Shown here: positions 1 to 64,000 of the stretch, one piece after another
Layout of the letters: each line of letters opens with the position of its first letter
Position numbering within the stretch: the stretch's first letter is position 1
Assembly: GCF_018408855.1 (NCBI RefSeq)
Contig: NZ_AP024322.1
Coordinates: 372,001-436,000, forward strand
DNA from: Caballeronia sp. NK8
GTDB taxonomy: Bacteria; Pseudomonadota; Gammaproteobacteria; Burkholderiales; Burkholderiaceae
Length of the DNA stretch: 64,000 nucleotides
Direction of reading: 5' to 3'
Notes under the pieces: model-generated
The model's database searches: none
Told to the model about the DNA's origin: nothing
What the model saw: only the letters and a program-made list of their open reading frames with translations
Position numbers and translations under genes: made by a program

Positions 1-1466
1 CCCAACGACTCACGACCGCCGCAGGCGCACCCGTCGGCGACAACCAGAACGCGCAGACCGCGGGTCCGCGCGGCCCGGTCACGCTGCAGGATTTCTGGCT
101 CGTCGAAAAGCTCGCGCATTTCGACCGCGAAGTGATTCCCGAGCGCCGCGTGCATGCGAAGGGCTCCGGCGCGTTCGGCACCTTCCGCGTGACGCACGAT
201 ATCTCGCGCTATACGAAGGCGAAGCTGTTCGCCGACATCGGCAAGGAAACGCCGATCTTCATGCGCTTTTCGACGGTCGCAGGCGAGCGCGGCGCGGCCG
301 ATGCCGAGCGCGACGTGCGCGGCTTCTCGATCAAGTTCTACACGGAAGAAGGCAACTGGGATGTCGTCGGCAATAACACGCCGGTGTTCTTCATCCGCGA
401 CCCGCTGAAATTTCCCGACTTCATTCACACGCAAAAACGCGATCCGTACACGAACATGCGCAGCAACGTCGCGGCATGGGATTTCTGGTCGCGTCATCCG
501 GAATCGCTGCATCAGGTGACGATACTGATGAGCGACCGCGGCATTCCGAAGAACTATCGGCAGATGCACGGCTTCGGCTCGCACACGTTCTCGTTCATCA
601 ACGAGGACAACGAGCGCTTCTACGTGAAGTTCCACTTCAAGTCACAGCAGCCGCTCGAGAACTACACGGATGCCGAAGCGGCCGCCGTGGTCGCGAACGA
701 TCGCGAAAGCGCGCAGCGCGATCTCGTCGGCAACATTGACGAGGGCAACTTTCCGCGCTGGAATTTCCGCATCCAGGTGATGACGGAAGAACAGGCCGCG
801 CAGTCGAAGACGAATCCGTTCGACATCACGAAAGTGTGGCCGCACAAGGACTATCCGCTGATCGATGTCGGCGTGATCGAACTCAACCGCAACGCGCAGA
901 ACTATTTCGCGGACGTGGAGCAGGCCGCGTTCACGCCCGCGAACGTGGTGCCGGGCATCGGCTTCTCGCCGGACCGGCTGTTGCAGGGCCGCCTGTTCTC
1001 GTATGGCGACACGCAGCGTTATCGCCTGGGCATCAACCATCACCAGATTCCGGTGAATGCGCCGCGCGCGCCGGTCGCCAATTCGTTTCATCGCGATGGC
1101 GCGATGCGTACCGACGGCAATCTCGGCGGCCGCGTGAACTACGAGCCGAACCGCTACGGCGAATTCGCACAGGACGCCAGCGTGAACGAGCCGCCGCTCG
1201 CGGGCGGCACGGTGTACCGCTACGACCATCGCGAGGACGACGATTACTACAGCCAGCCGGCGGCGCTGTTCCGGCTCTTCGACGACGCGCAGCGCGAACG
1301 CTTCTTCGGCAACATCGCGCGGCACATCCACGGCGTGCCGAACGAGATCGTGGCGCGGCAGATCGGGCACTTCCGCCGCATCGATCCGGCTTATGCGCAG
1401 GGCGTGACCGACGCGCTCGCGAAGCTCGGCCAGATCGTCGACGAGAAAGACACGGCCGCCGTCTGA
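1..1466 (+). CDS. katA: Catalase, monofunctional haem type (5' end outside window)
   Basis: This is a haem catalase that breaks down H2O2 to water and oxygen in the cytoplasm. The frame is open from the first bases of the window, and 487 residues are visible. The visible N-terminus has the family's LTTAAGAPV segment, so only a few codons should be missing. The distal haem histidine lies in [14 protein letters not shown], the distal asparagine in VGNNTPVFF, and the proximal tyrosine ligand in [11 protein letters not shown]. The length of about 490 residues fits the small-subunit (clade 3) catalases; there is no C-terminal flavodoxin-like domain as in KatE. A 50-residue membrane peptide and dps follow on the same strand, forming a peroxide-defence group. 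The promoter is outside the window, so regulation cannot be seen. The assignment as a catalase is secure; the exact symbol is by family resemblance. Confidence 0.96.
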
Positions 1467-1485
1467 ACACACGGGAGAAAACATC

Positions 1486-1638
1486 ATGTCTCAAGCGCTG
1501 GATCACATCGCTCAGGCCGTCGGGCATATCGAGGCGACGAGCCGTCAGGCTTCGCGCGGGGTGCGCGTCGCGCTCGCATTCGGCATTGTCGCGGCGGGGT
1601 ATGGGCTGGTCGTCGCGAGCGGGATCGTCGGCGCCTGA
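1486..1638 (+). CDS. Small single-pass membrane protein downstream of catalase
   Basis: A 50-codon frame begins with ATG 19 bases after the catalase stop. A GGGAG ribosome binding site lies about 9 bases upstream. The first half is polar ([19 protein letters not shown]), then Arg-rich, and residues about 28-50 form one hydrophobic helix rich in Ala, Gly and Val that runs to the C-terminus. It looks like a short inner-membrane peptide with its N-terminus in the cytoplasm. The close spacing suggests co-transcription with the catalase. I do not recognise a named family. The coding call rests on the start site, the membrane helix and the position. Confidence 0.7.
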
Positions 1639-1730
1639 GCGCGGCATCAGGGCGCAGTGCAATGCGCTTTGAAGCCCCGTCGCGCAATGAGTCGTTCCCC
1701 GTTTCTACGGTAGACTGTCGGACGCTCGAA

Positions 1731-1761
1731 ACGCCGCGCGGCAACACGAAGCGCGCGGCGT
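1731..1761 (+). repeat. Inverted repeat in the dps leader
   Basis: A perfect 9-bp inverted repeat, ACGCCGCGC at 1731-1739 and GCGCGGCGT at 1753-1761, is separated by 13 bases and lies about 35 bases before the dps start codon. A possible -10 element TAGACT sits at 1711-1716, so the hairpin would fall in the dps 5' untranslated RNA. No convincing OxyR site was identified. Confidence 0.4.
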
Positions 1762-1796
1762 CCGCACCGTTCGAATCACTCTCTCACGGAGTCATC

Positions 1797-2285
1797 ATGG
1801 CGAAGAAAGGCACTGCACCCGCCGTCAACATCGGCATCAGCGACAAGGACCGCAAGAAGATCGCCGAGGGGCTGTCCCGGCTGCTGGCCGATACCTACAC
1901 GCTGTATCTGAAGACGCACAACTTTCACTGGAACGTCACGGGTCCGATGTTCAACACGCTGCACCTGATGTTCGAGACTCAGTACAACGAACTCGCGCTC
2001 GCCGTCGATTCGATCGCGGAACGTATCCGTGCGCTCGGCGTGCATGCGCCGGGCAGCTACAAGGAGTTCGCGAAGCTCTCGTCGATTCCCGAAGCGGACG
2101 GCGTGCCGGCTGCCGAAGAGATGATCCGCCAGCTGGTGGAAGGTCAGGAAGCCGTGGTGCGTACGGCGCGCGAGATTTTCCCGTCGACCGAAGCCGCCAA
2201 CGACGAACCGACCGCCGACCTGCTCACGCAGCGCATGCAGACGCACGAGAAGACCGCGTGGATGCTGCGCGCGATGCTGGCCTGA
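1797..2285 (+). CDS. dps: Dps-family ferritin-like DNA-protection protein
   Basis: This is a 162-residue Dps protein, which as a dodecamer stores iron, oxidises Fe(II) with H2O2 and can coat DNA. The diagnostic ferroxidase segment is present: [13 protein letters not shown] carries the first histidines, and [13 protein letters not shown] carries the Asp/Glu ligands contributed across the subunit interface. A lysine-rich start (MAKKGTAP) could bind DNA. I chose the ATG at 1797, preceded by ACGGAG about 6 bases upstream; the frame is open further upstream, but that part has no family similarity. It follows catalase on the same strand, which fits joint peroxide defence. An intrinsic terminator follows at 2309-2341. 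Confidence 0.95.
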
Positions 2286-2308
2286 GACGTTTCTGGTTTC
2301 GAAGCGAG

Positions 2309-2341
2309 CAAACCCCGCACTCGAGCGGGGTTTGTGCTTTT
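2309..2341 (+). terminator. Intrinsic terminator after dps
   Basis: A 10-bp perfect stem, CAAACCCCGC (2309-2318) with GCGGGGTTTG (2325-2334), has a 6-base loop and is followed by TGCTTTTC. It lies 24 bases after the dps stop codon and just before ubiA. Confidence 0.85.
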
Positions 2342-2391
2342 CAAGCTGTTCTAAAATAGCCGCATCGCGTTTCTCCGCAACGAACTCCGCC

Positions 2392-3252
2392 ATGCTCGCC
2401 CGTCTTCCGCTCTACATGCGCCTCGTGCGCCTCGACAAGCCCATCGGCAGCCTGCTGCTGCTGTGGCCGACGCTCAACGCGCTGTGGATCGCGTCCGAAG
2501 GCCGTCCGTCGCCGATGCTGCTCGTCATCTTCACCATCGGCACGATCCTGATGCGCTCGGCGGGCTGCGCGATCAACGACTACGCCGACCGCGATTTCGA
2601 CCGCCACGTGAAGCGCACCGCCGAGCGGCCGATCACGTCGGGCAAGATCAAGGCTTGGGAAGCGGTGGCGCTCGCGGCAGCGCTCGCGCTCGTCGCGTTT
2701 CTGCTGATCCTGCCGCTCAACACGCTCACGAAGGAGCTGTCGGTGTTCGCGCTGTTCGTCGCGGGCACATATCCGTTCACGAAGCGTTTCTTTGCGATTC
2801 CGCAGGCGTACCTCGGCATCGCGTTCGGCTTCGGCATTCCGATGGCCTTCGCCGCCGTGCAGAACCACGTGCCGATGATCGCGTGGATCATGCTCGCGGC
2901 GAACGTGTTCTGGTCGGTCGCATACGACACCGAATACGCGATGGTCGACCGCGACGACGACATCAAGATCGGCATTCGCACGTCCGCGCTCACGTTCGGC
3001 CGGTTCGACGTGCTCGCCGTCATGCTGTGCTATGCGGTGACGCTTGCGATTTACGTGGGCATCGGCATCGCGCTGGGTTATGGCTGGCTCTACTGGCTGG
3101 GCTGGCTCGCGGCGGCGGGCTGCGCGGTGTATCACTACGGATTGATCCGCAACCGCGAGCGGATGGCGTGCTTTGCCGCGTTCAAGCACAACAACTGGCT
3201 CGGAGGGATGCTGTTCGCGGGAATCGCGCTGCATTACGCGCTGGCGAGCTAA
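2392..3252 (+). CDS. ubiA: 4-hydroxybenzoate polyprenyltransferase
   Basis: UbiA is an inner-membrane prenyltransferase that attaches the polyprenyl tail to 4-hydroxybenzoate, the second step of ubiquinone synthesis. The 286-residue protein has the first Asp-rich motif [19 protein letters not shown] at about residues 63-81 and the second, [12 protein letters not shown], near 180. Both bind Mg2+-diphosphate. Several hydrophobic helices cover the rest, as expected for the nine-helix UbiA fold. The start at 2392 ([19 protein letters not shown]) matches the family N-terminus. The -10-like hexamer TAAAAT at 2352-2357 lies downstream of the dps terminator, so ubiA probably has its own promoter. Confidence 0.96.
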
Positions 3253-3567
3253 CTCTTTTCGCGTGAATCGCGAGCTGCAACGTGTGCAATGCATGTTGCA
3301 GCAGGCGTGAAGACTGCTTTGTGTCAATATCCGAAACAGTCTAAGAACGACAAATTTCTTCGCATTACGGCTTCACGGCGATATCTTTTGATAAGTTCAT
3401 AGTTTAAGCATTTAGCTAACTATGGAATGGCCGAAGCAAGCTGTTTCATACCGCCCGGCCATTCGTCATCAAACGCGCCGGCCCTTCTTTCAACATGCCT
3501 AACGAATGCCGCGGGTTTTGCTTCGCGGCGGCGTTCGTTCGCCTGTATCACTCAGAGTCTGTTAAAC
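3253..3567. other. Intergenic stretch, AT-richer and rich in inverted repeats
   Basis: These 315 bases between ubiA and the methyltransferase-like gene hold no recognisable gene. They contain three inverted repeats. GCTGCAAC (3274-3281) pairs with GTTGCAGC (3295-3302). GAATGGCC (3425-3432) pairs with GGCCATTC (3457-3464). A third hairpin pairs AACGAATGCCGCG (3501-3513) with 3524-3539 and has a 3-base bulge. The part from about 3320 to 3425 is distinctly richer in A and T than its surroundings and probably holds the promoter of the next gene; I could not fix its -35 and -10 boxes. Confidence 0.6.
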
Positions 3568-4812
3568 ATGGGATCCCTTGCACGCTTCGATCTGGGCAGG
3601 CTGGTTGCCGGACATCAGGTCGCTTGTCTCGTCGAGACCGGCTACGGACGCGGTGATTCGTGCCGCGCCGCGTTGGCCGCCGGTTTCCGTAAAGCGCTGT
3701 CGTGCGAAATCTTCGAGCCGCTTTTCGCGGAGGTGAAGCAGAGCGAACAGCTCCATGTTGCGAACACGGACAGCCTTACATTCCTGCGTTCGCCGACGGT
3801 GCAAGGCGTGCTGGGCGAGCAACGCTGCCTCGTTTTTCTGGATGCACATTACCCCGGCGCGGACTATGGCGGCAAGAGCTACAAGAGTCAGGAGCATAGT
3901 GCGACGGAACGCCTGCCGCTGATCGCCGAGCTCGAAGCGCTGCGCGGCCGGGTGGATAACGCGCTCATCATTCTGGACGACGTGCGCATCTACCGGCGCG
4001 ACTTCCAGACGAGCACGGGGACGCTGCCGGATTGGGCCGAGAATGGCTTCGATCAGGAAGCGACCTTCCTCGCGCTGCTCGCATCCTTCGACTCCACGCA
4101 CGCGCTGCACTGGCACGGTGAAGATACCGGCTATGCGGTGCTTTGGCCGCGCGCCTGGGGCGACTACGGCCTCAAAAAATGGGTACTGCCCGGCGACCAG
4201 ACCCAGCCTTTGGTGCTCGGGCTGGGCGTGCCGGGCACGACCTGCATATCGCTCAATCGACGTCTGCTCGACGCGCGCTTCAGCAATCGCTGGCTGGTGG
4301 GCAACGGGCTCGATATCGGCGGCGGCAACGACAGCATCGCGCTGTACCGCACGTTGTTCCCGCGCATCCAAGGCGTGACGGTCTATGAGTGGGCGCAGGG
4401 CGACGCGCAAATCCTCGACAACGTGCGTGACGACAGCTTCGATTTCGTCTACTCGGCGCACTGCCTCGAACACGTGATGGACCCGCGCGTCGCATTGCGC
4501 CACTGGCTGCGCGTGCTCAAGCCGGGCGGGCATCTCGTCATCACCGTGCCGGACGAGGACATGTACGAGCAGGGCGCGTGGCCATCGACGTTCAACGACG
4601 ACCACAAACACACGTTCACGCTCTTCAAGCGCGAGAGCTGGTCGCCTGTCTCGATCAATGTGCTGGATCTGCTACGCGAATTCGAGCGTGAAGTGAGCGT
4701 GAAGAAGGTCGAATGCCTCGATCACAGCTTCCTGCACGGCATGGAACGCTACGATCAGACGCGCACCGCGTTTGCGGAGTGCGGCATCGAGTTCGTCGTG
4801 CAGAAGCTTTGA
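3568..4812 (+). CDS. Two-domain protein with C-terminal SAM-dependent methyltransferase domain
   Basis: The 414-residue product has two Rossmann-like halves. The N-terminal half (about 15-215) has LVETGYGRGDSC near residue 21, CLVFLDAHYPGADYGG near 90 and NALIILDDVRIY near 135, which resembles a divergent class I methyltransferase fold. The C-terminal half (about 240-414) has the SAM-binding glycine motif GLDIGGGNDS near 247, HCLEHVMDP near 297 and a VLKPGGHLVITVPD strand, typical of methyltransferase type 11 domains. The substrate is unknown; such proteins often modify glycans or lipids, but nothing here proves it. ATG 3568 was chosen because homology begins there, although the frame is open from 3427. 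It stands alone between core genes ubiA and proC, with an AT-richer upstream region, so it may be accessory. Confidence 0.75.
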   Translation: MGSLARFDLGRLVAGHQVACLVETGYGRGDSCRAALAAGFRKALSCEIFEPLFAEVKQSEQLHVANTDSLTFLRSPTVQGVLGEQRCLVFLDAHYPGADYGGKSYKSQEHSATERLPLIAELEALRGRVDNALIILDDVRIYRRDFQTSTGTLPDWAENGFDQEATFLALLASFDSTHALHWHGEDTGYAVLWPRAWGDYGLKKWVLPGDQTQPLVLGLGVPGTTCISLNRRLLDARFSNRWLVGNGLDIGGGNDSIALYRTLFPRIQGVTVYEWAQGDAQILDNVRDDSFDFVYSAHCLEHVMDPRVALRHWLRVLKPGGHLVITVPDEDMYEQGAWPSTFNDDHKHTFTLFKRESWSPVSINVLDLLREFEREVSVKKVECLDHSFLHGMERYDQTRTAFAECGIEFVVQKL

Positions 4813-4840
4813 GCCAGGCGCGGCGGGCGTGCATGCACGT

Positions 4841-5653
4841 TCAAGCCCCGCCCAGTTCATCCCCCATCTCTTTCGCCCGCGCCTCTGCCGCCAGCGCGCC
4901 GCGCACGATCGCGTCCTTCACGCCCTGAGCGTCGAACGAGGCGAGCGCTGCCGCCGTCGTGCCGCCCTTCGAGGTCACGCGCTCGCGCAGCACGCTCGCC
5001 GGCTCGCCCGATTGCGCCGCCAGTTGCGCCGCGCCGGTGAAGGTGGCGACCGCGAGCGCGCGGCCCTGCTCCTCGTCCATGCCGAGCCGGCGCGCGGCTT
5101 CCTGCATCGCTTCGATGAAATAGAACACGTAGGCCGGGCCGCTGCCGGAAATCGCGGTGACGGCGTCGAGCTTCGCTTCGTCGTCGAACCACACGGCCGT
5201 GCCGACCGCTTCCAGCACTTGCGACGCAAGCGCCTTCGCCGCATCGCTCACGCCGGGCAACGCCGCGAGGCCCGTCACGCCCATGCCGATCAAGGCAGGC
5301 GTGTTCGGCATCGTGCGAACGATCTGCGTATAGCCGTTCAGCCAGCGCGACAGATCGCTCGCGCGAATGCCCGCCGCGATGCTGATGATCGTCTGCTTCG
5401 ACAGATGCGGCGCGAGCGCTTCGGCCACGCCTTTGAGCACTTGCGGCTTCACGGCGAGCACGATCGCGTCGTAGCCCGCGAGCGTCGCGTCGACGGCCGC
5501 GCCAGTCGCGATGCCGAATTGCTTCGCGGTGCGCTCGCGCGCTTCGTCGTTGATGTCGACGGCGTAGATATCGGACGCCGGCGTGCCGCGCTTGACGAGA
5601 CCGCCGATGAGCGCCGCGGCCATGTTGCCGCCGCCGATGAATGCAATTTTCAT
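4841..5653 (-). CDS. proC: Pyrroline-5-carboxylate reductase
   Basis: ProC reduces 1-pyrroline-5-carboxylate to proline with NAD(P)H, the last step of proline synthesis. The 270-residue length is normal. The N-terminus MKIAFIGGGNMAAALIGGL is the dinucleotide-binding loop, and the C-terminal signature is seen in AISGSGPAYVFYFIEAM followed by VTSKGGTTAAAL, which binds the substrate. It starts 14 bases after yggS ends, and the two are probably one transcript, as in many proteobacteria. Confidence 0.97.
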   Translation of the reverse strand: MKIAFIGGGNMAAALIGGLVKRGTPASDIYAVDINDEARERTAKQFGIATGAAVDATLAGYDAIVLAVKPQVLKGVAEALAPHLSKQTIISIAAGIRASDLSRWLNGYTQIVRTMPNTPALIGMGVTGLAALPGVSDAAKALASQVLEAVGTAVWFDDEAKLDAVTAISGSGPAYVFYFIEAMQEAARRLGMDEEQGRALAVATFTGAAQLAAQSGEPASVLRERVTSKGGTTAAALASFDAQGVKDAIVRGALAAEARAKEMGDELGGA

Positions 5654-5667
5654 GATTGAAGGTGAGG

Positions 5668-6363
5668 TCAGGTGGTGTAAGTGCGCGTGCCGAAAATCGC
5701 GGTGCCGATACGCACCATCGTCGCGCCTTCGAGCACGGCGGCTTCGAGGTCGGCGGACATGCCCATCGAGAGCGTGTCGAGATCGAGGCCGTCGGCGCGC
5801 AGCGTATTCATCAGATCGCGCAGGCGGGCGTGCGGCGCGCGCTGCGCATCGAGTGTTTCGGCAGGCTCGGGTATCGCCATCAGGCCGCGCAGGCGTAGGC
5901 GGGGCAGGGCGGCCACGGCATGCGCAAGCGCGATGGCCTCATCCGGTTCGACGCCGCTCTTCGAGTCCTCGCCGCTCACGTTCACCTGAATGCAGACGTT
6001 GAGCGCGCTCGCGCCTTCGGGACGCTGCGCCGCAAGCCGCTCGGCGATCTTTAGCCGGTCGATGGAATGCACCCAGTCGAACTGCTCGGCGACGAGCTTC
6101 GTCTTGTTTGACTGCAGCGGCCCGATGAAATGCCATTCGATTTCAGCGCGCAGATCGGCGAGTTCGGCGATCTTCGCGATGCCTTCCTGCACGTAGTTCT
6201 CGCCGAACGCGCGCTGGCCGGCCTCGAAGGCGGCGCGCACGTCGTTCGCGGGAAAGGTCTTGGACACGGCGAGCAGCTTGACGCAAGCCGCATCGCGCGA
6301 CGCGTCGTGCGCCGCCTTCGCGATGCGTTGCCGGACTTCTTCGAGATGTTGGGCGATGGACAT
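5668..6363 (-). CDS. yggS: YggS-family pyridoxal phosphate homeostasis protein
   Basis: This 231-residue cytoplasmic protein of the YggS/PROSC family binds pyridoxal 5'-phosphate and helps balance vitamin B6 and amino-acid pools; no catalytic activity is established for the family. The PLP lysine lies in KLLAVSKTFP near residue 34. Other family segments are FGENYVQEGIAKI, EWHFIGPLQSNK and the C-terminal MGMSADLEAAVLEGATMVRIGTAIFG, written here in parts of the family pattern. The start MSIAQHLEEV fits. It heads the yggS-proC pair. Confidence 0.96.
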   Translation of the reverse strand: MSIAQHLEEVRQRIAKAAHDASRDAACVKLLAVSKTFPANDVRAAFEAGQRAFGENYVQEGIAKIAELADLRAEIEWHFIGPLQSNKTKLVAEQFDWVHSIDRLKIAERLAAQRPEGASALNVCIQVNVSGEDSKSGVEPDEAIALAHAVAALPRLRLRGLMAIPEPAETLDAQRAPHARLRDLMNTLRADGLDLDTLSMGMSADLEAAVLEGATMVRIGTAIFGTRTYTT

Positions 6364-6408
6364 GCTGGGCGTTCAGTTCGATCGAGCCACTCATTATACG
6401 AAGCGGCG

Positions 6409-7635
6409 TCAACCGTACAGGAGATGCTCCAGCAGTTGAATCCAGTGCGTGACGGGCGTCGACGTGCCGCTTTGCAGATGCGCGATGCAGCCGACATTCG
6501 CCGACACGATCAGCTGCGGCTCCAGCTTCTCCAGCCGGTCGAGCTTCTGGTTGCGCAGCGTGTACGAGAGCTTCGGCTGCAGGACCGAGTACGTGCCGGC
6601 CGATCCGCAACACAAGTGACTATCCACGGGCAGGCGCACTTCGAGCCCGAGCGCGGTCAGCAGATGCTCGACGCGTCCGCGAATCTGCTGCCCGTGCTGC
6701 AGGGTGCACGGCGGATGGAACGCGACCGTATGCACGCCGCGCCGGCGCGCGAGCGAGACGAGTTCTTCCTCGAACATCGGCAGGATTTCGGCGAGATCGC
6801 GCGTCAGTTCGACGATCTTCTGCGCCTTCGACGCATACGCCGGATCGTTGCGCAGCAAGTGCGCGTACTCCTTCACCGTCGCGCCGCAGCCCGATGCGTT
6901 CATCACGATAGCCTCGACGCCGCTTTCCACATACGGCCACCAGGCGTCGATGTTGTTGCGCACGTCGTCGAGCGCGTCTTCGTTGTAGCCGAGATGCAGG
7001 CGGATCGCGCCGCAGCAGCCCGCGCCCGGCGCCGTGACGATCTCGATGCCGAGCGCATCGAACACGCGCGCGGTCGCCGTGTTGACGTTGGGCATCATCG
7101 CGGGTTGCACGCAACCGGCGAGCATCAGCATCTTGCGTTCGTGTTTGTTCGTGGGCGCGACGAGGGGCCGCTCGGGCACGGGAATCTTCGCGCGCAGCTT
7201 GCGCGGCAGGATGCCGCGAAACTGCTGACCGAGCTTCATCGCGGGCGTGAAGAGCGTGCTGTTCGGCAGGAAGCTCGCGAGCAGACGCCGTTGCAGCCGA
7301 TGACGCATCGGCCGCTCGACCTTCTCTTCGACGACCTTGCGCCCGATCTCGACGAGCCGTCCGTACTGCACGCCCGACGGGCAGGTGCTCTCGCAATTGC
7401 GGCACGTAAGGCAGCGGTCCAGATGCAGTTGCGTGCTGCGTGAGACCGGAGCGCCTTCGAACATCTGCTTCATCAGATAGATGCGTCCGCGCGGCCCGTC
7501 GAGTTCGTCGCCGAGTATCTGGTACGTCGGGCAGGTCGCCGTGCAGAAGCCGCAGTGCACGCACTTGCGCAGGATGGCGTCGGCTTCGTCGCCATCGGCC
7601 GTGCCGCGGATGAAATCGGCGAGATTGGTTTGCAT
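6409..7635 (-). CDS. glcF: Glycolate oxidase, iron-sulfur subunit
   Basis: GlcF is the electron-transfer subunit of membrane-associated glycolate oxidase, which converts glycolate to glyoxylate. The 408-residue protein has two ferredoxin-type [4Fe-4S] motifs, CVHCGFCTATCP at 25-36 and CLTCRNCESTCP at 75-86. It also has two cysteine-rich CCG domains, visible in GAGCCGAIRLHLG and HLCCGSAGTYS. Although the frame is open to 8151, the ATG at 7635 (MQTNLADFI) is right because the upstream part overlaps glcE. It begins 8 bases after glcE ends, last in a glcD-glcE-glcF row. Confidence 0.96.
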   Translation of the reverse strand: MQTNLADFIRGTADGDEADAILRKCVHCGFCTATCPTYQILGDELDGPRGRIYLMKQMFEGAPVSRSTQLHLDRCLTCRNCESTCPSGVQYGRLVEIGRKVVEEKVERPMRHRLQRRLLASFLPNSTLFTPAMKLGQQFRGILPRKLRAKIPVPERPLVAPTNKHERKMLMLAGCVQPAMMPNVNTATARVFDALGIEIVTAPGAGCCGAIRLHLGYNEDALDDVRNNIDAWWPYVESGVEAIVMNASGCGATVKEYAHLLRNDPAYASKAQKIVELTRDLAEILPMFEEELVSLARRRGVHTVAFHPPCTLQHGQQIRGRVEHLLTALGLEVRLPVDSHLCCGSAGTYSVLQPKLSYTLRNQKLDRLEKLEPQLIVSANVGCIAHLQSGTSTPVTHWIQLLEHLLYG

Positions 7636-7643
7636 CGAGGCGC

Positions 7644-8732
7644 CTAGAAGTCGGGATACAGACGAGCGCGATTGAAGATGCGCGCCGGATCGAATGCGGC
7701 TTTCAATCCACGATGAATCTTCATCAGCGGCGCGGGCAGCGGCGTGAAGACGCCCGCATTGCGATCGTAGGCGGACCCGGCGCGGAAGATCGTCGCGTGG
7801 CCGCCCGCCTGCTTCGCGCTGATACGGACGGTCTGCGGATCGGTGTCGGTGATCCACCAGCGCTGCGCGCCGCCCCATTCCATCAGTTGCGCGCCCGGCA
7901 GATGCAGCGGCTCCGCGATCGACGGCAACGCGAGCCGCCACAGCGCCGAGCGCGGTTCGATCACGGCGAAGAACGGGTCCGTCTGCTCGCGCATGCCGAT
8001 CCAGAAACGGTCCGCTTCGACCGCATCGACGACTTCGCCGCCGAGCGTGTTGCGCGCCGTCTTGACGGCGGCTTCCGCGCCCGCGAGACGCAGCGCGAGC
8101 GTGCCGTCGCGCCACGCGCTGCCGCAGATCGGCAACGGATGGCCGCCCCATTCGTTGAGCTTGCGCACGCCGTCGGTGGCGTGCATGTCGAATTTCAGCG
8201 TGGCTTCGGCGACAGGGCGCGGCAGCACCTTGATCGACAGTTCGATAATCAGTCCGAGCGTGCCGAGCGATCCGGCGAGCAGGCGCGCGACGTCATAACC
8301 CGCCACGTTCTTCACCACCTGACCGCCGAAGTGCAGCACTTGCCCGTGCCCGTTCATGACGACCGCGCCGAGCACGAAATCGCGTGGCGCGCCGGTCCAG
8401 GCGCGGCGCGGGCCCGCGAGCCCGGCGGCGATGCAGCCGCCCAGCGTCGCGTTGCGCCCGAAGTGCGGCGGCTCGAACGGCAGCATCTGATTGTGCTCGC
8501 GCAGCGCCGCTTCGATCTCGGCGAGCGGCGTGCCGCTTCGCGCGGTGATGACGAGTTCCGCCGGATCGTAGGCGACGATGCCGCGATACGCGCGCGTGTC
8601 GAGGATCTCTCCCTGGAGCGTCTGGCCGTACCAGTCCTTCGTGCCGCCGCCGCGAATGCGCAGCAGCGCGCCGGTTTCGGTGGCCCGGGCGATCCTCTCC
8701 GACCAGCCGGCGACGATGTCGTCCTGTTCCAT
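7644..8732 (-). CDS. glcE: Glycolate oxidase, FAD-binding subunit
   Basis: GlcE is the second flavin-binding subunit of glycolate oxidase. The 362 residues show the FAD_binding_4 (PCMH) core: LRIRGGGTKDWYG near 24, PAELVITARSGTPLAEIEAAL near 56, then NATLGGCIAAGLAGPRR near 90. The protein is shorter than GlcD and lacks the large C-terminal cap, as usual for GlcE. It lies between glcD (144 bases upstream) and glcF (8 bases downstream), and all three subunits are needed for activity in E. coli. ATG start at 8732. Confidence 0.95.
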   Translation of the reverse strand: MEQDDIVAGWSERIARATETGALLRIRGGGTKDWYGQTLQGEILDTRAYRGIVAYDPAELVITARSGTPLAEIEAALREHNQMLPFEPPHFGRNATLGGCIAAGLAGPRRAWTGAPRDFVLGAVVMNGHGQVLHFGGQVVKNVAGYDVARLLAGSLGTLGLIIELSIKVLPRPVAEATLKFDMHATDGVRKLNEWGGHPLPICGSAWRDGTLALRLAGAEAAVKTARNTLGGEVVDAVEADRFWIGMREQTDPFFAVIEPRSALWRLALPSIAEPLHLPGAQLMEWGGAQRWWITDTDPQTVRISAKQAGGHATIFRAGSAYDRNAGVFTPLPAPLMKIHRGLKAAFDPARIFNRARLYPDF

Positions 8733-8876
8733 GGTGTCCCGCTTTATCGTCGAACTCGGAATTCGACTTCTGGTTTCGGCTTTCTTACGGCTGTCCGGTC
8801 GATTGTACCGGCCGCTTAACGCCGTAGCACTCGGAGAAACGTGGATAGCGGAACGCGCGCCGCGCCTCGCGGGATT

Positions 8877-10421
8877 TCAGAAGCGCGGCAATTCGGGGTG
8901 CGGCAGCAGCCCGCCCCGGATATGCATCTTGCCGTACTCGGCGCAGCGCGCGCGCGTCGGGATGCCCTTGTCGGGATTGAGCAGCCCCGGCGGATCGAAC
9001 GCGCGCTTGACGGCGAAGAACGCGTCGCGCTCTTCCGGCGAAAATTGCACGCACATCGAATTGATTTTCTCGATGCCGACGCCGTGCTCGCCCGTCACCG
9101 TGCCGCCCAGCTCGACGCAACACTCCAGAATGTCGCAGCCGAAAGCCTCGGCGCGATGCCATTCGTCGAGATCGTTGCCGTTGAAAAGAATCAGCGGGTG
9201 CATGTTGCCGTCGCCGGCGTGGAACACGTTGATGCAGCGCAGCGCGTACTTTTTCTCCATCTCTTCGATCCGCTTGAGCAGCGGCCCGATCGCGCGGCGC
9301 GGCACGGTGCCGTCCATGCAGTAATAGTCAGGCGAGATGCGGCCAGCCGCCGGGAACGCGTTCTTGCGCCCGGACCAGAATTTCAGGCGCTCGGCTTCGG
9401 AACGCGAAATCTGGATGCGCGACGCGCCGTACTCGCGCAATACCGCCGTCATGCGGACGATTTCCTCGGCGACTTCGTCGTGCGTGCCGTCGGATTCGCA
9501 CAGCAGGATCGCGGCGGCGTCGAGGTCGTAGCCCGCGTTGACGAATTCTTCGACCGCGCGCGTCGCGGGTTTGTCCATCATTTCGAGGCCGGCCGGGATG
9601 ATGCCCGCCGCGATGATCGCCGCGACCGCGTTGCCGCCTTTCACGACATCGTCGAAGCTCGCCATGATGACTTGCGCCGTCTGCGGCTTCGGAATCAGCT
9701 TGACGGTGATCTCGGTGACGATCGCGAACATGCCTTCGCTGCCGATCAGCACTGCGAGCAGATCGAGGCCCGGCGCGTCGGGGCCGAGCGAGCCGAACTC
9801 GACGACATCGCCGTCCATCGTCACCGCGCGCACGCGCAGGACGTTGTGCACGGTGAGGCCGTATTTCAGGCAGTGCACGCCGCCGGAGTTCTCGGAGACA
9901 TTGCCGCCGATGGTGCAGGCGATCTGCGACGACGGATCGGGCGCGTAGTACAAACCATAAGGCGCGGCCGCTTCGGAAATGGCCAGATTGCGCACGCCGG
10001 GCTGCACGGTCGCAGTGCGCGCGTAGGGATCGACTTCGACGATCTTGCGAAAACGCGCGAGCGACAACACGATGCCGTGGCGGATCGGCATTGCGCCGCC
10101 CGAGAGGCCGGTGCCCGCGCCGCGCGGCACGATCGGAATGGAAAGACGCGCGCAGATCTGCACGACGCGTTGCACCTGCGCCTCGGTTTCCGGCAGCGCG
10201 ACCGCGAGCGGCAGGCGCCGGTATGCGGCGAGACCGTCGCATTCATACGGCGCGGTGTCTTCCTCGCGAAAGAGCAGGCAATGCGTTGGCAGCACGGCCA
10301 TCAGCGCCTGCACGACTTCACGCTGTCGCGCGGCGAGCTGATCTTCGCTCAGCGCGGGCGCGTCCTCGTGCGGCAGGTTGGGCGACATCCGCTCGGACTT
10401 GAGCTCGTCGGGTGCGTTCAC
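8877..10421 (-). CDS. glcD: Glycolate oxidase, FAD-linked catalytic subunit
   Basis: GlcD oxidises glycolate (and often D-lactate) to the 2-oxoacid using FAD. The 514-residue protein has the flavin-binding segment PIVPRGAGTGLSGGAMP near 100 and TIGGNVSENSGGVHCLKYG near 170. The C-terminal cap ends with FHAGDGNMHPLILF and VTGEHGVGIEKI, which supply metal and substrate contacts in this family. The chosen start is GTG at 10421, because a strong GGGAGGAG site lies just upstream; an in-frame ATG at 10388 is the alternative. It begins 89 bases after the D-lactate dehydrogenase-like gene ends, and the four genes probably form an operon for two-carbon and three-carbon hydroxyacids. Confidence 0.95.
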   Translation of the reverse strand: MNAPDELKSERMSPNLPHEDAPALSEDQLAARQREVVQALMAVLPTHCLLFREEDTAPYECDGLAAYRRLPLAVALPETEAQVQRVVQICARLSIPIVPRGAGTGLSGGAMPIRHGIVLSLARFRKIVEVDPYARTATVQPGVRNLAISEAAAPYGLYYAPDPSSQIACTIGGNVSENSGGVHCLKYGLTVHNVLRVRAVTMDGDVVEFGSLGPDAPGLDLLAVLIGSEGMFAIVTEITVKLIPKPQTAQVIMASFDDVVKGGNAVAAIIAAGIIPAGLEMMDKPATRAVEEFVNAGYDLDAAAILLCESDGTHDEVAEEIVRMTAVLREYGASRIQISRSEAERLKFWSGRKNAFPAAGRISPDYYCMDGTVPRRAIGPLLKRIEEMEKKYALRCINVFHAGDGNMHPLILFNGNDLDEWHRAEAFGCDILECCVELGGTVTGEHGVGIEKINSMCVQFSPEERDAFFAVKRAFDPPGLLNPDKGIPTRARCAEYGKMHIRGGLLPHPELPRF

Positions 10422-10510
10422 GTCTCCTCCCGTTTTGATCCTTTCGATGCCTGCGCGGTCAGTGCCGCGTGCTTATTCGTGCGTGCATGCGTGCATCTTG
10501 CGCGACTTCG

Positions 10511-11929
10511 TCAGCCTTCGAAAGCGAAGATTTTCCCCGGGTTCATCAGGTTCCTGGGATCGAGCGCCTGTTTGATGGCGCGCATCGTCGCGATGGCGTC
10601 CTCGCCGTGCTCCTCGATCATGAAGCCCATCTTGTGCAGCCCGACGCCGTGTTCGCCGGTGCAGGTGCCGCCCATTTTCAGGGCGCGTCCCACGATCAGC
10701 TTGTTGATGCGCTCGGCTTCTTTCAGTTCTTCGGGTTTGTTCGGATCGAGCAGCATCGCGACGTGGAAGTTGCCGTCGCCGACATGGCCGACGATCGGGC
10801 TCGGCAGATACGAGCCTTGCAAATCCTTTTCCGTTTCCTCGACGCATTCGGCGAGACGCGAAATCGGCACGCAGACGTCGGTGGTGACGGCGCGGCAGCC
10901 GGGCTTCAGTTGCAGCATCGCGAAATAGGCCGAGTGGCGGGCGTTCCACAGACGGCTGCGGTCTTCGGGGCGCGTCGCCCATTCGAAGTCCTCTCCCTTG
11001 TTCTCCGCGACGATCTCCTGCACGGTCTGCGCCTGTTCCTTGACGCCTGCTTCGGTGCCGTGGAATTCGAAGAACAGCATCGGCGACTCGCGCAGCGTCA
11101 GGTTCGAGTGACGGTTGATCGCGCGCACGGCGAGCTTGTCGACGAACTCGACGCGCGCGATCGGCACGCCCATCTGAATGGTCTCGATGACGGCGCGTAC
11201 GGCATCGCCCATCGACGGGAACGCGCACACGGCGGCGGAAATCGCTTCGGGCTGCGGATAGAGGCGCACGGTGATTTCCGTGATGACGCCGAGCGTGCCT
11301 TCCGAGCCGACGAAAAGACGCGTGAGGTCATAGCCCGCCGACGATTTGCGGGCGCGCGTGCCGGTCTTGATGACGCGGCCATCGGCGAGCACGACGGTGA
11401 GCGCGAGGACGTTTTCGCGCATCGAACCGTAGCGCACGGCGTTGGTGCCGGAGGCGCGCGTCGCGGACATGCCGCCGATGCTGGCGTCCGCGCCGGGGTC
11501 GATCGGGAAGAACAGGCCGGTGTCCTTGAGCGCTTCGTTCAGTTGTTTGCGGGAGATGCCGGGTTGCACCGTGACCGTGAGATCCTCGGCGTTGATCGAG
11601 ACAACCTGATTCATCTCGGACAGGTCGATGGAGACGCCGCCTTGCACCGCGAGCAGATGGCCTTCGAGCGAGGAGCCGTTGCCGTAGGGGATGATCGGGA
11701 CGTCGTGCTCGGCGCAGAGTTTGACGATGGTTTGCACTTCGTCCGTGCTGCGCGCGAAGACGACGGCGTCGGGGAGTTGCGGGTCGAACGGGGACTCGTC
11801 GCGGCCGTGGTGTTCTCTTACGGCCTGCGCTGTCGAGACGCGGCCGGCGAATTTCTGCTTCAGGGCTTCGAGAAGCGTGGCGGGGAAGGGGCGCTTTTCG
11901 AGCGCGTGGTGTTCGGTGGGGTGATTCAC
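10511..11929 (-). CDS. FAD-linked D-lactate dehydrogenase-like oxidoreductase
   Basis: A 472-residue flavoprotein of the FAD_binding_4 / FAD-oxidase_C type, closest in character to cytochrome-dependent D-lactate dehydrogenases (mitochondrial LDHD type). Visible motifs are PIIPYGNGSSLEGH near 75, DPGADASIGGMSATRASGTN near 145, and near the C-terminus GHVGDGNFHVAML and CTGEHGVGLHKMGF. It should convert D-lactate or a related D-2-hydroxyacid to the ketoacid and pass electrons to the respiratory chain. The start codon is GTG at 11929. It leads the row with glcD-E-F. D-2-hydroxyglutarate and other 2-hydroxyacid substrates cannot be excluded. Confidence 0.88.
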   Translation of the reverse strand: MNHPTEHHALEKRPFPATLLEALKQKFAGRVSTAQAVREHHGRDESPFDPQLPDAVVFARSTDEVQTIVKLCAEHDVPIIPYGNGSSLEGHLLAVQGGVSIDLSEMNQVVSINAEDLTVTVQPGISRKQLNEALKDTGLFFPIDPGADASIGGMSATRASGTNAVRYGSMRENVLALTVVLADGRVIKTGTRARKSSAGYDLTRLFVGSEGTLGVITEITVRLYPQPEAISAAVCAFPSMGDAVRAVIETIQMGVPIARVEFVDKLAVRAINRHSNLTLRESPMLFFEFHGTEAGVKEQAQTVQEIVAENKGEDFEWATRPEDRSRLWNARHSAYFAMLQLKPGCRAVTTDVCVPISRLAECVEETEKDLQGSYLPSPIVGHVGDGNFHVAMLLDPNKPEELKEAERINKLIVGRALKMGGTCTGEHGVGLHKMGFMIEEHGEDAIATMRAIKQALDPRNLMNPGKIFAFEG

Positions 11930-12106
11930 GTGCGTGTCTCCGGGCGGTGCGGATTTGTGTTCTTGGCTTGCGCGCTTGGTATGCGCGTTGCGGGTTCGTT
12001 CTGCGGTTGGCGCGAAATACCGTACGGTGTTTGTCTCATTTTACGCCGTCGGTGGGAAGGCTGGCGGGGCGGGGTTTTGGGCGCGTTTTCGCCGCGTCGG
12101 CGTGCC

Positions 12107-12112
12107 TATAAT
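12107..12112 (+). promoter_or_regulatory. Likely -10 element for the cobalamin adenosyltransferase gene
   Basis: A consensus TATAAT lies 36 bases before the start codon of the adenosyltransferase gene. No good -35 box was found at the right distance. No cobalamin riboswitch was seen in this intergenic region. Confidence 0.5.
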
Positions 12113-12148
12113 GGGCCGGTTTTTTGTGCGCTTTTCAGGGAGTCAGTG

Positions 12149-12712
12149 ATGGGTCACCGCTTGAGCAAGATCGCCACGCGTACCGGCGATGATGGGACCA
12201 CGGGGCTGGGCGATGGCAGCCGCGTGTCGAAGGACGATGCGCGCATCACCGCGATCGGCGATGTGGATGAGTTGAATTCGTGTATCGGCGTTTTGTTGTG
12301 TGAGCCGATGCCTTCGGACGTCAGAGCGGCACTGACGCAGATTCAGAATGATTTGTTTGACCTCGGTGGGGAGTTGTCCATTCCGGGGCATTCGATGATT
12401 CAGGAATCGCATCTCGCGCGACTGGATGCCTGGCTGGAAGAGTACAACGCGACGTTGCCGCCGTTGAAGGAGTTTATTTTGCCGGGTGGGTCGAGGGCGG
12501 CGGCTCTCGCTCACGTTGCGCGGACGGTTTGTCGGAGAGCGGAGAGAGCGATTGTGACGTTGGGACGTGCAGAGACCAAGGGAATCAATGAGGCGCCGCG
12601 GCGGTATGTGAATCGGTTGTCGGATTTGATGTTTGTGTTGTCACGAGTATTGAATCGCGTTGACGGTGGCGTCGACGTTCTATGGGACTCGCCTAGAGGG
12701 TCGAATGCTTGA
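12149..12712 (+). CDS. Cob(I)alamin adenosyltransferase, PduO type
   Basis: The enzyme transfers the adenosyl group of ATP to cob(I)alamin or cobyrinic acid diamide to make the B12 coenzyme. The 187-residue product has the PduO-type ATP-binding N-terminus, TRTGDDGTTGLGDGSRV at about 8-24, then DVDELNSCIG, and in the C-terminal half the arginine-rich helix CRRAERAIVTL followed by RYVNRLSDLMFVLSR. The start ATG 12149 has CAGGGAG upstream; the much longer open frame is antisense to the flavoprotein gene. Codon use in the second half is noticeably less GC-biased (for example GTT TTG TTG TGT). A strong terminator follows. The gene is monocistronic and divergent from the hydroxyacid operon. Confidence 0.93.
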   Translation: MGHRLSKIATRTGDDGTTGLGDGSRVSKDDARITAIGDVDELNSCIGVLLCEPMPSDVRAALTQIQNDLFDLGGELSIPGHSMIQESHLARLDAWLEEYNATLPPLKEFILPGGSRAAALAHVARTVCRRAERAIVTLGRAETKGINEAPRRYVNRLSDLMFVLSRVLNRVDGGVDVLWDSPRGSNA

Positions 12713-12756
12713 CGGATTGCACTTCCTTCTCATGTCAGTGCCATCATGATGTCGGG

Positions 12757-12793
12757 GTAAGCGGTCGGCGTTTGATCCGACCGCTTACTGATT
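12757..12793 (+). terminator. Intrinsic terminator after the adenosyltransferase gene
   Basis: A perfect 12-bp stem, GTAAGCGGTCGG (12757-12768) with CCGACCGCTTAC (12777-12788), has an 8-base loop and is followed by TGATTTT. It lies between convergent genes and probably also helps stop aroG transcription from the other side, although the T tract is only good in the plus direction. Confidence 0.85.
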
Positions 12794-13867
12794 TTAATTG
12801 CCCCCGCCGCGTACTACTCGCCGTTGCTTGACGGCTTCCGCCAATCCCTCAAGCACCTTCACGCTCTCATCCCACCCAATACAAGCATCCGTAACGCTCT
12901 GCCCGTAGGTAAGCTCACATCCTTCCTTCAAATCCTGCCGCCCAGCAACAAGATGCGATTCAACCATCACTCCAACAATCCGCTCATCGCCGGCCGCGAG
13001 TTGCTTGCCAATATCTTCGCAGACAGGAATCTGATTCTCATGCTTCTTCGAGCTATTAGCATGACTCGCGTCAATCATTAAGCGCGCCGCCAGACCCGCC
13101 TTCCCAATATCACTACAAGCAGCATCGACACTCGCCGCATCATAATTAGGCGCCTTACCGCCGCGCAAAATGATGTGGCAATCCTCATTCCCTGCAGTCG
13201 AAACAATCGCCGAATGCCCGCCCTTGGTCACGGAGAGGAAATGGTGCGGCTGCGAAGCCGCCTTGATCGCATCGACAGCAATCTTCACATTGCCATCAGT
13301 GCCATTCTTGAACCCGACCGGGCACGACAACCCAGACGCCAGCTCGCGGTGAACTTGAGACTCCGTCGTTCGCGCCCCGATCGCTCCCCACGAAATCAGA
13401 TCGGCGATGTACTGCGGGCTGATCATATCGAGATATTCGGTACCGGCAGGCAACCCGATCTCATTGATCCGCATCAGCAACTCACGCGCGGCCCGCAAGC
13501 CATCGTTGATCTTGAAGCTGTTATCCATATGCGGATCATTGATGAGCCCCTTCCAGCCAACTGTCGTGCGCGGCTTCTCGAAATACACCCGCATCACGAT
13601 CTCGAGTTCACCAGCAAACCGCTTACGTTGCTCGATCAACCTCCCCGCGTACTCCATGGCAGCCTTCGGATCATGAATCGAGCAAGGCCCGATGATCACG
13701 ATCAACCGGTCATCCATCCCATGAAGAATGCGATGCATCGACTGCCGCGCGTTGTAGATCAGCTCGGAAACCGGCTCGGCGCAAGGGAACTCGCGGATCA
13801 GATGCGCGGGCGGGGTCAGCTCTTTCAGCTCACGGATACGAACATCATCGGTATTGTGCGGGGGCAT
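12794..13867 (-). CDS. aroG: 3-deoxy-7-phosphoheptulonate (DAHP) synthase, class I
   Basis: DAHP synthase joins phosphoenolpyruvate and erythrose 4-phosphate, the committed step to chorismate and thus to Phe, Tyr and Trp. The 357-residue protein is of the E. coli AroF/G/H type: DDVRIRELKEL at the N-terminus (the allosteric region), LIVIIGPCSIHDP near 57, RVYFEKPRTTVGWKG near 92, ESQVHRELASGLSCPVGFKNGTDG read in parts near 180-205, and DASHANSSKKHENQ near 265. Which amino acid inhibits it cannot be told from sequence alone. The ATG at 13867 has a GGAGAA site upstream. Expression is probably controlled by the attenuator at 13911-14040. Its third codon positions are less GC-rich than those of its neighbours. 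Confidence 0.97.
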   Translation of the reverse strand: MPPHNTDDVRIRELKELTPPAHLIREFPCAEPVSELIYNARQSMHRILHGMDDRLIVIIGPCSIHDPKAAMEYAGRLIEQRKRFAGELEIVMRVYFEKPRTTVGWKGLINDPHMDNSFKINDGLRAARELLMRINEIGLPAGTEYLDMISPQYIADLISWGAIGARTTESQVHRELASGLSCPVGFKNGTDGNVKIAVDAIKAASQPHHFLSVTKGGHSAIVSTAGNEDCHIILRGGKAPNYDAASVDAACSDIGKAGLAARLMIDASHANSSKKHENQIPVCEDIGKQLAAGDERIVGVMVESHLVAGRQDLKEGCELTYGQSVTDACIGWDESVKVLEGLAEAVKQRRVVRGGGN

Positions 13868-13910
13868 GTCGGTTCTCCAACGGCAACGTTCTAATCAAAC
13901 TATGAGACGA

Positions 13911-13942
13911 AAAAAAACCGCCAGACTCGCTGGCGGTTTTTT
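13911..13942 (-). terminator. Attenuator terminator (segments 3:4) upstream of aroG
   Basis: On the minus strand a stem of CCGCCAG (13936-13930) with CTGGCGG (13924-13918), extended by six A-U pairs, has a 5-base loop and ends in a run of seven U. It sits 43 bases before the aroG start codon, so it must be read through for aroG to be expressed. It also faces tldD from downstream. Confidence 0.92.
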
Positions 13943-14037
13943 CGGGAATTCGGTCTTTTCAACCTGTGTACGACTCACCCCTCTCGATCCGCCAGCGGCT
14001 TGAGATGCCAAAAGAAATAAAAATAAAACTTGGCGGA
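13928..14037 (-). promoter_or_regulatory. Translation-coupled transcription attenuator of aroG
   Basis: Three alternating pairings are possible in the minus-strand RNA. Segment 1, UCCGCCA (14037-14031, codons 2-4 of the leader peptide), pairs with segment 2, UGGCGGA (13994-13988). Segment 2, as CGCUGGCGG (13997-13989), can instead pair perfectly over 9 bp with segment 3, CCGCCAGCG (13936-13928). Segment 3 is the 5' arm of the terminator. A ribosome stalled on the aromatic codons 5-11 would mask segment 1 and favour 2:3, allowing aroG transcription. A ribosome that reaches the stop codon would cover segment 2 and allow the terminator. This is the known logic of the trp and pheA attenuators, applied here by inference. 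Confidence 0.9.
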
Positions 14038-14040
14038 CAT
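13975..14040 (-). CDS. Aromatic-rich leader peptide of the aroG attenuator
   Basis: A 21-residue frame begins with ATG at 14040 and ends with TGA. Residues 5-11 are FYFYFFW, encoded by TTT TAT TTT TAT TTC TTT TGG: seven consecutive codons for the three aromatic amino acids whose pathway aroG opens. The peptide then runs HLKPLADREG. The ribosome binding site is weak. The peptide itself probably has no function beyond sensing charged tRNA supply. It was found by reading the sequence; it is too short for usual gene callers. Confidence 0.88.
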   Translation of the reverse strand: MSAKFYFYFFWHLKPLADREG

Positions 14041-14078
14041 GATGGATCGAAGGCGTGTCGAAAAAAGTTGTGACTGCT

Positions 14079-14108
14079 TTTATAACCGCAAACGTACGGC
14101 GCTGACAA
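14079..14108 (-). promoter_or_regulatory. Sigma-70 promoter for the aroG leader
   Basis: On the minus strand TTGTCA (14108-14103) is followed after 18 bases by TATAAA (14084-14079), or after 17 by TTATAA. Transcription would begin near 14072, about 32 bases before the leader peptide and 205 bases before aroG. Confidence 0.75.
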
Positions 14109-14134
14109 CCCCGCCACTACGAAAACGCGGACAA

Positions 14135-14184
14135 TCCGCATCGGATCACGCGGCGACGCCGCAAACAAACGCATCCGATGCGGA
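14135..14184 (-). repeat. Long inverted repeat between tldD and the aroG promoter
   Basis: A perfect 12-bp inverted repeat, TCCGCATCGGAT (14135-14146) and ATCCGATGCGGA (14173-14184), encloses 26 bases that themselves contain the short hairpin GCGGCGACGCCGC. It lies 17 bases after the tldD stop codon. It may end tldD transcription or protect its 3' end; there is no good U tract. Confidence 0.6.
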
Positions 14185-14201
14185 AAACCCGCATAAAAAA
14201 C

Positions 14202-15668
14202 TCACACCGTCCCGCCGACCGTCATCTTCTCGATGCGCAACGTCGGCTGACCGACGCCCACCGGCACGCTCTGGCCTTCCTTGCCGCACACGCCGACGCC
14301 GCTATCCAACGACATATCGTTGCCGATCATCGTCACATACTTGAGCGATTCCGGCCCGCTGCCGATCAGCGTCGCGCCCTTCACCGGATACGTGATCTTG
14401 CCGTTCTCGATCATGTACGCCTCGGACGCCGAGAACACGAACTTGCCGTTGGTGATGTCGACCTGACCGCCGCCGAAGTTCACCGCGTACAAGCCGTTCT
14501 TCACGGACGCGAGAATCTCCTGCGGGTCCTTGTCGCCGTTGAGCATGTAGGTGTTCGTCATGCGCGGCATCGGCAGCGCGGCGTAGGATTCGCGGCGCGC
14601 GTTGCCCGTCACCGGCATCTTCATCAGGCGCGCGTTGAGCGAATCCTGAATGTAGCCCTTGAGAATGCCGTCCTCGATCAGCGTGGTGCACTGCGTCGGA
14701 TTGCCCTCGTCGTCGATGTTCAGCGACCCGCGCCGGTTCGGCAGCGTGCCGTCGTCGACCACGGTGACGCCCTTGGCCGCCACCTGTTCGCCGATCATCC
14801 CCGCGAACGCCGACGATCCCTTGCGGTTGAAATCGCCCTCCAGGCCGTGTCCGACCGCCTCGTGCAGCAGCACGCCCGGCCAGCCCGGCCCGAGCACGAC
14901 AGTCATGGCGCCAGCCGGAGCCGGGCGCGCTTCGAGATTGACGAGCGCGGCGTGCACGGCATCGTTGACGTACTTTTGCAGGATCGCGTCGGTGAAATAG
15001 GCGTAGTCGAAGCGTCCGCCGCCGCCGCCCGTGCCGATCTCGCGCCGGCCGTTCTGCTCGGCGATCACCGTCACGGAGACGCGCACGAGCGGACGCACGT
15101 CCGCCGCGAGCGCGCCGTCGCTGCGCGCGACGAGCACGACATCGTATTCGCCGGCCATGCCCGCCATGACTTGCGTGATGCGCGGATCCTTGGCCCGCGC
15201 CATTTGCTCGACGCGTTCCAGCAACTTCACCTTGGCCGTGGCGTCGAGGGAATGCAACGGATCGGCGGCGAGATACAGATCGCGCCCCGACACGCCCGTG
15301 AGCGTGCTCGCCGGCTTGACCTTGTGCTTGCCGCCGCCTGCCTTGGCGATCGCGCGCGTCGCGATCGCGGCCTGGCGGATCGATTCGGGCGACAGGTCGT
15401 CCGAATAGGCGAACGCCGTGCGCTCGCCGGACACGGCGCGCACGCCGACACCCTGATCGATGCTGAAGCTGCCCGATTTGACGATGCCTTCTTCGAGACT
15501 CCACGCTTCGCTGCGCGTGGACTGGAAATAGAGGTCCGCGTAATCCACGCGATGCGTGAAGATTTCCGCGAGGGTGCGGGTGATCAGCCCTTCGTCGAGG
15601 CCGTAGGGCGTGAGCAAAACGTCCTTCGCCGTTACCAGATTCCGAATGCCGGGTTCGATGATGTTCAT
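14202..15668 (-). CDS. tldD: TldD metalloprotease
   Basis: TldD, with TldE/PmbA, forms a zinc metalloprotease that trims peptides such as microcin precursors and CcdA. The 488-residue protein has the zinc motif in [14 protein letters not shown] (HExxxH) near residue 255 and the conserved C-terminal [20 protein letters not shown]. Length and start ([19 protein letters not shown]) fit the family. It is the last gene of the yhdP-nit-tldD row, 135 bases after nit. Its partner pmbA is not in this window. Confidence 0.96.
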
Positions 15669-15803
15669 GCGGTGCCTATTGCGTGTTCGTGACGAGTCGA
15701 TGATATTTCAGACGAATTGCAGACTATTCTACGGTCTGATCCAGTCGAATCATGTGCGGGGAGAAACCCGCGTCTTCAAGTCATCATTGGGTTGAGCGCG
15801 CGA

Positions 15804-16634
15804 TCACCCGATCACGCGATGTCGATAGGCCGGCAAACTCTGTCGCACGGCCGCGATGCGTTGCAGATCGATGCCGCCCGCCGCCACGCCCATGCCTTCC
15901 TCCCTGACGGCGACGATCTCGCCCCACGGATCGATCAGCATGCTGTGGCCCCACGTGCGGCGGCCATTTTCGTGCTTGCCGCCTTGCGCCGCGGCCAGCA
16001 CATAACACTGATTCTCGACCGCGCGCGCCTTCAGCAAGGTCTCCCAGTGCGCGTTGCCGGTCGTGTAAGTGAACGCGGAAGGCACGACCAACAGCGCGCA
16101 ATCGCCGAGCTTGCGATACAGCTCGGGGAACCGCAGGTCGTAGCACACCGACAATCCCACGCGCCCGAATGGCGCCTCGAACGTCCGCACTTCGCTGCCG
16201 GGGCAGATGGTGCGCGCTTCGTCGAACGATTCCTCGCCTTTTTCGAAATTGAACAGATGAATCTTGTCGTAGCGCGCGACCTGCTTGCCGGCGGGATCGA
16301 AGACGAGGGTCGTGTTGAGCACGCGGTCCGGTTCCGTCGATTGCAACGGCAGCGTTCCGCCGATGACCCACACGCGATGCTCGCGCGCCGCGTCGGAGAG
16401 AAACTGCTGGATCGGGCCTGCGCCGGGCGTTTCGCGGATCGCGAGCTTGTCGGTGTCCTTGAAGCCCATGTAACAGAAATACTCGGGCAGGAGCACCAGT
16501 TGCGCGCCGCCGCGAGCGGCCTCCGCGATCAGGCGTCCGGCGTCGGCCAGATTGCGCTCGAGGTCCGGCGTGCTGACCATCTGGAGCGCGGCGACCTGAA
16601 ACGGCGCCGCGCTATCGCTTGATCTTTCGCTCAT
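15804..16634 (-). CDS. Nit-type carbon-nitrogen hydrolase (probable deaminated glutathione amidase)
   Basis: A 276-residue nitrilase-superfamily amidase. The catalytic residues are visible: Glu in LVLLPEYF near 48, Lys in RYDKIHLFNFEKGEE near 125, and Cys in SVCYDLRFPELYR near 160, with the second Glu in NAHWETLLKARA. The RFPELYR segment and the neighbours yhdP and tldD match the bacterial Nit1 group, which repairs deaminated glutathione. Other omega-amidase activities remain possible. It starts 69 bases after yhdP ends. Confidence 0.88.
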   Translation of the reverse strand: MSERSSDSAAPFQVAALQMVSTPDLERNLADAGRLIAEAARGGAQLVLLPEYFCYMGFKDTDKLAIRETPGAGPIQQFLSDAAREHRVWVIGGTLPLQSTEPDRVLNTTLVFDPAGKQVARYDKIHLFNFEKGEESFDEARTICPGSEVRTFEAPFGRVGLSVCYDLRFPELYRKLGDCALLVVPSAFTYTTGNAHWETLLKARAVENQCYVLAAAQGGKHENGRRTWGHSMLIDPWGEIVAVREEGMGVAAGGIDLQRIAAVRQSLPAYRHRVIG

Positions 16635-16703
16635 GTCTCTATGCGCCGATTAAAAAATAGGGGACGAAAACGGCGTCGCCGAGGCTCGCGCGAACGTCCG
16701 TTT

Positions 16704-19700
16704 TCAGCGGGCAGCGGACGGAACCACGGCGGCGGCGGGTGTTTCGATCTTACCCTGATCGCCTTTGAGACGCTGGATGACGGGTTTGCTCCACGAACCG
16801 GTGATCGAATAGTCGAGCGCGAACGCTTTCTGGATCGATGCCGACAGCGCGATGTCCGCCGCGAGCACGCCGAGACCGAGCAGCGGATTGATGACCGCCG
16901 CGCCGATCGCAGCCGCGCCCGCGCCGACGGTCGGAATCACCTTCACGTGCAGATCCTGCGTCTGCTTCGGCATATCGACGAGGCCCTGCATCTGCACGCG
17001 CGCGGGCGACGTCACCATCAGGAAGTCGTCCGTGCGGCTGATGCCGTCGACGATCTTCGCGTTGCCCGTGATCTTCTCGAACGGCAGACCCTTGCCGACG
17101 ACATCCTCGAAATGCAGCGTCAGCAGGTTCGCGAGGCTGCGCAGGCTGAAGATGCCGATCCACTTCGCCGCGCCCGGCGCGCGCAGAATCTGTCCGTGCC
17201 GCAGATCGACCGCGACGTTGCCATCGAGCGTGTTCAGATCGAGCGTGGTCGGGCCGCCGTTCCAGCCCGCGTGGCCCGAGATCGTGCCGTTGCCCGAATT
17301 GACGACATGCGGCGCGCCGAACCGGTCGATCAACTGGCCGCCGTTCTTCACGTCGAGCTTGAAATCGATCGATGTACGGCGTGGGACGCTGTCGTCCGCG
17401 TCGTTGCGCGTCGAAGCCGTGATGACGCCGCCCGGCAGCGTGCGCCAGGTCGCGTTCGCGGTCAGGGTGGCGTCGGGATTCGCGAGTTCGAGCTTGTCGA
17501 GCGTCCAGATGGGCTCGTCGGCGATCACCTCGTTGTGCGCGTCGACTTCGAGCCGCCCGAGGCTGCGACCGCGGAACACGAGCTCATTCACGATGAGATC
17601 GATCGTCGGCATGTTGCGCGGCGGCTTGCGGATTGCCTTGTCGACGGAATCGCCTCCGGTCTTCTCCGGAATCACGAGCTTGGCAAAGCGCGCCTGCAAT
17701 GCGCCCGGGCTGTCCTTCGTCGCGCCCGGCGTCCACGCGACATCGCCCGCTAATTGATCCGACGCGATGTTCGCCTGCCACTTGCGATCAGACTCGCTCG
17801 CGTCGATGGCGACGTTCTCCCAGCGCCGGTCGAGCAGCTTGAGCGTCGTGAAGTGGATGGCGGCGCGCGTCGGGATGAACTGCCTGACGTTCTCGCTCAT
17901 CGGCGGGCGCGGCGCGTTCGCGGCCGCCGCCGGCTCGGGCGCTGCGCCGGTGATCTCGGCGAAGGTCTTGCGCCATGCATCGGCGTCCAGCTCGTTCAGA
18001 TCGGCGCTTGCGCTCACGCCTTCGGCCGGCGGGTTCGCGGGCGTGTTCACGCCGATCGCGCCGCGCACGACCTTCAGACGCGCGCGCATGTTCATCGGCT
18101 CGGCGGGGTTCTGCGGATCGATCTTCACCTGCGCCTGGCCGATCTGCTGAAACACGTAATGCGCGGCCACCGGCCCGACGCTCAGCCGCGCGTCATGCAG
18201 ATCGGACGGGCCGCCCGTCGCGGGCTGGAAGGTAAACGAGAACGGCATCGGGGTGCCGCGCGCCTTGCCGAACGGCGCGGGCAGATCGATGCCCAGACCC
18301 GTCAGGTCCGAACTCGCCTGCACGTTGGGCAGCGCGTTCCTCACGCCGCGCACGTGCAACTCGTAGGGCGCGGTGCCGTCGATGTGCTTCATGAATGCGG
18401 CGACCTGCGGCGTGATGCGCCGGTTGAGCCGCTCGGCGGCATCCGCGCCGATGCGCCCGTCGACGTCGATCGCATAGCTGCCGTCCGGCTGCACGCCGCC
18501 TTTCGCGCGCACGTCGCCGCCGAGCAGTTGCGCGGTGAGGCCGTTCAGCGTGACGGTCTTCGCGGCGAAGTCGGCGCGGCCGCGCAGATGCGTGAGCGGC
18601 GGCAGCGTGCCGTAGGTGACTTGGTTGTCGGCGAAGGTGAGCGAGCCCTTGTACTCGGGCTTGATCGGCGGCAGCGGCGGTGGCGGACGGAAGCGCGGAA
18701 TGCCGAGCGTGAGCGCGAGCGAGGCGTCGCCTTTCGCGTCGATCTTGCGCGTCGCGTGCTTCGCCATCAGGCCGAGCGAACTGTCGTCGACGTATTGCAG
18801 CATGTCGGCGAGCGGGCCGCGCGCGCGGCCGTCGATCCACAGCTTGGTCTCGCGATTGCCCGTATCGTCGATCCGCCCGACGACCTTCGAGACTTTCACG
18901 CCGCGATAGTGTCCCTTGTCGATGTCGAAGCCGAGCTTGTTCTGCGCGAGCGTGAACACGCCGTCGATGCCCTCGAACGCCGGCCAGAAATTCGGCAGAC
19001 CGTTGGCCATCTTGCGCGGCGGGAACGGCGTCGGGTCGAACTTGCCGCCCGTGAACGGCGCGTTGATGCGGAAGATGCCCGCGTCCGGAAACTTCGCGTA
19101 CGGAAAGCGCGTGAGATCGCCGTGTACTTCGAGCGTTCCGTTCTTCGCGACGCCCGCCTGCAACGCGTGGCCGAGATAGACGCGCACGCGCTCGTTCAGG
19201 CTCGTCGGCAGATAGCGCACGAGACTCGTCACCTTCAGATGCGCGACCTTCGCCTTCAGGTCGAGGTTGCCGCGCCCGTGGCCCTGGTTCCAGTACGAGG
19301 CGGTGACTTCGCCTTCGGCGTCCGCGTTCTTCACGCGCAGCGTGTCCAGATGGATCGTGAACGCGCGGCGCAATTCGCCCGGTGCGATTGTCTCGGCGAC
19401 GGTCCAGCGCGCGTTGCCATGCAAGGAATCGAAGGTGAGGCGCGGATCGTCGAACGCGCCGGGAATGATGACCGCGGCGTTCTTCGTGTCGATCGTGATC
19501 CTGCCTTCCTTCTCGTTGGCGTCGACGCTGCCCCACAGATTCTCGACGCCCGGAATGCCCGCGCGCGGATGGTTGTTGATCGTGAGTCCGGGCGGCGGCT
19601 CCTGCGCCTGCACGCTCAGGCCTTCGAGCTCGCCCTTGAACGCGTAATGCAGCAGCGCCGCGTCGCCTTTCTGGCGCTGCTGATGCGCTTCGTCCTCGGT

Positions 19701-20996
19701 CTTCGGCGCGGCGCGTTCGGTGTAGATCGTGTAATGCGAAACCTGGCCGCGCGGATTGAAGCGCAGCAGTTCGTTGAGGATCTTCGAGGGCACCGGCAGC
19801 GCGCGCACGAATTCGGCGAGGATGCCGATATCGACGGTATCGCCCGTCAGCCGCAGCAATTGGCCCTTGCCGACGCTCGGCGGACGAAACGTCGCCGTCA
19901 ACTCGCGCGAGACCAGAAGGCGCGCGACGGGCGTGCCGTCCGCGAGCGTCGGCTGGCCGAGTTCGGCCTGCAGGTCGCGCAGGTCGAGCGTGTACTCGGT
20001 GTCGTTCTTGGCGAGGCTCCAGCCGAAGCGCGTGATCGGCAGATCGAGGCGCGGCTGCGTCGCACGCACGCGCAACGCGATGTTCGCGCCGGTCAGCGCG
20101 CCGCTCGCGTTCTGCAACTGGCCGCCCGCGAAGTTAAGCCAGATTTCGTTGTTGACGCGGCCGCTGTACATCTGAAAAGGCATCTTCACGTAGCGCGCGA
20201 GCGTCGGCAGATCGACCGGGCCGGTCGACACATAGAGGCGGCCGCTCCAGTTCGCGGGCGCGCCCATCGCGGAAAACGGCTGGTGACGGAAGTCCGCGCG
20301 CAGGTCGAGCGGGCCGTGCAGCACCTCGCCGTCGGCGGGCGCCTTGAGCGCGAGCCGATGACGCGTGCCGTCGTTGATGATCGCCAGATGCAGCCGCTTG
20401 AACGCGATCTCGGGCGCGGTGCGTTGCGCATCGCGCCAGCGCAGCGTGCCGTCGCGCAGAAGAATGTGGTCCTGACCGAGCAGCCAGGTCGTGAACGCGT
20501 TCGAGCCGGTGCGCTGCGCGGGAATCGGCACGCCCGCGACGGACAGCGTGCCGTCGGCGTTGCGCGCGATGATCACGTCGGGCCCGTCGACGGTCAGGTC
20601 CGCGAGCTTGGGCCGCAGATGCAGGAGCGACGCCCACGCGATGCTCGCGCTCGCGTGCGGCACGGCGAGACCGGGCGAGCCATCGGTCGCGTCGATGCGC
20701 AGATTGTCGATATCGAGTGTCGGTGAAAGCCCGGACCATCGCGCGGAAATCCTGCCGATATGCAACTGCGCGTGAATCTTCGAAGAGACCAGCTGCTCGA
20801 TGCGCGGCCGGAACGAATCGACCTGCGGCATGACGAGATAGCGCAGGCCGACGTAAATGCCCGCCACCGCGAAATACGCGATGGCCGCAATGACCAGAAT
20901 GATTTTGAAGACGCGTGAAAGCACGCGCTCGGCGTTGCCGCTGGGCTTGGCTTGTCCAACTTCGTTCGGGTCGACGGATGGTCTGCTGTCGGACAT
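16704..20996 (-). CDS. yhdP: YhdP-family AsmA-like envelope protein
   Basis: A very large protein of 1430 residues with one N-terminal membrane helix (about 33-56, ILVIAAIAYFAVAGIYVGL) followed by a long periplasmic region ending in the AsmA-like C-terminal domain. YhdP, TamB and YdbH are bridge-like proteins that carry phospholipids to the outer membrane in E. coli. The start was set at MSDSRPSV (20996); the frame is open to 21158, but that extension has no family features. It begins the minus-strand row yhdP-nit-tldD and is divergent from glnE with 185 bases between them. Confidence 0.92.
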   Translation of the reverse strand: MSDSRPSVDPNEVGQAKPSGNAERVLSRVFKIILVIAAIAYFAVAGIYVGLRYLVMPQVDSFRPRIEQLVSSKIHAQLHIGRISARWSGLSPTLDIDNLRIDATDGSPGLAVPHASASIAWASLLHLRPKLADLTVDGPDVIIARNADGTLSVAGVPIPAQRTGSNAFTTWLLGQDHILLRDGTLRWRDAQRTAPEIAFKRLHLAIINDGTRHRLALKAPADGEVLHGPLDLRADFRHQPFSAMGAPANWSGRLYVSTGPVDLPTLARYVKMPFQMYSGRVNNEIWLNFAGGQLQNASGALTGANIALRVRATQPRLDLPITRFGWSLAKNDTEYTLDLRDLQAELGQPTLADGTPVARLLVSRELTATFRPPSVGKGQLLRLTGDTVDIGILAEFVRALPVPSKILNELLRFNPRGQVSHYTIYTERAAPKTEDEAHQQRQKGDAALLHYAFKGELEGLSVQAQEPPPGLTINNHPRAGIPGVENLWGSVDANEKEGRITIDTKNAAVIIPGAFDDPRLTFDSLHGNARWTVAETIAPGELRRAFTIHLDTLRVKNADAEGEVTASYWNQGHGRGNLDLKAKVAHLKVTSLVRYLPTSLNERVRVYLGHALQAGVAKNGTLEVHGDLTRFPYAKFPDAGIFRINAPFTGGKFDPTPFPPRKMANGLPNFWPAFEGIDGVFTLAQNKLGFDIDKGHYRGVKVSKVVGRIDDTGNRETKLWIDGRARGPLADMLQYVDDSSLGLMAKHATRKIDAKGDASLALTLGIPRFRPPPPLPPIKPEYKGSLTFADNQVTYGTLPPLTHLRGRADFAAKTVTLNGLTAQLLGGDVRAKGGVQPDGSYAIDVDGRIGADAAERLNRRITPQVAAFMKHIDGTAPYELHVRGVRNALPNVQASSDLTGLGIDLPAPFGKARGTPMPFSFTFQPATGGPSDLHDARLSVGPVAAHYVFQQIGQAQVKIDPQNPAEPMNMRARLKVVRGAIGVNTPANPPAEGVSASADLNELDADAWRKTFAEITGAAPEPAAAANAPRPPMSENVRQFIPTRAAIHFTTLKLLDRRWENVAIDASESDRKWQANIASDQLAGDVAWTPGATKDSPGALQARFAKLVIPEKTGGDSVDKAIRKPPRNMPTIDLIVNELVFRGRSLGRLEVDAHNEVIADEPIWTLDKLELANPDATLTANATWRTLPGGVITASTRNDADDSVPRRTSIDFKLDVKNGGQLIDRFGAPHVVNSGNGTISGHAGWNGGPTTLDLNTLDGNVAVDLRHGQILRAPGAAKWIGIFSLRSLANLLTLHFEDVVGKGLPFEKITGNAKIVDGISRTDDFLMVTSPARVQMQGLVDMPKQTQDLHVKVIPTVGAGAAAIGAAVINPLLGLGVLAADIALSASIQKAFALDYSITGSWSKPVIQRLKGDQGKIETPAAAVVPSAAR

Positions 20997-21181
20997 GCTG
21001 CTGCTGTCGGGCGATATGGTAGTTTTGCGTGTTTGACGCTGAAATGTAACACGGGCATGGCGGCCACGGCCGCTGCCTGTGCACGCGTGGATGCTCGCAA
21101 AGCCGCGCCCGGCAAGACTCGCGGCGCGGTAGATGAAGCGCGATGTCTTATCAAGCAAGCAATGAGCGAACCCAACCTTTC

Positions 21182-23977
21182 ATGACCGACGCAACCCTTC
21201 TCAGTTCCGACTATTCCAACTATGCGGCGCGCGCGTATGCAGCGCGTCCCGAACTGGCGTCGAACGTCGCGCAGTGGGCACGGACGCGCATCACGCGCGA
21301 GTGGATCGAAGCGCGGCTCGACGCGCACTGCGCGCCGTGCAGCGAAAACGGCGCGCTCAACGAGGCCGCGCTCAAGACCGCGCTGCGGCGGCTGCGAACG
21401 GACGTGTTCTGCACGGTGATGGAGCGCGATCTCGCGGGCGCGGCGGACGTCGCCGAAGTCACCGGCGCAATGACCGACCTCGCCGAAGTCACCGTGCAGC
21501 GGGCGCTCGCGGTGCTGTCGGCGGATCTGGAAGCGCTCTTCGGCGAGCCGCGCGGACCGGACGGCGAGCGGCTGACGCTCGGCGTCGTCGGCATGGGAAA
21601 GCTGGGCGGGCGGGAGCTGAACGCATCGTCGGACATCGATCTGATCTTCGTCTACGAGGAAGACGGCGAAACCGCGGGCGGCACGCGCTCCGCGCTCGCG
21701 ACGCAGGAATTCTTCACACGGCTCGGCAAGCGGCTGATCGGCGCGCTCGCGGAAATCACGGAAGACGGTTATGTGTTTCGCGTCGACATGCGGTTGCGGC
21801 CGAACGGCGATTCCGGTCCGCTCGTATGCAGCCTCGGCATGCTCGAAGAGTATTTCTACGTGCAGGGCCGCGAATGGGAACGCTACGCGTGGATCAAGGG
21901 CCGGCTCGTCTCCGAGACGCAGAGCGATTCCGCGAAGCGCCTCGCGAAGCAGCTCGAAGCGATCGCGACGCCGTTCATCTACCGGCGCTATCTCGACTAC
22001 GGCGTGATCGCCGCGATCCGTTCGCTGCATCAGCAGATTCGCCAGGAAGCGCGGCGGCGCGCGTCGATGCGTCCCGACAAGGCCGATGACGTCAAGCTCG
22101 GACGCGGCGGCATCCGCGAGATCGAGTTCAGCGCGCAGGTGTTTCAGTTGATTCGCGGCGGTCAGGCGGCGGATTTCCGCATTCGTCCGACGCTTGCCGT
22201 CCTTGAACGCGCCGCCGCGCACGGCCTGCTCGCGCCCAGCGTGTGCAGCGCGCTCTCCGATGCGTATCTGTTCCTGCGCACGGTGGAACATCGCCTGCAA
22301 TACCGCAACGACGCGCAGACGCACGCGATGCCCGTCGCCGACGACGAACGCGTGTTGCTCGCGAACTCGCTCGGGTTCGCGGACTACGCCGCGCTGATGG
22401 ACACGCTCGACGCGCATCGCGAACTCGTCGAGCAGCAGTTCGACGCGATCTTCGCCGACAAGGTCAGCGGGCAGGGCGGCTGCGGCGTCGCGGAGGATTC
22501 GGCGGCGACGTGGATCTGGAGCAGCGCGCTCGCCGACGATTCCGCGCAGGAAGAACTCGCCGCGCGTCTCATGGAACTCGGCTTCGCGGACCCCGCGCCC
22601 GTGCTCTCGCGTCTGACGGGCGTGTGGAATTCGGCGCGTTATGGCGGCTTGCCGTCGCAGAGCCGCGAGCGCTTCGACATCGTCGCGCAGCGCGCGCTCG
22701 AAGCCGTGCAGTCGATCGACGCGGCGCGGCGCGGCGACACCATCGTGCGGCTATTCGATCTGCTCGAAGCTACGGCCAAGCGCGGCGCGTATCTCGCGCT
22801 GCTGACGGAATATCCGAAGGCGCTGGAGCGCGTGTTGTCGGTGCTGTCGGGTTCGCGCTGGGCGGCGGGCTATCTCATTCGCCATCCGCAATTGCTCGAC
22901 GAATTGCTCGACGACGAAGCCATCGCGAGCCCGTTCGACTGGGCCGCATTCAAGCATTCGCTGACCGCGCGGCTCGACGCCGCCGAGGACGCGGAACATC
23001 AGATGGATCTGCTGCGTCACGCGCATCAGGCTGAAGTGTTCCGCATTCTCCTGATCGATCTCGCCGGGCATTTGACGGTCGAGCACGTGAGCGACCGCCT
23101 GTCCGAACTCGCCGACGCCGTTCTCGACGTGACGGTGCAAACGGTCTGGAAGCAGTTCCCGAAGCGGCATCGGGAGACGCCGCGCTTCTCGGTCATCGCG
23201 TACGGCAAGCTCGGCGGGAAGGAACTGGGCTATGCGTCGGACCTCGATCTCATCTTCCTCTACGACGATGCCGACGACGCCGCCTCGGACATCTACGCGA
23301 TGTTCACGCGCCGCCTCATCACCTGGCTCACGGCGGCAACCGGCGCGGGCACACTGTTCGATGTCGATTTGCGCTTGCGGCCCAACGGCGAATCGGGCCT
23401 GCTGGTAACCGACCTCGCATCGTTTCGCCGCTATCAGATTCGCGAGGGCGACGCGGCGAACACCGCGTGGGTCTGGGAGCATCAGGCGCTTTCACGCGCA
23501 CGCTACAGCGCGGGCGATGCCGAAATCGGCGCGGAGTTCGAGCGGATTCGCGCGGACGTGCTCGTGATGGAGCGCGACGCCGCCGCGCTCGCGCGCGAGA
23601 TCGTGTCGATGCGCCAGCGGGTCGCCGACGGGCATCCGAATCGCAGCGCCCTGTTCGATCTGAAGCATGATCGCGGCGGCATGGTCGATATCGAGTTCAT
23701 CGTGCAGTACTGGGTGCTCTTGCACACGCGCGAGCATCGCGAGTTTCTGCGCAACGCGGGCAATATCACGCTGCTCAAGCTCGCAGCGAAGAGCGGATTG
23801 ATCGCCGAAGACGAAGCCGATGTGATCGGCGCGGCGTACAGGCATTACCGCAAGCTCCAGCACACGCTGCGGCTCGACGGCATGGAAAAGGCGCGCGTCG
23901 ATCCGGCCGAGGTTCAGGCCGAACGCGACGCGGTGACGGGGTTGTGGGAACGCGTGTTCGAGGTGGCGGCTGACTGA
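21182..23977 (+). CDS. glnE: Bifunctional glutamine synthetase adenylyltransferase/adenylyl-removing enzyme
   Basis: GlnE attaches and removes AMP on glutamine synthetase in response to PII and glutamine. The 931-residue product has two nucleotidyltransferase domains. The N-terminal removing domain shows GMGKLGGRELNASSDIDLIF near 137, and the C-terminal adenylylating domain shows AYGKLGGKELGYASDLDLIF near 673. Both keep the GxGKxGxxE and DxDxxF/Y catalytic pattern. Other family marks are KLGRGGIREIEF and DRGGMVDIEFIVQY. ATG 21182 was preferred; ATG 21143 in the same frame is an alternative. A small out-of-frame frame (MSEPNLS) overlaps the start as ATGA. It is convergent with recN, with 8 bases between the stops. 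Confidence 0.96.
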   Translation: MTDATLLSSDYSNYAARAYAARPELASNVAQWARTRITREWIEARLDAHCAPCSENGALNEAALKTALRRLRTDVFCTVMERDLAGAADVAEVTGAMTDLAEVTVQRALAVLSADLEALFGEPRGPDGERLTLGVVGMGKLGGRELNASSDIDLIFVYEEDGETAGGTRSALATQEFFTRLGKRLIGALAEITEDGYVFRVDMRLRPNGDSGPLVCSLGMLEEYFYVQGREWERYAWIKGRLVSETQSDSAKRLAKQLEAIATPFIYRRYLDYGVIAAIRSLHQQIRQEARRRASMRPDKADDVKLGRGGIREIEFSAQVFQLIRGGQAADFRIRPTLAVLERAAAHGLLAPSVCSALSDAYLFLRTVEHRLQYRNDAQTHAMPVADDERVLLANSLGFADYAALMDTLDAHRELVEQQFDAIFADKVSGQGGCGVAEDSAATWIWSSALADDSAQEELAARLMELGFADPAPVLSRLTGVWNSARYGGLPSQSRERFDIVAQRALEAVQSIDAARRGDTIVRLFDLLEATAKRGAYLALLTEYPKALERVLSVLSGSRWAAGYLIRHPQLLDELLDDEAIASPFDWAAFKHSLTARLDAAEDAEHQMDLLRHAHQAEVFRILLIDLAGHLTVEHVSDRLSELADAVLDVTVQTVWKQFPKRHRETPRFSVIAYGKLGGKELGYASDLDLIFLYDDADDAASDIYAMFTRRLITWLTAATGAGTLFDVDLRLRPNGESGLLVTDLASFRRYQIREGDAANTAWVWEHQALSRARYSAGDAEIGAEFERIRADVLVMERDAAALAREIVSMRQRVADGHPNRSALFDLKHDRGGMVDIEFIVQYWVLLHTREHREFLRNAGNITLLKLAAKSGLIAEDEADVIGAAYRHYRKLQHTLRLDGMEKARVDPAEVQAERDAVTGLWERVFEVAAD

Positions 23978-23985
23978 GCCGGAGT

Positions 23986-25638
23986 TCACGCCGCCAGCAT
24001 TTCCTTCGCGTGCCTGCGCGTGGTCGCGGTGATCTCCAGCCCGCCCAGCATGCGCGCGACTTCCTCGACACGCTTGCCCTTGTCGAGCGGCGTCACCGTG
24101 CTGACGGTGCCGCCGGCGTCGTCGGAGAACTTCGCGACCTGGAAATGCTGATCGCCACGCGCGGCCACTTGCGGCAGGTGCGTGACGCACAGCACCTGAC
24201 GGTCGCGTCCGAGCTGGTGCAAGAGACGCCCGACCACTTCCGCCACACCGCCGCCGATGCCCGTGTCCACTTCGTCGAAGATGAGCGTGGGCGTCGGGCT
24301 CGCGGTGCTCGCGATCACCGCGAGCGCGAGGCTGATGCGCGCGAGTTCGCCGCCTGAAGCGACTTTCGCGAGCGGCCTCAATGCGACCCCCGCGTGACCG
24401 GCGACGCGGAATTCGATCTGCTCCAGCCCGTTCGCGCCGCCTTCGGCGAGCGGCACGAGCGCGACCTCGAAGCTGCCGCCCGCCATCGACAGTTCCTGCA
24501 TGCCTTCGGTGACGGCCTTCGACAGATTTTTCGCCGCCTTCGCGCGCGCTTTCGACAGCACCTTGGCCTGCGCGAGATAGTCGCTCTTCGCCTTGTCGGC
24601 GGCGGCGTTGAGCGCGTCGAGATCGGCAGCGGCGTCGAGGTCGGCGAGTTGACGGCGGCGCGCGTCGTGTTCTTCCGGCAGCGTCTCGGGCTGCAGGCGG
24701 AACTTGCGCGCCGTCGAGTGCAACTGGTCCATGCGCCTTTCGACTTGCGCGAGGCGGTCGGGATCGAGCTCCAGCCGCTGCGCGTAATGCGACAGCGAGT
24801 ACGACGCCTCCTGCAACTGGATCTCCGCCGGTTCGAGCGAGGCGAGCACGTCGTTCAGGTCGGGATCGATATCGGCGAGGCCGCGCACCTTCGAGATGAT
24901 CGCGCCGAGCTGAGAGATCATCGCTTCGTCGGATTCGGAGAGCGCGCCGAGCGCGCCTTGAACGCCGTCGATGAGACTCGCCGAATGCGACAGCCGATGA
25001 TGCTCCGCGCTCACTTCCTCCCATTCACCGGGCTGCGGCGCGAGCTTGTCGAACTCGCTCAACTGCCACGCGAGACGCTCGCGCTCCAGTTGCAGTTCGC
25101 GGTCGCGGCTTTGCGCGGTTTCGACGGCCTGCTGTGCCTCGCGCATGGCGCGCCACGCGCGATTCACCGCGCCGGCGGTATCGATCAATTGCGCGTGGGT
25201 GTCGAAGAGTTCGCGCTGCGCGTCGGGCCGCATCAGCAATTGATGCGCGTGCTGACCGTGAATATCGACGAGCATTTCGCCCACTTCGCGCAGTTGCGCG
25301 AGCGTCGCGGGCGTGCCGTTGATGAACGCGCGCGAGCGTCCGCCCGAATCGATCACACGGCGCAGCATGACCGAGTCGCTGTCCTGCGACAGCGCGTGCT
25401 CGTCCAGCCAGCGCGTGACCTGCGGATGCGTGCCGAATTCCGCGGTGATGTCGGCGCGCGCCTGACCGGTTCGCACGACGCTCGCGTCGCCGCGCGCGCC
25501 TAGCGTGAGCGCAAGGGCGTCGATCAGGATCGACTTGCCCGCGCCGGTTTCACCCGAAAAGACCGTGAAGCCTGGATCGAAATCGATATCCAGTGTGGCG
25601 ACGATGACGAAATCTCGAATGGAAAGATGACGGAGCAT
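23986..25638 (-). CDS. recN: DNA repair protein RecN
   Basis: RecN is an SMC-like ATPase used in double-strand break repair. The 550-residue protein has an N-terminal Walker A motif in SGETGAGKSILIDAL near 28, a central coiled coil of about 150-380, and a C-terminal ABC signature in KVASGGELARISLAL followed by Walker B in LIFDEVDTGIGGG. The start MLRHLSIRDFVIV fits. It follows nadK with a 43-base gap and is likely co-transcribed with it. I saw no clear LexA box. Confidence 0.96.
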   Translation of the reverse strand: MLRHLSIRDFVIVATLDIDFDPGFTVFSGETGAGKSILIDALALTLGARGDASVVRTGQARADITAEFGTHPQVTRWLDEHALSQDSDSVMLRRVIDSGGRSRAFINGTPATLAQLREVGEMLVDIHGQHAHQLLMRPDAQRELFDTHAQLIDTAGAVNRAWRAMREAQQAVETAQSRDRELQLERERLAWQLSEFDKLAPQPGEWEEVSAEHHRLSHSASLIDGVQGALGALSESDEAMISQLGAIISKVRGLADIDPDLNDVLASLEPAEIQLQEASYSLSHYAQRLELDPDRLAQVERRMDQLHSTARKFRLQPETLPEEHDARRRQLADLDAAADLDALNAAADKAKSDYLAQAKVLSKARAKAAKNLSKAVTEGMQELSMAGGSFEVALVPLAEGGANGLEQIEFRVAGHAGVALRPLAKVASGGELARISLALAVIASTASPTPTLIFDEVDTGIGGGVAEVVGRLLHQLGRDRQVLCVTHLPQVAARGDQHFQVAKFSDDAGGTVSTVTPLDKGKRVEEVARMLGGLEITATTRRHAKEMLAA

Positions 25639-25681
25639 GGACGCTTCGGAAAGGGGATTCGGAATTCGGGATGCGGGTGGG

Positions 25682-26578
25682 TCAGAGCGCCGAAGAATCC
25701 TGCGACGGATGCTCGTTCCAGTGCAGCTTCTTGCGCAACGTCGCGTAGGTGCTGTAGCCGACCGGATGCAGCACCGGCACCGTATGCTTCGAGCGCCGCA
25801 CTTCGATCACGTCGTTCAGTTCGACGGCGGTGAACGACTGCATGTCGAAGTTCACGTTGACGTCGCGCCCGCCGATGATCTGGATGGTCACCTTGGAATC
25901 GTCGGGCAGCACGATCGGACGATTCGACAGCGAATGCGGCGCGATCGGCACGAGCACGAAGCCCTGCAACTGCGGATGGAGAATCGGCCCCGCCGAGGAC
26001 AGCGCGTAGGCGGTCGAGCCGGTGGGCGTCGCGACGATCAGGCCGTCCGAGCGCTGGTTGTACATGAAGTGGCCATCCACCGAGACGCGCAGTTCAGCCA
26101 TGCCGGAGAAGCCGCTGCGATTCACCACGACGTCGTTGAACGCGAGCGCGTGGTAGATCGGCTTGTCGTCGCGCATGATGCGGGCTTCGAGCAGGCTGCG
26201 CTCCTCGCGCTCGAACTGGCCGGCGAGCATCTGCGGCACCAGTTCGCGGACCGCCTTGAGCGGGATGTCGGTGATGAAGCCGAGCCGCCCGTGATTCACG
26301 CCGATGAGCGGCGTCTTGTACGGCGCGAGCTGGCGGCCGATGCCGAGCATGGTGCCGTCGCCGCCGAGCACGATCGCGACGTCCGCGCGCGCGCCCATCT
26401 CGGCGATGGACAACGCCGGGAACTCCGTCACGCCGACGTCCTTCGCCGTGCCCGCCTCGAACACGACCTCGAAGCCTTGCTGCGCCAGGTGATCGGCGAG
26501 CGATCTCAGCGGCGCCTCGATGCCTGGCGTGTTGGTGCGCCCCACGAGGGCGACGGTCTTGAATTGGCCAATTTCCAT
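25682..26578 (-). CDS. nadK: NAD kinase
   Basis: NadK phosphorylates NAD to NADP. The 298-residue protein has the GGDG nucleotide motif in [15 protein letters not shown] near 64, the NE/D motif in [11 protein letters not shown] near 148, and the glycine-rich [17 protein letters not shown] near 185. The length is normal. It is divergent from hrcA, as in many proteobacteria, and runs into recN. Confidence 0.97.
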
Positions 26579-26764
26579 GCCGGCATTACACCATAGTCAG
26601 AGAGCGAAAAGAACCGTGCGCGACCGCGCCCGGGCGCGCTTTCGCCGTACCGCGCAGCGTCGCGCGGGCACGCGCGTTGTTTCTCGCTAGAATGGAGCGG
26701 ACGTTGAACGTAGCACTCGCGGCGCGGCACGCCGCCCCTCGACTCGTTGAGCTAAAATTTCCCC

Positions 26765-27781
26765 ATGCTAGACCCACGTGCACAAACCCTCCTCAAGACG
26801 TTGATCGAGCGCTACATCGCCGAAGGTCAGCCGGTCGGTTCGCGCACGTTATCACGCCATTCCGGTCTCGAACTGAGCCCCGCGACGATCCGCAATGTCA
26901 TGTCGGATCTCGAGGAGCTCGGTCTCGTCTCGAGCCCGCATACGTCGGCGGGGCGGATTCCCACGCCGCGCGGCTACCGGCTCTTCGTCGACACGATGCT
27001 GACTGTAGAAGCGCCCGAAGACGAAGCGATGACCACCGCGGTCAAGACCCGCCTGCAAGGCGAGGAACCGCAGAAGATCGTCGCGGCGGCGGCGAGCGTG
27101 CTGTCCAATCTGTCGTCGTTCGCGGGCGTCGTGCTCACGCCGCGCCGCAGTCACATGTTCAAGCAGATCGAGTTCATGCGGCTGTCGGACAAGCGCATCC
27201 TGCTTATCATCGTGACGCCGGAAGGCGACGTACAGAACCGCATGATGGCGACGCAGCGCGACTACTCGCCCTCGCAGCTCGTCGAAGCCTCCAATTACAT
27301 CAACGCGCACTTCGCGGGCCTGTCTTTCGACGAAGTGCGCCGGCGCCTGCGCGAGGAAATCGACCAGTTGCGCGGCGACATGACCACGCTCATGCAGGCG
27401 GCCGTGGTCGCGAGCACGGCCGAGACGGACCCCACGGACACCGTGCTCATTTCCGGCGAGCGCAATCTGCTCGAAGTGGCGGACCTTTCGTCCGACATGG
27501 CGCGGCTGCGCAAGCTGTTCGATTTGTTCGACCAAAAGACGAGCCTCCTGCAATTGCTGGATGTATCGAGTCACGCACAAGGCGTGCAGATTTTCATCGG
27601 CGGCGAGTCGAATCTCGTGCCGATCGAGGAAATGAGCGTCGTGACGGCGCCGTACGAAGTCAACGGAAAGATCGTCGGCACGCTCGGCGTGATCGGCCCG
27701 ACGCGCATGGCGTACAACCGCGTGATTCCGATCGTGGACATCACCGCGCGCCTGCTGTCGATGTCGCTCAGTCACCAGTAA
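26765..27781 (+). CDS. hrcA: Heat-inducible transcription repressor HrcA
   Basis: HrcA represses chaperone genes by binding the CIRCE palindrome and needs GroEL to stay folded. The 338 residues begin with a winged helix ([17 protein letters not shown], then [20 protein letters not shown] near 35), followed by the HrcA GAF-like core ([19 protein letters not shown]) and the C-terminal [20 protein letters not shown]. The gene is the first of a plus-strand heat-shock region. A full CIRCE element is not present in the window, so its groESL target lies elsewhere. A -10-like TAAAAT lies only 7 bases before the ATG. Confidence 0.96.
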
Positions 27782-27854
27782 CGCCATCTTGGCGCGCCGC
27801 GCGAGGCTGTGCCACTAGGCCGTTCGGCCAATGATGCGCGTTCGGGCGCGCCGC

Positions 27855-27860
27855 TATAAT
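27855..27860 (+). promoter_or_regulatory. Likely -10 element for hemH
   Basis: TATAAT lies 44 bases before the hemH start codon, between hrcA and hemH. No convincing -35 hexamer was found. Confidence 0.5.
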
Positions 27861-27904
27861 GGTCTTCACCTTTTCCGACGACCTTTCCCGGCCCGCCTGC
27901 CCCT

Positions 27905-28972
27905 ATGCGTTTCGACCTCGAGTTGCCCTCGCAGCCCAGCGCTTCGCATCGCGTCGCGGTGCTGCTGATCAATCTCGGCACGCCGGACGCGCCCACGCCG
28001 CGGGCGGTGCGCAAGTATCTGGCCCAATTCCTGTCCGATCCGCGTGTCGTCGAAATTCCCTCGCTCGTGTGGCAGGTGATTCTGCGCGGGCTGATCCTGC
28101 CGTTTCGCGGGCGCTCCTCGGCGAAGAAGTACGCGCAGGTGTGGATGCCCGAAGGCTCGCCGCTGCGCGTGCACACCGAAAAGCAGGTCGACGGGTTGCG
28201 GCGGCTCTTTGCTGCGAACGACTATCACGTGATCGTCGACTACGCGATGCGCTACGGCACGCCGGGCATCGGCGCGATGCTCAATCAACTGAAGCTCGAA
28301 GGCGCCGATCGCATTCTCCTTCTGCCGATGTATCCGCAGTATTCGTCGTCCACGACCGCCACCGCGTTCGACGAAGCCTTCGCCGCGCTCAGGCGCGTAC
28401 GTAACCAGCCGGAAATCCGCACGATTCGCCATTACGCGGATCATCCGGCGTATATCGGCGCGCTGGCGGAACAGGTGCGCGATTATTGGCGGCATCACGG
28501 CCAGCCGGATTTCGCCGCGGGCGACAAACTCGTGCTGAGCTTCCACGGCGTGCCCAAGCGCACGATGGATCTCGGCGACCCGTATCACGACCAGTGCCAG
28601 CAGACGGGCGCGCTGCTCGCGTCCGCGCTCGGACTCACGCCGGTGGAATGCCGTGTGACGTTCCAGTCGCGTTTCGGCCGCGCGGAGTGGCTCCAGCCGT
28701 ACACCGCGCCGACGCTTGCCGAACTGGGCGCGGGCGGCGTCGCGCGCGTGGATGTGTTCTGTCCCGGCTTCACGGCGGATTGTCTGGAGACGATCGAGGA
28801 AATCGGCATCGAGGTGCGCGATGAATTCCTGAAGGCCGGCGGCAGGCAGTTCCACCGCATTCCCTGCCTGAATTCCGCGCCCGCATGGATCAAGGCACTG
28901 GGTGAAATCGCCGCGCAGCATTTGCAGGGATGGCCGGTGCAGACCGTGCAGCCGCTTACCGCGGTGGCCTGA
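27905..28972 (+). CDS. hemH: Ferrochelatase
   Basis: HemH inserts Fe(II) into protoporphyrin IX, the last step of haem synthesis. The 355-residue protein has the family start [16 protein letters not shown] near 19, the metal-binding histidine in [19 protein letters not shown] near 205, and the acidic site in [18 protein letters not shown] near 285. The length fits the proteobacterial enzyme. It begins 123 bases after hrcA and has its own probable promoter; hslR follows 25 bases later. Confidence 0.97.
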
Positions 28973-28997
28973 GGCAGGCTTCAACAAGCATTCACTG

Positions 28998-29405
28998 ATG
29001 AACTACAAGATTTCGACGGAACCTGGCGCGCGTTTGCGCATCGACAAATGGTTGTGGGCGGCGCGTTTCTTCAAGACGCGCTCGCTCGCGAGCGACGCGG
29101 TCGAGAAGGGGCGCGTGAAGATCGGCGGCGCGAACGTGAAGCCGTCGAAGGACGTGCGCGTGGGCGATATCGTCGAGATCGATATCGAACAGATCGTGTG
29201 GCTAGTCGAAGTGCTGGGTCTGTGCGACGTGCGCGGCCCGGCGACGGTCGCGCAGACCCTTTACGCCGAAACGGAAGAGGGCCGGGCGAAACGCGTGGCC
29301 GAAGCGGAGCGCCGCAAGACGTTCCGCGAGCCCGCGGCCAACCTGCAGGGCAGGCCGACGAAGCGGGACCGCCGGACTATCGACAAATTTTCTCGTTCGG
29401 ATTGA
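28998..29405 (+). CDS. hslR: S4-domain ribosome-recycling heat-shock protein Hsp15
   Basis: Hsp15 binds 50S subunits carrying a stalled nascent chain and helps free them after heat shock. The 135-residue protein has an N-terminal S4 RNA-binding domain, RIDKWLWAARFFKTRSLA near 13 followed by GRVKIGGANVKPSKDVRVGD, and a basic C-terminal tail (RPTKRDRRTIDKFSRSD). ATG 28998 was chosen because the S4 fold begins there. It lies 25 bases after hemH and probably shares its transcript. Confidence 0.93.
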   Translation: MNYKISTEPGARLRIDKWLWAARFFKTRSLASDAVEKGRVKIGGANVKPSKDVRVGDIVEIDIEQIVWLVEVLGLCDVRGPATVAQTLYAETEEGRAKRVAEAERRKTFREPAANLQGRPTKRDRRTIDKFSRSD

Positions 29406-29538
29406 AGTAGCTTTCGATGGTCGCGTGAACCCCTCCGTACTCGGTGGTACGGTCGGTCACGACGCCGGACATGCAAATGGTGGTCGTTCCCGCGACGAGT
29501 ACCAAGGCGACCACCGCGATAGCAAAGGTCAGTTTCAT
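29377..29538 (-). CDS. Small secreted or lipid-free exported protein, 53 residues
   Basis: A short frame begins with MKLTFAIAVVALVLVAGTT, a typical signal peptide, and continues for about 30 polar residues (TDRTTEYGGVHATIES) to a final ICR. A G-rich site (CGGGGG) lies 5 to 10 bases before the ATG, and a good sigma-70 promoter is found at 29664-29692. The 3' end overlaps the end of hslR by 29 bases on the opposite strand. No family is recognised. The two late cysteines could form a disulfide after export. Coding is supported by promoter, ribosome site and signal peptide, but not by homology. Confidence 0.55.
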   Translation of the reverse strand: MKLTFAIAVVALVLVAGTTTICMSGVVTDRTTEYGGVHATIESYFNPNEKICR

Positions 29539-29663
29539 GGTACCCCCGGAAAACGGGTTGCCCGGTCAGAAAGCGACCGGTTCAGGAAACGGGCAAGGGC
29601 TGAAAGCGGATTGAAGCATTTCGTAGGATTAGGGTAAACGTGCGTCCTGCGGTGCTTGATTGC

Positions 29664-29692
29664 AGTGTAGGCGAGTCAGGGACTTCCCTCAA
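29664..29692 (-). promoter_or_regulatory. Sigma-70 promoter for the 53-residue exported protein
   Basis: On the minus strand TTGAGG (29692-29687) is followed after exactly 17 bases by TACACT (29669-29664). The predicted start lies about 120 bases before the small gene. A short hairpin, CCGGTC (29562-29567) with GACCGG (29575-29580), would form in the leader. Confidence 0.55.
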
Positions 29693-29784
29693 TCTCAAAA
29701 TTGCGCGGTGCGGCGAAGTGTTCATTACTGGCCATTTCGGCGCCATCGATGCACTGAAAAAAGTCCGAAAAAATCGTCTGAAGG

Positions 29785-29812
29785 CTTGAAAATGTCTTCG
29801 ACGCCCCAATTT
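29785..29812 (+). promoter_or_regulatory. Sigma-32 heat-shock promoter of grpE
   Basis: CTTGAAA (29785-29791) is followed after 12 bases by CCCCAATTT (29804-29812). This is close to the established sigma-32 consensus (CTTGAAA, then CCCCATNT). It lies about 85 bases before the grpE start codon. The rest of the 358-base gap from 29539 holds only the opposite-strand promoter and a small hairpin. Confidence 0.85.
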
Positions 29813-29896
29813 CGGCCGTTAGTGCGAAAAACGCGACCAACTGAATCTGGCCGCGATCGCATCCGGTTCAACTCACAGCAATACACATCAAGCGAC

Positions 29897-30487
29897 ATGG
29901 AAAACACGCAAGAGAATTCAGCGAGCCAGAACCCGACGCCCGCCGACGATAACGCGCGCCAGGCCGCCGACCCGACCAATGCGGCGCAGGCCGCACCGGC
30001 AGACGCGCCCGCCGCGCCGCAGCCGGCGCCGAATGAGGCCGAGGCCGCGCTGGCCGAAGCGCAGGCCACCATCGCGACGCTCAAGGAAGAATTCCTGCGC
30101 GCCAAGGCCGAGACGGAAAACGTGCGCCGCCGCAGTCAGGAAGACGTCGCGAAGGCGCATAAATTCGCCATCGAAAATTTCGCGGAAAACCTGTTGCCCG
30201 TGCTCGACAGCCTCGAAGCCGCGCTCGCCGATCAATCGACGGATCTCGCCAAGGTGCGTGAGGGCGTTGAGCTGACGCTGCGCCAGCTCACCGGCGCGCT
30301 GGAAAAGGGCCGAGTGATCGCGGTGAATCCGGTCGGCGAGAAATTCGATCCGCATCGCCATCAGGCCATTTCCATGGTCCCGGCCGAGCAGGAGCCGAAT
30401 ACCGTCGTCACGGTGCTGCAGAAGGGCTACGTCATCGCCGACCGCGTGCTGCGTCCGGCGCTCGTGACCGTCGCCGCACCAAAGTAA
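29897..30487 (+). CDS. grpE: Nucleotide exchange factor GrpE
   Basis: GrpE releases ADP from DnaK. The 196-residue protein has a disordered, Ala/Pro-rich N-terminus (about 1-45), a long coiled coil ([20 protein letters not shown] onward) and the C-terminal beta domain with [18 protein letters not shown] near 145 and [20 protein letters not shown] near 175, the DnaK-contacting part. ATG 29897 was chosen; the open frame upstream contains the sigma-32 promoter. It leads grpE-dnaK-dnaJ. Confidence 0.96.
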
Positions 30488-30534
30488 GAACGGCGCCGCA
30501 CAAAAAAAGTTATAGACCGCATCGTCTTCAGGGT

Positions 30535-30562
30535 CTTGAAATCGAAACTGGCGCTCTTATCT
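30535..30562 (+). promoter_or_regulatory. Possible second sigma-32 promoter before dnaK
   Basis: CTTGAAA (30535-30541) is followed after 12 bases by CTCTTATCT (30554-30562). The -35 box is perfect, but the -10 box matches only partly. It lies 115 bases before dnaK and would allow dnaK expression apart from grpE. Confidence 0.35.
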
Positions 30563-30677
30563 TGCGTACAGGTATGAATTTTGGGCGTTCGGCCCGGTAA
30601 ATCGGCAAAAGCCGGCGTCAGGCACGACACACCGCCGCCGCAACGCCAAAGCGAACAAAGCTAGGAGAGTATAAAAA

Positions 30678-32633
30678 ATGGGCAGAATCATCGGCATCGA
30701 CCTCGGCACCACGAACTCGTGCGTGGCGCTGATGGAAGGCAACCAGGTCAAGGTCATCGAGAACTCGGAAGGCGCGCGCACCACGCCGTCGATCATCGCG
30801 TACATGGATGACAACGAGATCCTCGTCGGCGCGCCTGCGAAGCGCCAGTCGGTCACCAACCCGCGTAACACGCTGTACGCGGTCAAGCGCCTGATCGGCC
30901 GCCGCTTCGAAGAAAAGGAAGTGCAGAAGGACATCAATCTGATGCCCTACAAGATCGTCAAGCACGACAACGGCGACGCATGGGTCGAGGCGCACGGCAA
31001 GAATCTCGCGCCGTCGCAGGTCTCCGCCGAAGTGCTGCGCAAGATGAAGAAGACCGCTGAGGATTACCTCGGCGAGCCGGTCACGGAAGCCGTGATCACG
31101 GTGCCGGCGTACTTCAACGACAGCCAGCGTCAGGCAACCAAGGACGCTGGCCGCATCGCCGGTCTGGAAGTGAAGCGCATCATCAACGAGCCGACGGCAG
31201 CCGCGCTCGCGTTTGGTCTGGACAAGGCCGAAAAGGGCGACCGCAAGATCGCGGTGTTCGACCTGGGCGGCGGCACGTTCGATATCTCGATCATCGAAAT
31301 CGCGGACGTGGACGGCGAAATGCAGTTCGAAGTGCTCTCGACCAACGGCGACACGTTCCTCGGCGGTGAAGACTTCGACCAGCGCATCATCGATTACATC
31401 ATCGGCGAGTTCAAGAAGGAGCAGGGCGTCGACCTGAGCAAGGACGTGCTCGCGCTGCAACGCCTGAAGGAAGCCGCTGAAAAGGCGAAGATCGAACTGT
31501 CGTCCACCGCGCAGACCGACATCAACCTGCCGTACATCACGGCGGACGCGTCGGGTCCGAAGCACTTGAACCTCAAGTTCACCCGCGCGAAGCTCGAAGC
31601 GCTCGTCGAAGAACTGATCGAGCGCACGATCGAACCGTGCCGCATCGCCATCAAGGATGCGGGCGTGAAGGTTGGCGAAATCGACGACGTGATCCTCGTC
31701 GGCGGCATGACGCGCATGCCGAAGGTGCAGGAAAAGGTGAAGGAGTTCTTCGGCAAGGATCCGCGCCGTGACGTGAACCCGGACGAAGCCGTGGCCGTGG
31801 GCGCCGCGATTCAGGGTCAGGTTCTGTCGGGCGACCGCAAGGACGTGCTGCTGCTCGACGTGACGCCTCTGTCGCTCGGCATCGAGACGCTCGGCGGCGT
31901 GATGACGAAGATGATCAACAAGAACACGACCATCCCGACGAAGCACGCGCAAGTGTATTCGACGGCGGACGACAACCAGGGCGCCGTGACGATCAAGGTG
32001 TTCCAGGGCGAGCGTGAAATGGCCGTGGGCAACAAGCTGCTCGGCGAGTTCAACCTCGAAGGCATTCCGCCCGCACCGCGCGGCACGCCGCAGATCGAAG
32101 TGACCTTCGACATCGACGCGAACGGCATTCTGCACGTCGGCGCGAAGGACAAGGCGACGGGCAAGGAAAACAAGATCACCATCAAGGCGAACTCGGGTCT
32201 GACGGACGCGGAAATTGACAAGATGGTGAAGGACGCCGAAGCCAACGCCGAGGAAGATCACAAGCTGCGCGAACTGGCCGACGCACGCAACCAGGGCGAT
32301 GCGCTGGTTCACAGCACGAAAAAGGCCGTCGCGGAGTACGGCGACAAGGTTGACGCTTCGGACAAGGAAAAGATCGAAGCAGCGCTGAAGGATCTCGAAG
32401 ACACGCTGAAGAGCGGTTCGAGCGACAAGGCCGCGATCGAAGCGAAGATCGAGGCGCTGGCTCAGGCTTCGCAGAAGCTCGGCGAAAAGATGTACGCCGA
32501 CATGCAGGCGCAGCAAGGCGCGGCGGGCGCGGCCGCGGGTGCGGCAGGCGCGGGCGCATCGGCGGAAGCGGGCGCGAGCCAGCATCACGACGATGTCGTC
32601 GACGCCGACTTCAAGGAAGTGAAGAAGGACTAA
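30678..32633 (+). CDS. dnaK: Chaperone protein DnaK (Hsp70)
   Basis: DnaK is the main Hsp70 chaperone. The 651 residues show the actin-like ATPase ([17 protein letters not shown] near 4, [18 protein letters not shown] near 190, [14 protein letters not shown] near 335), the [17 protein letters not shown] linker to the substrate-binding domain, an alpha-helical lid, and a Gly/Ala-rich tail ending in an acidic segment with EVKKD. AGGAGAG precedes the ATG. It follows grpE by 190 bases and precedes dnaJ by 234. Confidence 0.98.
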
Positions 32634-32795
32634 GCCGCAAGGGCGCGGGCGTGGCAACGCGCGCGTGCCTTTCGGTGGCATCTCCGGGACGCGTGACGCG
32701 TCTTACGTGTAACGCGCCTGGCGAGCCTCACGGCTCTCCGGGCACGTTGTTTTTCAGAGGCGTCTTGATTTAGGCGAGGCGCGCGAAGTTTTACG

Positions 32796-32820
32796 TGCGA
32801 GTCGGAGCAACGGACTCGCA
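32796..32820 (+). repeat. Hairpin in the dnaJ leader
   Basis: TGCGAGTC (32796-32803) pairs perfectly with GACTCGCA (32813-32820). It lies 47 bases before the dnaJ start codon. Further upstream, near 32720-32755, an imperfect hairpin (GGCGAGCC with GGCTCTCC) is followed loosely by TTGTTTTT and might partly terminate transcription between dnaK and dnaJ. Confidence 0.45.
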
Positions 32821-32867
32821 GCATCTGACAGGAACCGTCGCGTGACGCGCGGCGGCATCGAACCGAC

Positions 32868-34004
32868 ATGGCGAAACGGGATTACTACGACGTTCTGGGC
32901 GTCGCGAAGAACGCGAGCGACGACGAGATCAAGAAGGCGTATCGCAAGCTCGCGATGAAGTATCACCCTGACCGCAATCCGGACAACAAGAAGGCGGAAG
33001 AGAATTTCAAGGAGGCGAAGGAAGCCTATGAAATGCTCTCCGACCAGCAGAAGCGGGCCGCGTACGACCAGTACGGCCACGCGGGCGTCGATCCGAACAT
33101 GGCGGGCGCGGGCGCGCAAGGCTTCGGCGGTTTCGCCGATGCCTTCGGCGATATCTTCGGCGACATCTTCGGACAAGCGGCGGGCGGAGCGGCACGCGGC
33201 GGACGCGGCGGCCCGCAGGTGTATCGCGGCGCGGACCTGCGCTACAGCATGGAGATCACGCTGGAGCAGGCGGCGCACGGCTACGACACGCAGATTCGCG
33301 TGCCGAGCTGGGTGAACTGCAACATCTGTCACGGCTCGGGCGCGAAGCCGGGCACCAAGCCCGAAACCTGCCCGACCTGCCACGGTCAGGGCCAGGTGCG
33401 CATGTCGCAAGGCTTTTTCAGCATCCAGCAGACGTGCCCGAAGTGTCACGGCAGCGGCAGCTACATTCCCGATCCGTGCGCGAACTGCCACGGCGCGGGC
33501 AAGGTGAAGGAAACGAAGACGCTGGAAGTGAAGATTCCGGCGGGCATCGACGACGGCATGCGTATCCGTTCGGCGGGCAACGGCGAACCGGGCATCAATG
33601 GCGGCCCGAGCGGCGATCTGTATGTGGAAATCCACATCAAGCAGCACACCGTGTTCGAGCGTGACGGCGACGACCTGCATTGCCAGATGCCGATTCCCTT
33701 CACCACGGCGGCTTTGGGCGGCGAGATCGAAGTGCCCACGCTGGCTGGCCGCGCGAGCTTCACGGTGCCCGAAGGCACGCAGTCGGGCAAGACGTTCCGC
33801 CTGCGCGGCAAGGGCATCAAGGGCTTGCGTTCGAGCATCGCGGGCGATCTGTACGTGCATGTCCAGGTGGAAACGCCGGTCAAGCTCACGGAACAGCAAC
33901 GCGATCTGCTCAAGCAGTTCGAAAAGTCGCTGGAGCAGGGCGGCGCGCGGCATAGTCCGCAAAGCAAGAGCTGGTTCGACCGCGTGAAGAGCTTCTTCGA
34001 CTGA
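32868..34004 (+). CDS. dnaJ: Chaperone protein DnaJ (Hsp40)
   Basis: DnaJ delivers substrates to DnaK and stimulates its ATPase. The 378-residue class A protein has the J domain with HPD at 33-35, a Gly/Phe-rich stretch (about 75-110, [18 protein letters not shown]), four CxxCxGxG zinc repeats ([32 protein letters not shown]) and the C-terminal substrate-binding domains. It ends the grpE-dnaK-dnaJ row. Confidence 0.98.
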
Positions 34005-34035
34005 TGCGGTCGAGTGGGCGGTACGTCGTGCGAGC

Positions 34036-35829
34036 ATGACGATGAAAACCGAAGAGCGCAGCGCGGTGTTCGCGCTGCTCGACGATTGCGATGCGACCGC
34101 CGAAAGGCGGTCGAGTCGTTTGTACACGGACTTTGTGCACGAACGCGTGTGCGTGGACGCGCGTGCGCTGGACGCGGTCTGCGGCGAGATCGACCGCGAT
34201 CTGCAAAGTGGCCTGCACGCGGTCGTCGTCGCGGATTACGAGTTCGGCCGCAATCTCCAGTTCGGGCGCATCGGACGCGGAGACGAGCATGCCTTGCGCG
34301 TGCTGATGTTCCGCGATTGCGCGCGTCTGTCGCGCGATGAAGTCGGCGCGTGGCTCGGGTCGAGAGCCGATGACGTGACGGCAGGCGTCGCGGGCATTGA
34401 AGCGAGCGTCACGCGCGATGAATTCGATGCCGCCATCGCCGCCGTTCAGGACGCGCTGCGCGAAGGCGAGTCGTACCAGATCAATTACACGTTCCGGCTG
34501 AACTTCGATGTGTTCGGCGCGCCGCTCGCGCTGTATCGGCGTTTGCGCGAGCGGCAGGCCGTGCACTACGGCGCGTTCATCGCGATGCCGGACGGCAGGT
34601 CGATCGTGTCGTGCTCGCCGGAACTGTTCGTCGAAAAGCAGGGCGAACTGTTGCGCGCCCGCCCGATGAAAGGCACCGCGCCGCGCGACGCCGATCCCGA
34701 AGCCTTGCGTCTCGACCCGAAGAACCGCGCAGAAAACGTGATGATCGTCGACTTGCTGCGCAACGACATGTCGCGCGTGGCGGTCACGGGTTCGGTGAAG
34801 GTGCCCGCGCTGTTTTCGGTCGAGGCTTACGCGTCGGTGTGGCAGATGACATCGACCATCGAGGCGCGCGTGATTCCCGGCACGTCGTTCGCCGGCATCG
34901 TGCGCGCGCTCTTTCCGTGCGGCTCGATCACCGGCGCGCCGAAGTATCGGACGATGCAACTGATCGACGAAATCGAGAGCACGCCGCGCGGCCTCTATAC
35001 CGGCGCGATCGGCTGGCTGGATGCGAGCGGCGACTTCTGCATGTCGGTGGCGATTCGCACGCTCGTCATCGATGCGGCCGCGAAGCGCGGCGTGCTCGGC
35101 ATCGGCGCGGGCATCGTGCTCGACAGCGTCGCCGCCGATGAATACGAGGAGTGTCTGTTGAAAGCGCGCTTCCTGACCGGTGCGGACCCCGGCTTCGAAC
35201 TGTTCGAGACGACGTATGCAACGCGCGATGAAGGCGTTCGTCACTACGCGCGGCACGTCGCGCGATTAAAGGGCAGCGCCGCGTATCTCGACTTTGCATT
35301 CGACGAGCACGCGCTACGGAAGCAGGTCCAGGCGCACTGCGCGACATTCGATGCTGGCCAGCCATATCGTCTGCGTATCGCGCTGGACAAGAGCGGACGC
35401 ATCGCGATCACGAGCGCGCCGCTTGCGCCGTTGCCATCGGATACCGTCGATGTGTTGCTCGCGTCCGATCGCGGCTTCGCGCCGCAATCGTCTGGCGATC
35501 CGTTGCTCCGGCACAAGACCACGCGCCGCGCCGACTACGATCGCGCGTGGAAAGCCGCCGAGGCCGAAGGCGCGTTCGACATGCTGTTCTTCAACGAACG
35601 CGGCGAGCTGACCGAAGGCGGCCGTTCGAGCATCTTCGTGCAACGCGACGGCAAGTGGTTCACGCCGCCTATCGACGCCGGCGTGCTGCCGGGCGTGATG
35701 CGCGCGGTGCTGATGGAACAACGCCACGCCGCCGAACGCACGCTCACGCTGGACGACGTGCTCGACGCCGAAGACTTGCTCATCAGCAACGCATTACGCG
35801 GCGGCGTGAAGGCAAGGCTTCGGCGCTAA
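34036..35829 (+). CDS. pabB: Fused aminodeoxychorismate synthase component I and aminodeoxychorismate lyase
   Basis: This 597-residue protein joins two steps of 4-aminobenzoate (folate) synthesis. Residues about 1-380 are the chorismate-binding PabB domain: QINYTFRLNFDVFG near 153, the catalytic lysine in RARPMKGTAPR near 211, and FPCGSITGAPKYRTMQLIDE near 294. Residues about 385-597 are a PLP-dependent PabC-type lyase: FELFETTYATRDEGVRHYARH near 390 (read in parts), the PLP lysine in RHKTTRRADYD near 495, and FNERGELTEGGRSSIFV. The lysine motif reads PMKGT rather than the usual PIKGT. PabA (glutaminase) is not in the window. The stop is 5 bases from the convergent dgoD stop. Confidence 0.95.
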   Translation: MTMKTEERSAVFALLDDCDATAERRSSRLYTDFVHERVCVDARALDAVCGEIDRDLQSGLHAVVVADYEFGRNLQFGRIGRGDEHALRVLMFRDCARLSRDEVGAWLGSRADDVTAGVAGIEASVTRDEFDAAIAAVQDALREGESYQINYTFRLNFDVFGAPLALYRRLRERQAVHYGAFIAMPDGRSIVSCSPELFVEKQGELLRARPMKGTAPRDADPEALRLDPKNRAENVMIVDLLRNDMSRVAVTGSVKVPALFSVEAYASVWQMTSTIEARVIPGTSFAGIVRALFPCGSITGAPKYRTMQLIDEIESTPRGLYTGAIGWLDASGDFCMSVAIRTLVIDAAAKRGVLGIGAGIVLDSVAADEYEECLLKARFLTGADPGFELFETTYATRDEGVRHYARHVARLKGSAAYLDFAFDEHALRKQVQAHCATFDAGQPYRLRIALDKSGRIAITSAPLAPLPSDTVDVLLASDRGFAPQSSGDPLLRHKTTRRADYDRAWKAAEAEGAFDMLFFNERGELTEGGRSSIFVQRDGKWFTPPIDAGVLPGVMRAVLMEQRHAAERTLTLDDVLDAEDLLISNALRGGVKARLRR

Positions 35830-35834
35830 AGGCA

Positions 35835-36983
35835 TCACCACTCCGCCACACTGCCATCCGCGTGACGCCACACCGGATTGCGCCAGCGATGGCCGACTTT
35901 CGCCATCTCGCGCACCTTCTCCTCGTTCACCTCGATGCCCAGTCCCGGCCCTTGCGGAATCGAGACCATGCCGTCTTCATACTTGAAGACTTCCGGATTC
36001 TTGATGTAGTCGAGCAGGTCGTTGCCCTTGTTGTAGTGGATGCCGAGGCTCTGTTCCTGAATGAACGCGTTGTAGCTGACCGCATCGATCTGCAGGCAGG
36101 TCGCGAGCGCGATCGGGCCGAGCGGGCAGTGCAGCGCAAGCGCGACGTCGTAGGCTTCGGCCATCGTCGCGATCTTGCGGCATTCCGTGATGCCGCCCGC
36201 ATGCGACGCGTCCGGCTGAATGATGTCGACGTAGCCACCCGCGAGAATGTGCTTGAAGTCCCAGCGCGAGTAGAGCCGCTCGCCGAGCGCGATCGGCGTG
36301 CTCGTCTGGTTGACGATATCGCGCAGCGCCTCGACGTTCTCCGAGAGCACCGGCTCTTCGATGAACATGAGCTTGAACGGATCGAGTTCCTTTGCGAGCA
36401 CCTTCGCCATCGGCTTGTGCACGCGGCCATGGAAATCCACGCCGATGCCCACGTCCGGCCCGACCGCCTCGCGCACCGCGCGCACGTTGTCGATCACGCC
36501 CTGCACCTTGTCGAAGGTATCGATGATCTGCAACTCTTCAGAGCCGTTCATCTTCACGGCCTTGAAGCCGCGCTCGACCACCGCGCGCGCGTTGTTCGCG
36601 ACATCGCTCGGACGATCGCCGCCGATCCACGAATAGACCTTGATCCTGTCGCGCACCTGACCGCCGAGCAGCGCGTGCACGGGCACGCCGTGATGCTTGC
36701 CGAGAATGTCCCACAGCGCCTGATCGACGCCCGCGATCGCGCTCATGCCGATCGGCCCGCCACGATAGAAGCCGGAGCGGTACATCACCTGCCACAGGTC
36801 TTCGATATGACGCGGGTCCTTGCCAACAAGATAATCGGCGAGTTCGTCGACGGCGGCGGCGACCGTATGAGCGCGGCCTTCGACGACCGGCTCACCCCAG
36901 CCGGTGATGCCTTCGTCGGTTTCGATCTTGAGAAAGCACCAGCGCGGCGGAACGATAAAGGTCTCGAGTTTCGTGATTTTCAT
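35835..36983 (-). CDS. dgoD: D-galactonate dehydratase, enolase superfamily
   Basis: DgoD dehydrates D-galactonate to 2-keto-3-deoxygalactonate in the De Ley-Doudoroff pathway. The 382-residue length is typical. The N-terminal cap starts [15 protein letters not shown]; the metal ligands are in [11 protein letters not shown] (Asp near 183), [11 protein letters not shown] (Glu near 209) and [11 protein letters not shown] (Glu near 235); the catalytic His is in QPDASHAGG. It stands alone, divergent from its GntR-type regulator at 37125, with operator-like palindrome between. The other dgo genes are not here. Confidence 0.95.
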
Positions 36984-37045
36984 GAAGCGTCTCCCGATAA
37001 GGAATCACATGGTAGCAAAAACCGCGATGTGAGCATATTAATAGT

Positions 37046-37061
37046 ATTATTCAAGAATAAT
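37046..37061. promoter_or_regulatory. Palindromic operator candidate between dgoD and its regulator
   Basis: A perfect palindrome, ATTATTC-AA-GAATAAT, lies in the AT-rich divergent region, 62 bases from the dgoD start and 64 from the regulator start. FadR-type GntR regulators usually bind such short palindromes, and autoregulation is common; binding here is inferred. Confidence 0.55.
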
Positions 37062-37124
37062 CGGGACTTACGAAACATCAGTCAAATACCCGATAATCGT
37101 GGCCCAACGAAAAGGGAGACCATC

Positions 37125-37802
37125 ATTCACCGGGATCTGCACGGCCGCGTTACGCTTGAACTGGGCATGGCGATTCTGCGAGGCGATTTTTCGCCCGGCT
37201 TGCCATTGCCGCGCGAAGCGGAACTGATGGAGCGCTTCGGCGTGAGCCGCACGGTGCTGCGCGAAGCGTTGCGTACGCTCACGTCGAAGGGGCTGATCGA
37301 GTCCAGGCCGAAAGTCGGCACGCGGGTGCGCGCGAAGCATGCCTGGAATCTGCTCGACGCCGACATGCTCGACTGGTATTCGCGCGTCGCGCCGCCGCTG
37401 CAATTCGCGCTCAAGCTTCAGGAGATGCGCGAGATGATCGAGCCGTACGCCGCGGCGCTCGCCGCCGACAATCACGAGGACGGCACGCGCGAACGGCTCA
37501 CGCGCGCGCATCGGGCGATGGCGGACGCGCAGAACGTCGACGAATGGGTGCGCGCCGATCTCGATTTCCATCTTTGCGTGCTCGCCGCGTGCAGCAACGA
37601 ATTGCTGATACCGCTCGGCGCGCTGATCGAGCGCACGCTCGAAGGCCAGTTGCGCCTGAACGCGAAGCGCGCCGAGGTGTACAACGCGTCGCTCGCGGAA
37701 CATACGGCCGTGTTCGATGCGATCATCGCCCGCGATTCGAGCGGCGCGCGCCGCGCGATGGCCACGCTCCTCGGCGTGACGCGCGGACGAATTGAAGGAT
37801 GA
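37125..37802 (+). CDS. GntR/FadR-family regulator, probably of galactonate use (DgoR-like)
   Basis: About 225 residues with an N-terminal winged helix (LELGMAILRGDFSPGLPLP then ELMERFGVSRTVLREALRTL near 50) and a C-terminal FCD effector domain with the metal-binding Asp and His in RADLDFHLCVLAACSNE near 145 and SLAEHTAVFDAI near 190. It resembles DgoR, the galactonate repressor, and is divergent from dgoD. The start is odd: no ATG, GTG or TTG exists in frame between the upstream noncoding region and 37167, which would cut the first DNA-binding helix. An AAAGGGAG site ends 6 bases before ATT at 37125 (ATC at 37122 is closer). I placed the start at this ATT with low certainty. Confidence 0.82.
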   Translation: MHRDLHGRVTLELGMAILRGDFSPGLPLPREAELMERFGVSRTVLREALRTLTSKGLIESRPKVGTRVRAKHAWNLLDADMLDWYSRVAPPLQFALKLQEMREMIEPYAAALAADNHEDGTRERLTRAHRAMADAQNVDEWVRADLDFHLCVLAACSNELLIPLGALIERTLEGQLRLNAKRAEVYNASLAEHTAVFDAIIARDSSGARRAMATLLGVTRGRIEG

Positions 37803-37812
37803 AACCCGCGCG

Positions 37813-38673
37813 CTAGAACGCGTTGAGCGGAATCTTCAGATACGTCGTGCCGTTGCCCGCCGCGTCCGGAAAATGGCCCGCGCGGATGTTCACCTGAATC
37901 GCCGGCACGATGAGCGTCGGCATGCCGAGCGTCGCGTCGCGCGCCTCGCGCATCGCGACGAACTCGTCTTCTGTCTTGCCGCCGCCCACATGAATGTTCT
38001 GTTCGCGTTGCTCGCGTACCGTGCTTTGCCAGCGCGGGCCGCGCGTGTCGGGTGGATAGTCGTGGCAGACGAAAAGCCGCGTATCGGGATCGAGCGTGAG
38101 CAGCCGCTGAATCGACCGATACAGCCTGCGCGCGCTGCCGCCCGGGAAGTCGCATCGCGCGGTGCCGACGTCCGGCATGAAAAGCGTGTCGCCGACGAAC
38201 GCCGCGTCAGCGATCCGGTACGCCATGTCGGCAGGCGTGTGCCCCGGCACGAATAGCGCGCACGCTTCGAGCTCGCCGATCATGAAGCGCTCGCCATCGG
38301 AAAAGAGATGATCGAACTGCGAGCCGTCGAGCTGAAACTCCGGCTCGAGATCGAAGATCTTCTTGAACACGCCCTGAACCGTGCGTATCGATTCGCCGAT
38401 GGCGATCTTCCCGCCGAGTTCGCGCTTCAGATACGGCGCCGCCGAAAGATGATCGGCGTGCGCGTGCGTCTCCAGAATCCATTCGACGCGAAGCCGCTGT
38501 TCATGCACGAACGCGATGACCGCATCGGCGGAGCGCGTCGAGGTGCGCGCGGCGTGCGGATCGTAGTCGAGAACCGGATCGACGATGGCCGCCGGCGCGC
38601 CGGCTTCCTTGTAGACGACATACGTCATCGTGCCGGTGTTGATATCGAAGAAAGGCTGGATGATCGGTTGCAC
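37813..38673 (-). CDS. MBL-fold metallohydrolase, ETHE1/persulfide dioxygenase-like
   Basis: A 286-residue metallo-beta-lactamase-fold protein. The metal motif HxHxDH is in ETHAHADHLSAAP near 72, further ligands are in LFVPGHTPADMAY near 145, FVGDTLFMPDVGTARCDFPGG near 165 (read in parts) and CHDYPPD near 206. The GDTLF...RCDFPGG pattern fits ETHE1-type sulfur dioxygenases and the related Blh proteins of sulfide detoxification rather than glyoxalase II. There is no rhodanese domain. The start codon is GTG at 38673. It is convergent with the GntR regulator, 10 bases apart. Confidence 0.82.
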   Translation of the reverse strand: MQPIIQPFFDINTGTMTYVVYKEAGAPAAIVDPVLDYDPHAARTSTRSADAVIAFVHEQRLRVEWILETHAHADHLSAAPYLKRELGGKIAIGESIRTVQGVFKKIFDLEPEFQLDGSQFDHLFSDGERFMIGELEACALFVPGHTPADMAYRIADAAFVGDTLFMPDVGTARCDFPGGSARRLYRSIQRLLTLDPDTRLFVCHDYPPDTRGPRWQSTVREQREQNIHVGGGKTEDEFVAMREARDATLGMPTLIVPAIQVNIRAGHFPDAAGNGTTYLKIPLNAF

Positions 38674-38736
38674 GCTGGTTCCCCTGTCTGCAATGCGATC
38701 TCCGCTGCATTTGCAATCTTGAGACCGCGATACAGT

Positions 38737-39672
38737 TTAACGCTTCGCGATCGGGGCGGATCGGTTCACCAGCGCGATGCCCGCGAGCACCATCGCCGCG
38801 GCGATCATGAAGCGCGCGGTGAAATGCTCGCCGAGCAGCAGCACGCCGAAGGTGACGCCGAAGATCGGCGTGAGAAACGAGAAGACCGACAGCCGCGACG
38901 CCATATAGCGCGTGAGCAGCCAGAACCACGTCAGATAGCTGATGAACGCGACGACGACCGCCTGATACGCGAGGCTCGCGATCGCCATCGGCGACACGGC
39001 TTCGACATGCGTCTGCCCGATGCCCGCCGCAAGCACGAGCAGCAATACCGCCGATACCGCCAGTTGATAGAAGAGCGTCTTGCTGGCGCTGGCGTGCGCG
39101 AGCGACGAAGCGCGCACGACCACCGTCGTCGCGGCCCAGAAAATGCCCGCCAGGATGCCGAGCGCATCGCCCGCGATGCCGTGCAACGTCGATGCGCTGT
39201 TCGGATTGCCGTGAAGAAAGCCGTCGGCGAATGCGAGCGCGATGCCGCAGAACGCGAGCACGATGCCGCTCCACTGCGTGCGCGACAGGCGCTCGCCCGC
39301 GACGAACCAGTGCAGTCCGAGCGCGGTGAAGCAGGGCGCGGTGTAGAGAAAGACCGCCATGCGCGTGGCCGTCGTGAGGTTCAGGCCGAAGAAGATGCAG
39401 ACGAATTCGCCACCGAACAGCACGCCCGCGAGCAGACCGGCGGGCAGCGTGTCGTCGCGCTGAAAGAGCGGCACGCCGCGCGTGCGCGTCCAGATCCACA
39501 CGAGCAAGGTGGCGATCAGCGAGCGGATGCCGGCCTGCAGCATCGGCGGAATCGACGCGTTCGCTTCCTTGATCGCGACTTGCTGGAATCCCCACGCGCC
39601 GCACAGCGCGATCATCACGATGATGGCGGTGGCGTCGGGGGCGCGGCGCAGGGCGAGGGAGGGCGTGCTCAT
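38737..39672 (-). CDS. EamA-type drug/metabolite exporter (DMT superfamily)
   Basis: A 311-residue inner-membrane protein with ten likely helices in two EamA repeats, the second beginning near 155 (LGILAGIFWAATTVVVRASS). The N-terminal repeat starts AIIVMIALCGAWGFQQVAI. Such proteins export amino acids or small metabolites; the substrate cannot be deduced. It follows gloA by 150 bases on the same strand. Confidence 0.88.
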   Translation of the reverse strand: MSTPSLALRRAPDATAIIVMIALCGAWGFQQVAIKEANASIPPMLQAGIRSLIATLLVWIWTRTRGVPLFQRDDTLPAGLLAGVLFGGEFVCIFFGLNLTTATRMAVFLYTAPCFTALGLHWFVAGERLSRTQWSGIVLAFCGIALAFADGFLHGNPNSASTLHGIAGDALGILAGIFWAATTVVVRASSLAHASASKTLFYQLAVSAVLLLVLAAGIGQTHVEAVSPMAIASLAYQAVVVAFISYLTWFWLLTRYMASRLSVFSFLTPIFGVTFGVLLLGEHFTARFMIAAAMVLAGIALVNRSAPIAKR

Positions 39673-39783
39673 CGGCGGGCTCGGTAGGCGTGGCCGCGGA
39701 GGCCATGCACTGATTTGGAGCGTCGATTGTGCCAGCGAACCGGCTGCGATGAGCGAAAGGTCGCGATGCGCCCGTGGGGATTG

Positions 39784-39808
39784 CGCGCCGCGACGAATGC
39801 GCGGCGCG
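39784..39808 (-). terminator. GC-rich hairpin after gloA
   Basis: CGCGCCGC (39784-39791) pairs with GCGGCGCG (39801-39808), 14 bases beyond the gloA stop. There is no U tract, so it may be a weak or Rho-assisted terminator or a 3' end stabiliser. Confidence 0.4.
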
Positions 39809-39822
39809 AAGTCATGCGTGAA

Positions 39823-40209
39823 TCAGGAATGCTTTTCGATCAGCTCGACCTTGTAGCCGTCCGGATCTTCGACGAATGCGATCACCGTCGTGCCGCCCTT
39901 CACGGGGCCGGCTTCGCGCGTGACCTTGCCGCCTGCCTGACGGATGCGCTCGCACGCGTCGGCGGCGCTGTCCACTTCGAGCGCGATGTGACCGTACGCG
40001 GTGCCGAGGTCGTACTTGTCGGTGCCCCAGTTGTAGGTCAGTTCAAGCACGCTGTGCTCGCTCTCGGGACCGTAGCCGACGAACGCGAGCGTGTACTTAT
40101 ACTCGGGGTTTTCGCTTTGACGCAGCACTTTCATGCCGAGAATGCGCGTGTAGAAATCGATGGAACGCTGCAGGTCGCCGACGCGCAGCATCGTATGGAG
40201 GAGTCGCAT
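39823..40209 (-). CDS. gloA: Lactoylglutathione lyase (glyoxalase I)
   Basis: GloA isomerises the methylglyoxal-glutathione adduct to lactoylglutathione. The 128-residue protein has the VOC start [19 protein letters not shown] with the first metal His, [15 protein letters not shown] with the first Glu, [11 protein letters not shown] with the second His and [12 protein letters not shown] with the second Glu, the four ligands of nickel-type enzymes. ATG 40209 was chosen over the longer open frame because it matches the family length. Confidence 0.96.
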
Positions 40210-40290
40210 GGTGGGATTCCTGTTGTGTGTTGTTTGCGGGGGACAGGAAGGAAATTGTACCGTCGGCGCTCCCCGCACGCTGAGCGCGCC

Positions 40291-41211
40291 TCAGAGCGCC
40301 GGCAGCAGGTCGGGCGGATGATGCTTGAGCGTATGCCGCGCCTCGCGGAACTCCGGAAAGATCGATTCGACCGTCCGCCAGAAACGCGGGCTGTGGTTCA
40401 TCTCGCGCAGATGCGCGAGTTCATGCGCGACCACGTAATCGATGATCGACAGCGGAAAATGGATGAGCCGCCAGTTCAGGCGGATCTTGCCGTCGCTCGA
40501 GCAACTGCCCCAGCGCGTCGCCGCCGATGACAGCGCATACGCGCGATATTCCACGCCGAGCTTCGCCGCATACACGGCGAGCCGCTCGCCGAAGATGCGC
40601 TTCGCTTCGGACTGCAGCCAGCCCTGCACGCGATCCTTGATCTGCTGCGCGTCGGCGAGCGCGGGCATCGCGAGCGAGAGCACGCAGGTTTCGTCGTCGA
40701 AGGAGAGCGTGCTCGCCGTCGATCCGAGCGACACGCTGATCGTCTTGCCGAGATACGGAAACTGCGCGCCGTCTTTCCATTCGATGCGCGGCAGCGCGCG
40801 CTGCTCGACGCGCGTCTGCCATTCGGTGAGCTTCTTGACGATCCAGGTCTGCTTGTCGAGGATCGCGCTTTCGATGTCCGCGATCGTCACCCAGCGCGGC
40901 GCGGTGATCGCGAGCCCGGTGCCGTCGATGCAAAAGCCGATCGTGCGCCGCGACGAACGGCGCAACCGGTACTCCAGCGCGCCCGCCTTGAGCGTGATGC
41001 GGCGCAGGCGCACGCCATCGGGTAATGGAGCTGGCGGCGCTGCGGGTGTGAGGATGGGAAGGGGATCGCTGCCCGGCACGTCGCCGCGCAGCGGAGCCGG
41101 TCCGTTCGCGGGCGGCGCGCCGGAGTAGGCCGGCGCATGCTCGAACGGCAGATCGAGTTGCAGGGTATCGAGCGCGACGGCGGGGCGCTGTCGCGATGGG
41201 GCTTTCTGCAT
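40291..41211 (-). CDS. YgjP/WLM-type putative zinc metalloprotease (DUF45)
   Basis: A 306-residue protein of the YgjP-like (DUF45, M48-like) metallopeptidase group. The zinc motif HExxH with downstream His is in VVAHELAHLREMNHSPRFW near the C-terminus, preceded by the family's RWGSCSSDGKIRLNWRLI. The first 80 residues are Pro/Ala-rich and poorly conserved. ATG 41211 was preferred; a GTG at 41325 would overlap the end of plsC. The cellular role is not established. Confidence 0.85.
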   Translation of the reverse strand: MQKAPSRQRPAVALDTLQLDLPFEHAPAYSGAPPANGPAPLRGDVPGSDPLPILTPAAPPAPLPDGVRLRRITLKAGALEYRLRRSSRRTIGFCIDGTGLAITAPRWVTIADIESAILDKQTWIVKKLTEWQTRVEQRALPRIEWKDGAQFPYLGKTISVSLGSTASTLSFDDETCVLSLAMPALADAQQIKDRVQGWLQSEAKRIFGERLAVYAAKLGVEYRAYALSSAATRWGSCSSDGKIRLNWRLIHFPLSIIDYVVAHELAHLREMNHSPRFWRTVESIFPEFREARHTLKHHPPDLLPAL

Positions 41212-41293
41212 CGGCTCGGCTTTGCGCTCACGGCGCAGGAATGACGAGAAGAACGAGTAAGGCACGCCGCGGCTCGATTCGAACGCCGCCGCT

Positions 41294-42067
41294 TCAGCGG
41301 CCCGCGCCCGCGGCGCCGGCTTCACCCGGCTGCGCGTTCGGCGCGGCGTAAGCGTGCGGATCGATGCGGCGCATTTCCGCCTCGATCCAGCTTTCGACGC
41401 GCGTGTTCACTTCCTCGGGCGTGAGGCCGGTCGTATCGATCGGCTGGCCGATCGACACCGTGACTATACCCGGATATTTGATGAAGGAATTGCGTGGCCA
41501 CACGTGCCCCGCGTTGTGCGCGATCGGCACGACGGGCGCGCCGGTCGCGACCGCGAAGCGCGCGCCGCCGGTCTTGTACTTGCCCTGGCTGCCCACTTTC
41601 GTGCGCGTGCCTTCGGGAAACATGATGACCCACGCGCCTTCGTTCATGCGCGCGCGGCCTTGGCTCGTCACCGACGTGAACGCGTCGCGCCCCTGCTTGC
41701 GGTCGATGTGCACCATCTTGAGCAGCCCGAGCGCCCAGCCGAAGAACGGCACGTAGAGCAGCTCGCGCTTGAACACGTAGCACAGCGGACGCGGCATCAG
41801 CGCGGGAAAGGCGAGCGTCTCCCACGCGGACTGATGCTTCGACAGCAGCACGGCGGGACCATTGGGCAGGTTCTCCATGCCGTCGATCGTGTAGCGAATG
41901 CCGATCAGATGCCGCAGCACGACGATCGTCGACTTGCACCAGCCGGCGGCCATCCAGTAGCGCTTGTCGGCGCGCATGAACGGAAACGCGATGAAGCAGG
42001 CGATCGCGTACGGCACCGTGTACACGATGAAATAGAGCATCAACAGCAACGAACGGATGAAGCGCAT
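41294..42067 (-). CDS. plsC: 1-acylglycerol-3-phosphate acyltransferase
   Basis: PlsC adds the second acyl chain to make phosphatidate at the inner membrane. The 257-residue protein has a hydrophobic N-terminal helix (LLLMLYFIVYTVPYAIACF), the acyltransferase box in SKHQSAWETL near 75 and the phosphate-binding FPEGTRTKVG near 150. The first box reads HxxxxE, not the textbook HxxxxD; this variant looks tolerated in related proteins, but I cannot verify it here. It follows gmhB by 12 bases. Confidence 0.93.
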   Translation of the reverse strand: MRFIRSLLLMLYFIVYTVPYAIACFIAFPFMRADKRYWMAAGWCKSTIVVLRHLIGIRYTIDGMENLPNGPAVLLSKHQSAWETLAFPALMPRPLCYVFKRELLYVPFFGWALGLLKMVHIDRKQGRDAFTSVTSQGRARMNEGAWVIMFPEGTRTKVGSQGKYKTGGARFAVATGAPVVPIAHNAGHVWPRNSFIKYPGIVTVSIGQPIDTTGLTPEEVNTRVESWIEAEMRRIDPHAYAAPNAQPGEAGAAGAGR

Positions 42068-42079
42068 GGAGTCTCGGCG

Positions 42080-42652
42080 TTACTGAGCGGCGGCGCGGTC
42101 TTGATGCCGCTTGAGGAAGTCGAGCGCGAAGGCGCGCAAGTCCTTGTGGACGACAGTGCCTTCGGGCAACTGACCTTCCTTCAAGGTCTTTTCGCCCTTG
42201 CCGGTGAGCACGAGATGCACGGGAAAGCCGAGCGTCGCGCCCGCCTGCAGATCGCGCAGCGAATCGCCGACGACCGGCGTGTCTTCCGGATCGATCTCGA
42301 AGCGGTCGATGATCTGCTGCAACATGCCCGGCCTCGGCTTTCTGCAATCGCACTGATCTTCGGCTGTGTGCGGGCAGAAGAACACCGCGTCGATGCGCCC
42401 GCCGACCGCCGCGACCGCGCGATTCATCTTCTGATGCATCGCGTTCAGCGCGGCCATGTCGAACAGGCCGCGCCCGATGCCCGACTGATTCGAGGCGATC
42501 GCCACGCGATAACCCGCCTGATTCAGCCGCGCGATCGCTTCGAGACTGCCGGGAATGGCGACCCATTCGTCCGGCGACTTGATGAACGCATCGGAATCGA
42601 CGTTGATCACGCCGTCGCGATCGAGGATGACCAGTTTTCGGTTCATGACCAT
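42080..42652 (-). CDS. gmhB: D-glycero-beta-D-manno-heptose-1,7-bisphosphate 7-phosphatase
   Basis: GmhB removes the 7-phosphate in the synthesis of ADP-heptose for the lipopolysaccharide core. The 190-residue HAD-family protein has the nucleophile motif ILDRDGVINVDSD near 9, ASNQSGIGRG near 54, the structural zinc ligands in FFCPHTAEDQCDCRKPRPG near 92, and VVGDSLRDLQAG near 128. ATG 42652 or 42646 could be the start. It follows glyS by 9 bases. Confidence 0.95.
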   Translation of the reverse strand: MVMNRKLVILDRDGVINVDSDAFIKSPDEWVAIPGSLEAIARLNQAGYRVAIASNQSGIGRGLFDMAALNAMHQKMNRAVAAVGGRIDAVFFCPHTAEDQCDCRKPRPGMLQQIIDRFEIDPEDTPVVGDSLRDLQAGATLGFPVHLVLTGKGEKTLKEGQLPEGTVVHKDLRAFALDFLKRHQDRAAAQ

Positions 42653-42661
42653 GGCGGCGCG

Positions 42662-44761
42662 TCAGGCAGCGAGCTTGGAGATATCAGCGACACAGTTCAT
42701 CTGCTGATGCAATGCGTTGAGCAACGCGAGACGATTGTTGCGCAGCGCGGGGTCTTCCGCGTTCACCATCACGTCGTTGAAGAACGTGTCGACGCTTTCG
42801 CGCAACGCGGCGAGGGCGCTCAGCGCTTCCGTGTAGTTGCGCGCGGCGAGCTGGCTTTGCACGCGCGGCGTGACTTGCTCGATCTGCGCGTACAGATTCT
42901 TCTCCGCCGCCTCGACGAGCAGTTCCTTGTTCACCGACGCAGGCGCGCCCTGTTCCGACTTCTTGAGGATGTTCGAGATGCGCTTGTTGGCCGCCGCGAG
43001 CGCCGCGGCTTCCGGCAGCGCCGCGAACTCGCGCACGGCGTCGAGGCGCGCGACGATATCGTCCAGACGCGTCGGATTCAGGCTCAGCACGGCTTCTATA
43101 TCATTCGCTTCGAAGCCGCGTTCGCGCAACAGGCCGCGCAGGCGATCGAGGAAGAACGCGTAGATGGCTTCGGTCGAATCGGCGACTTGCGGCATGTTCG
43201 CGAACTGGCGTTGCGCCGTGCCGACGAGTTCACGCAGATCGATCGGCAGCTTCTTTTCCAGCAGGATGCGCAGCACGCCGAGCGCATGACGGCGCAGCGC
43301 GAACGGGTCTTTCTCGCCGGTCGGCGCGAGGCCGATGCCCCAGATGCCGACGATCGTCTCCAGCTTGTCCGCGAGCGCAACGGCGGCGCCTACGCCCGTC
43401 GACGGCGTGTCATCGCCCGAGAAGCGCGGCTGATAGTGCTCCGAGCACGCGAGCGCGACTTCTTCCGGCTCGCCGTCGTGACGCGCGTAGTACGTGCCCA
43501 TCGTGCCTTGCAGCTCGGGGAATTCACCGACCATGTCGGTCAGCAGGTCCGCCTTCGCGAGGCGCGCGGCGCGGCGCGTCAACGCGGCGTCGACACCGAC
43601 CATCGGCGCGATTTCACCCGCGAGCGCTTCGAGACGCTCGACGCGCTGCAAGGCCGAACCGAGCTTGTTGTGATAGACGACGTTCGCGAGCAGCGGCACG
43701 CGGTCTTCGAGACGCTTCTTCTTGTCCTGCGTGAAGAAGAACTTCGCGTCGGCGAGACGCGGGCGCACGACGCGCTGATTTCCTTCGACGATCTCGCCCG
43801 GCGTCTTCGTATCGATGTTCGACACGATCAGGAAGCGCGAGCGCAGCTTGCCGTGCTGGTCGGTGAGGGCGAAATACTTCTGGTTGGTCTGCATCGTGAG
43901 GATCAGACATTCCTGCGGCACCTGCAGGAATTCCTCGTCGAAGCGGCATTCGTAGACGACCGGCCATTCGACGAGCGCGTTCACTTCATCGAGCAGCGCT
44001 TCGGGCATCACGACGCGGTCATCGCCTGCAAACGCCTGAAGCTGCGTGCGGATCGATTCGCGGCGATCGTCGAAACTGGCGACGACATGGCCTTTGTGGC
44101 GCAATGTGCTGGCGTAGTCGTCGGCGTTCGCAATCGCGACGAAGCCTTCCGACATGAATCGATGGCCAACGGTCGTATCGCCCGAATCGACGCCGAGCGC
44201 GCTGACCGGCACGACGTGATGCCCGTGCATCGCGATCAGGCGCTGCACCGGACGCACGAACTGCACGCTGGTGCCGTCCGGGCGCTGATAGGTCATGACC
44301 TTCGGGATCGGCAGCTTGCCGAGGGTTTCATCGAGCGCGGCTTGCAGGCCGTCGGCGAGGGTCGCGCCGGGCGCGGCGTAGCGCAGGAAGAACGCTTCGG
44401 CCTTGCCGTCCTGCGCGCGTTCGAGTTCGGCGAGCGGGAAATCAGGGAAGCCGAGCGCCGCGAGCTTCTTCGCGAGCGGCGGCGTGGGATTGCCTTCCTT
44501 GTCGAGCGCAACCGTCACCGGCAGCACTTTTTCGCGCACCTGCTTTTCGGGCGCGACATCGCGCACGTTCTTCACGAGCACAGCGAGGCGGCGCGGCGTC
44601 GCGTACTTTTCGAACGACGGCGCGCCGTCGATCAGATCGCGCGCGGCGAGCCGCTCCACGATGCCTTCGGCAAAAGCAGTGCCGAGACGCGCGAGCGCCT
44701 TCGGCGGCAGTTCTTCGGTGAGCAGCTCGACGAGCAGGGAAGCGTGGTTGGATTGCGTCAT
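42662..44761 (-). CDS. glyS: Glycyl-tRNA synthetase beta subunit
   Basis: The 699-residue beta subunit binds tRNA-Gly in the alpha2-beta2 enzyme. It begins with the family's [20 protein letters not shown] and includes [19 protein letters not shown] (read in part), an HD-like helical region, and a C-terminal DALR anticodon-binding domain ending in VADISKLAA. The start at 44761 (MTQSNHA) was chosen; the open frame upstream overlaps glyQ. It begins 17 bases after glyQ ends. Confidence 0.97.
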
Positions 44762-44778
44762 TGTTCTGTCGAGCCTCG

Positions 44779-45798
44779 TCAAACCTGTTCGTTGTTGCCC
44801 GTGGGCGAGCTTTCCACTCTCAGCGGCGGCGCCCATGCGGGACGCTGTGCCTCCTGCTCGTCGGTGACGAGGTCGCGATCGCCCCTGACCGGATTGCCGA
44901 GCATCGGGAAGCCGAGCGCTTCGCGCGAATCGTAGTAAGCCTGCGCGACGAGGCGCGACAACGCACGGATGCGGCCGATATACGCCGCGCGCTCCGTCAC
45001 GGAGATGGCGCCGCGTGCGTCGAGAAGATTGAACGTGTGGCCCGCCTTCAGCACGAGTTCGTATGCGGGCAGCGCGAGCTTCGCATCGATCATCTTCTTC
45101 GCTTCTTCTTCGTAGCTCTTGAAGAACGTGAAGAGCAGATCGACGTTCGCGTGCTCGAAGTTGTACGTGGACTGTTCGACTTCGTTCTGGTGATAGACGT
45201 CGCCGTAACTCAGTTGACGCAGCACACGTCCGTTCGGGCCGTCTTCTTCCCACTCGGTCCAGATGAGGTCGTACACGTTCTCGACTTTCTGCAGATACAT
45301 CGCGAGACGTTCGAGACCGTAGGTGATTTCGCCGAGCACCGGCTTGCAATCGAGGCCGCCCGCCTGCTGGAAGTACGTAAACTGCGTCACTTCCATGCCG
45401 TTCAGCCACACTTCCCAGCCGAGACCCCACGCGCCGAGCGTCGGGTTCTCCCAGTCGTCCTCGACGAAGCGCACGTCGTTCTGCTTCAGATCGAAGCCGA
45501 GCGCTTCGAGCGAGCCGAGATACAGATCGAGGATGTTTTCCGGCGCGGGCTTCAGGACCACCTGATACTGATAGTAGTGCTGCAGACGGTTCGGGTTCTC
45601 GCCGTAACGGCCGTCCTTCGGGCGGCGCGACGGTTGAACGTAGGCCGCGCGCCACGGCTCGGGGCCGATCGCGCGCAGGAACGTGTGGACGTGCGAGGTG
45701 CCCGCGCCGACTTCCATGTCGATCGGCTGGAGGAGCGCGCAGCCCTTGTCGTTCCAGTAGGACTGCAGCGTCAGAATGATTTGCTGGAAAGTGAGCAT
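44779..45798 (-). CDS. glyQ: Glycyl-tRNA synthetase alpha subunit
   Basis: GlyQ carries the class II catalytic core that activates glycine. The 339 residues start [19 protein letters not shown] and contain [21 protein letters not shown] near 24 (read in part) and [20 protein letters not shown] near 53, both strongly conserved in the family. A -10-like TAAAAT lies on the minus strand at 45890-45885. glyQ and glyS form one transcript. Confidence 0.97.
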
Positions 45799-45904
45799 GA
45801 TTGCCTTTGATGCGGGGCGGACACGGCGCGGCCAGCGTCGTGACGACGCGACCCGGAGGCTCGGCCGATGTGCCGAAACGTTGAATTTTAGCCGAACGCA
45901 GAAG

Positions 45905-45936
45905 CGGGCGCGCCTTTTTGGGAAACGGCGCGCCCG
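45905..45936 (-). terminator. Hairpin between lnt and glyQ
   Basis: CGGGCGCGCC (45905-45914) pairs perfectly over 10 bp with GGCGCGCCCG (45927-45936). It lies 49 bases beyond the lnt stop and before the likely glyQ promoter, so it probably separates the two transcription units, though no U tract follows on the minus strand. Confidence 0.5.
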
Positions 45937-45985
45937 GGCGGGGTGAATGCGCGAGCCGCGTTGCGGCTTTCGCTTCAGTGGATGT

Positions 45986-47650
45986 TCAGTTCGTGCCCGG
46001 GCGTTTGCGGTTCGGTGCGAACGCGAATCCGAACGCCAGCAACAGGAGCGATACCGCGATCACCGTCATGTTCCCGCTCGTCACGTACGGCGTGCTGCCC
46101 GACGTGCCTTGCACGCGCGCTTCGAGCACGCCTGTAGTAAAGGTCGGCAGCTTCGACACGACATCGCCGTTCGCCGCGATCACCGCCGTCATGCCGGTGT
46201 TGGTGGCACGCAGCATCGGCCGGCCGGTTTCGATCGATCTCATGCGCGCGATCTGCAAGTGCTGATCGAGCGCGATCGTATTGCCGAACCACGCGAGATT
46301 GGTCGAGTTGACGAGAATGCCTGCGGGCGTTTCCTGCTCGCGGATCGTGCGCGCGATCTCTTCGCCGAAGATGTCCTCGTAGCAGATATCGACGGCGACC
46401 GGCTGGTTGTGCACGAGAAACGCCTTCTGCGCGATCGGCCCGCGCGCGAGATCGCCGAGCGGAATGCCCATCAGGCGCACGAACCAGTGAAAGCCGAGCG
46501 GCACGAATTCGCCGAAGGGCACCAGATGATGCTTGTCGTAGCGATAGACGCCGTTCACGTGCGGCGTGACGCCGAAGAGACTGTTGGTGAAATCGGTCGC
46601 GCGGCCATCGGGGAGAATCGTCACGCCGATCGCGCCGAAGAGAATCGACGAGTTCGTGCTGTCCGCGAAGTTGCGGATCGCGAGGGCGAAGTCCTGCGGA
46701 ATCTGCACGGACAAAACGGGCAGTGCGGTTTCGGGCGTGACGATCAGATCGGCGGGCTTCTCGGTGATGAGCCGCTTGTAGAGCGCGAGCGATTCATCGA
46801 CGCCGGCCTGCTCGAACTTCATCTCCTGCTTCACGTTGCCTTGCAGGAGGCGCACGTCGAGCGGCGCGTTGGCGGGCGTCGTCCATTCGATGCGCGATAA
46901 CAGCATGCCCGCGACGATCAGCGCAACGGCCGTGATGCCCGGCGCGAACGCGAGCCGCCGCGTCTTGCGGAAGTAGGCGGCCTGCACGATCAGCGCGGCG
47001 ACGAGCGCGAGCACCCAGCCGACGCCATACACGCCGGCGATCGCACCGAAGCCCTTCAGCGGTCCGTCGACTTGCGCGTAGCCGCTCGCGAGCCACGGAA
47101 AGCCGGTGAACACGAGGCCGCGCAGCCATTCGCCGAGCGCCCACGCGCTCGCGAACGCAAACGCGCCGTGCCAGGTCGGCGCATAGCGTGGCGACGCGTC
47201 GATGTCGCGTGCGGTCGCGGTGTCTTCATCGCCGAAGCGCGCGCGTCCCGCGACGAACGACCAGACCACGCTCGACAACGCCGGATAGATCGCGAGATAC
47301 AGCGAGAACAGCGCGACGGCGGCAGCGGCGAGCGGCGCGGCCATGCCGCCATAGACGTGCATGCTCACGTAGAGCCACCACACGCCCGTGACGAAGTTGC
47401 CGAAGCCGAACGCCCAGCCGGTCGCGGCGGCGCTCTTCCAGCCGCTGGTGCGCGAGAGCCACGCGAAGAACGACGCGAAGACGACGAGTTCGATCCAGCC
47501 GCCGTGCGGCGTCGGCGCGAAGGAGAGCGTGTTCACGGCGCCGAGCACGGCGGCGACGAGGTAATGCCAGAAGGGCAAGGCGCGCGGCGACTCGGAGATC
47601 ACGGAAGCGTCGCGTTGACGGGAGAGGAAGCGAAACGATGAATCGGCCAT
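45986..47650 (-). CDS. lnt: Apolipoprotein N-acyltransferase
   Basis: Lnt adds the third acyl chain to lipoproteins in the inner membrane. The 554-residue protein has about six N-terminal membrane helices ([19 protein letters not shown] onward), then a periplasmic nitrilase-like domain with the Glu in [13 protein letters not shown], Lys in [16 protein letters not shown] and Cys in [13 protein letters not shown], and a final C-terminal helix. It follows corC by 68 bases, as in many proteobacteria. Confidence 0.96.
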
Positions 47651-47718
47651 TGAGCTGAAGCGGAGAGCGAGCGAACGAAGGAGGACGGGCGCGGAATCGT
47701 CCGGCGCCCGCGGCGCGT

Positions 47719-48624
47719 TTAGTCGCGCAATTCGTCTTCGTCGTCGCCCGCGTGATGATGTTGCTGCGCGAGATTCGGCACGCGCCGCACGAGGAGAACG
47801 TGAATCTGCCGGGCGTCGCCGCGCAGGATCTCGAACACGAAATCGTCGATACGCACCTTCTCGCCGCGATGCGGCACGCGCCCGAAGCGATGCGTGACGA
47901 GACCGCCGATGGTGTCGACTTCGTCGTCGGAGAAATCGGTGCCGAATTCCTCGTTGAACTGTTCGATGCCGGTCAGGGCGCGCACGCGATACTTGCCGTC
48001 CGGCGTCGCGATGATGTTGCCGGCTTCCTCGTCGAAGTCGTATTCGTCCTCGATATCGCCGACGATCTGCTCCAGCACGTCCTCGATGGTGATGAGGCCC
48101 GCCACGCCGCCGTATTCATCGACGACGATCGCGATGTGATTGCGGTTCACGCGAAAGTCGTGCAGCAGCACGTTCAGGCGTTTCGATTCCGGGATGAAGA
48201 CGGCGGGGCGCAACATGCCGCGCACGTCGAATTCCTCTTCGGCGTAGTAGCGCAGCAGGTCTTTCGCGAGCAGCACGCCGATGATGTTGTCGCGATTGCC
48301 TTCGTACACGGGATAGCGCGAGTGTGCTTTTTCGAGCACGAAGGGCATGAATTCCGCGGGAGTTTCCGCGATGTTGACCGCGTCCATCTGGGCCCGCGGC
48401 ACCATGATGTCGCGCGCGCAGAGATCGGACACCTGGAAGACGCCTTCGATCATCGAGAGCGAATCCGCGTCGAGCAGATTGCGCGCGTGCGCGTCCTGGA
48501 GGACTTCGAGAAGTTCGTCGCGCGATTCGGGCTCGTGCGAGATGAAATCGGTCAAGCGTTCGAGAAGCGAGCGCTTTTCCGGCGGTTTGTCGGAATGGCG
48601 TCGACTGGGATAGGGTTCGTTCAT
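47719..48624 (-). CDS. corC: CorC-type CBS-domain protein of magnesium/cobalt efflux
   Basis: The 301-residue cytoplasmic protein has two CBS domains (about 70-190; DIMVPRAQMDAVNIAETP and IAIVVDEYGGVAGLITIEDV) and the C-terminal CorC_HlyC domain (about 210-285). It lacks the DUF21 membrane domain, as E. coli CorC/YbeX does. The name comes from cobalt resistance; newer work links YbeX to ribosome and Mg2+ homeostasis. A very strong hairpin covers the region just before its ATG. Confidence 0.94.
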   Translation of the reverse strand: MNEPYPSRRHSDKPPEKRSLLERLTDFISHEPESRDELLEVLQDAHARNLLDADSLSMIEGVFQVSDLCARDIMVPRAQMDAVNIAETPAEFMPFVLEKAHSRYPVYEGNRDNIIGVLLAKDLLRYYAEEEFDVRGMLRPAVFIPESKRLNVLLHDFRVNRNHIAIVVDEYGGVAGLITIEDVLEQIVGDIEDEYDFDEEAGNIIATPDGKYRVRALTGIEQFNEEFGTDFSDDEVDTIGGLVTHRFGRVPHRGEKVRIDDFVFEILRGDARQIHVLLVRRVPNLAQQHHHAGDDEDELRD

Positions 48625-48630
48625 AGCGGA

Positions 48631-48652
48631 GCGCCCGGGAGTTCCCGGGCGC
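48631..48652 (-). repeat. GC-rich hairpin over the corC ribosome-binding region
   Basis: GCGCCCGGGA (48631-48640) and TCCCGGGCGC (48643-48652) form a near-continuous palindrome that ends 6 bases before the corC start codon. In RNA the stem would be at least 9 GC-rich pairs with a 4-base loop, and would hide any Shine-Dalgarno sequence. Confidence 0.6.
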
Positions 48653-48825
48653 GGGTTAGCGGAAAGTTAAGCATACACCAAGGAAAAATGCGGGCTGCGT
48701 GGCGCGGCGCGCATGCCTTCAGCCATGCTAGCCGATAAATATGCGAGAAGTATGTCCAGCCATCGACCGTTGGCCGAACGGACGATGCACGGCAAGAAGT
48801 CATACGGATGCGAAAAGCACCCCCG

Positions 48826-49518
48826 TCACTTATTGCCCTGCGCCTGGCATCGCCTCAACAACGCTTCCAGCGCCCGGTCCGGCATGCCGCTTTCGCGCAG
48901 CGCCTCGACCGTCCGGCTGACGTAATCGAGCGTCGTGCCATAGCGCCCGCTCGCGCAGCCGAGCACGGTGCGTACGATCGGATCGGCGAGCTTGCCGGTA
49001 TAGGACGTGGCCTCGCGGCGCATCACGAACGCGAGCGCGTCGACGCGCCGTCCGTCGGCGAGCGTGCACGGCAGCCACGCGGGCCGATAGGACGCCATCG
49101 CCATTTCGCGCCGCCACAGCACCTGGAGATGCTCGGTCGCATCGGCGCCCGCGAGCCGGAACGCCATGCCGGTGCACGAGCCGCCGCGATCGAGCGCGAG
49201 CACGAGGCCCGGCTGCTCCGGCGTGCCGCGATTCACGCGCGACCACAGATACAGCCCGCGATGGTAGCCATGCACCTTGCCGCGCACGGCTTCGAGCGTC
49301 GGCAGACCGGGGTTCCAGATGAGCGAGCCGTAACCGAACAGCCACAGATCCGACTTGCGATCCCAATGCACGAGCGCAGCTTCCCGGGACGCCGCCAGTT
49401 CCTCGTCCGTCAGAAGCGCGGATTCGCCGAGCGCGGGCGGATAGTCCGGGCAGGGCGCGGGCGTGATGTCGGATCGAGGCGAGGCGGGCTGCGTGGGTTC
49501 GGGCGTCTTGTCGTTCAC
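48826..49518 (-). CDS. chaC: ChaC-type gamma-glutamylcyclotransferase
   Basis: ChaC proteins cleave glutathione to 5-oxoproline and Cys-Gly. The 230-residue protein has the substrate-binding LWLFGYGSLIWNPG near 60, LVLALDRGGSCTGMAFRLAG near 105 and the catalytic Glu in VLWRREMAMASYRP near 138. The start codon appears to be GTG at 49518. It sits between ybeY and corC, which are usually adjacent, so it is an insertion in that conserved row. Confidence 0.92.
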   Translation of the reverse strand: MNDKTPEPTQPASPRSDITPAPCPDYPPALGESALLTDEELAASREAALVHWDRKSDLWLFGYGSLIWNPGLPTLEAVRGKVHGYHRGLYLWSRVNRGTPEQPGLVLALDRGGSCTGMAFRLAGADATEHLQVLWRREMAMASYRPAWLPCTLADGRRVDALAFVMRREATSYTGKLADPIVRTVLGCASGRYGTTLDYVSRTVEALRESGMPDRALEALLRRCQAQGNK

Positions 49519-49559
49519 GGGGCTTTCAACACATCGAGGACATCGGACGGCGTCAGGTC

Positions 49560-49603
49560 AAAGGCACGTCAAAGGCACGTCAAAGGCACGTCAAAGGCAC
49601 GTA
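49560..49603. repeat. Four tandem copies of an 11-bp unit at the ybeY 3' end
   Basis: The unit AAAGGCACGTC occurs four times without gaps (49560-49570, 49571-49581, 49582-49592, 49593-49603), the last ending GTA. The ybeY stop codon lies inside the second copy. Because 11 is not a multiple of three, copy number changes the reading frame of the YbeY C-terminus. Confidence 0.9.
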
Positions 49604-50050
49604 AGGATCGGAAAATCCCAGAGACTGCATGATATCCGTCTCGATCGATTCCATCTCCTGCGCTTCGCTTTCGATCTCGTGGTCGTAGCCCTGCGCATGC
49701 AGCGTGCCGTGGACGATCAGATGCGCGTAGTGCGCGGCGAGCGGCTTGCCCTGTTCGGCCGCCTCGCGTTCGACAACCGGGCAGCACAGGATCAGGTCGC
49801 CCGCGACGGGATCGTCCTCCGATTCCGCATAGGCAAAGGTCAGCACGTTGGTCGCGTAGTCCTTCTGCCGATACGTCCGGTTGAGCATCCGGCCTTCGTC
49901 CTCGTCGACGAAGCGCACCGTCAGCTCGGCGTCGGCGAAGAGCGACGCCTTGATCCAGCGCACGACCGTCGCGCGCGGCAGGATCGCCTTGTGCGACGGA
50001 TACGCCTTCGCGGCAGGAAACTGCATCGTGAGCGTGAGACGGGGCTTCAT
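49580..50050 (-). CDS. ybeY: Endoribonuclease YbeY (16S rRNA maturation)
   Basis: YbeY is a zinc-dependent endoribonuclease for 16S rRNA 3' processing and ribosome quality control. The 156-residue protein has the three metal histidines in [13 protein letters not shown] near 121. ATG 50050 overlaps the phoH stop by 4 bases (ATGA), indicating coupled translation. The last residues (VPLTCL) are encoded inside an 11-bp tandem repeat. Confidence 0.96.
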
Positions 50051-51162
50051 TCCGGCTTCGGCGATTGCTGGGCGACGCGCGCGGCTTCCGCGATCGCGGC
50101 GTCTTTTTGCGACTGCGCGTCGTAAGCCTCGACGATGCGCGCGACGAGCGGATGCCGCACCACGTCCGCCGACGTGAAGTGCGTGATCGCGATGCCGCGC
50201 ACTTCCGACAGCACATGCTGCGCCTCGATCAGCCCGCTCTTGTGGCCGCGCGGCAAGTCGACCTGCGTCGTGTCGCCGGTGACGACCGCCTTCGAGCCGA
50301 AGCCGATGCGCGTGAGGAACATCTTCATCTGTTCGGGCGTGGTGTTCTGCGCCTCGTCGAGAATGATGAACGCGTGATTCAGCGTGCGGCCGCGCATGTA
50401 CGCGAGCGGCGCGATTTCGATCATCTGGCGCTCGAACATCTTCGCGGTCTTGTCGAAGCCGAGCAGATCATAGAGCGCGTCGTAGAGCGGGCGCAGATAC
50501 GGATCGACTTTCTGCGCGAGATCGCCGGGCAAAAAGCCGAGCCGCTCGCCCGCTTCGACGGCCGGGCGCGTCAGCACGATGCGCTTCACCTGATCGCGTT
50601 CGAGCGCATCGACCGCGCACGCGACCGCGAGATAGGTCTTGCCCGTGCCCGCCGGTCCGATGCCGAAGGTGACATCGTGCGCGATGATCTGCTTCAGATA
50701 GTCGCGCTGCGCGGGCGTGCGTCCGCGCAGATCCGCGCGACGCGTGTAGAGCTTCGGCCCGTGGTCTTCGTCTTCGCCGAGATCGATCGTCGCGCTCGGT
50801 TCATCGAACGGATGATCGGGATCGCCACGAAAGCGCGGATCGGCTTCGCCTTCTTCGCCGTTGGCTTCGCGCGCGTCTCTCGCGCGGCGCGTCGCATGAC
50901 GCGCTTCGACGAGCGCGAGCTGAATGTCGTCGACGGAAATCGGATCGCGCGCGCGGTTGTAGAAGTTTTCGAGCGCCGCGAGCGCGACCTTCGCGCCACG
51001 GCCACGAATCGAAATCTTGTGGCCGCGCCGCGAGAGCGTCACGTCGAGCGCCTGCTCGATCTGCCGCAGGTTCTCGTCGAGCGGGCCGCAGAGGTTGGCG
51101 AGCCGGGCGTTGTCTTCGCGCGGCGCCGTAAATTCAAGATGCTGCGTGGGAGCGTTCTTCAA
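50047..51162 (-). CDS. ybeZ: PhoH-like ATPase (YbeZ)
   Basis: The 371-residue protein has an N-terminal KH-like region ([18 protein letters not shown]) and a P-loop ATPase domain with Walker A in [17 protein letters not shown] near 171 and Walker B in [17 protein letters not shown] near 275. YbeZ works with YbeY in rRNA processing. The start appears to be TTG at 51162; no in-frame ATG lies close enough. It is followed by ybeY and preceded by miaB with a 20-base gap. Confidence 0.93.
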
Positions 51163-51182
51163 AGTGAACTTGTGTTCCTGTC

Positions 51183-52544
51183 TTAGTGCGTCAGCTCGGG
51201 CGCCATCACCAGTTCGCCGCGCAGCGAATGCGGATACGCGTGCACGATCTTCACGTCGATCATCTGGCCGATCAGCCGCGCGTGCGATTCCACCGGCGCA
51301 GGGAAATTGACGACGCGGTTGTTCTGCGTGCGTCCGGCAAGCTCGTTCGGGTCCTTGCGCGCCGGGCGCTCGACCAGAATGCGCTCGACGCGGCCGACCA
51401 TCGACTCGCTGATGCGCTGCACGTTTTCCTCGATCGTCGCCTGCAAATGTTGCAGACGTTTGAGCTTGACCTCGCGCGGCGTGTCGTCGTGCAGGTTCGC
51501 GGCCGGCGTGCCGGGACGCGGGCTGTAGATGAACGAGAAGCTCGTGTCGTAGCGCATCTCGTCGACGAGCGTCATCATCCTGTTGAAATCGTCCTCGGTT
51601 TCGCCGGGGAAGCCGACGATGAAGTCCGTCGACAAGGACAAATCAGGGCGAATCGCGCGCAGCTTGCGGATGACCGACTTGTATTCGAGCACGGTGTAGC
51701 CGCGCTTCATCGCCATCAGGATGCGGTCCGAGCCGTGCTGCACCGGCAGATGCAGATGCGAGACGAGCTTCGGCACTTTCGCGTAGGTGTCGATGAGGCG
51801 CTGCGTGAATTCCTTCGGATGCGAAGTCGTATAGCGGATGCGCTCGATGCCCGGCACTTCCGCGACATATTCGATGAGCGTCGCGAAATCCGCGATCTCG
51901 CCCGAACCCGATGTCAGTGCGCCGCGATAAGCGTTCACGTTCTGGCCGAGCAGCGTGACTTCGCGCACGCCCTGATCGGCGAGGCCGGCGATTTCGGTGA
52001 GCACGTCGTCGAGCGGGCGCGAGACTTCGTCGCCGCGCGTGTAAGGCACGACGCAATAGCTGCAGTACTTCGAGCAGCCTTCCATGATCGACACGAACGC
52101 GCTCGGGCCGTCGACGCGCGCGGGCGGCAGGTGATCGAACTTCTCGATTTCCGGGAACGTGATGTCGACCTGCGCGCGGCCCGTGGCGCGCCGCTGGTCG
52201 ATCATCGCGGGCAGGCGGTGCAGCGTCTGCGGACCGAACACGAGATCGACATACGGCGCGCGCGCGACGATCGACGCGCCTTCCTGACTCGCGACGCAAC
52301 CGCCGACCCCGATCAGCAGATTCGGGTTCGCTTCCTTGAGTTCGCGCACGCGGCCGAGGTCGGAGAACACTTTCTCCTGGGCCTTTTCGCGCACCGAGCA
52401 GGTATTGAACAGAATGACGTCCGCGTCTTCGGGCGTGTCCGTCTTGACGAGTCCTTCCGCTGCGCCGAGTACGTCGACCATCTTGTCGGAGTCGTACTCG
52501 TTCATCTGGCAGCCAAAGGTCTTTACATAAACTTTCTTGGTCAT
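51183..52544 (-). CDS. miaB: tRNA-2-methylthio-N6-dimethylallyladenosine synthase
   Basis: MiaB is a radical-SAM enzyme that adds the methylthio group at A37 of tRNAs reading UNN codons. The 453-residue protein has the N-terminal UPF0004 cluster ([29 protein letters not shown]), the radical-SAM motif CSKYCSYC near 155 and a C-terminal TRAM domain. It starts the minus-strand miaB-ybeZ-ybeY row. Confidence 0.97.
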
Positions 52545-52668
52545 GAGTCGTCGCCGGTCGCAGTGGTTAACCTGGGGGCGCTGGTCAAAAGAGGTTGAAG
52601 GGCGAGTTGCTGTTTTGGGCGGACTTCTACAGTGATCTGACCGCTTTTTGCTTTAATTTAGCCGGATA

Positions 52669-53646
52669 TTATAGCGCCGACGGCCATTCCTGACGCTGCC
52701 CGGCCCGGTCCGGCGGATAGGCGAGATCGCCGAGCAGTTCGGCGGTGGTGGTTTCGAAGCGCTCGACCAGAAAGTCGAGCAGCACGCGCACGCGCGGCGC
52801 CATGTAGCGGTTCGCATGAAAGAGCGCGTGGACCGCGGCTTCGTGCGTGCACCAGTCGGGCAGCACCATCTGCAAGGTGCCGGCGCGCACGTCGGCGGCG
52901 ATATCCCAGATCGATTTATGCGCGATGCCGTGGCCCGCGAGCGCCCAAGCGCGGGTGAGCGCGCCGTCGTTGGATTCCCATGAATCGGCGACGGGAATCG
53001 TAAACGTGTGACGTTCATCGCCGCGCACGAAATCCAGTTTGTTGAGCGGCCCGGATGACGTAACGTGCACGACGAAGTCGTGCGTCGTGAGATCTGCTGG
53101 CGTCCGTGGCACGCCCTTTCTCGCGAGATATTCCGGCGATGCGCACAGCACCCGCCGATTTGGCGCCAGCACGCGCGCGGCGAGTCCGCTATCGGGCGGC
53201 GCGCCGAAGCGAATTGCCAGATCGATTTCTTCCTGCATCAAATTCGACACCGAATCGGATAGCGTGAGCGCGAACTTCAACTCCGGATGCACCGTGACGA
53301 ATTCGTCCAGCCAGCCGCGCAGCAGGTAGCGCCCGAAATCCGACGTCGCGGAAATCCGCACCTTGCCGCGCACGACGTTCTGGCCCGCCTGCAGCGCGGC
53401 TTCGGCGTCGTCGATCGCCTGGAGCGCGATGCGGCAGTGCTGCAAGTAAATGCGGCCCTCGTCCGTCACGCGCAACTGGCGCGTCGTGCGCTCGAAGAGC
53501 CGCGTGTGCAACGCCTTTTCCAGCTTGATGAGCCGCGCGCTCGCCGCCGCCGGCGACAGCCCGAGCTTGCGCCCGGCCGCCGACAGGCTGCCCGCCGCCG
53601 CCGCTTCGACAAAAAGGCGCATGTCGCCGAGCCGATCCATGGTCAT
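52669..53646 (-). CDS. LysR-family transcription regulator
   Basis: The 325-residue protein has the LysR N-terminal helix-turn-helix (MRLFVEAAAAGSLSAAGRKL, then LSPAAASARLIKLEKALHTRLFE in part) and the periplasmic-binding-like effector domain from about 90 (GKVRISATSDFGRYLL). ATG 53646 has GGA upstream; TTG 53652 and ATG 53640 are alternatives. It is divergent from a VOC protein, MFS exporter and HAD hydrolase, which it probably regulates through the palindrome at 53658-53695. The effector is unknown. Confidence 0.93.
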   Translation of the reverse strand: MTMDRLGDMRLFVEAAAAGSLSAAGRKLGLSPAAASARLIKLEKALHTRLFERTTRQLRVTDEGRIYLQHCRIALQAIDDAEAALQAGQNVVRGKVRISATSDFGRYLLRGWLDEFVTVHPELKFALTLSDSVSNLMQEEIDLAIRFGAPPDSGLAARVLAPNRRVLCASPEYLARKGVPRTPADLTTHDFVVHVTSSGPLNKLDFVRGDERHTFTIPVADSWESNDGALTRAWALAGHGIAHKSIWDIAADVRAGTLQMVLPDWCTHEAAVHALFHANRYMAPRVRVLLDFLVERFETTTAELLGDLAYPPDRAGQRQEWPSAL

Positions 53647-53657
53647 TTTCAATTCCG

Positions 53658-53695
53658 ATTTGAGAATGATTCAAAGACTAGCCCAATTCTCAAAT
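53658..53695. promoter_or_regulatory. Operator candidate between lysR and the VOC gene
   Basis: ATTTGAGAAT (53658-53667) and ATTCTCAAAT (53686-53695) form a perfect 10-bp inverted repeat with an 18-base spacer. It starts 12 bases from the LysR start codon. The TTGAGA parts could double as -35 boxes in both directions. Confidence 0.65.
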
Positions 53696-53757
53696 GGCCG
53701 CCGAACTCGCAGAATGCCGACACATCGCAATTTCAAGCGGTTCACGGAGTTCACGTC

Positions 53758-54141
53758 ATGCAACTCGACCACGTCACAATCGTCGCGCCCGACTGCGAAG
53801 CGTTCATGCGCTTTTTCGTCGATATCGCCGGGATGCGGGTCGGGCCGCGGCCGCCCTTCGGCGTCGGCGGCTACTGGCTCTATCTCGGCGCGCGGCCGGC
53901 GGTGCATCTGATCGCATCGGGCGTGGCCGGATCGGCGTCGGCTGAGCGGCCGGGCGCGACGCGCATCGATCATCTGGCGCTGCGCATCGACGACGAGGCG
54001 CAGTGGCGCGCGTTGCTCGAACGTCTCGACTGCCGTGGCTACGCGTACCAGCTCGCCGAAGTGCCGCTCGCCCGCGAGCGGCAACTCTTCGTGCGGCTGA
54101 GCGCGGGTGTCGTCGTCGAATTCGTGACAGCTCAATCCTGA
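53758..54141 (+). CDS. VOC-family (glyoxalase/dioxygenase fold) protein
   Basis: A 127-residue vicinal oxygen chelate protein with the repeated beta-alpha-beta units: MQLDHVTIVAPDCEAFMRFF at the start with a possible metal His, IDHLALRIDD in the middle, and FVRLSAGVVVEFV at the end with a Glu. ATG 53758 follows CACGGAG. Function could be dioxygenase, lyase or antibiotic resistance; none can be chosen. It precedes the MFS gene by 12 bases. Confidence 0.85.
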   Translation: MQLDHVTIVAPDCEAFMRFFVDIAGMRVGPRPPFGVGGYWLYLGARPAVHLIASGVAGSASAERPGATRIDHLALRIDDEAQWRALLERLDCRGYAYQLAEVPLARERQLFVRLSAGVVVEFVTAQS

Positions 54142-54153
54142 TCTGGAGTCACC

Positions 54154-55332
54154 ATGCCTCTTCCCCTTCTCGCGCTGGCGATCAGCGCCTTCGCAATCGG
54201 CACGACGGAGTTCGTCATCATGGGCCTGTTGCCCAACGTCGCGCACGATCTCTCCGTATCGATTCCGTCGGCGGGCCTGCTCGTCACCGGTTACGCGCTC
54301 GGCGTCGCGGTCGGCGCGCCGCTGCTCGCCGTGCTGACGAGCAAGCTGCCGCGCAAGCTCGCGCTGCAATTGCTGATGCTCGTGTTCATCGTCGGCAATG
54401 TGCTGTGCGCGGTCGCGCCGGGCTACGGCCTGTTGATGGTCGCGCGCGTCGTCACGTCGTTCGCGCACGGCTCGTTCTTCGGCATCGGCGCGGTCGTGGC
54501 TGCGTCGCTCGTGCCGGCGGAAAAGCGCGCGAGCGCCATCGCGCTGATGTTCACCGGGCTCACGCTCGCTAACGTGCTGGGCGTGCCGTTCGGGACGTTC
54601 GTCGGCCAGGAACTGGGCTGGCGCGCGACGTTCTGGATCGTCGCCGGTCTCGGCGTGCTCTCCGCGCTCGGCGTGACGGCGCTCGTGCCGAACCGTCACG
54701 ATGCCGCGCCGAGCGGTCTGGGCCGGGAAGTGCGCGTGCTGCGCGACCCGCACGTCTGGCTCGCACTGACGATGACGGTGCTCGGTTTCGGCGGTGTGTT
54801 CGTCGTGTTCACGTATATCGCGCCGATTCTCGAACAGGTCGGCGGCTTCTCGCCGCGCGCCGTCACGCTGGTTCTGGTGCTGTTCGGCGTCGGCCTCACG
54901 ATCGGCAATACGATCGGCGGCAGGCTCGCCGACCGCGCGCTGATGCCGTCGCTGATGGGCATTCTGTTCGCGCTCGCCATCGTCATGGCGGTGTTCGCGA
55001 AGACGAGCCACAGCCAGATCGGCGCGATCGTCACGATCTTCGTGTGGGGCATCGCGGCGTTCGCGACGGTGCCGCCGCTGCAGACGCGCGTCGTCGAGAA
55101 GGCGAAGGACGCGCCGAATCTCGCGTCGACGCTGAATATCGGCGCATTCAACATGGGGAACGCGGGCGGCGCGTGGCTCGGCGGCGCGGTGCTGACGCAC
55201 GGTTACGGACTCGACACGCTGCCGTGGGCCGCCGCCGTGGTCGCGCTCGCAGCGCTCGCCGTGACGTGGTTCGCCGCACGGCTGGATGCACCGCGCGTTA
55301 CATCGGAAGTAAACGCGGCCGATGCTTGCTGA
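54154..55332 (+). CDS. MFS exporter, DHA1 (AraJ-like) type
   Basis: A 392-residue inner-membrane carrier with twelve likely helices. The N-terminus (LALAISAFAIGTTEFVIMGL) carries the FAIGTTEF motif of sugar-efflux and AraJ-like exporters, and LGRE/ANRH loops link the two halves. CTGGAG precedes the ATG. Probably co-transcribed with the VOC gene as a detoxification pair under the LysR regulator. Confidence 0.9.
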   Translation: MPLPLLALAISAFAIGTTEFVIMGLLPNVAHDLSVSIPSAGLLVTGYALGVAVGAPLLAVLTSKLPRKLALQLLMLVFIVGNVLCAVAPGYGLLMVARVVTSFAHGSFFGIGAVVAASLVPAEKRASAIALMFTGLTLANVLGVPFGTFVGQELGWRATFWIVAGLGVLSALGVTALVPNRHDAAPSGLGREVRVLRDPHVWLALTMTVLGFGGVFVVFTYIAPILEQVGGFSPRAVTLVLVLFGVGLTIGNTIGGRLADRALMPSLMGILFALAIVMAVFAKTSHSQIGAIVTIFVWGIAAFATVPPLQTRVVEKAKDAPNLASTLNIGAFNMGNAGGAWLGGAVLTHGYGLDTLPWAAAVVALAALAVTWFAARLDAPRVTSEVNAADAC

Positions 55333-55340
55333 ACGCTTAT

Positions 55341-55372
55341 CATGTTGGCTCAACGTAATTCGAGCCAACATG
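55341..55372 (+). repeat. Perfect 11-bp inverted repeat containing the HAD start codon
   Basis: CATGTTGGCTC (55341-55351) and GAGCCAACATG (55362-55372) are perfect complements with a 10-base loop. The final ATG is the start codon of the HAD gene, so the start would be hidden in the stem. Confidence 0.75.
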
Positions 55373-56056
55373 ATCGATCATCTCATCTGCGATTGCGACG
55401 GCGTACTCGTCGACAGCGAAGTCATCGCGGATCGCGTGATGCTGGACGTTCTTACCGAGACGTTTCCCGGCATCGACTTCAAACCGGCCGTCAAGACGGC
55501 TTTCGGGCAGCAGACCTCGCGCTTTCTCGGCCATCTGGAAACGAAGTTCGGCATCGTGATGCCGCCGGATTTCGTCGATACGATCGAGGCGCGCGTCTCG
55601 GTGGAACTCGCGCGCTCGGTCGGACCGATCGCCGGCGTGCGCGCCGCGCTCGAGGGCTGCGGCCTGCCGGTCGCGGTGGTGTCGAACAGCCGGATGGAGC
55701 GCGTGCGCGCGTCGGTGCGGCGGGCGGGGCTGAATGAGATCGTCGGCGCGCGCGTGTTCAGCGCGCAGCAAGTGGAGCGGCCGAAGCCTTATCCGGATGT
55801 CTATCTCCTGGCGGCGCGCACGCTGGAAATCGATCCGGCGCGCTGCCTCGTCGTGGAAGACAGCGTCGCCGGACTGACGGCGGCGCGCGCGGCGGGCATG
55901 AAGACCATCGCGTTCGTCGGAGCGAGCCATATTCCGTCCGGTTACGCGCAAGTGCTGCGCGAAACCGGCATCACGCGAATCATGGAGCACATGGACGAAC
56001 TGCCCGCGCTCGTCGCGGCGGCCAGGCGCGGGGAGTTCGGCGACCTGCTGTCCTGA
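55370..56056 (+). CDS. HAD-superfamily phosphatase (beta-phosphoglucomutase/phosphatase type)
   Basis: A 228-residue HAD subfamily I protein: nucleophile in LICDCDGVLVDSE near 7, motif II in VAVVSNSRMERV near 103, Lys and acidic motifs in VERPKPYPDVYLLAA and CLVVEDSVAGLTAARAAGM. The substrate is probably a sugar phosphate or phosphoglycolate-like compound. ATG 55370 is where homology begins; no clear Shine-Dalgarno is visible because a hairpin covers the start. It lies 37 bases after the MFS gene. Confidence 0.9.
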   Translation: MIDHLICDCDGVLVDSEVIADRVMLDVLTETFPGIDFKPAVKTAFGQQTSRFLGHLETKFGIVMPPDFVDTIEARVSVELARSVGPIAGVRAALEGCGLPVAVVSNSRMERVRASVRRAGLNEIVGARVFSAQQVERPKPYPDVYLLAARTLEIDPARCLVVEDSVAGLTAARAAGMKTIAFVGASHIPSGYAQVLRETGITRIMEHMDELPALVAAARRGEFGDLLS

Positions 56057-56068
56057 AGCGCCTTTGGC

Positions 56069-56806
56069 TCAGGCTGCTTCCTCGGCAGTCTCGCGCGCCG
56101 CGGCAAGCGCCGCGCGGAATTCGACCAGCTCCGCGATGGTCAGCATCGGCAGACCGTGTTCTTTCGCGAAGCGCTCGACCTGCGCGCCGCGCGTCATGGT
56201 GCCGTCGGCATTCATCAGTTCGCACAGCACGCCCGCAGGCTTGAGACCGGCGAGGATCGCCAGATCGACCGTGCCTTCCGTATGGCCGCGCCGCGCGAGC
56301 ACGCCGCCCGGCATCGCGCGCAGCGGGAACACGTGGCCCGGCCGCACGATATCGCCCGGCTTTGCCTGATCGGCGATGGCCGCGCGGATCGTCGTCACGC
56401 GATCGGCCGCCGACACCCCCGTGGTCACGCCTTCGCGCGCCTCGATCGACACGGTGAACGCGGTGCCGTAGCGGCTGCCGTTCGCGGCGGCCATCGGCGA
56501 AAGTTCGAGCGCGCGCACTTTTGCGTCGGGCAGGCACAGGCAGACGATGCCGCTGCATTCGCGGATCAGAAGCGCCATCGTCGCGTCGGTGAGCTTCTCG
56601 GCGGCAACGATCAGATCCGCTTCGTTTTCGCGATCGTCATCGTCCTGCAGAACGACGGGGCGGCCCGCGCGCATGGCGTCGAGCGCTGCGGCGATGCGCG
56701 GCGGAACGTCGAAGGAAGCGAGCTGGGGGAGATCGGCAGAGGCGTCGTCAGCGATGACGGCGGGTGCGGCGAACGACAGGCTGTTGTGGGTTTGAGTCTG
56801 GGACAT
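56069..56806 (-). CDS. ribB: 3,4-dihydroxy-2-butanone 4-phosphate synthase
   Basis: RibB makes the four-carbon precursor of riboflavin from ribulose 5-phosphate. The 245-residue protein has [20 protein letters not shown] near 54, [20 protein letters not shown] near 137, and [13 protein letters not shown] near 193, which hold the Mg2+ and substrate residues. There is no GTP cyclohydrolase II domain. An FMN riboswitch precedes it, so it is repressed by FMN. The protein has about 30 extra N-terminal residues compared with E. coli RibB. Confidence 0.96.
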
Positions 56807-56960
56807 GTGAAACGCTCTCGCGGAACAATTGGGCGAAAAACGTTTCAGGGCATTGCAAACAGACAGAACGACACCCCACGGCGACGCGCCGGCAAGGCGC
56901 GGCGTCGTCCGGTTCGGCGCGATGCGTGAATCGCCGGGGGAACGGACTTGACTATCTGCA

Positions 56961-57115
56961 CATCTTCTCTCATCCGGACTATGACCGTCGGCTCTGGCAT
57001 CTCACCAGATCTGCTGACCCCGCGCGTGATGCGGCGCGGGCGCTCGCGGGCTCGAGGTTCGGCCGCGAGGCCTCGCCACTTACCGCCGGTGGGGAATTGC
57101 ACCCCGCCCTGAAGA
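56961..57115 (-). ncRNA. FMN riboswitch (RFN element) upstream of ribB
   Basis: Read on the minus strand, the element starts AGGGCGGGGTGCAATTCCCC near 57107, continues with ACCGGCGGTAAG, and ends with GTCAGCAGATCTGGTG and GACGGTCATAGTCCGGATGA near 56970. These are the conserved arms of the RFN element. It ends about 155 bases before ribB. Binding of FMN should reduce ribB expression, by terminating or hiding the ribosome site; which, I cannot tell. Confidence 0.96.
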
Positions 57116-57234
57116 CGTACTGAATGCCGGCAAGCCGAACAGGCTCGACAGCTTTTTCAGGATACCGCACGTGCGAAATTTTTGCACTGCCGCATGGATC
57201 ATCGTTCCGGAAAACGACATGCGCAGCGAGCACG

Positions 57235-58731
57235 TCAGCTGTCCGCCCAGACTTTTGTGGCATTGACCGCGCGCCGCCATCCGGCGAGAGACGCAGCGAT
57301 CTCCTCTTCAGGCATCGATGGCGAAAAACGCCGTTCCAGTTGCCACTGCGCCTTGAGTTCGTCGACGTCCTTCCAGTAACCCACCGCGAGCCCCGCCAGA
57401 TAAGCCGCGCCGAGCGCCGTGGTTTCCGCGATGCGCGGCCGCGCGACGCCGACACCGAGCAGATCGGCCTGAAACTGCATCAGCAGATCGTTCGCGCACG
57501 CGCCGCCATCGACGCGCAATTCGCCGATACGCATGCCCGAGTCCGCTTCCATTGCCTTCAGCACGTCGAGCGACTGATACGCGATCGAATCGAGCGCCGC
57601 CCGCGCGATATGGCTGGCCGTCGTGCCGCGCGTCACGCCGAAGAGCGTGCCGCGTGCGCGCGCATTCCAGTGCGGGGCGCCAAGACCGGCGAACGCGGGC
57701 ACGAGATAGACGCCATCGCTATGCGGCACGTTGCGCGCGAGCGCCTCGACTTCGCTCGCGTGGCGGATGAGGCCGAGCCCGTCGCGCAGCCATTGCACGA
57801 CCGCGCCCGCGATGAAAATGCTGCCTTCGAGGGCATAGTCGACCCGGTCGCCGATTTGCCATGCGATCGTGGTGACGAGGTTGTTGCGCGACTCGATCGG
57901 CTTCTCGCCCGTGTTCATGACGAGAAAGCAGCCGGTGCCGTAGGTGTTTTTCACCATGCCCGACTCCGTGCACATCTGCCCGAAGAGCGCGGCGTGCTGA
58001 TCGCCGGCAAGCGATGCGAGCGGGACGTCCGATGCGAACACCGTACCCTGCGTTGGGCCGTAGACCTCGGACGATGTCCGCACTTCGGGCAGCATGCTGC
58101 GCGGAATGTCGAGCGCGTCGAGCAGTTCGTCGTCCCAGCGCCGCGCGTGGATGTCGAAGAGCATGGTGCGCGATGCGTTCGTGATATCGGTGATGTGCAT
58201 GCCACGCCGCGTGAAATTCCACACGAGCCAGCTATCGACGGTGCCGAAGGCGAGCCGCCCTTGCTTCGCCTTGTCGCGCGCGCCCTCGACGTTATCGAGA
58301 ATCCAGCGGATTTTCGTTGCGGAGAAATAGGCATCGATCGGCAGGCCGGTCTTTGCGCGCACCATCGATTCGAGACCGCGCGACCTGAGCTCGTCGCACA
58401 GCGCTGCCGTGCGGCGGTCCTGCCAGACGATCGCGTTATAGATCGGCTTGCCGGTTTCGCGGTCCCACACGACGGTGGTTTCCCGCTGATTCGTGATGCC
58501 GATCGCCGCGATCGAAGAAGCGTTCGCGCCCGCGCGCGTGACGGCCTCAGCGGCGACGCCCGCCTGCGTCGACCAGATTTCCTGCGGATCGTGCTCGACC
58601 CAGCCCGCTTCGGGATAGATCTGCTGGAATTCCTTCTGCGCCACGGACACGATGTTGCCGTTTCTGTCGAACAGCATGGCGCGCGAACTGGTGGTGCCCT
58701 GATCGAGCGCGAGAACGTACTGATCCTTCAT
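57235..58731 (-). CDS. glpK: Glycerol kinase
   Basis: GlpK phosphorylates glycerol to glycerol 3-phosphate. The 498-residue FGGY-type kinase has the N-terminal ADP/phosphate motif [19 protein letters not shown] near 7, [14 protein letters not shown] near 82, [18 protein letters not shown] near 300, and [15 protein letters not shown] near 345. GAGGAGACC precedes the ATG. The other glp genes are not in the window. Confidence 0.97.
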
Positions 58732-58924
58732 GGTCTCCTCCGGTTTGAGCGGTCCGTGTGCGAAATCTATCGGAGCGGGACCGCCCGGACAACCTGGCCG
58801 AACGGCATAGGTCGCGTGACATGCTCCGCTACGCGTGCAAAATGCCTATGCCATCCGGTCAGGTGGCGTCACGGTTCCGTTCGTCCGATACTGACGGAAC
58901 ACAATCGAGCGAACGGTGAGTGCG

Positions 58925-59305
58925 ATGCGAATGCTGTTGATGTCAGGCGTGCTGGGAACGGCGATGCTGGCGGGCTGCGTGGGAACGCCGAGCCTTGGCG
59001 ATTCGACGGGCGCGTCTTCGTTCGGTGCGCTGCAGGAGATGTGCGGAGCGTCGCCGGCCGATTACGGCGCCGATGCGCAATCCGTCTATTCGGCCTTCTT
59101 CGACGCGTACGTCGCCCAGCGCCGGGGCGGGCTGTCGAGAGAACGCTTCTGCGCGTTCCAAACGGCGATCGCCGAGCGGTATCGCGCCTATCGGGCGAAT
59201 CCCGGCCCCGAAGCGCAGAGCGCATGGGCAAACTTCTTCCTGGATCAGCGCGCGCAGGCGCTCAGTTGGCGTGCAGCAGTCGACCCGACGCTGCGCGCCG
59301 GATGA
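58925..59305 (+). CDS. Small predicted lipoprotein
   Basis: The 126-residue product starts MRMLLMSGVLGTAMLAGCVG, a lipoprotein signal with the lipobox LAGC and a Cys at about residue 18. The mature part is a polar, Ala- and Tyr-containing segment (YSAFFDAYVAQRRGG, SAWANFFLDQRAQALSW) with no recognised family. GTG 58916 is another possible start. The gene is divergent from glpK. A hairpin at 59341-59361 follows. Confidence 0.8.
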   Translation: MRMLLMSGVLGTAMLAGCVGTPSLGDSTGASSFGALQEMCGASPADYGADAQSVYSAFFDAYVAQRRGGLSRERFCAFQTAIAERYRAYRANPGPEAQSAWANFFLDQRAQALSWRAAVDPTLRAG

Positions 59306-59340
59306 AGCAATCTGTGATTTGAAACCAGAGGGATGAAACG

Positions 59341-59361
59341 GACGCGGTCCCCGACCGCGTC
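59341..59361. terminator. Hairpin between convergent small genes
   Basis: GACGCGGT (59341-59348) pairs with ACCGCGTC (59354-59361), with a 5-base loop, 35 bases after the lipoprotein stop and 19 beyond the stop of the opposite gene. No T tract follows. Confidence 0.4.
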
Positions 59362-59380
59362 ATGAGTCCTGCCGCGCGTG

Positions 59381-59578
59381 CTATGAGTAACGCTTGAAAG
59401 CCTTGACTGTGGAATCGCCGGTGGCGGTGAGGCGCCATTGCTGACGTCCCGAAGCGAGATTTTCGAGTTGAACGAGCTGGCGTTCGAGCAAGGCGTCGAG
59501 TTCCTCGCGTTCCATATCGACTTGATTAGGTGCTTCCTGAACCAGTAGCAGCGTGGCAAATTCGTGCGGACTCAGCAT
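59381..59578 (-). CDS. Small winged-helix-like protein
   Basis: The 65-residue product has a helix (MLSPHEFATLLLVQEAP), a likely recognition helix and turn (ELDALLERQLVQLENLA) and a short wing ending RLTATGDSTVKAF, the pattern L..L...G.V / Y.LT..G of MarR-like winged helices. ATG 59578 has GGAG 6 bases upstream; ATG 59590 in frame is the alternative. A good sigma-70 promoter lies at 59718-59746. No named family is recognised. Confidence 0.65.
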   Translation of the reverse strand: MLSPHEFATLLLVQEAPNQVDMEREELDALLERQLVQLENLASGRQQWRLTATGDSTVKAFKRYS

Positions 59579-59612
59579 TGTGTTCTCCATGACGACCGAA
59601 CGGCATAAGCAG

Positions 59613-59637
59613 CCGGCTTTGTAAGCCGGATCTTTTT
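59613..59637 (+). terminator. Terminator-like hairpin with T tract, orientation unexplained
   Basis: CCGGCTT (59613-59619) pairs with AAGCCGG (59623-59629), followed on the plus strand by ATCTTTTTG. No plus-strand gene ends here; on the minus strand it lies in the leader of the winged-helix-like gene. Confidence 0.4.
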
Positions 59638-59717
59638 GCTTCGAAACGTTGTACGGGGAAACTGGGAAACCGCCGGGCAAACGCAAAGATTGTGTACCGC
59701 GATTGCCGGGAATTGGG

Positions 59718-59746
59718 ATTGTAGGCAAGCGTCTGACAAGTGCCAA
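59718..59746 (-). promoter_or_regulatory. Sigma-70 promoter for the winged-helix-like gene
   Basis: On the minus strand TTGGCA (59746-59741) is followed after exactly 17 bases by TACAAT (59723-59718). Transcription would start about 130 bases before the start codon at 59578. Confidence 0.7.
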
Positions 59747-59918
59747 ATCCCAAAACGAAAATTTTTACTTTGACTTTTTGCGTGCCCGGAGGCGGTCCCC
59801 GACTCACGCAAATTTGAAGAATCCACTTGAAGTTCGTGCGGCGGCGCACACAAACATCGGGCGATGCGATGCTCGCGGCCTGATCGAATGCTCGCTGCAT
59901 TCATGCGCCCAGCTCATT

Positions 59919-59939
59919 AATTCATACGATAAATGAATT
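59919..59939. promoter_or_regulatory. Operator-like palindrome upstream of the gamma-glutamyltransferase gene
   Basis: AATTCAT (59919-59925) and ATGAATT (59933-59939) are perfect complements with a 7-base spacer, in an AT-rich stretch 98 bases before the start codon. The regulator is unknown. Confidence 0.5.
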
Positions 59940-60036
59940 TGTTTTAAATTAAGCGCGCAATGCAATATTCTCTTTTGCCCGGACGGTTATCGACACCGCC
60001 CGCGCCGTTCCGCCCTGGTATCCCGGACTTCATTCA

Positions 60037-61674
60037 ATGACTCGCTTCAACTGGCAAAACCCGTATCCCACGCCGCGCCTGCCGGTGTTCGCCCGCAATA
60101 TCGTATCGACGTCCCATCCGCTTGCCGCGCAGGCCGGCCTGCGCATGCTCTGGAAGGGCGGCAATGCCGTCGATGCAGCCATCGCCGCGGCGGCCGCCAT
60201 CACCGTTGTCGAGCCGGTATCGTGCGGCCTGGGTGGCGATGCCTTCGCCTTGGTCTGGGACGGCAAGAAGCTGCACGGTCTGAATGCGTCGGGCGTGTCG
60301 CCCGCGGCATGGAACGTCGACTATTTCCGGCGCAAGTACGGCGAGGAGAACGGCCTGGCGCGCCAGCCCAAGCGCGGCTGGGACGCCGTGACCGTGCCGG
60401 GCGTGATTGCCGGATGGGAAGCGTTGCACGCGAAGTTCGGCACGCTGCCGTTCGCCGACTTGATGGAACCCGCGATCGAGATTGCCGAGCGTGGTCACGC
60501 GGTGGCGAGCATCGTCGCGTACAAGTGGGCGGCGGCGGTGCCCGAGCTCAAGGATCAGCCAGGCTTCGCGGACGTCTTCATGCCGCGCGGCCGCGCGCCC
60601 GAGGTGAGCGAACTCGTGCGCTTTCCCGGTCACGCAAAGACCTTGCGGCTGCTCGCGCAGCACGGTCCGCGCGCGTACTACGAGGGCGAAATCGCCGAGC
60701 GCATTGCGTCGTTCGCGCGCGAAGGCGGCGCCGCATTGACGATGGACGACTTGCGCAACTATCGCGCGGACTGGGTCGAGCCGATCAGCAAGGACTATCG
60801 CGGCCATACGGTGCACGAGATTCCGCCGAACGGGCAGGGCATCGCCGCGCTGATCGCGCTCGGCATTCTCGACAAGTTCGATGTCGGCACGCTCGCCGTC
60901 GATCGCATCGAGTCGCAGCATTTGCAGATCGAGGCGATGAAGCTCGCGTTCGCCGACGTCTACCGCTACGTCGCCGATCCGCGCTCGATGGACGTGACGC
61001 CCGAGCAGATGCTGGACGACGCGTATCTGACCGAGCGCGCGAAGCTCATCGACCCGAAGAAGGCCACGCAATTCGACTTCGGCATGCCGAAGGCGGGCGG
61101 CACCATTTATATGTCGGTGGCCGATGAGCGCGGCATGATGGTGAGCTTCATTCAGTCGAATTACATGGGCTTCGGCTCGGGCGTGGTCGTGCCGGATACG
61201 GGTATCGCGCTGCAGAACCGCGGCTGCGGTTTCTCGATGGATCCGAAGTCCGCGAACGTCGTGGAAGGCGGCAAGCGTCCGTTCCATACGATCATCCCCG
61301 CGTTTCTCACGCAGGAAGTCGATGGCAAGCGCGAAGCGGTAATGAGCTTCGGCGTGATGGGCGGCGACATGCAGCCGCAGGGCCATCTGCAATCCGTCGT
61401 ACGTATGCTCGACTACGGCCAGCAGCCGCAGGCCGCGTGCGATGCGCCGCGCTGGAAGGTCAACCGCGACTTCACCATCGATATCGAGGCCACGCTCGAT
61501 CCCGAAACCGCGCGTGCGCTCGAAGGCTTCGGTCACACGATCAAGTCCGTCGACGATCCTTACATGGACTTCGGCTCGGGCCAGTACATCTGGAAGCTCG
61601 ATCGCAACGATCCCGAACGTGGTTATGTCGCGGCAAGCGACAGCCGGCGCGACGGTCTCGCCGCCGGCTTCTAA
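60037..61674 (+). CDS. Gamma-glutamyltransferase-family Ntn hydrolase
   Basis: A 545-residue protein of the gamma-glutamyltransferase family. The autoprocessing Thr is residue 356 in AGGTIYMSVADERGMM; the small-subunit motifs GFGSGVVVPDTGIALQNRG (in part) and GVMGGDMQPQGHLQSV follow. The N-terminus has STSHPLAAQAGLRMLWKGGN and no signal peptide, so it is probably cytoplasmic, unlike E. coli Ggt. Such YwrD-like members act on gamma-glutamyl compounds or cephalosporins; the true substrate is open. A hairpin and an MHS transporter follow. Confidence 0.9.
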   Translation: MTRFNWQNPYPTPRLPVFARNIVSTSHPLAAQAGLRMLWKGGNAVDAAIAAAAAITVVEPVSCGLGGDAFALVWDGKKLHGLNASGVSPAAWNVDYFRRKYGEENGLARQPKRGWDAVTVPGVIAGWEALHAKFGTLPFADLMEPAIEIAERGHAVASIVAYKWAAAVPELKDQPGFADVFMPRGRAPEVSELVRFPGHAKTLRLLAQHGPRAYYEGEIAERIASFAREGGAALTMDDLRNYRADWVEPISKDYRGHTVHEIPPNGQGIAALIALGILDKFDVGTLAVDRIESQHLQIEAMKLAFADVYRYVADPRSMDVTPEQMLDDAYLTERAKLIDPKKATQFDFGMPKAGGTIYMSVADERGMMVSFIQSNYMGFGSGVVVPDTGIALQNRGCGFSMDPKSANVVEGGKRPFHTIIPAFLTQEVDGKREAVMSFGVMGGDMQPQGHLQSVVRMLDYGQQPQAACDAPRWKVNRDFTIDIEATLDPETARALEGFGHTIKSVDDPYMDFGSGQYIWKLDRNDPERGYVAASDSRRDGLAAGF

Positions 61675-61684
61675 AACGACCATC

Positions 61685-61711
61685 GGAGACCGGTTCGTGC
61701 GACCGGTCTCC
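61685..61711 (+). repeat. Intergenic hairpin between the two genes
   Basis: GGAGACCGGT (61685-61694) pairs perfectly with ACCGGTCTCC (61702-61711), with a 7-base loop, 10 bases after the enzyme's stop. There is no T tract, so it may set relative expression of the two genes rather than end transcription. Confidence 0.5.
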
Positions 61712-61800
61712 ATCCAACAAGACAACGCGTCTATTCGCTGCTTCCAGGCATGCGAAGGGAAACGCGCATGCCCGCGTCGGGCGAAGAGAAAGGGGACATC

Positions 61801-63141
61801 ATGAATGAACAGGCGTATCGGGCGCCGAATGCTCAAGCTGCTGCGGCCGAAGCGTCCGCGCAAAGAGCGGCGCCATCGGAGGCGATGATCCGTCGTATCG
61901 TGTTCTCGTCGTCGATCGGCAACGCGCTCGAGTGGTTCGACTTTCTCGTCTACGGCTATTTCGCCACGGTGATCGCGAAGGCGTTCTTTCCGTCGCACGA
62001 CGAGTGGTTGTCGACGATGCTGGCCATCGGCACGTTCGGCATTTCGTTCCTGATGCGTCCGCTCGGCGCGATCGTGCTCGGCATCTACGGCGACCGCAAA
62101 GGTCGCAAGGCCGCGCTCACACTCGCCATTCTGCTGATGATGGTCGGCACGCTCACCATGGCCGTGATGCCGTCGTACGCGCACATCGGCTTGGCGGCGC
62201 CGCTTCTGATCCTGCTTGCGCGGCTCGTTCAAGGCTTCGCGGTCGGCGGCGAGTTCGGCAGCGCGACGGCGTTCATGGTCGAGCACAGCGAAGCGCGGCG
62301 CGGCTATTACGCAAGCTGGCAGTTCGCGAGTCAAGGGCTCGCCGCGATCATGGCCGCGGCTTTCGGCTCGGTGCTGAGCGCGTGGCTGCCGCAGCCTCAA
62401 CTCGAAAGCTGGGGCTGGCGCATTCCGTTCGTCTTCGGTCTGCTCGTCGGCCCGGTGGGCTACTACATCCGTTCGCATCTGGACGAAACGCCGGAATTTC
62501 TCGCGACGCGCGCCGAAAACAAAGCGAGCGCGCCCGGCGTCTCGTTCTCGAATCAATGGCTGAACCTGTTGCTGGCCGTCGGCATCGTTGCGCAATCGAC
62601 GGTCGGTGTGTACGTCTTGCAACTCTATATGCCGATGTATGCCGTCAAGCAGCTTCATCTTCCCGCGACGGCGTCGTTCGCCGTCGTGGTGCTCAATGGC
62701 GGACTTCAGTTCATTTTCTCGCCGTTGATGGGCGCGCTCTCCGACCGTTTCGGACGCATTCGCATCATGCTCGGCACGTCGATTTTCATGGGCGTAACGA
62801 TTTATCCGATGTTTGCGTGGCTGCAGTCACACCCGACGATCGCCTCGCTCGTCATGCTGCAATCGGTCGCGGGCATTCTCAAGGCGGCATATTCCGGTCC
62901 GATGCCCGCGCTGATGTCCGAGATCTTCCCGACGCGCGTGCGCTCGACCGGTCTCTCGATCGGCTACGCGCTCGGCGTCACGCTGTTCGGCGGCTTCGCG
63001 CCTACGATCGTCGAGGCGTTCATCCACGTCACCGGCGACAAGCTCGCGCCGAGCTATTACGTGTTGCTGGCGGCGGTGCTGTCGGGCGTCTCGCTGGCGA
63101 TCGTCGCGTGGCGCATGCGCGCGGGGCGGCGCGCGATATAA
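61801..63141 (+). CDS. MHS-family (metabolite:H+ symporter) MFS transporter
   Basis: A 446-residue inner-membrane carrier with twelve likely helices. Family marks are SSIGNALEWFDFLVYGYF near 38, the loop motif GDRKGRKAAL near 98, and LVQGFAVGGEFGSATAFMVE near 143. MHS members such as ProP, KgtP and CitA import osmolytes, dicarboxylates or citrate by proton symport. Its place after a gamma-glutamyltransferase-like enzyme suggests uptake of the enzyme's substrate. ATG 61801 follows AAAGGGGAC; ATG 61750 is possible. Confidence 0.92.
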   Translation: MNEQAYRAPNAQAAAAEASAQRAAPSEAMIRRIVFSSSIGNALEWFDFLVYGYFATVIAKAFFPSHDEWLSTMLAIGTFGISFLMRPLGAIVLGIYGDRKGRKAALTLAILLMMVGTLTMAVMPSYAHIGLAAPLLILLARLVQGFAVGGEFGSATAFMVEHSEARRGYYASWQFASQGLAAIMAAAFGSVLSAWLPQPQLESWGWRIPFVFGLLVGPVGYYIRSHLDETPEFLATRAENKASAPGVSFSNQWLNLLLAVGIVAQSTVGVYVLQLYMPMYAVKQLHLPATASFAVVVLNGGLQFIFSPLMGALSDRFGRIRIMLGTSIFMGVTIYPMFAWLQSHPTIASLVMLQSVAGILKAAYSGPMPALMSEIFPTRVRSTGLSIGYALGVTLFGGFAPTIVEAFIHVTGDKLAPSYYVLLAAVLSGVSLAIVAWRMRAGRRAI

Positions 63142-63454
63142 CGGCCAGGTCTTCTCTCTGCATTTTCAGGCTCCAGGCACGAACTTCAGCGCGCGCGTGG
63201 CACATTTCATGCTGCAGTGCACCACTGGCCGCTCGCATCGAGACTCGTAAGAAATTGGCGCAAACGGAACCGGCGCGCCGCGCAGGAGTCTGTCCCCATG
63301 CCTGCAAACTCGTTGCGGGGCGGCTAAGATGGAAAAACCTGCCGCTTAACAATTGAAGTTAGAACGCCGGGACCGAATCGTTCGCGGCGTCGCCTGAACC
63401 TCGGCTTTTGCAGTTGGCCGATGGCGCGTTCAGTACCGCCTGGGAGCGCGATAT
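63142..63454. other. Intergenic stretch without recognisable gene
   Basis: These 313 bases separate the MHS transporter from the ferritin-like gene. I see no gene and no clear terminator. A -10-like TAAGAT lies near 63327 and may belong to the promoter of the next gene. Confidence 0.4.
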
Positions 63455-64000
63455 ATGCACACAAACAGTACCCATGTGATGCCGTGGCGCATCGAAGACA
63501 TCGATCTCACGCGGATCGATCGCCAGAAGGCGGCATCCAACGAGCATCTTCTCTTGTTGTTGTGCGCCTGCTCGTTCATCGAGAGCGGCACAGATCTTTA
63601 TACGAGCAATCTCAGCAAGTATTTTCATGACGACCCCGAGATTTCGGCGTGGCTCAACAATGAGTGGGAGCCCGAAGAGATGCAGCACGGCAGGGCGCTC
63701 AAGACGTACATCAATCACGTGTGGCCCGAGTTCGACTGGGACACGGCGTTCAGGAACTTCTTCGCCGAATACTCGCTGACCTGCTCGTACGAGGAGTTCG
63801 AGAAGAAGCGCGCGCTCGAGATGGTGGCGCGCTGTGTCGTCGAGACGGGAACGGCCACGCTTTATCGCGCGATAAACGACTGCTCGGATGAACCGGTGCT
63901 GAAAGAGATCACGGACAACATCCGCACGGACGAAGTGCGCCACTACAAGCATTTTTTCCACTTTTTCAAGAAGTGGAACAAGATCGAGGGCAATGGCCGC
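63455..64000 (+). CDS. Ferritin-like di-iron protein (3' end outside window)
   Basis: The first 182 codons of a mostly helical protein are visible. The di-iron ligands of a ferritin-like four-helix bundle can be placed: Glu in CSFIESGTDLYTS near 44, ExxH in WEPEEMQHGRAL near 75, Glu in CVVETGTATLYRAI near 130, and ExxH in RTDEVRHYKHFFHFF near 162. This resembles the acyl-ACP desaturase/ferritin-like superfamily rather than true ferritin. GGGAG precedes the ATG. The substrate is unknown, and the C-terminus is missing. Confidence 0.85.
   Translation, partial: MHTNSTHVMPWRIEDIDLTRIDRQKAASNEHLLLLLCACSFIESGTDLYTSNLSKYFHDDPEISAWLNNEWEPEEMQHGRALKTYINHVWPEFDWDTAFRNFFAEYSLTCSYEEFEKKRALEMVARCVVETGTATLYRAINDCSDEPVLKEITDNIRTDEVRHYKHFFHFFKKWNKIEGNGR

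Follow-up and report, generated by a model that had tools for sequence, protein, structure and literature searches.

Layout of the aroG locus

How the first committed step of aromatic synthesis is regulated in many Burkholderia relatives is the question raised by the region upstream of aroG in Caballeronia sp. NK8. In the window analysed here (the whole stretch of 64,000 nucleotides), aroG occupies 12794..13867 on the minus strand and encodes a type I DAHP synthase of 357 aa, as judged from profile matches (NCBIfam NF006723, 600.2 bits with a cut-off of 568; TIGR00034, aroFGH; Pfam PF00793). AroG catalyses the first step in the synthesis of the aromatic amino acids, and a short ORF upstream of the gene contains codons for these end products. 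As read from sequence, the element containing this ORF is very probably a ribosome-mediated transcription attenuator of aroG.

All parts of the element lie on the minus strand. A candidate sigma-70 promoter was found at 14079..14108, with TTGTCA at 14108-14103 and TATAAA at 14084-14079 separated by a spacer of 18 bases; the promoter-like boxes described in a first-pass annotation are thus present, and transcription would be expected to start at about 14074-14071. Of 147 distinct leaders, 107 have a -10-like box, TA[TC]AAN, at most 75 nt to the 5' side of their ATG. The leader ORF consists of 21 codons followed by TGA (ATG to TGA, 13975..14040) and encodes the peptide MSAKFYFYFFWHLKPLADREG; identical or similar ORFs exist in relatives. 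Its residues 5-11 are FYFYFFW, as had been claimed for the ORF running from 14040 to 13975, and are specified by the control codons Phe-Tyr-Phe-Tyr-Phe-Phe-Trp at 14008..14028. No other run of at least four aromatic residues occurs in any of the six reading frames of the 64-kb window. The short ORF is rich in codons for the end products. Three of the four Phe codons in FYFYFFW are TTT, which makes up 79% of the Phe codons in leaders versus 14% of the 661 Phe codons in 41 long ORFs of the window.

Between the leader ORF and aroG, the first gene, a predicted intrinsic terminator is located at 13910..13939. It is composed of AAACCGCCAG (13939-13930), the loop CGAGT, CUGGCGGUUU (13924-13915) and a T tract (13917-13910), which holds eight T and not the seven counted before. 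A terminated leader RNA of roughly 160 nt is predicted. The 3:4 pairing in the terminator is CCGCCAG:CUGGCGG, extendable by A:U pairs. Segment 3 (CCGCCAGCG, 13928..13936) can alternatively form 9 bp with the antiterminator strand, segment 2 (CGCUGGCGG, 13989..13997), and the 2:3 and 3:4 pairings exclude each other by this common segment. The folding energy of the terminator is -19.5 kcal/mol, that of the competing 2:3 structure, inner helices included, -27.7 kcal/mol, and the leader RNA as a whole is more stable than dinucleotide shuffles (z -3.59; 1 of 200 shuffles equally stable). A simple promoter/terminator scanner reported neither the promoter of the aroG leader nor its terminator, probably due to a rule by which the -10 box has to end in T and the T tract is counted outside the stem.

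The upstream gene is tldD (15668-14202, minus strand). An inverted repeat, CCGCATCGGAT ... ATCCGATGCGG, lies 3' of tldD at 14183-14136 (minus strand), separates this gene from the aroG promoter and probably is the terminator of tldD itself. On the other side, a 13-pair hairpin (12756-12789) is situated between the convergent aroG and cobalamin adenosyltransferase (about 12155-12712) genes, possibly a terminator serving both. The window also contains an FMN riboswitch at 56958-57120 (minus strand; Rfam RF00050, 107.2 bits), positioned 5' of an ORF of 245 aa (56806-56069) that, from one of its motifs, we take to resemble ribB.

Distribution of the leader among relatives

The first-pass annotation had called for a search for the leader frame and the pairing segments in related genera, and both were found to be conserved well beyond the genera it proposed. 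A detector combining an aromatic-rich short ORF with a terminator was run on 228 aroG upstream regions (30 from the genus, 80 named, 18 and 40 from family and genus, 60 from the order), a set that includes close relatives and some genomes twice. It matched 175 of the 228 regions. Among the controls, a match was given by a single reverse strand out of 228 and by three shuffles out of 684. Under a stricter setting (at least six aromatics in eight residues) 166 upstream regions, no reverse strand and no shuffle were matched. The named loci came from Caballeronia, Paraburkholderia, Burkholderia, Trinickia, Mycetohabitans, Pararobbsia, Ralstonia, Pandoraea, Cupriavidus, Collimonas, Vallotia and others. 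Among the best 80 of the named aroG matches listed, all 80 had an upstream ORF in which four or more of eight residues are aromatic, and 79 had a terminator within the scripted range.

By genus label, the element was present in 19 of the 22 family genera examined, g4 being left out, and was absent from g9, g12 and g18, for which one, two and three genomes, respectively, were inspected. In other families of the order it was recognised by reading in 22 of 60 aroG-bearing genomes, belonging to 13 families, where the 60 had been drawn, mostly as best-scoring, from 93 with a match; the script alone found it in 18, and the four others had longer terminator loops. Elsewhere in the class, an aromatic leader was accompanied by a terminator-like match in 1 of 20 sampled aroG upstream regions (L279). 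The genome of Caballeronia sp. NK8 itself has one clear copy (128.3 bits, the next candidate reaching 25.6; scoring covered 150 of the 2725 first-look candidates), and no such leader ORF was found in the 600 bases upstream of its second DAHP synthase gene.

These counts bear on the simplest alternative, in which the hairpin would be a mere terminator of the upstream tldD transcript, preceded by a chance ORF. Such an arrangement would fit the orientation of tldD, which is that of aroG, and its distance of 94 bases to the promoter box. However, tldD has its own hairpin behind it, the detector controls are near zero and the conservation contradicts the idea, so that we regard it as extremely improbable.

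Covariation of the antiterminator

The conservation of segments 2, 3 and 4 upholds the 2:3 and 3:4 pairings proposed earlier, both of which are present in the window sequence, and the 2:3 pairing in addition covaries across families. Each leader was divided into five parts: the N-terminal region, the bases following the aromatic codons, segment 2, the bases following segment 2, and segment 3. In the swap test, the own partner of each leader was compared with partners exchanged between species, using 46 leaders from 14 families. For 2:3 the own partner was better than the swapped ones (0/5000 permutations), also outside the family (12/5000) and with one leader per family (8/5000). The same was observed with 29 new leaders (2/5000), with 17 leaders from genera new to the analysis (0/5000) and with one leader per new genus (15/5000). 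The covariation between segments 2 and 3, together with the use of segment 3 by the terminator as well, supports an antiterminator exclusive with that terminator. Inside the family alignment alone no covariation of 2:3 was found: 92.3% of the cells are paired and no pair is changed on both sides. For the terminator in this alignment (42 sequences), 99.8% of the cells are paired and two of ten pairs are changed on both sides.

Structures around segment 2

The first-pass annotation had also proposed a 1:2 helix in which segment 1, UCCGCCA (14031..14037), pairs with 13994-13988. These 7 bp, UCCGCCA:UGGCGGA, do exist in the window sequence, and 91.9% of the cells pair in the 42-sequence family alignment, with no pair changed on both sides. 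The swap test gave no excess for this helix with the 46 leaders (485/5000), outside the family (3249/5000) or in new genomes (4807/5000), and the helix is lost in Trinickia (L065, L084). The pairing stands for the sequence in which it was noticed; as a conserved element of the whole order it finds no support in the swap tests, and within the family the N-terminal 1:2 helix would be no more than a supplement.

An alternative was seen in two four-mers, a pyrimidine one following the aromatic codons and a purine one following segment 2, which are frequently complementary (UCUC:GAGA, UCCC:GGGA, UUCC:GGAA, UUUC:GAAA). In the window these are UCUC (14002..14005) and GAGA (13982..13985), the 5' and 3' arms of a possible hairpin enclosing segment 2. 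Both four-mers could be defined in 37 of the 46 leaders. Outside the family the match was exact in 9 of 14 (permuted mean 3.9; 81/20000), and with one leader per family in 6 of 10 (423/20000). Since the rule had been devised after inspection, it was fixed and then applied to 40 new loci, of which 29 could be parsed and 19 had both four-mers. There, 9 of 19 matched (mean 4.0; 79/20000), four of the nine matches being from genera already used; the match was not significant in new genera only (5/12, mean 2.5, 1397/20000) or with one leader per new genus (4/9, mean 2.0, 2310/20000). A swap test on the duplex energy of the hairpin was negative (4578/5000), an unregistered helix test was not significant (437/5000; new genomes 2387/5000), and the hairpin is weak in folding. 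Taken together, the four-mers are suggestive of a UCUC:GAGA-type hairpin around segment 2 in place of the 1:2 helix. The purine stretch behind segment 2 was also considered as a Shine-Dalgarno-like sequence and rejected, its value of -6.57 versus -5.93 for shuffled sequences being hardly beyond composition.

Predicted translation of the leader and position of the ribosome

At the leader ATG, a Shine-Dalgarno sequence of -6 kcal/mol or better was found in none of 147 distinct leaders (mean -0.33). At the aroG start, 106 of 147 reached this level (mean -6.41). Translation of the leader must therefore be independent of a Shine-Dalgarno sequence. For the ilvB leader of C. glutamicum, a start by another route is indicated by the title of a study cited in the accessible part of PMC4046766. 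In some families a -10-like box was noticed by eye very near the ATG, and the leader there may be nearly leaderless.

The distance between the control codons and segment 2 is fixed within narrow limits, the gap from the end of the last aromatic codon to the core of segment 2 being 8-17 nt, with a median of 11, in all 75 parsed leaders. Shuffling these stretches produced a gap of 8-17 nt in 1163 of 15000 cases, and 9913 had no core motif. With the edge of the ribosome set 15 nt beyond the first P-site base, segment 2 would be free while 451 of 539 aromatic codons are read, versus 833 of 1662 codons of all kinds; with other footprints the share for aromatic codons was 76-94%. Since segment 2 had been looked for behind the cluster, part of this share follows from the procedure itself.

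Nine leaders were folded with the footprint of the ribosome blocked. The 2:3 pairing formed at most aromatic stall positions and did not form while the ribosome covered the stretch behind the cluster, so a stalled ribosome does free segment 2 in these foldings, with exceptions at some stall positions. In the window leader, 2:3 is reduced to 3.5 pairs with the ribosome at F10 and to 2.2 at W11. Weak 2:3 was also obtained in L100 (at most 2.4 from Y8 on), L172 (0.3 at W12, 0.0 at F13), L212 (2.5 at Y13) and L224 (a dip to 2.6 at F6). Folding of the ribosome-free RNA gave 4.3-7.4 pairs of 2:3 in seven of the nine leaders (4.7 in the window leader), 1.1 in L100 and 0.0 in L172. Since 2:3 forms without a ribosome, the protecting structure being weak, an untranslated leader might read through. 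With the ribosome at the stop codon, segment 2 is uncovered again in L091, L087 and L100 (7.0-7.2 pairs). Judging from these foldings, the analogy to trp appears to hold well for stalling and less well when the leader is not translated.

Amino acids encoded in the leader

Aromatic richness was an acceptance condition for the 175 detected leaders; the mix of aromatics was not conditioned. Their 84 distinct peptides contain Phe in 84, Tyr in 83 and Trp in 58 cases, and in the best eight-residue cluster of each the numbers are 84, 81 and 52. The aromatic order differs among genera (FYFYFFW, FFYFYFW, FYFWFY, HFWFFYW, FWFYFY, FFFFFYYF). Trp lies inside the cluster in 135 of the 175 leaders. The statement that the leader carries codons for all three aromatic amino acids thus applies to this genome and to these 135; in the other 40, Trp was lost or never gained and is optional in the leader. 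Clusters without Trp are found in four of four named Pandoraea and in six of twelve named Cupriavidus, which have A, S or G instead. A link between the Trp codon and the copy number of DAHP synthase was considered and is contradicted by G165, with two copies and no W.

It is conceivable, with a probability that we place somewhat below even, that Phe and Tyr are what the leader mainly senses and that its Trp codon is incidental here, with little or no response to Trp. The 40 of 175 best clusters lacking W (it is present in those of 52 of the 84 distinct peptides) and the replacements in Pandoraea and Cupriavidus agree with this, as does the folding with the ribosome on W11, in which 2:3 is already cut to 2.2 pairs. 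In the analogous aroR leader of C. glutamicum, a response to Phe is reported and none to Tyr, one of the two amino acids listed (PMC11802643, accessible part). Against it stand the 135 leaders with W in the cluster and the different places that W takes in separate genera (FWFYFY, FYFWFY, CFFWFYF), a pattern that suggests selection.

The action of the peptide itself, as an arrest peptide or in trans, with the RNA pairings secondary, was also weighed. The tail PLADREG or a near form is frequent among the leader peptides of the family, and a Sinorhizobium trp leader peptide with a function in trans has been described (PMC7298713, accessible part). However, the tail letters encode segment 2, and the tails of other families differ. 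In L005/L032 (one genome twice), L042, L043 and L165 the tail is in another frame while RNA segments 2-4 are kept, although these leaders are from drafts and assembly errors in T runs are possible. The freely variable order of the aromatics together with the frame-changed tails on a retained RNA argues for the sensing of tRNA charging and not for an arrest peptide, and we consider an acting peptide very improbable.

Loss of the leader in small genomes

Within 56 genomes of the genus group having an aroG orthologue (with an upstream view of 200 bases for G026), the strict pattern was intact in 45 of 47 above 5.2 Mb and in 4 of the 9 that are smaller (Fisher p = 0.0006). In one of the two large-genome exceptions, G040, the peptide is present behind another start codon. 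At L017 (G003, 3.5 Mb) leader and terminator are wholly missing and promoter-like boxes adjoin aroG, and from its sequence this locus appears to be a natural deletion of the attenuator in a reduced genome. In two small genomes, G044 and G045, aroG itself is in pieces, so that the loss of the leader is in part general erosion. Damage was also noticed in Candidatus Vallotia cooleyia (L094), where the leader ORF is cut short (MLAKFYFIF) and the terminator stem altered; the leader of Ca. B. humilis is frame-changed and, like that of Ca. Vallotia, looks damaged.

Proposed mechanism

Conservation, covariation of 2:3 and the spacing of control codons and segment 2 support the earlier reading of the element as an attenuator of the trp/pheA type, with the following predicted function. 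RNA polymerase would start at about 14074-14071, and a ribosome would translate the leader. When charged tRNA-Phe or tRNA-Tyr (here also tRNA-Trp) is short, the ribosome would stall on codons 5-11 and leave segment 2 largely free; 2:3 would pair, no terminator would form and aroG would be transcribed. When aromatics are plentiful, the ribosome would cover segment 2, 3:4 would pair and transcription would end at about 13910. The UCUC...GAGA hairpin behind the control codons may hold segment 2 when it is unwanted, like the 1:2 hairpin of trp.

Attenuation could be real and the terminated leader RNA additionally act in trans as a small RNA. Such an RNA of about 160 nt is predicted, and the terminated leader RNA rnTrpL of Sinorhizobium reportedly works in this way. 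Yet the present sequence data give no pointer to targets, and we think this additional role improbable.

More broadly, the entry to the shikimate pathway in Betaproteobacteria (here the order Burkholderiales) might often be controlled not by repressors of the TyrR/TrpR type but by one ancient sensor of the charging with several amino acids, working without a Shine-Dalgarno sequence, in which the aromatic codons are interchangeable, with Phe and Tyr nearly fixed and Trp gained or lost by lineage, and segment 2 is held in the loop of a dedicated hairpin. This generalisation is tentative, and we doubt it more than we believe it, the lack of significance of the hairpin in new genera alone having lowered our estimate. 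Reconstructed TrpR and TyrR regulons are described for gammaproteobacterial lineages (PMC5343134, accessible part).

The attenuator reading would give a concrete answer to how many relatives of Burkholderia regulate the first committed step of aromatic synthesis. The leaders also form a large natural data set on attenuation by several amino acids, covering codon order, gain and loss of Trp and losses in reduced genomes. As the element would limit aroG expression when aromatics are plentiful, it could be useful to know in the engineering of shikimate flux.

Comparison with known systems

The E. coli trp leader has an ORF with control codons, a 2:3 antiterminator and a 3:4 terminator, and serves one amino acid in a terminal branch. 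The E. coli pheA leader likewise shares these three features with the aroG leader and differs from it in reading one amino acid of a terminal branch. The E. coli leaders of ilvGMEDA and thrA are multivalent like the aroG leader, each reading more than one amino acid of a single pathway, and the pathway differs.

At gathering thresholds no Rfam family matched the leader region. The best score below threshold was that of Leu_leader (27.7 bits, cut-off 50), and Phe_leader (RF01859) reached 17.0 bits with a cut-off of 55. In searches of the open-access literature, outside which most subscription papers lie, no account of a betaproteobacterial aroG leader was recognised; this coverage includes the accessible parts of Sass 2015 (PMC4603805) and Sass 2017 (PMC5688073), and neither aroG nor aroF occurs in the accessible main text of Naville and Gautheret 2010 (PMC2965389). 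The attenuator before aroG is thus well supported and apparently undescribed.

Attenuation at DAHP synthase genes has been considered in other bacteria, which are compared here by description, from the accessible parts of the sources. In E. coli, attenuation of aroF was proposed (Camakaris 1980, cited in PMC8632094), and aroF of Shewanella is among attenuation candidates (PMC2659441); both likewise concern a DAHP synthase, but are from Gammaproteobacteria and have the status of a hypothesis or a prediction. The motif uORFC-13-1 before aroF of Acholeplasma (PMC8632094) likewise joins an upstream ORF and a terminator at a DAHP synthase, and differs from the aroG leader in its distant phylum and other structure. 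The nearest parallel is the aroR leader before aroF of C. glutamicum (Neshat et al. 2014, as described in PMC11802643 and PMC4046766), a ribosome-mediated attenuator of a DAHP synthase gene with aromatic leader codons (Phe-Tyr-Phe); unlike the present case, it belongs to an Actinobacterium and has three aromatic codons in place of seven, with no Trp named. As predicted from sequence, the aroG leader joins the ribosome-mediated attenuators as a broadly distributed member that uses several amino acids per leader.
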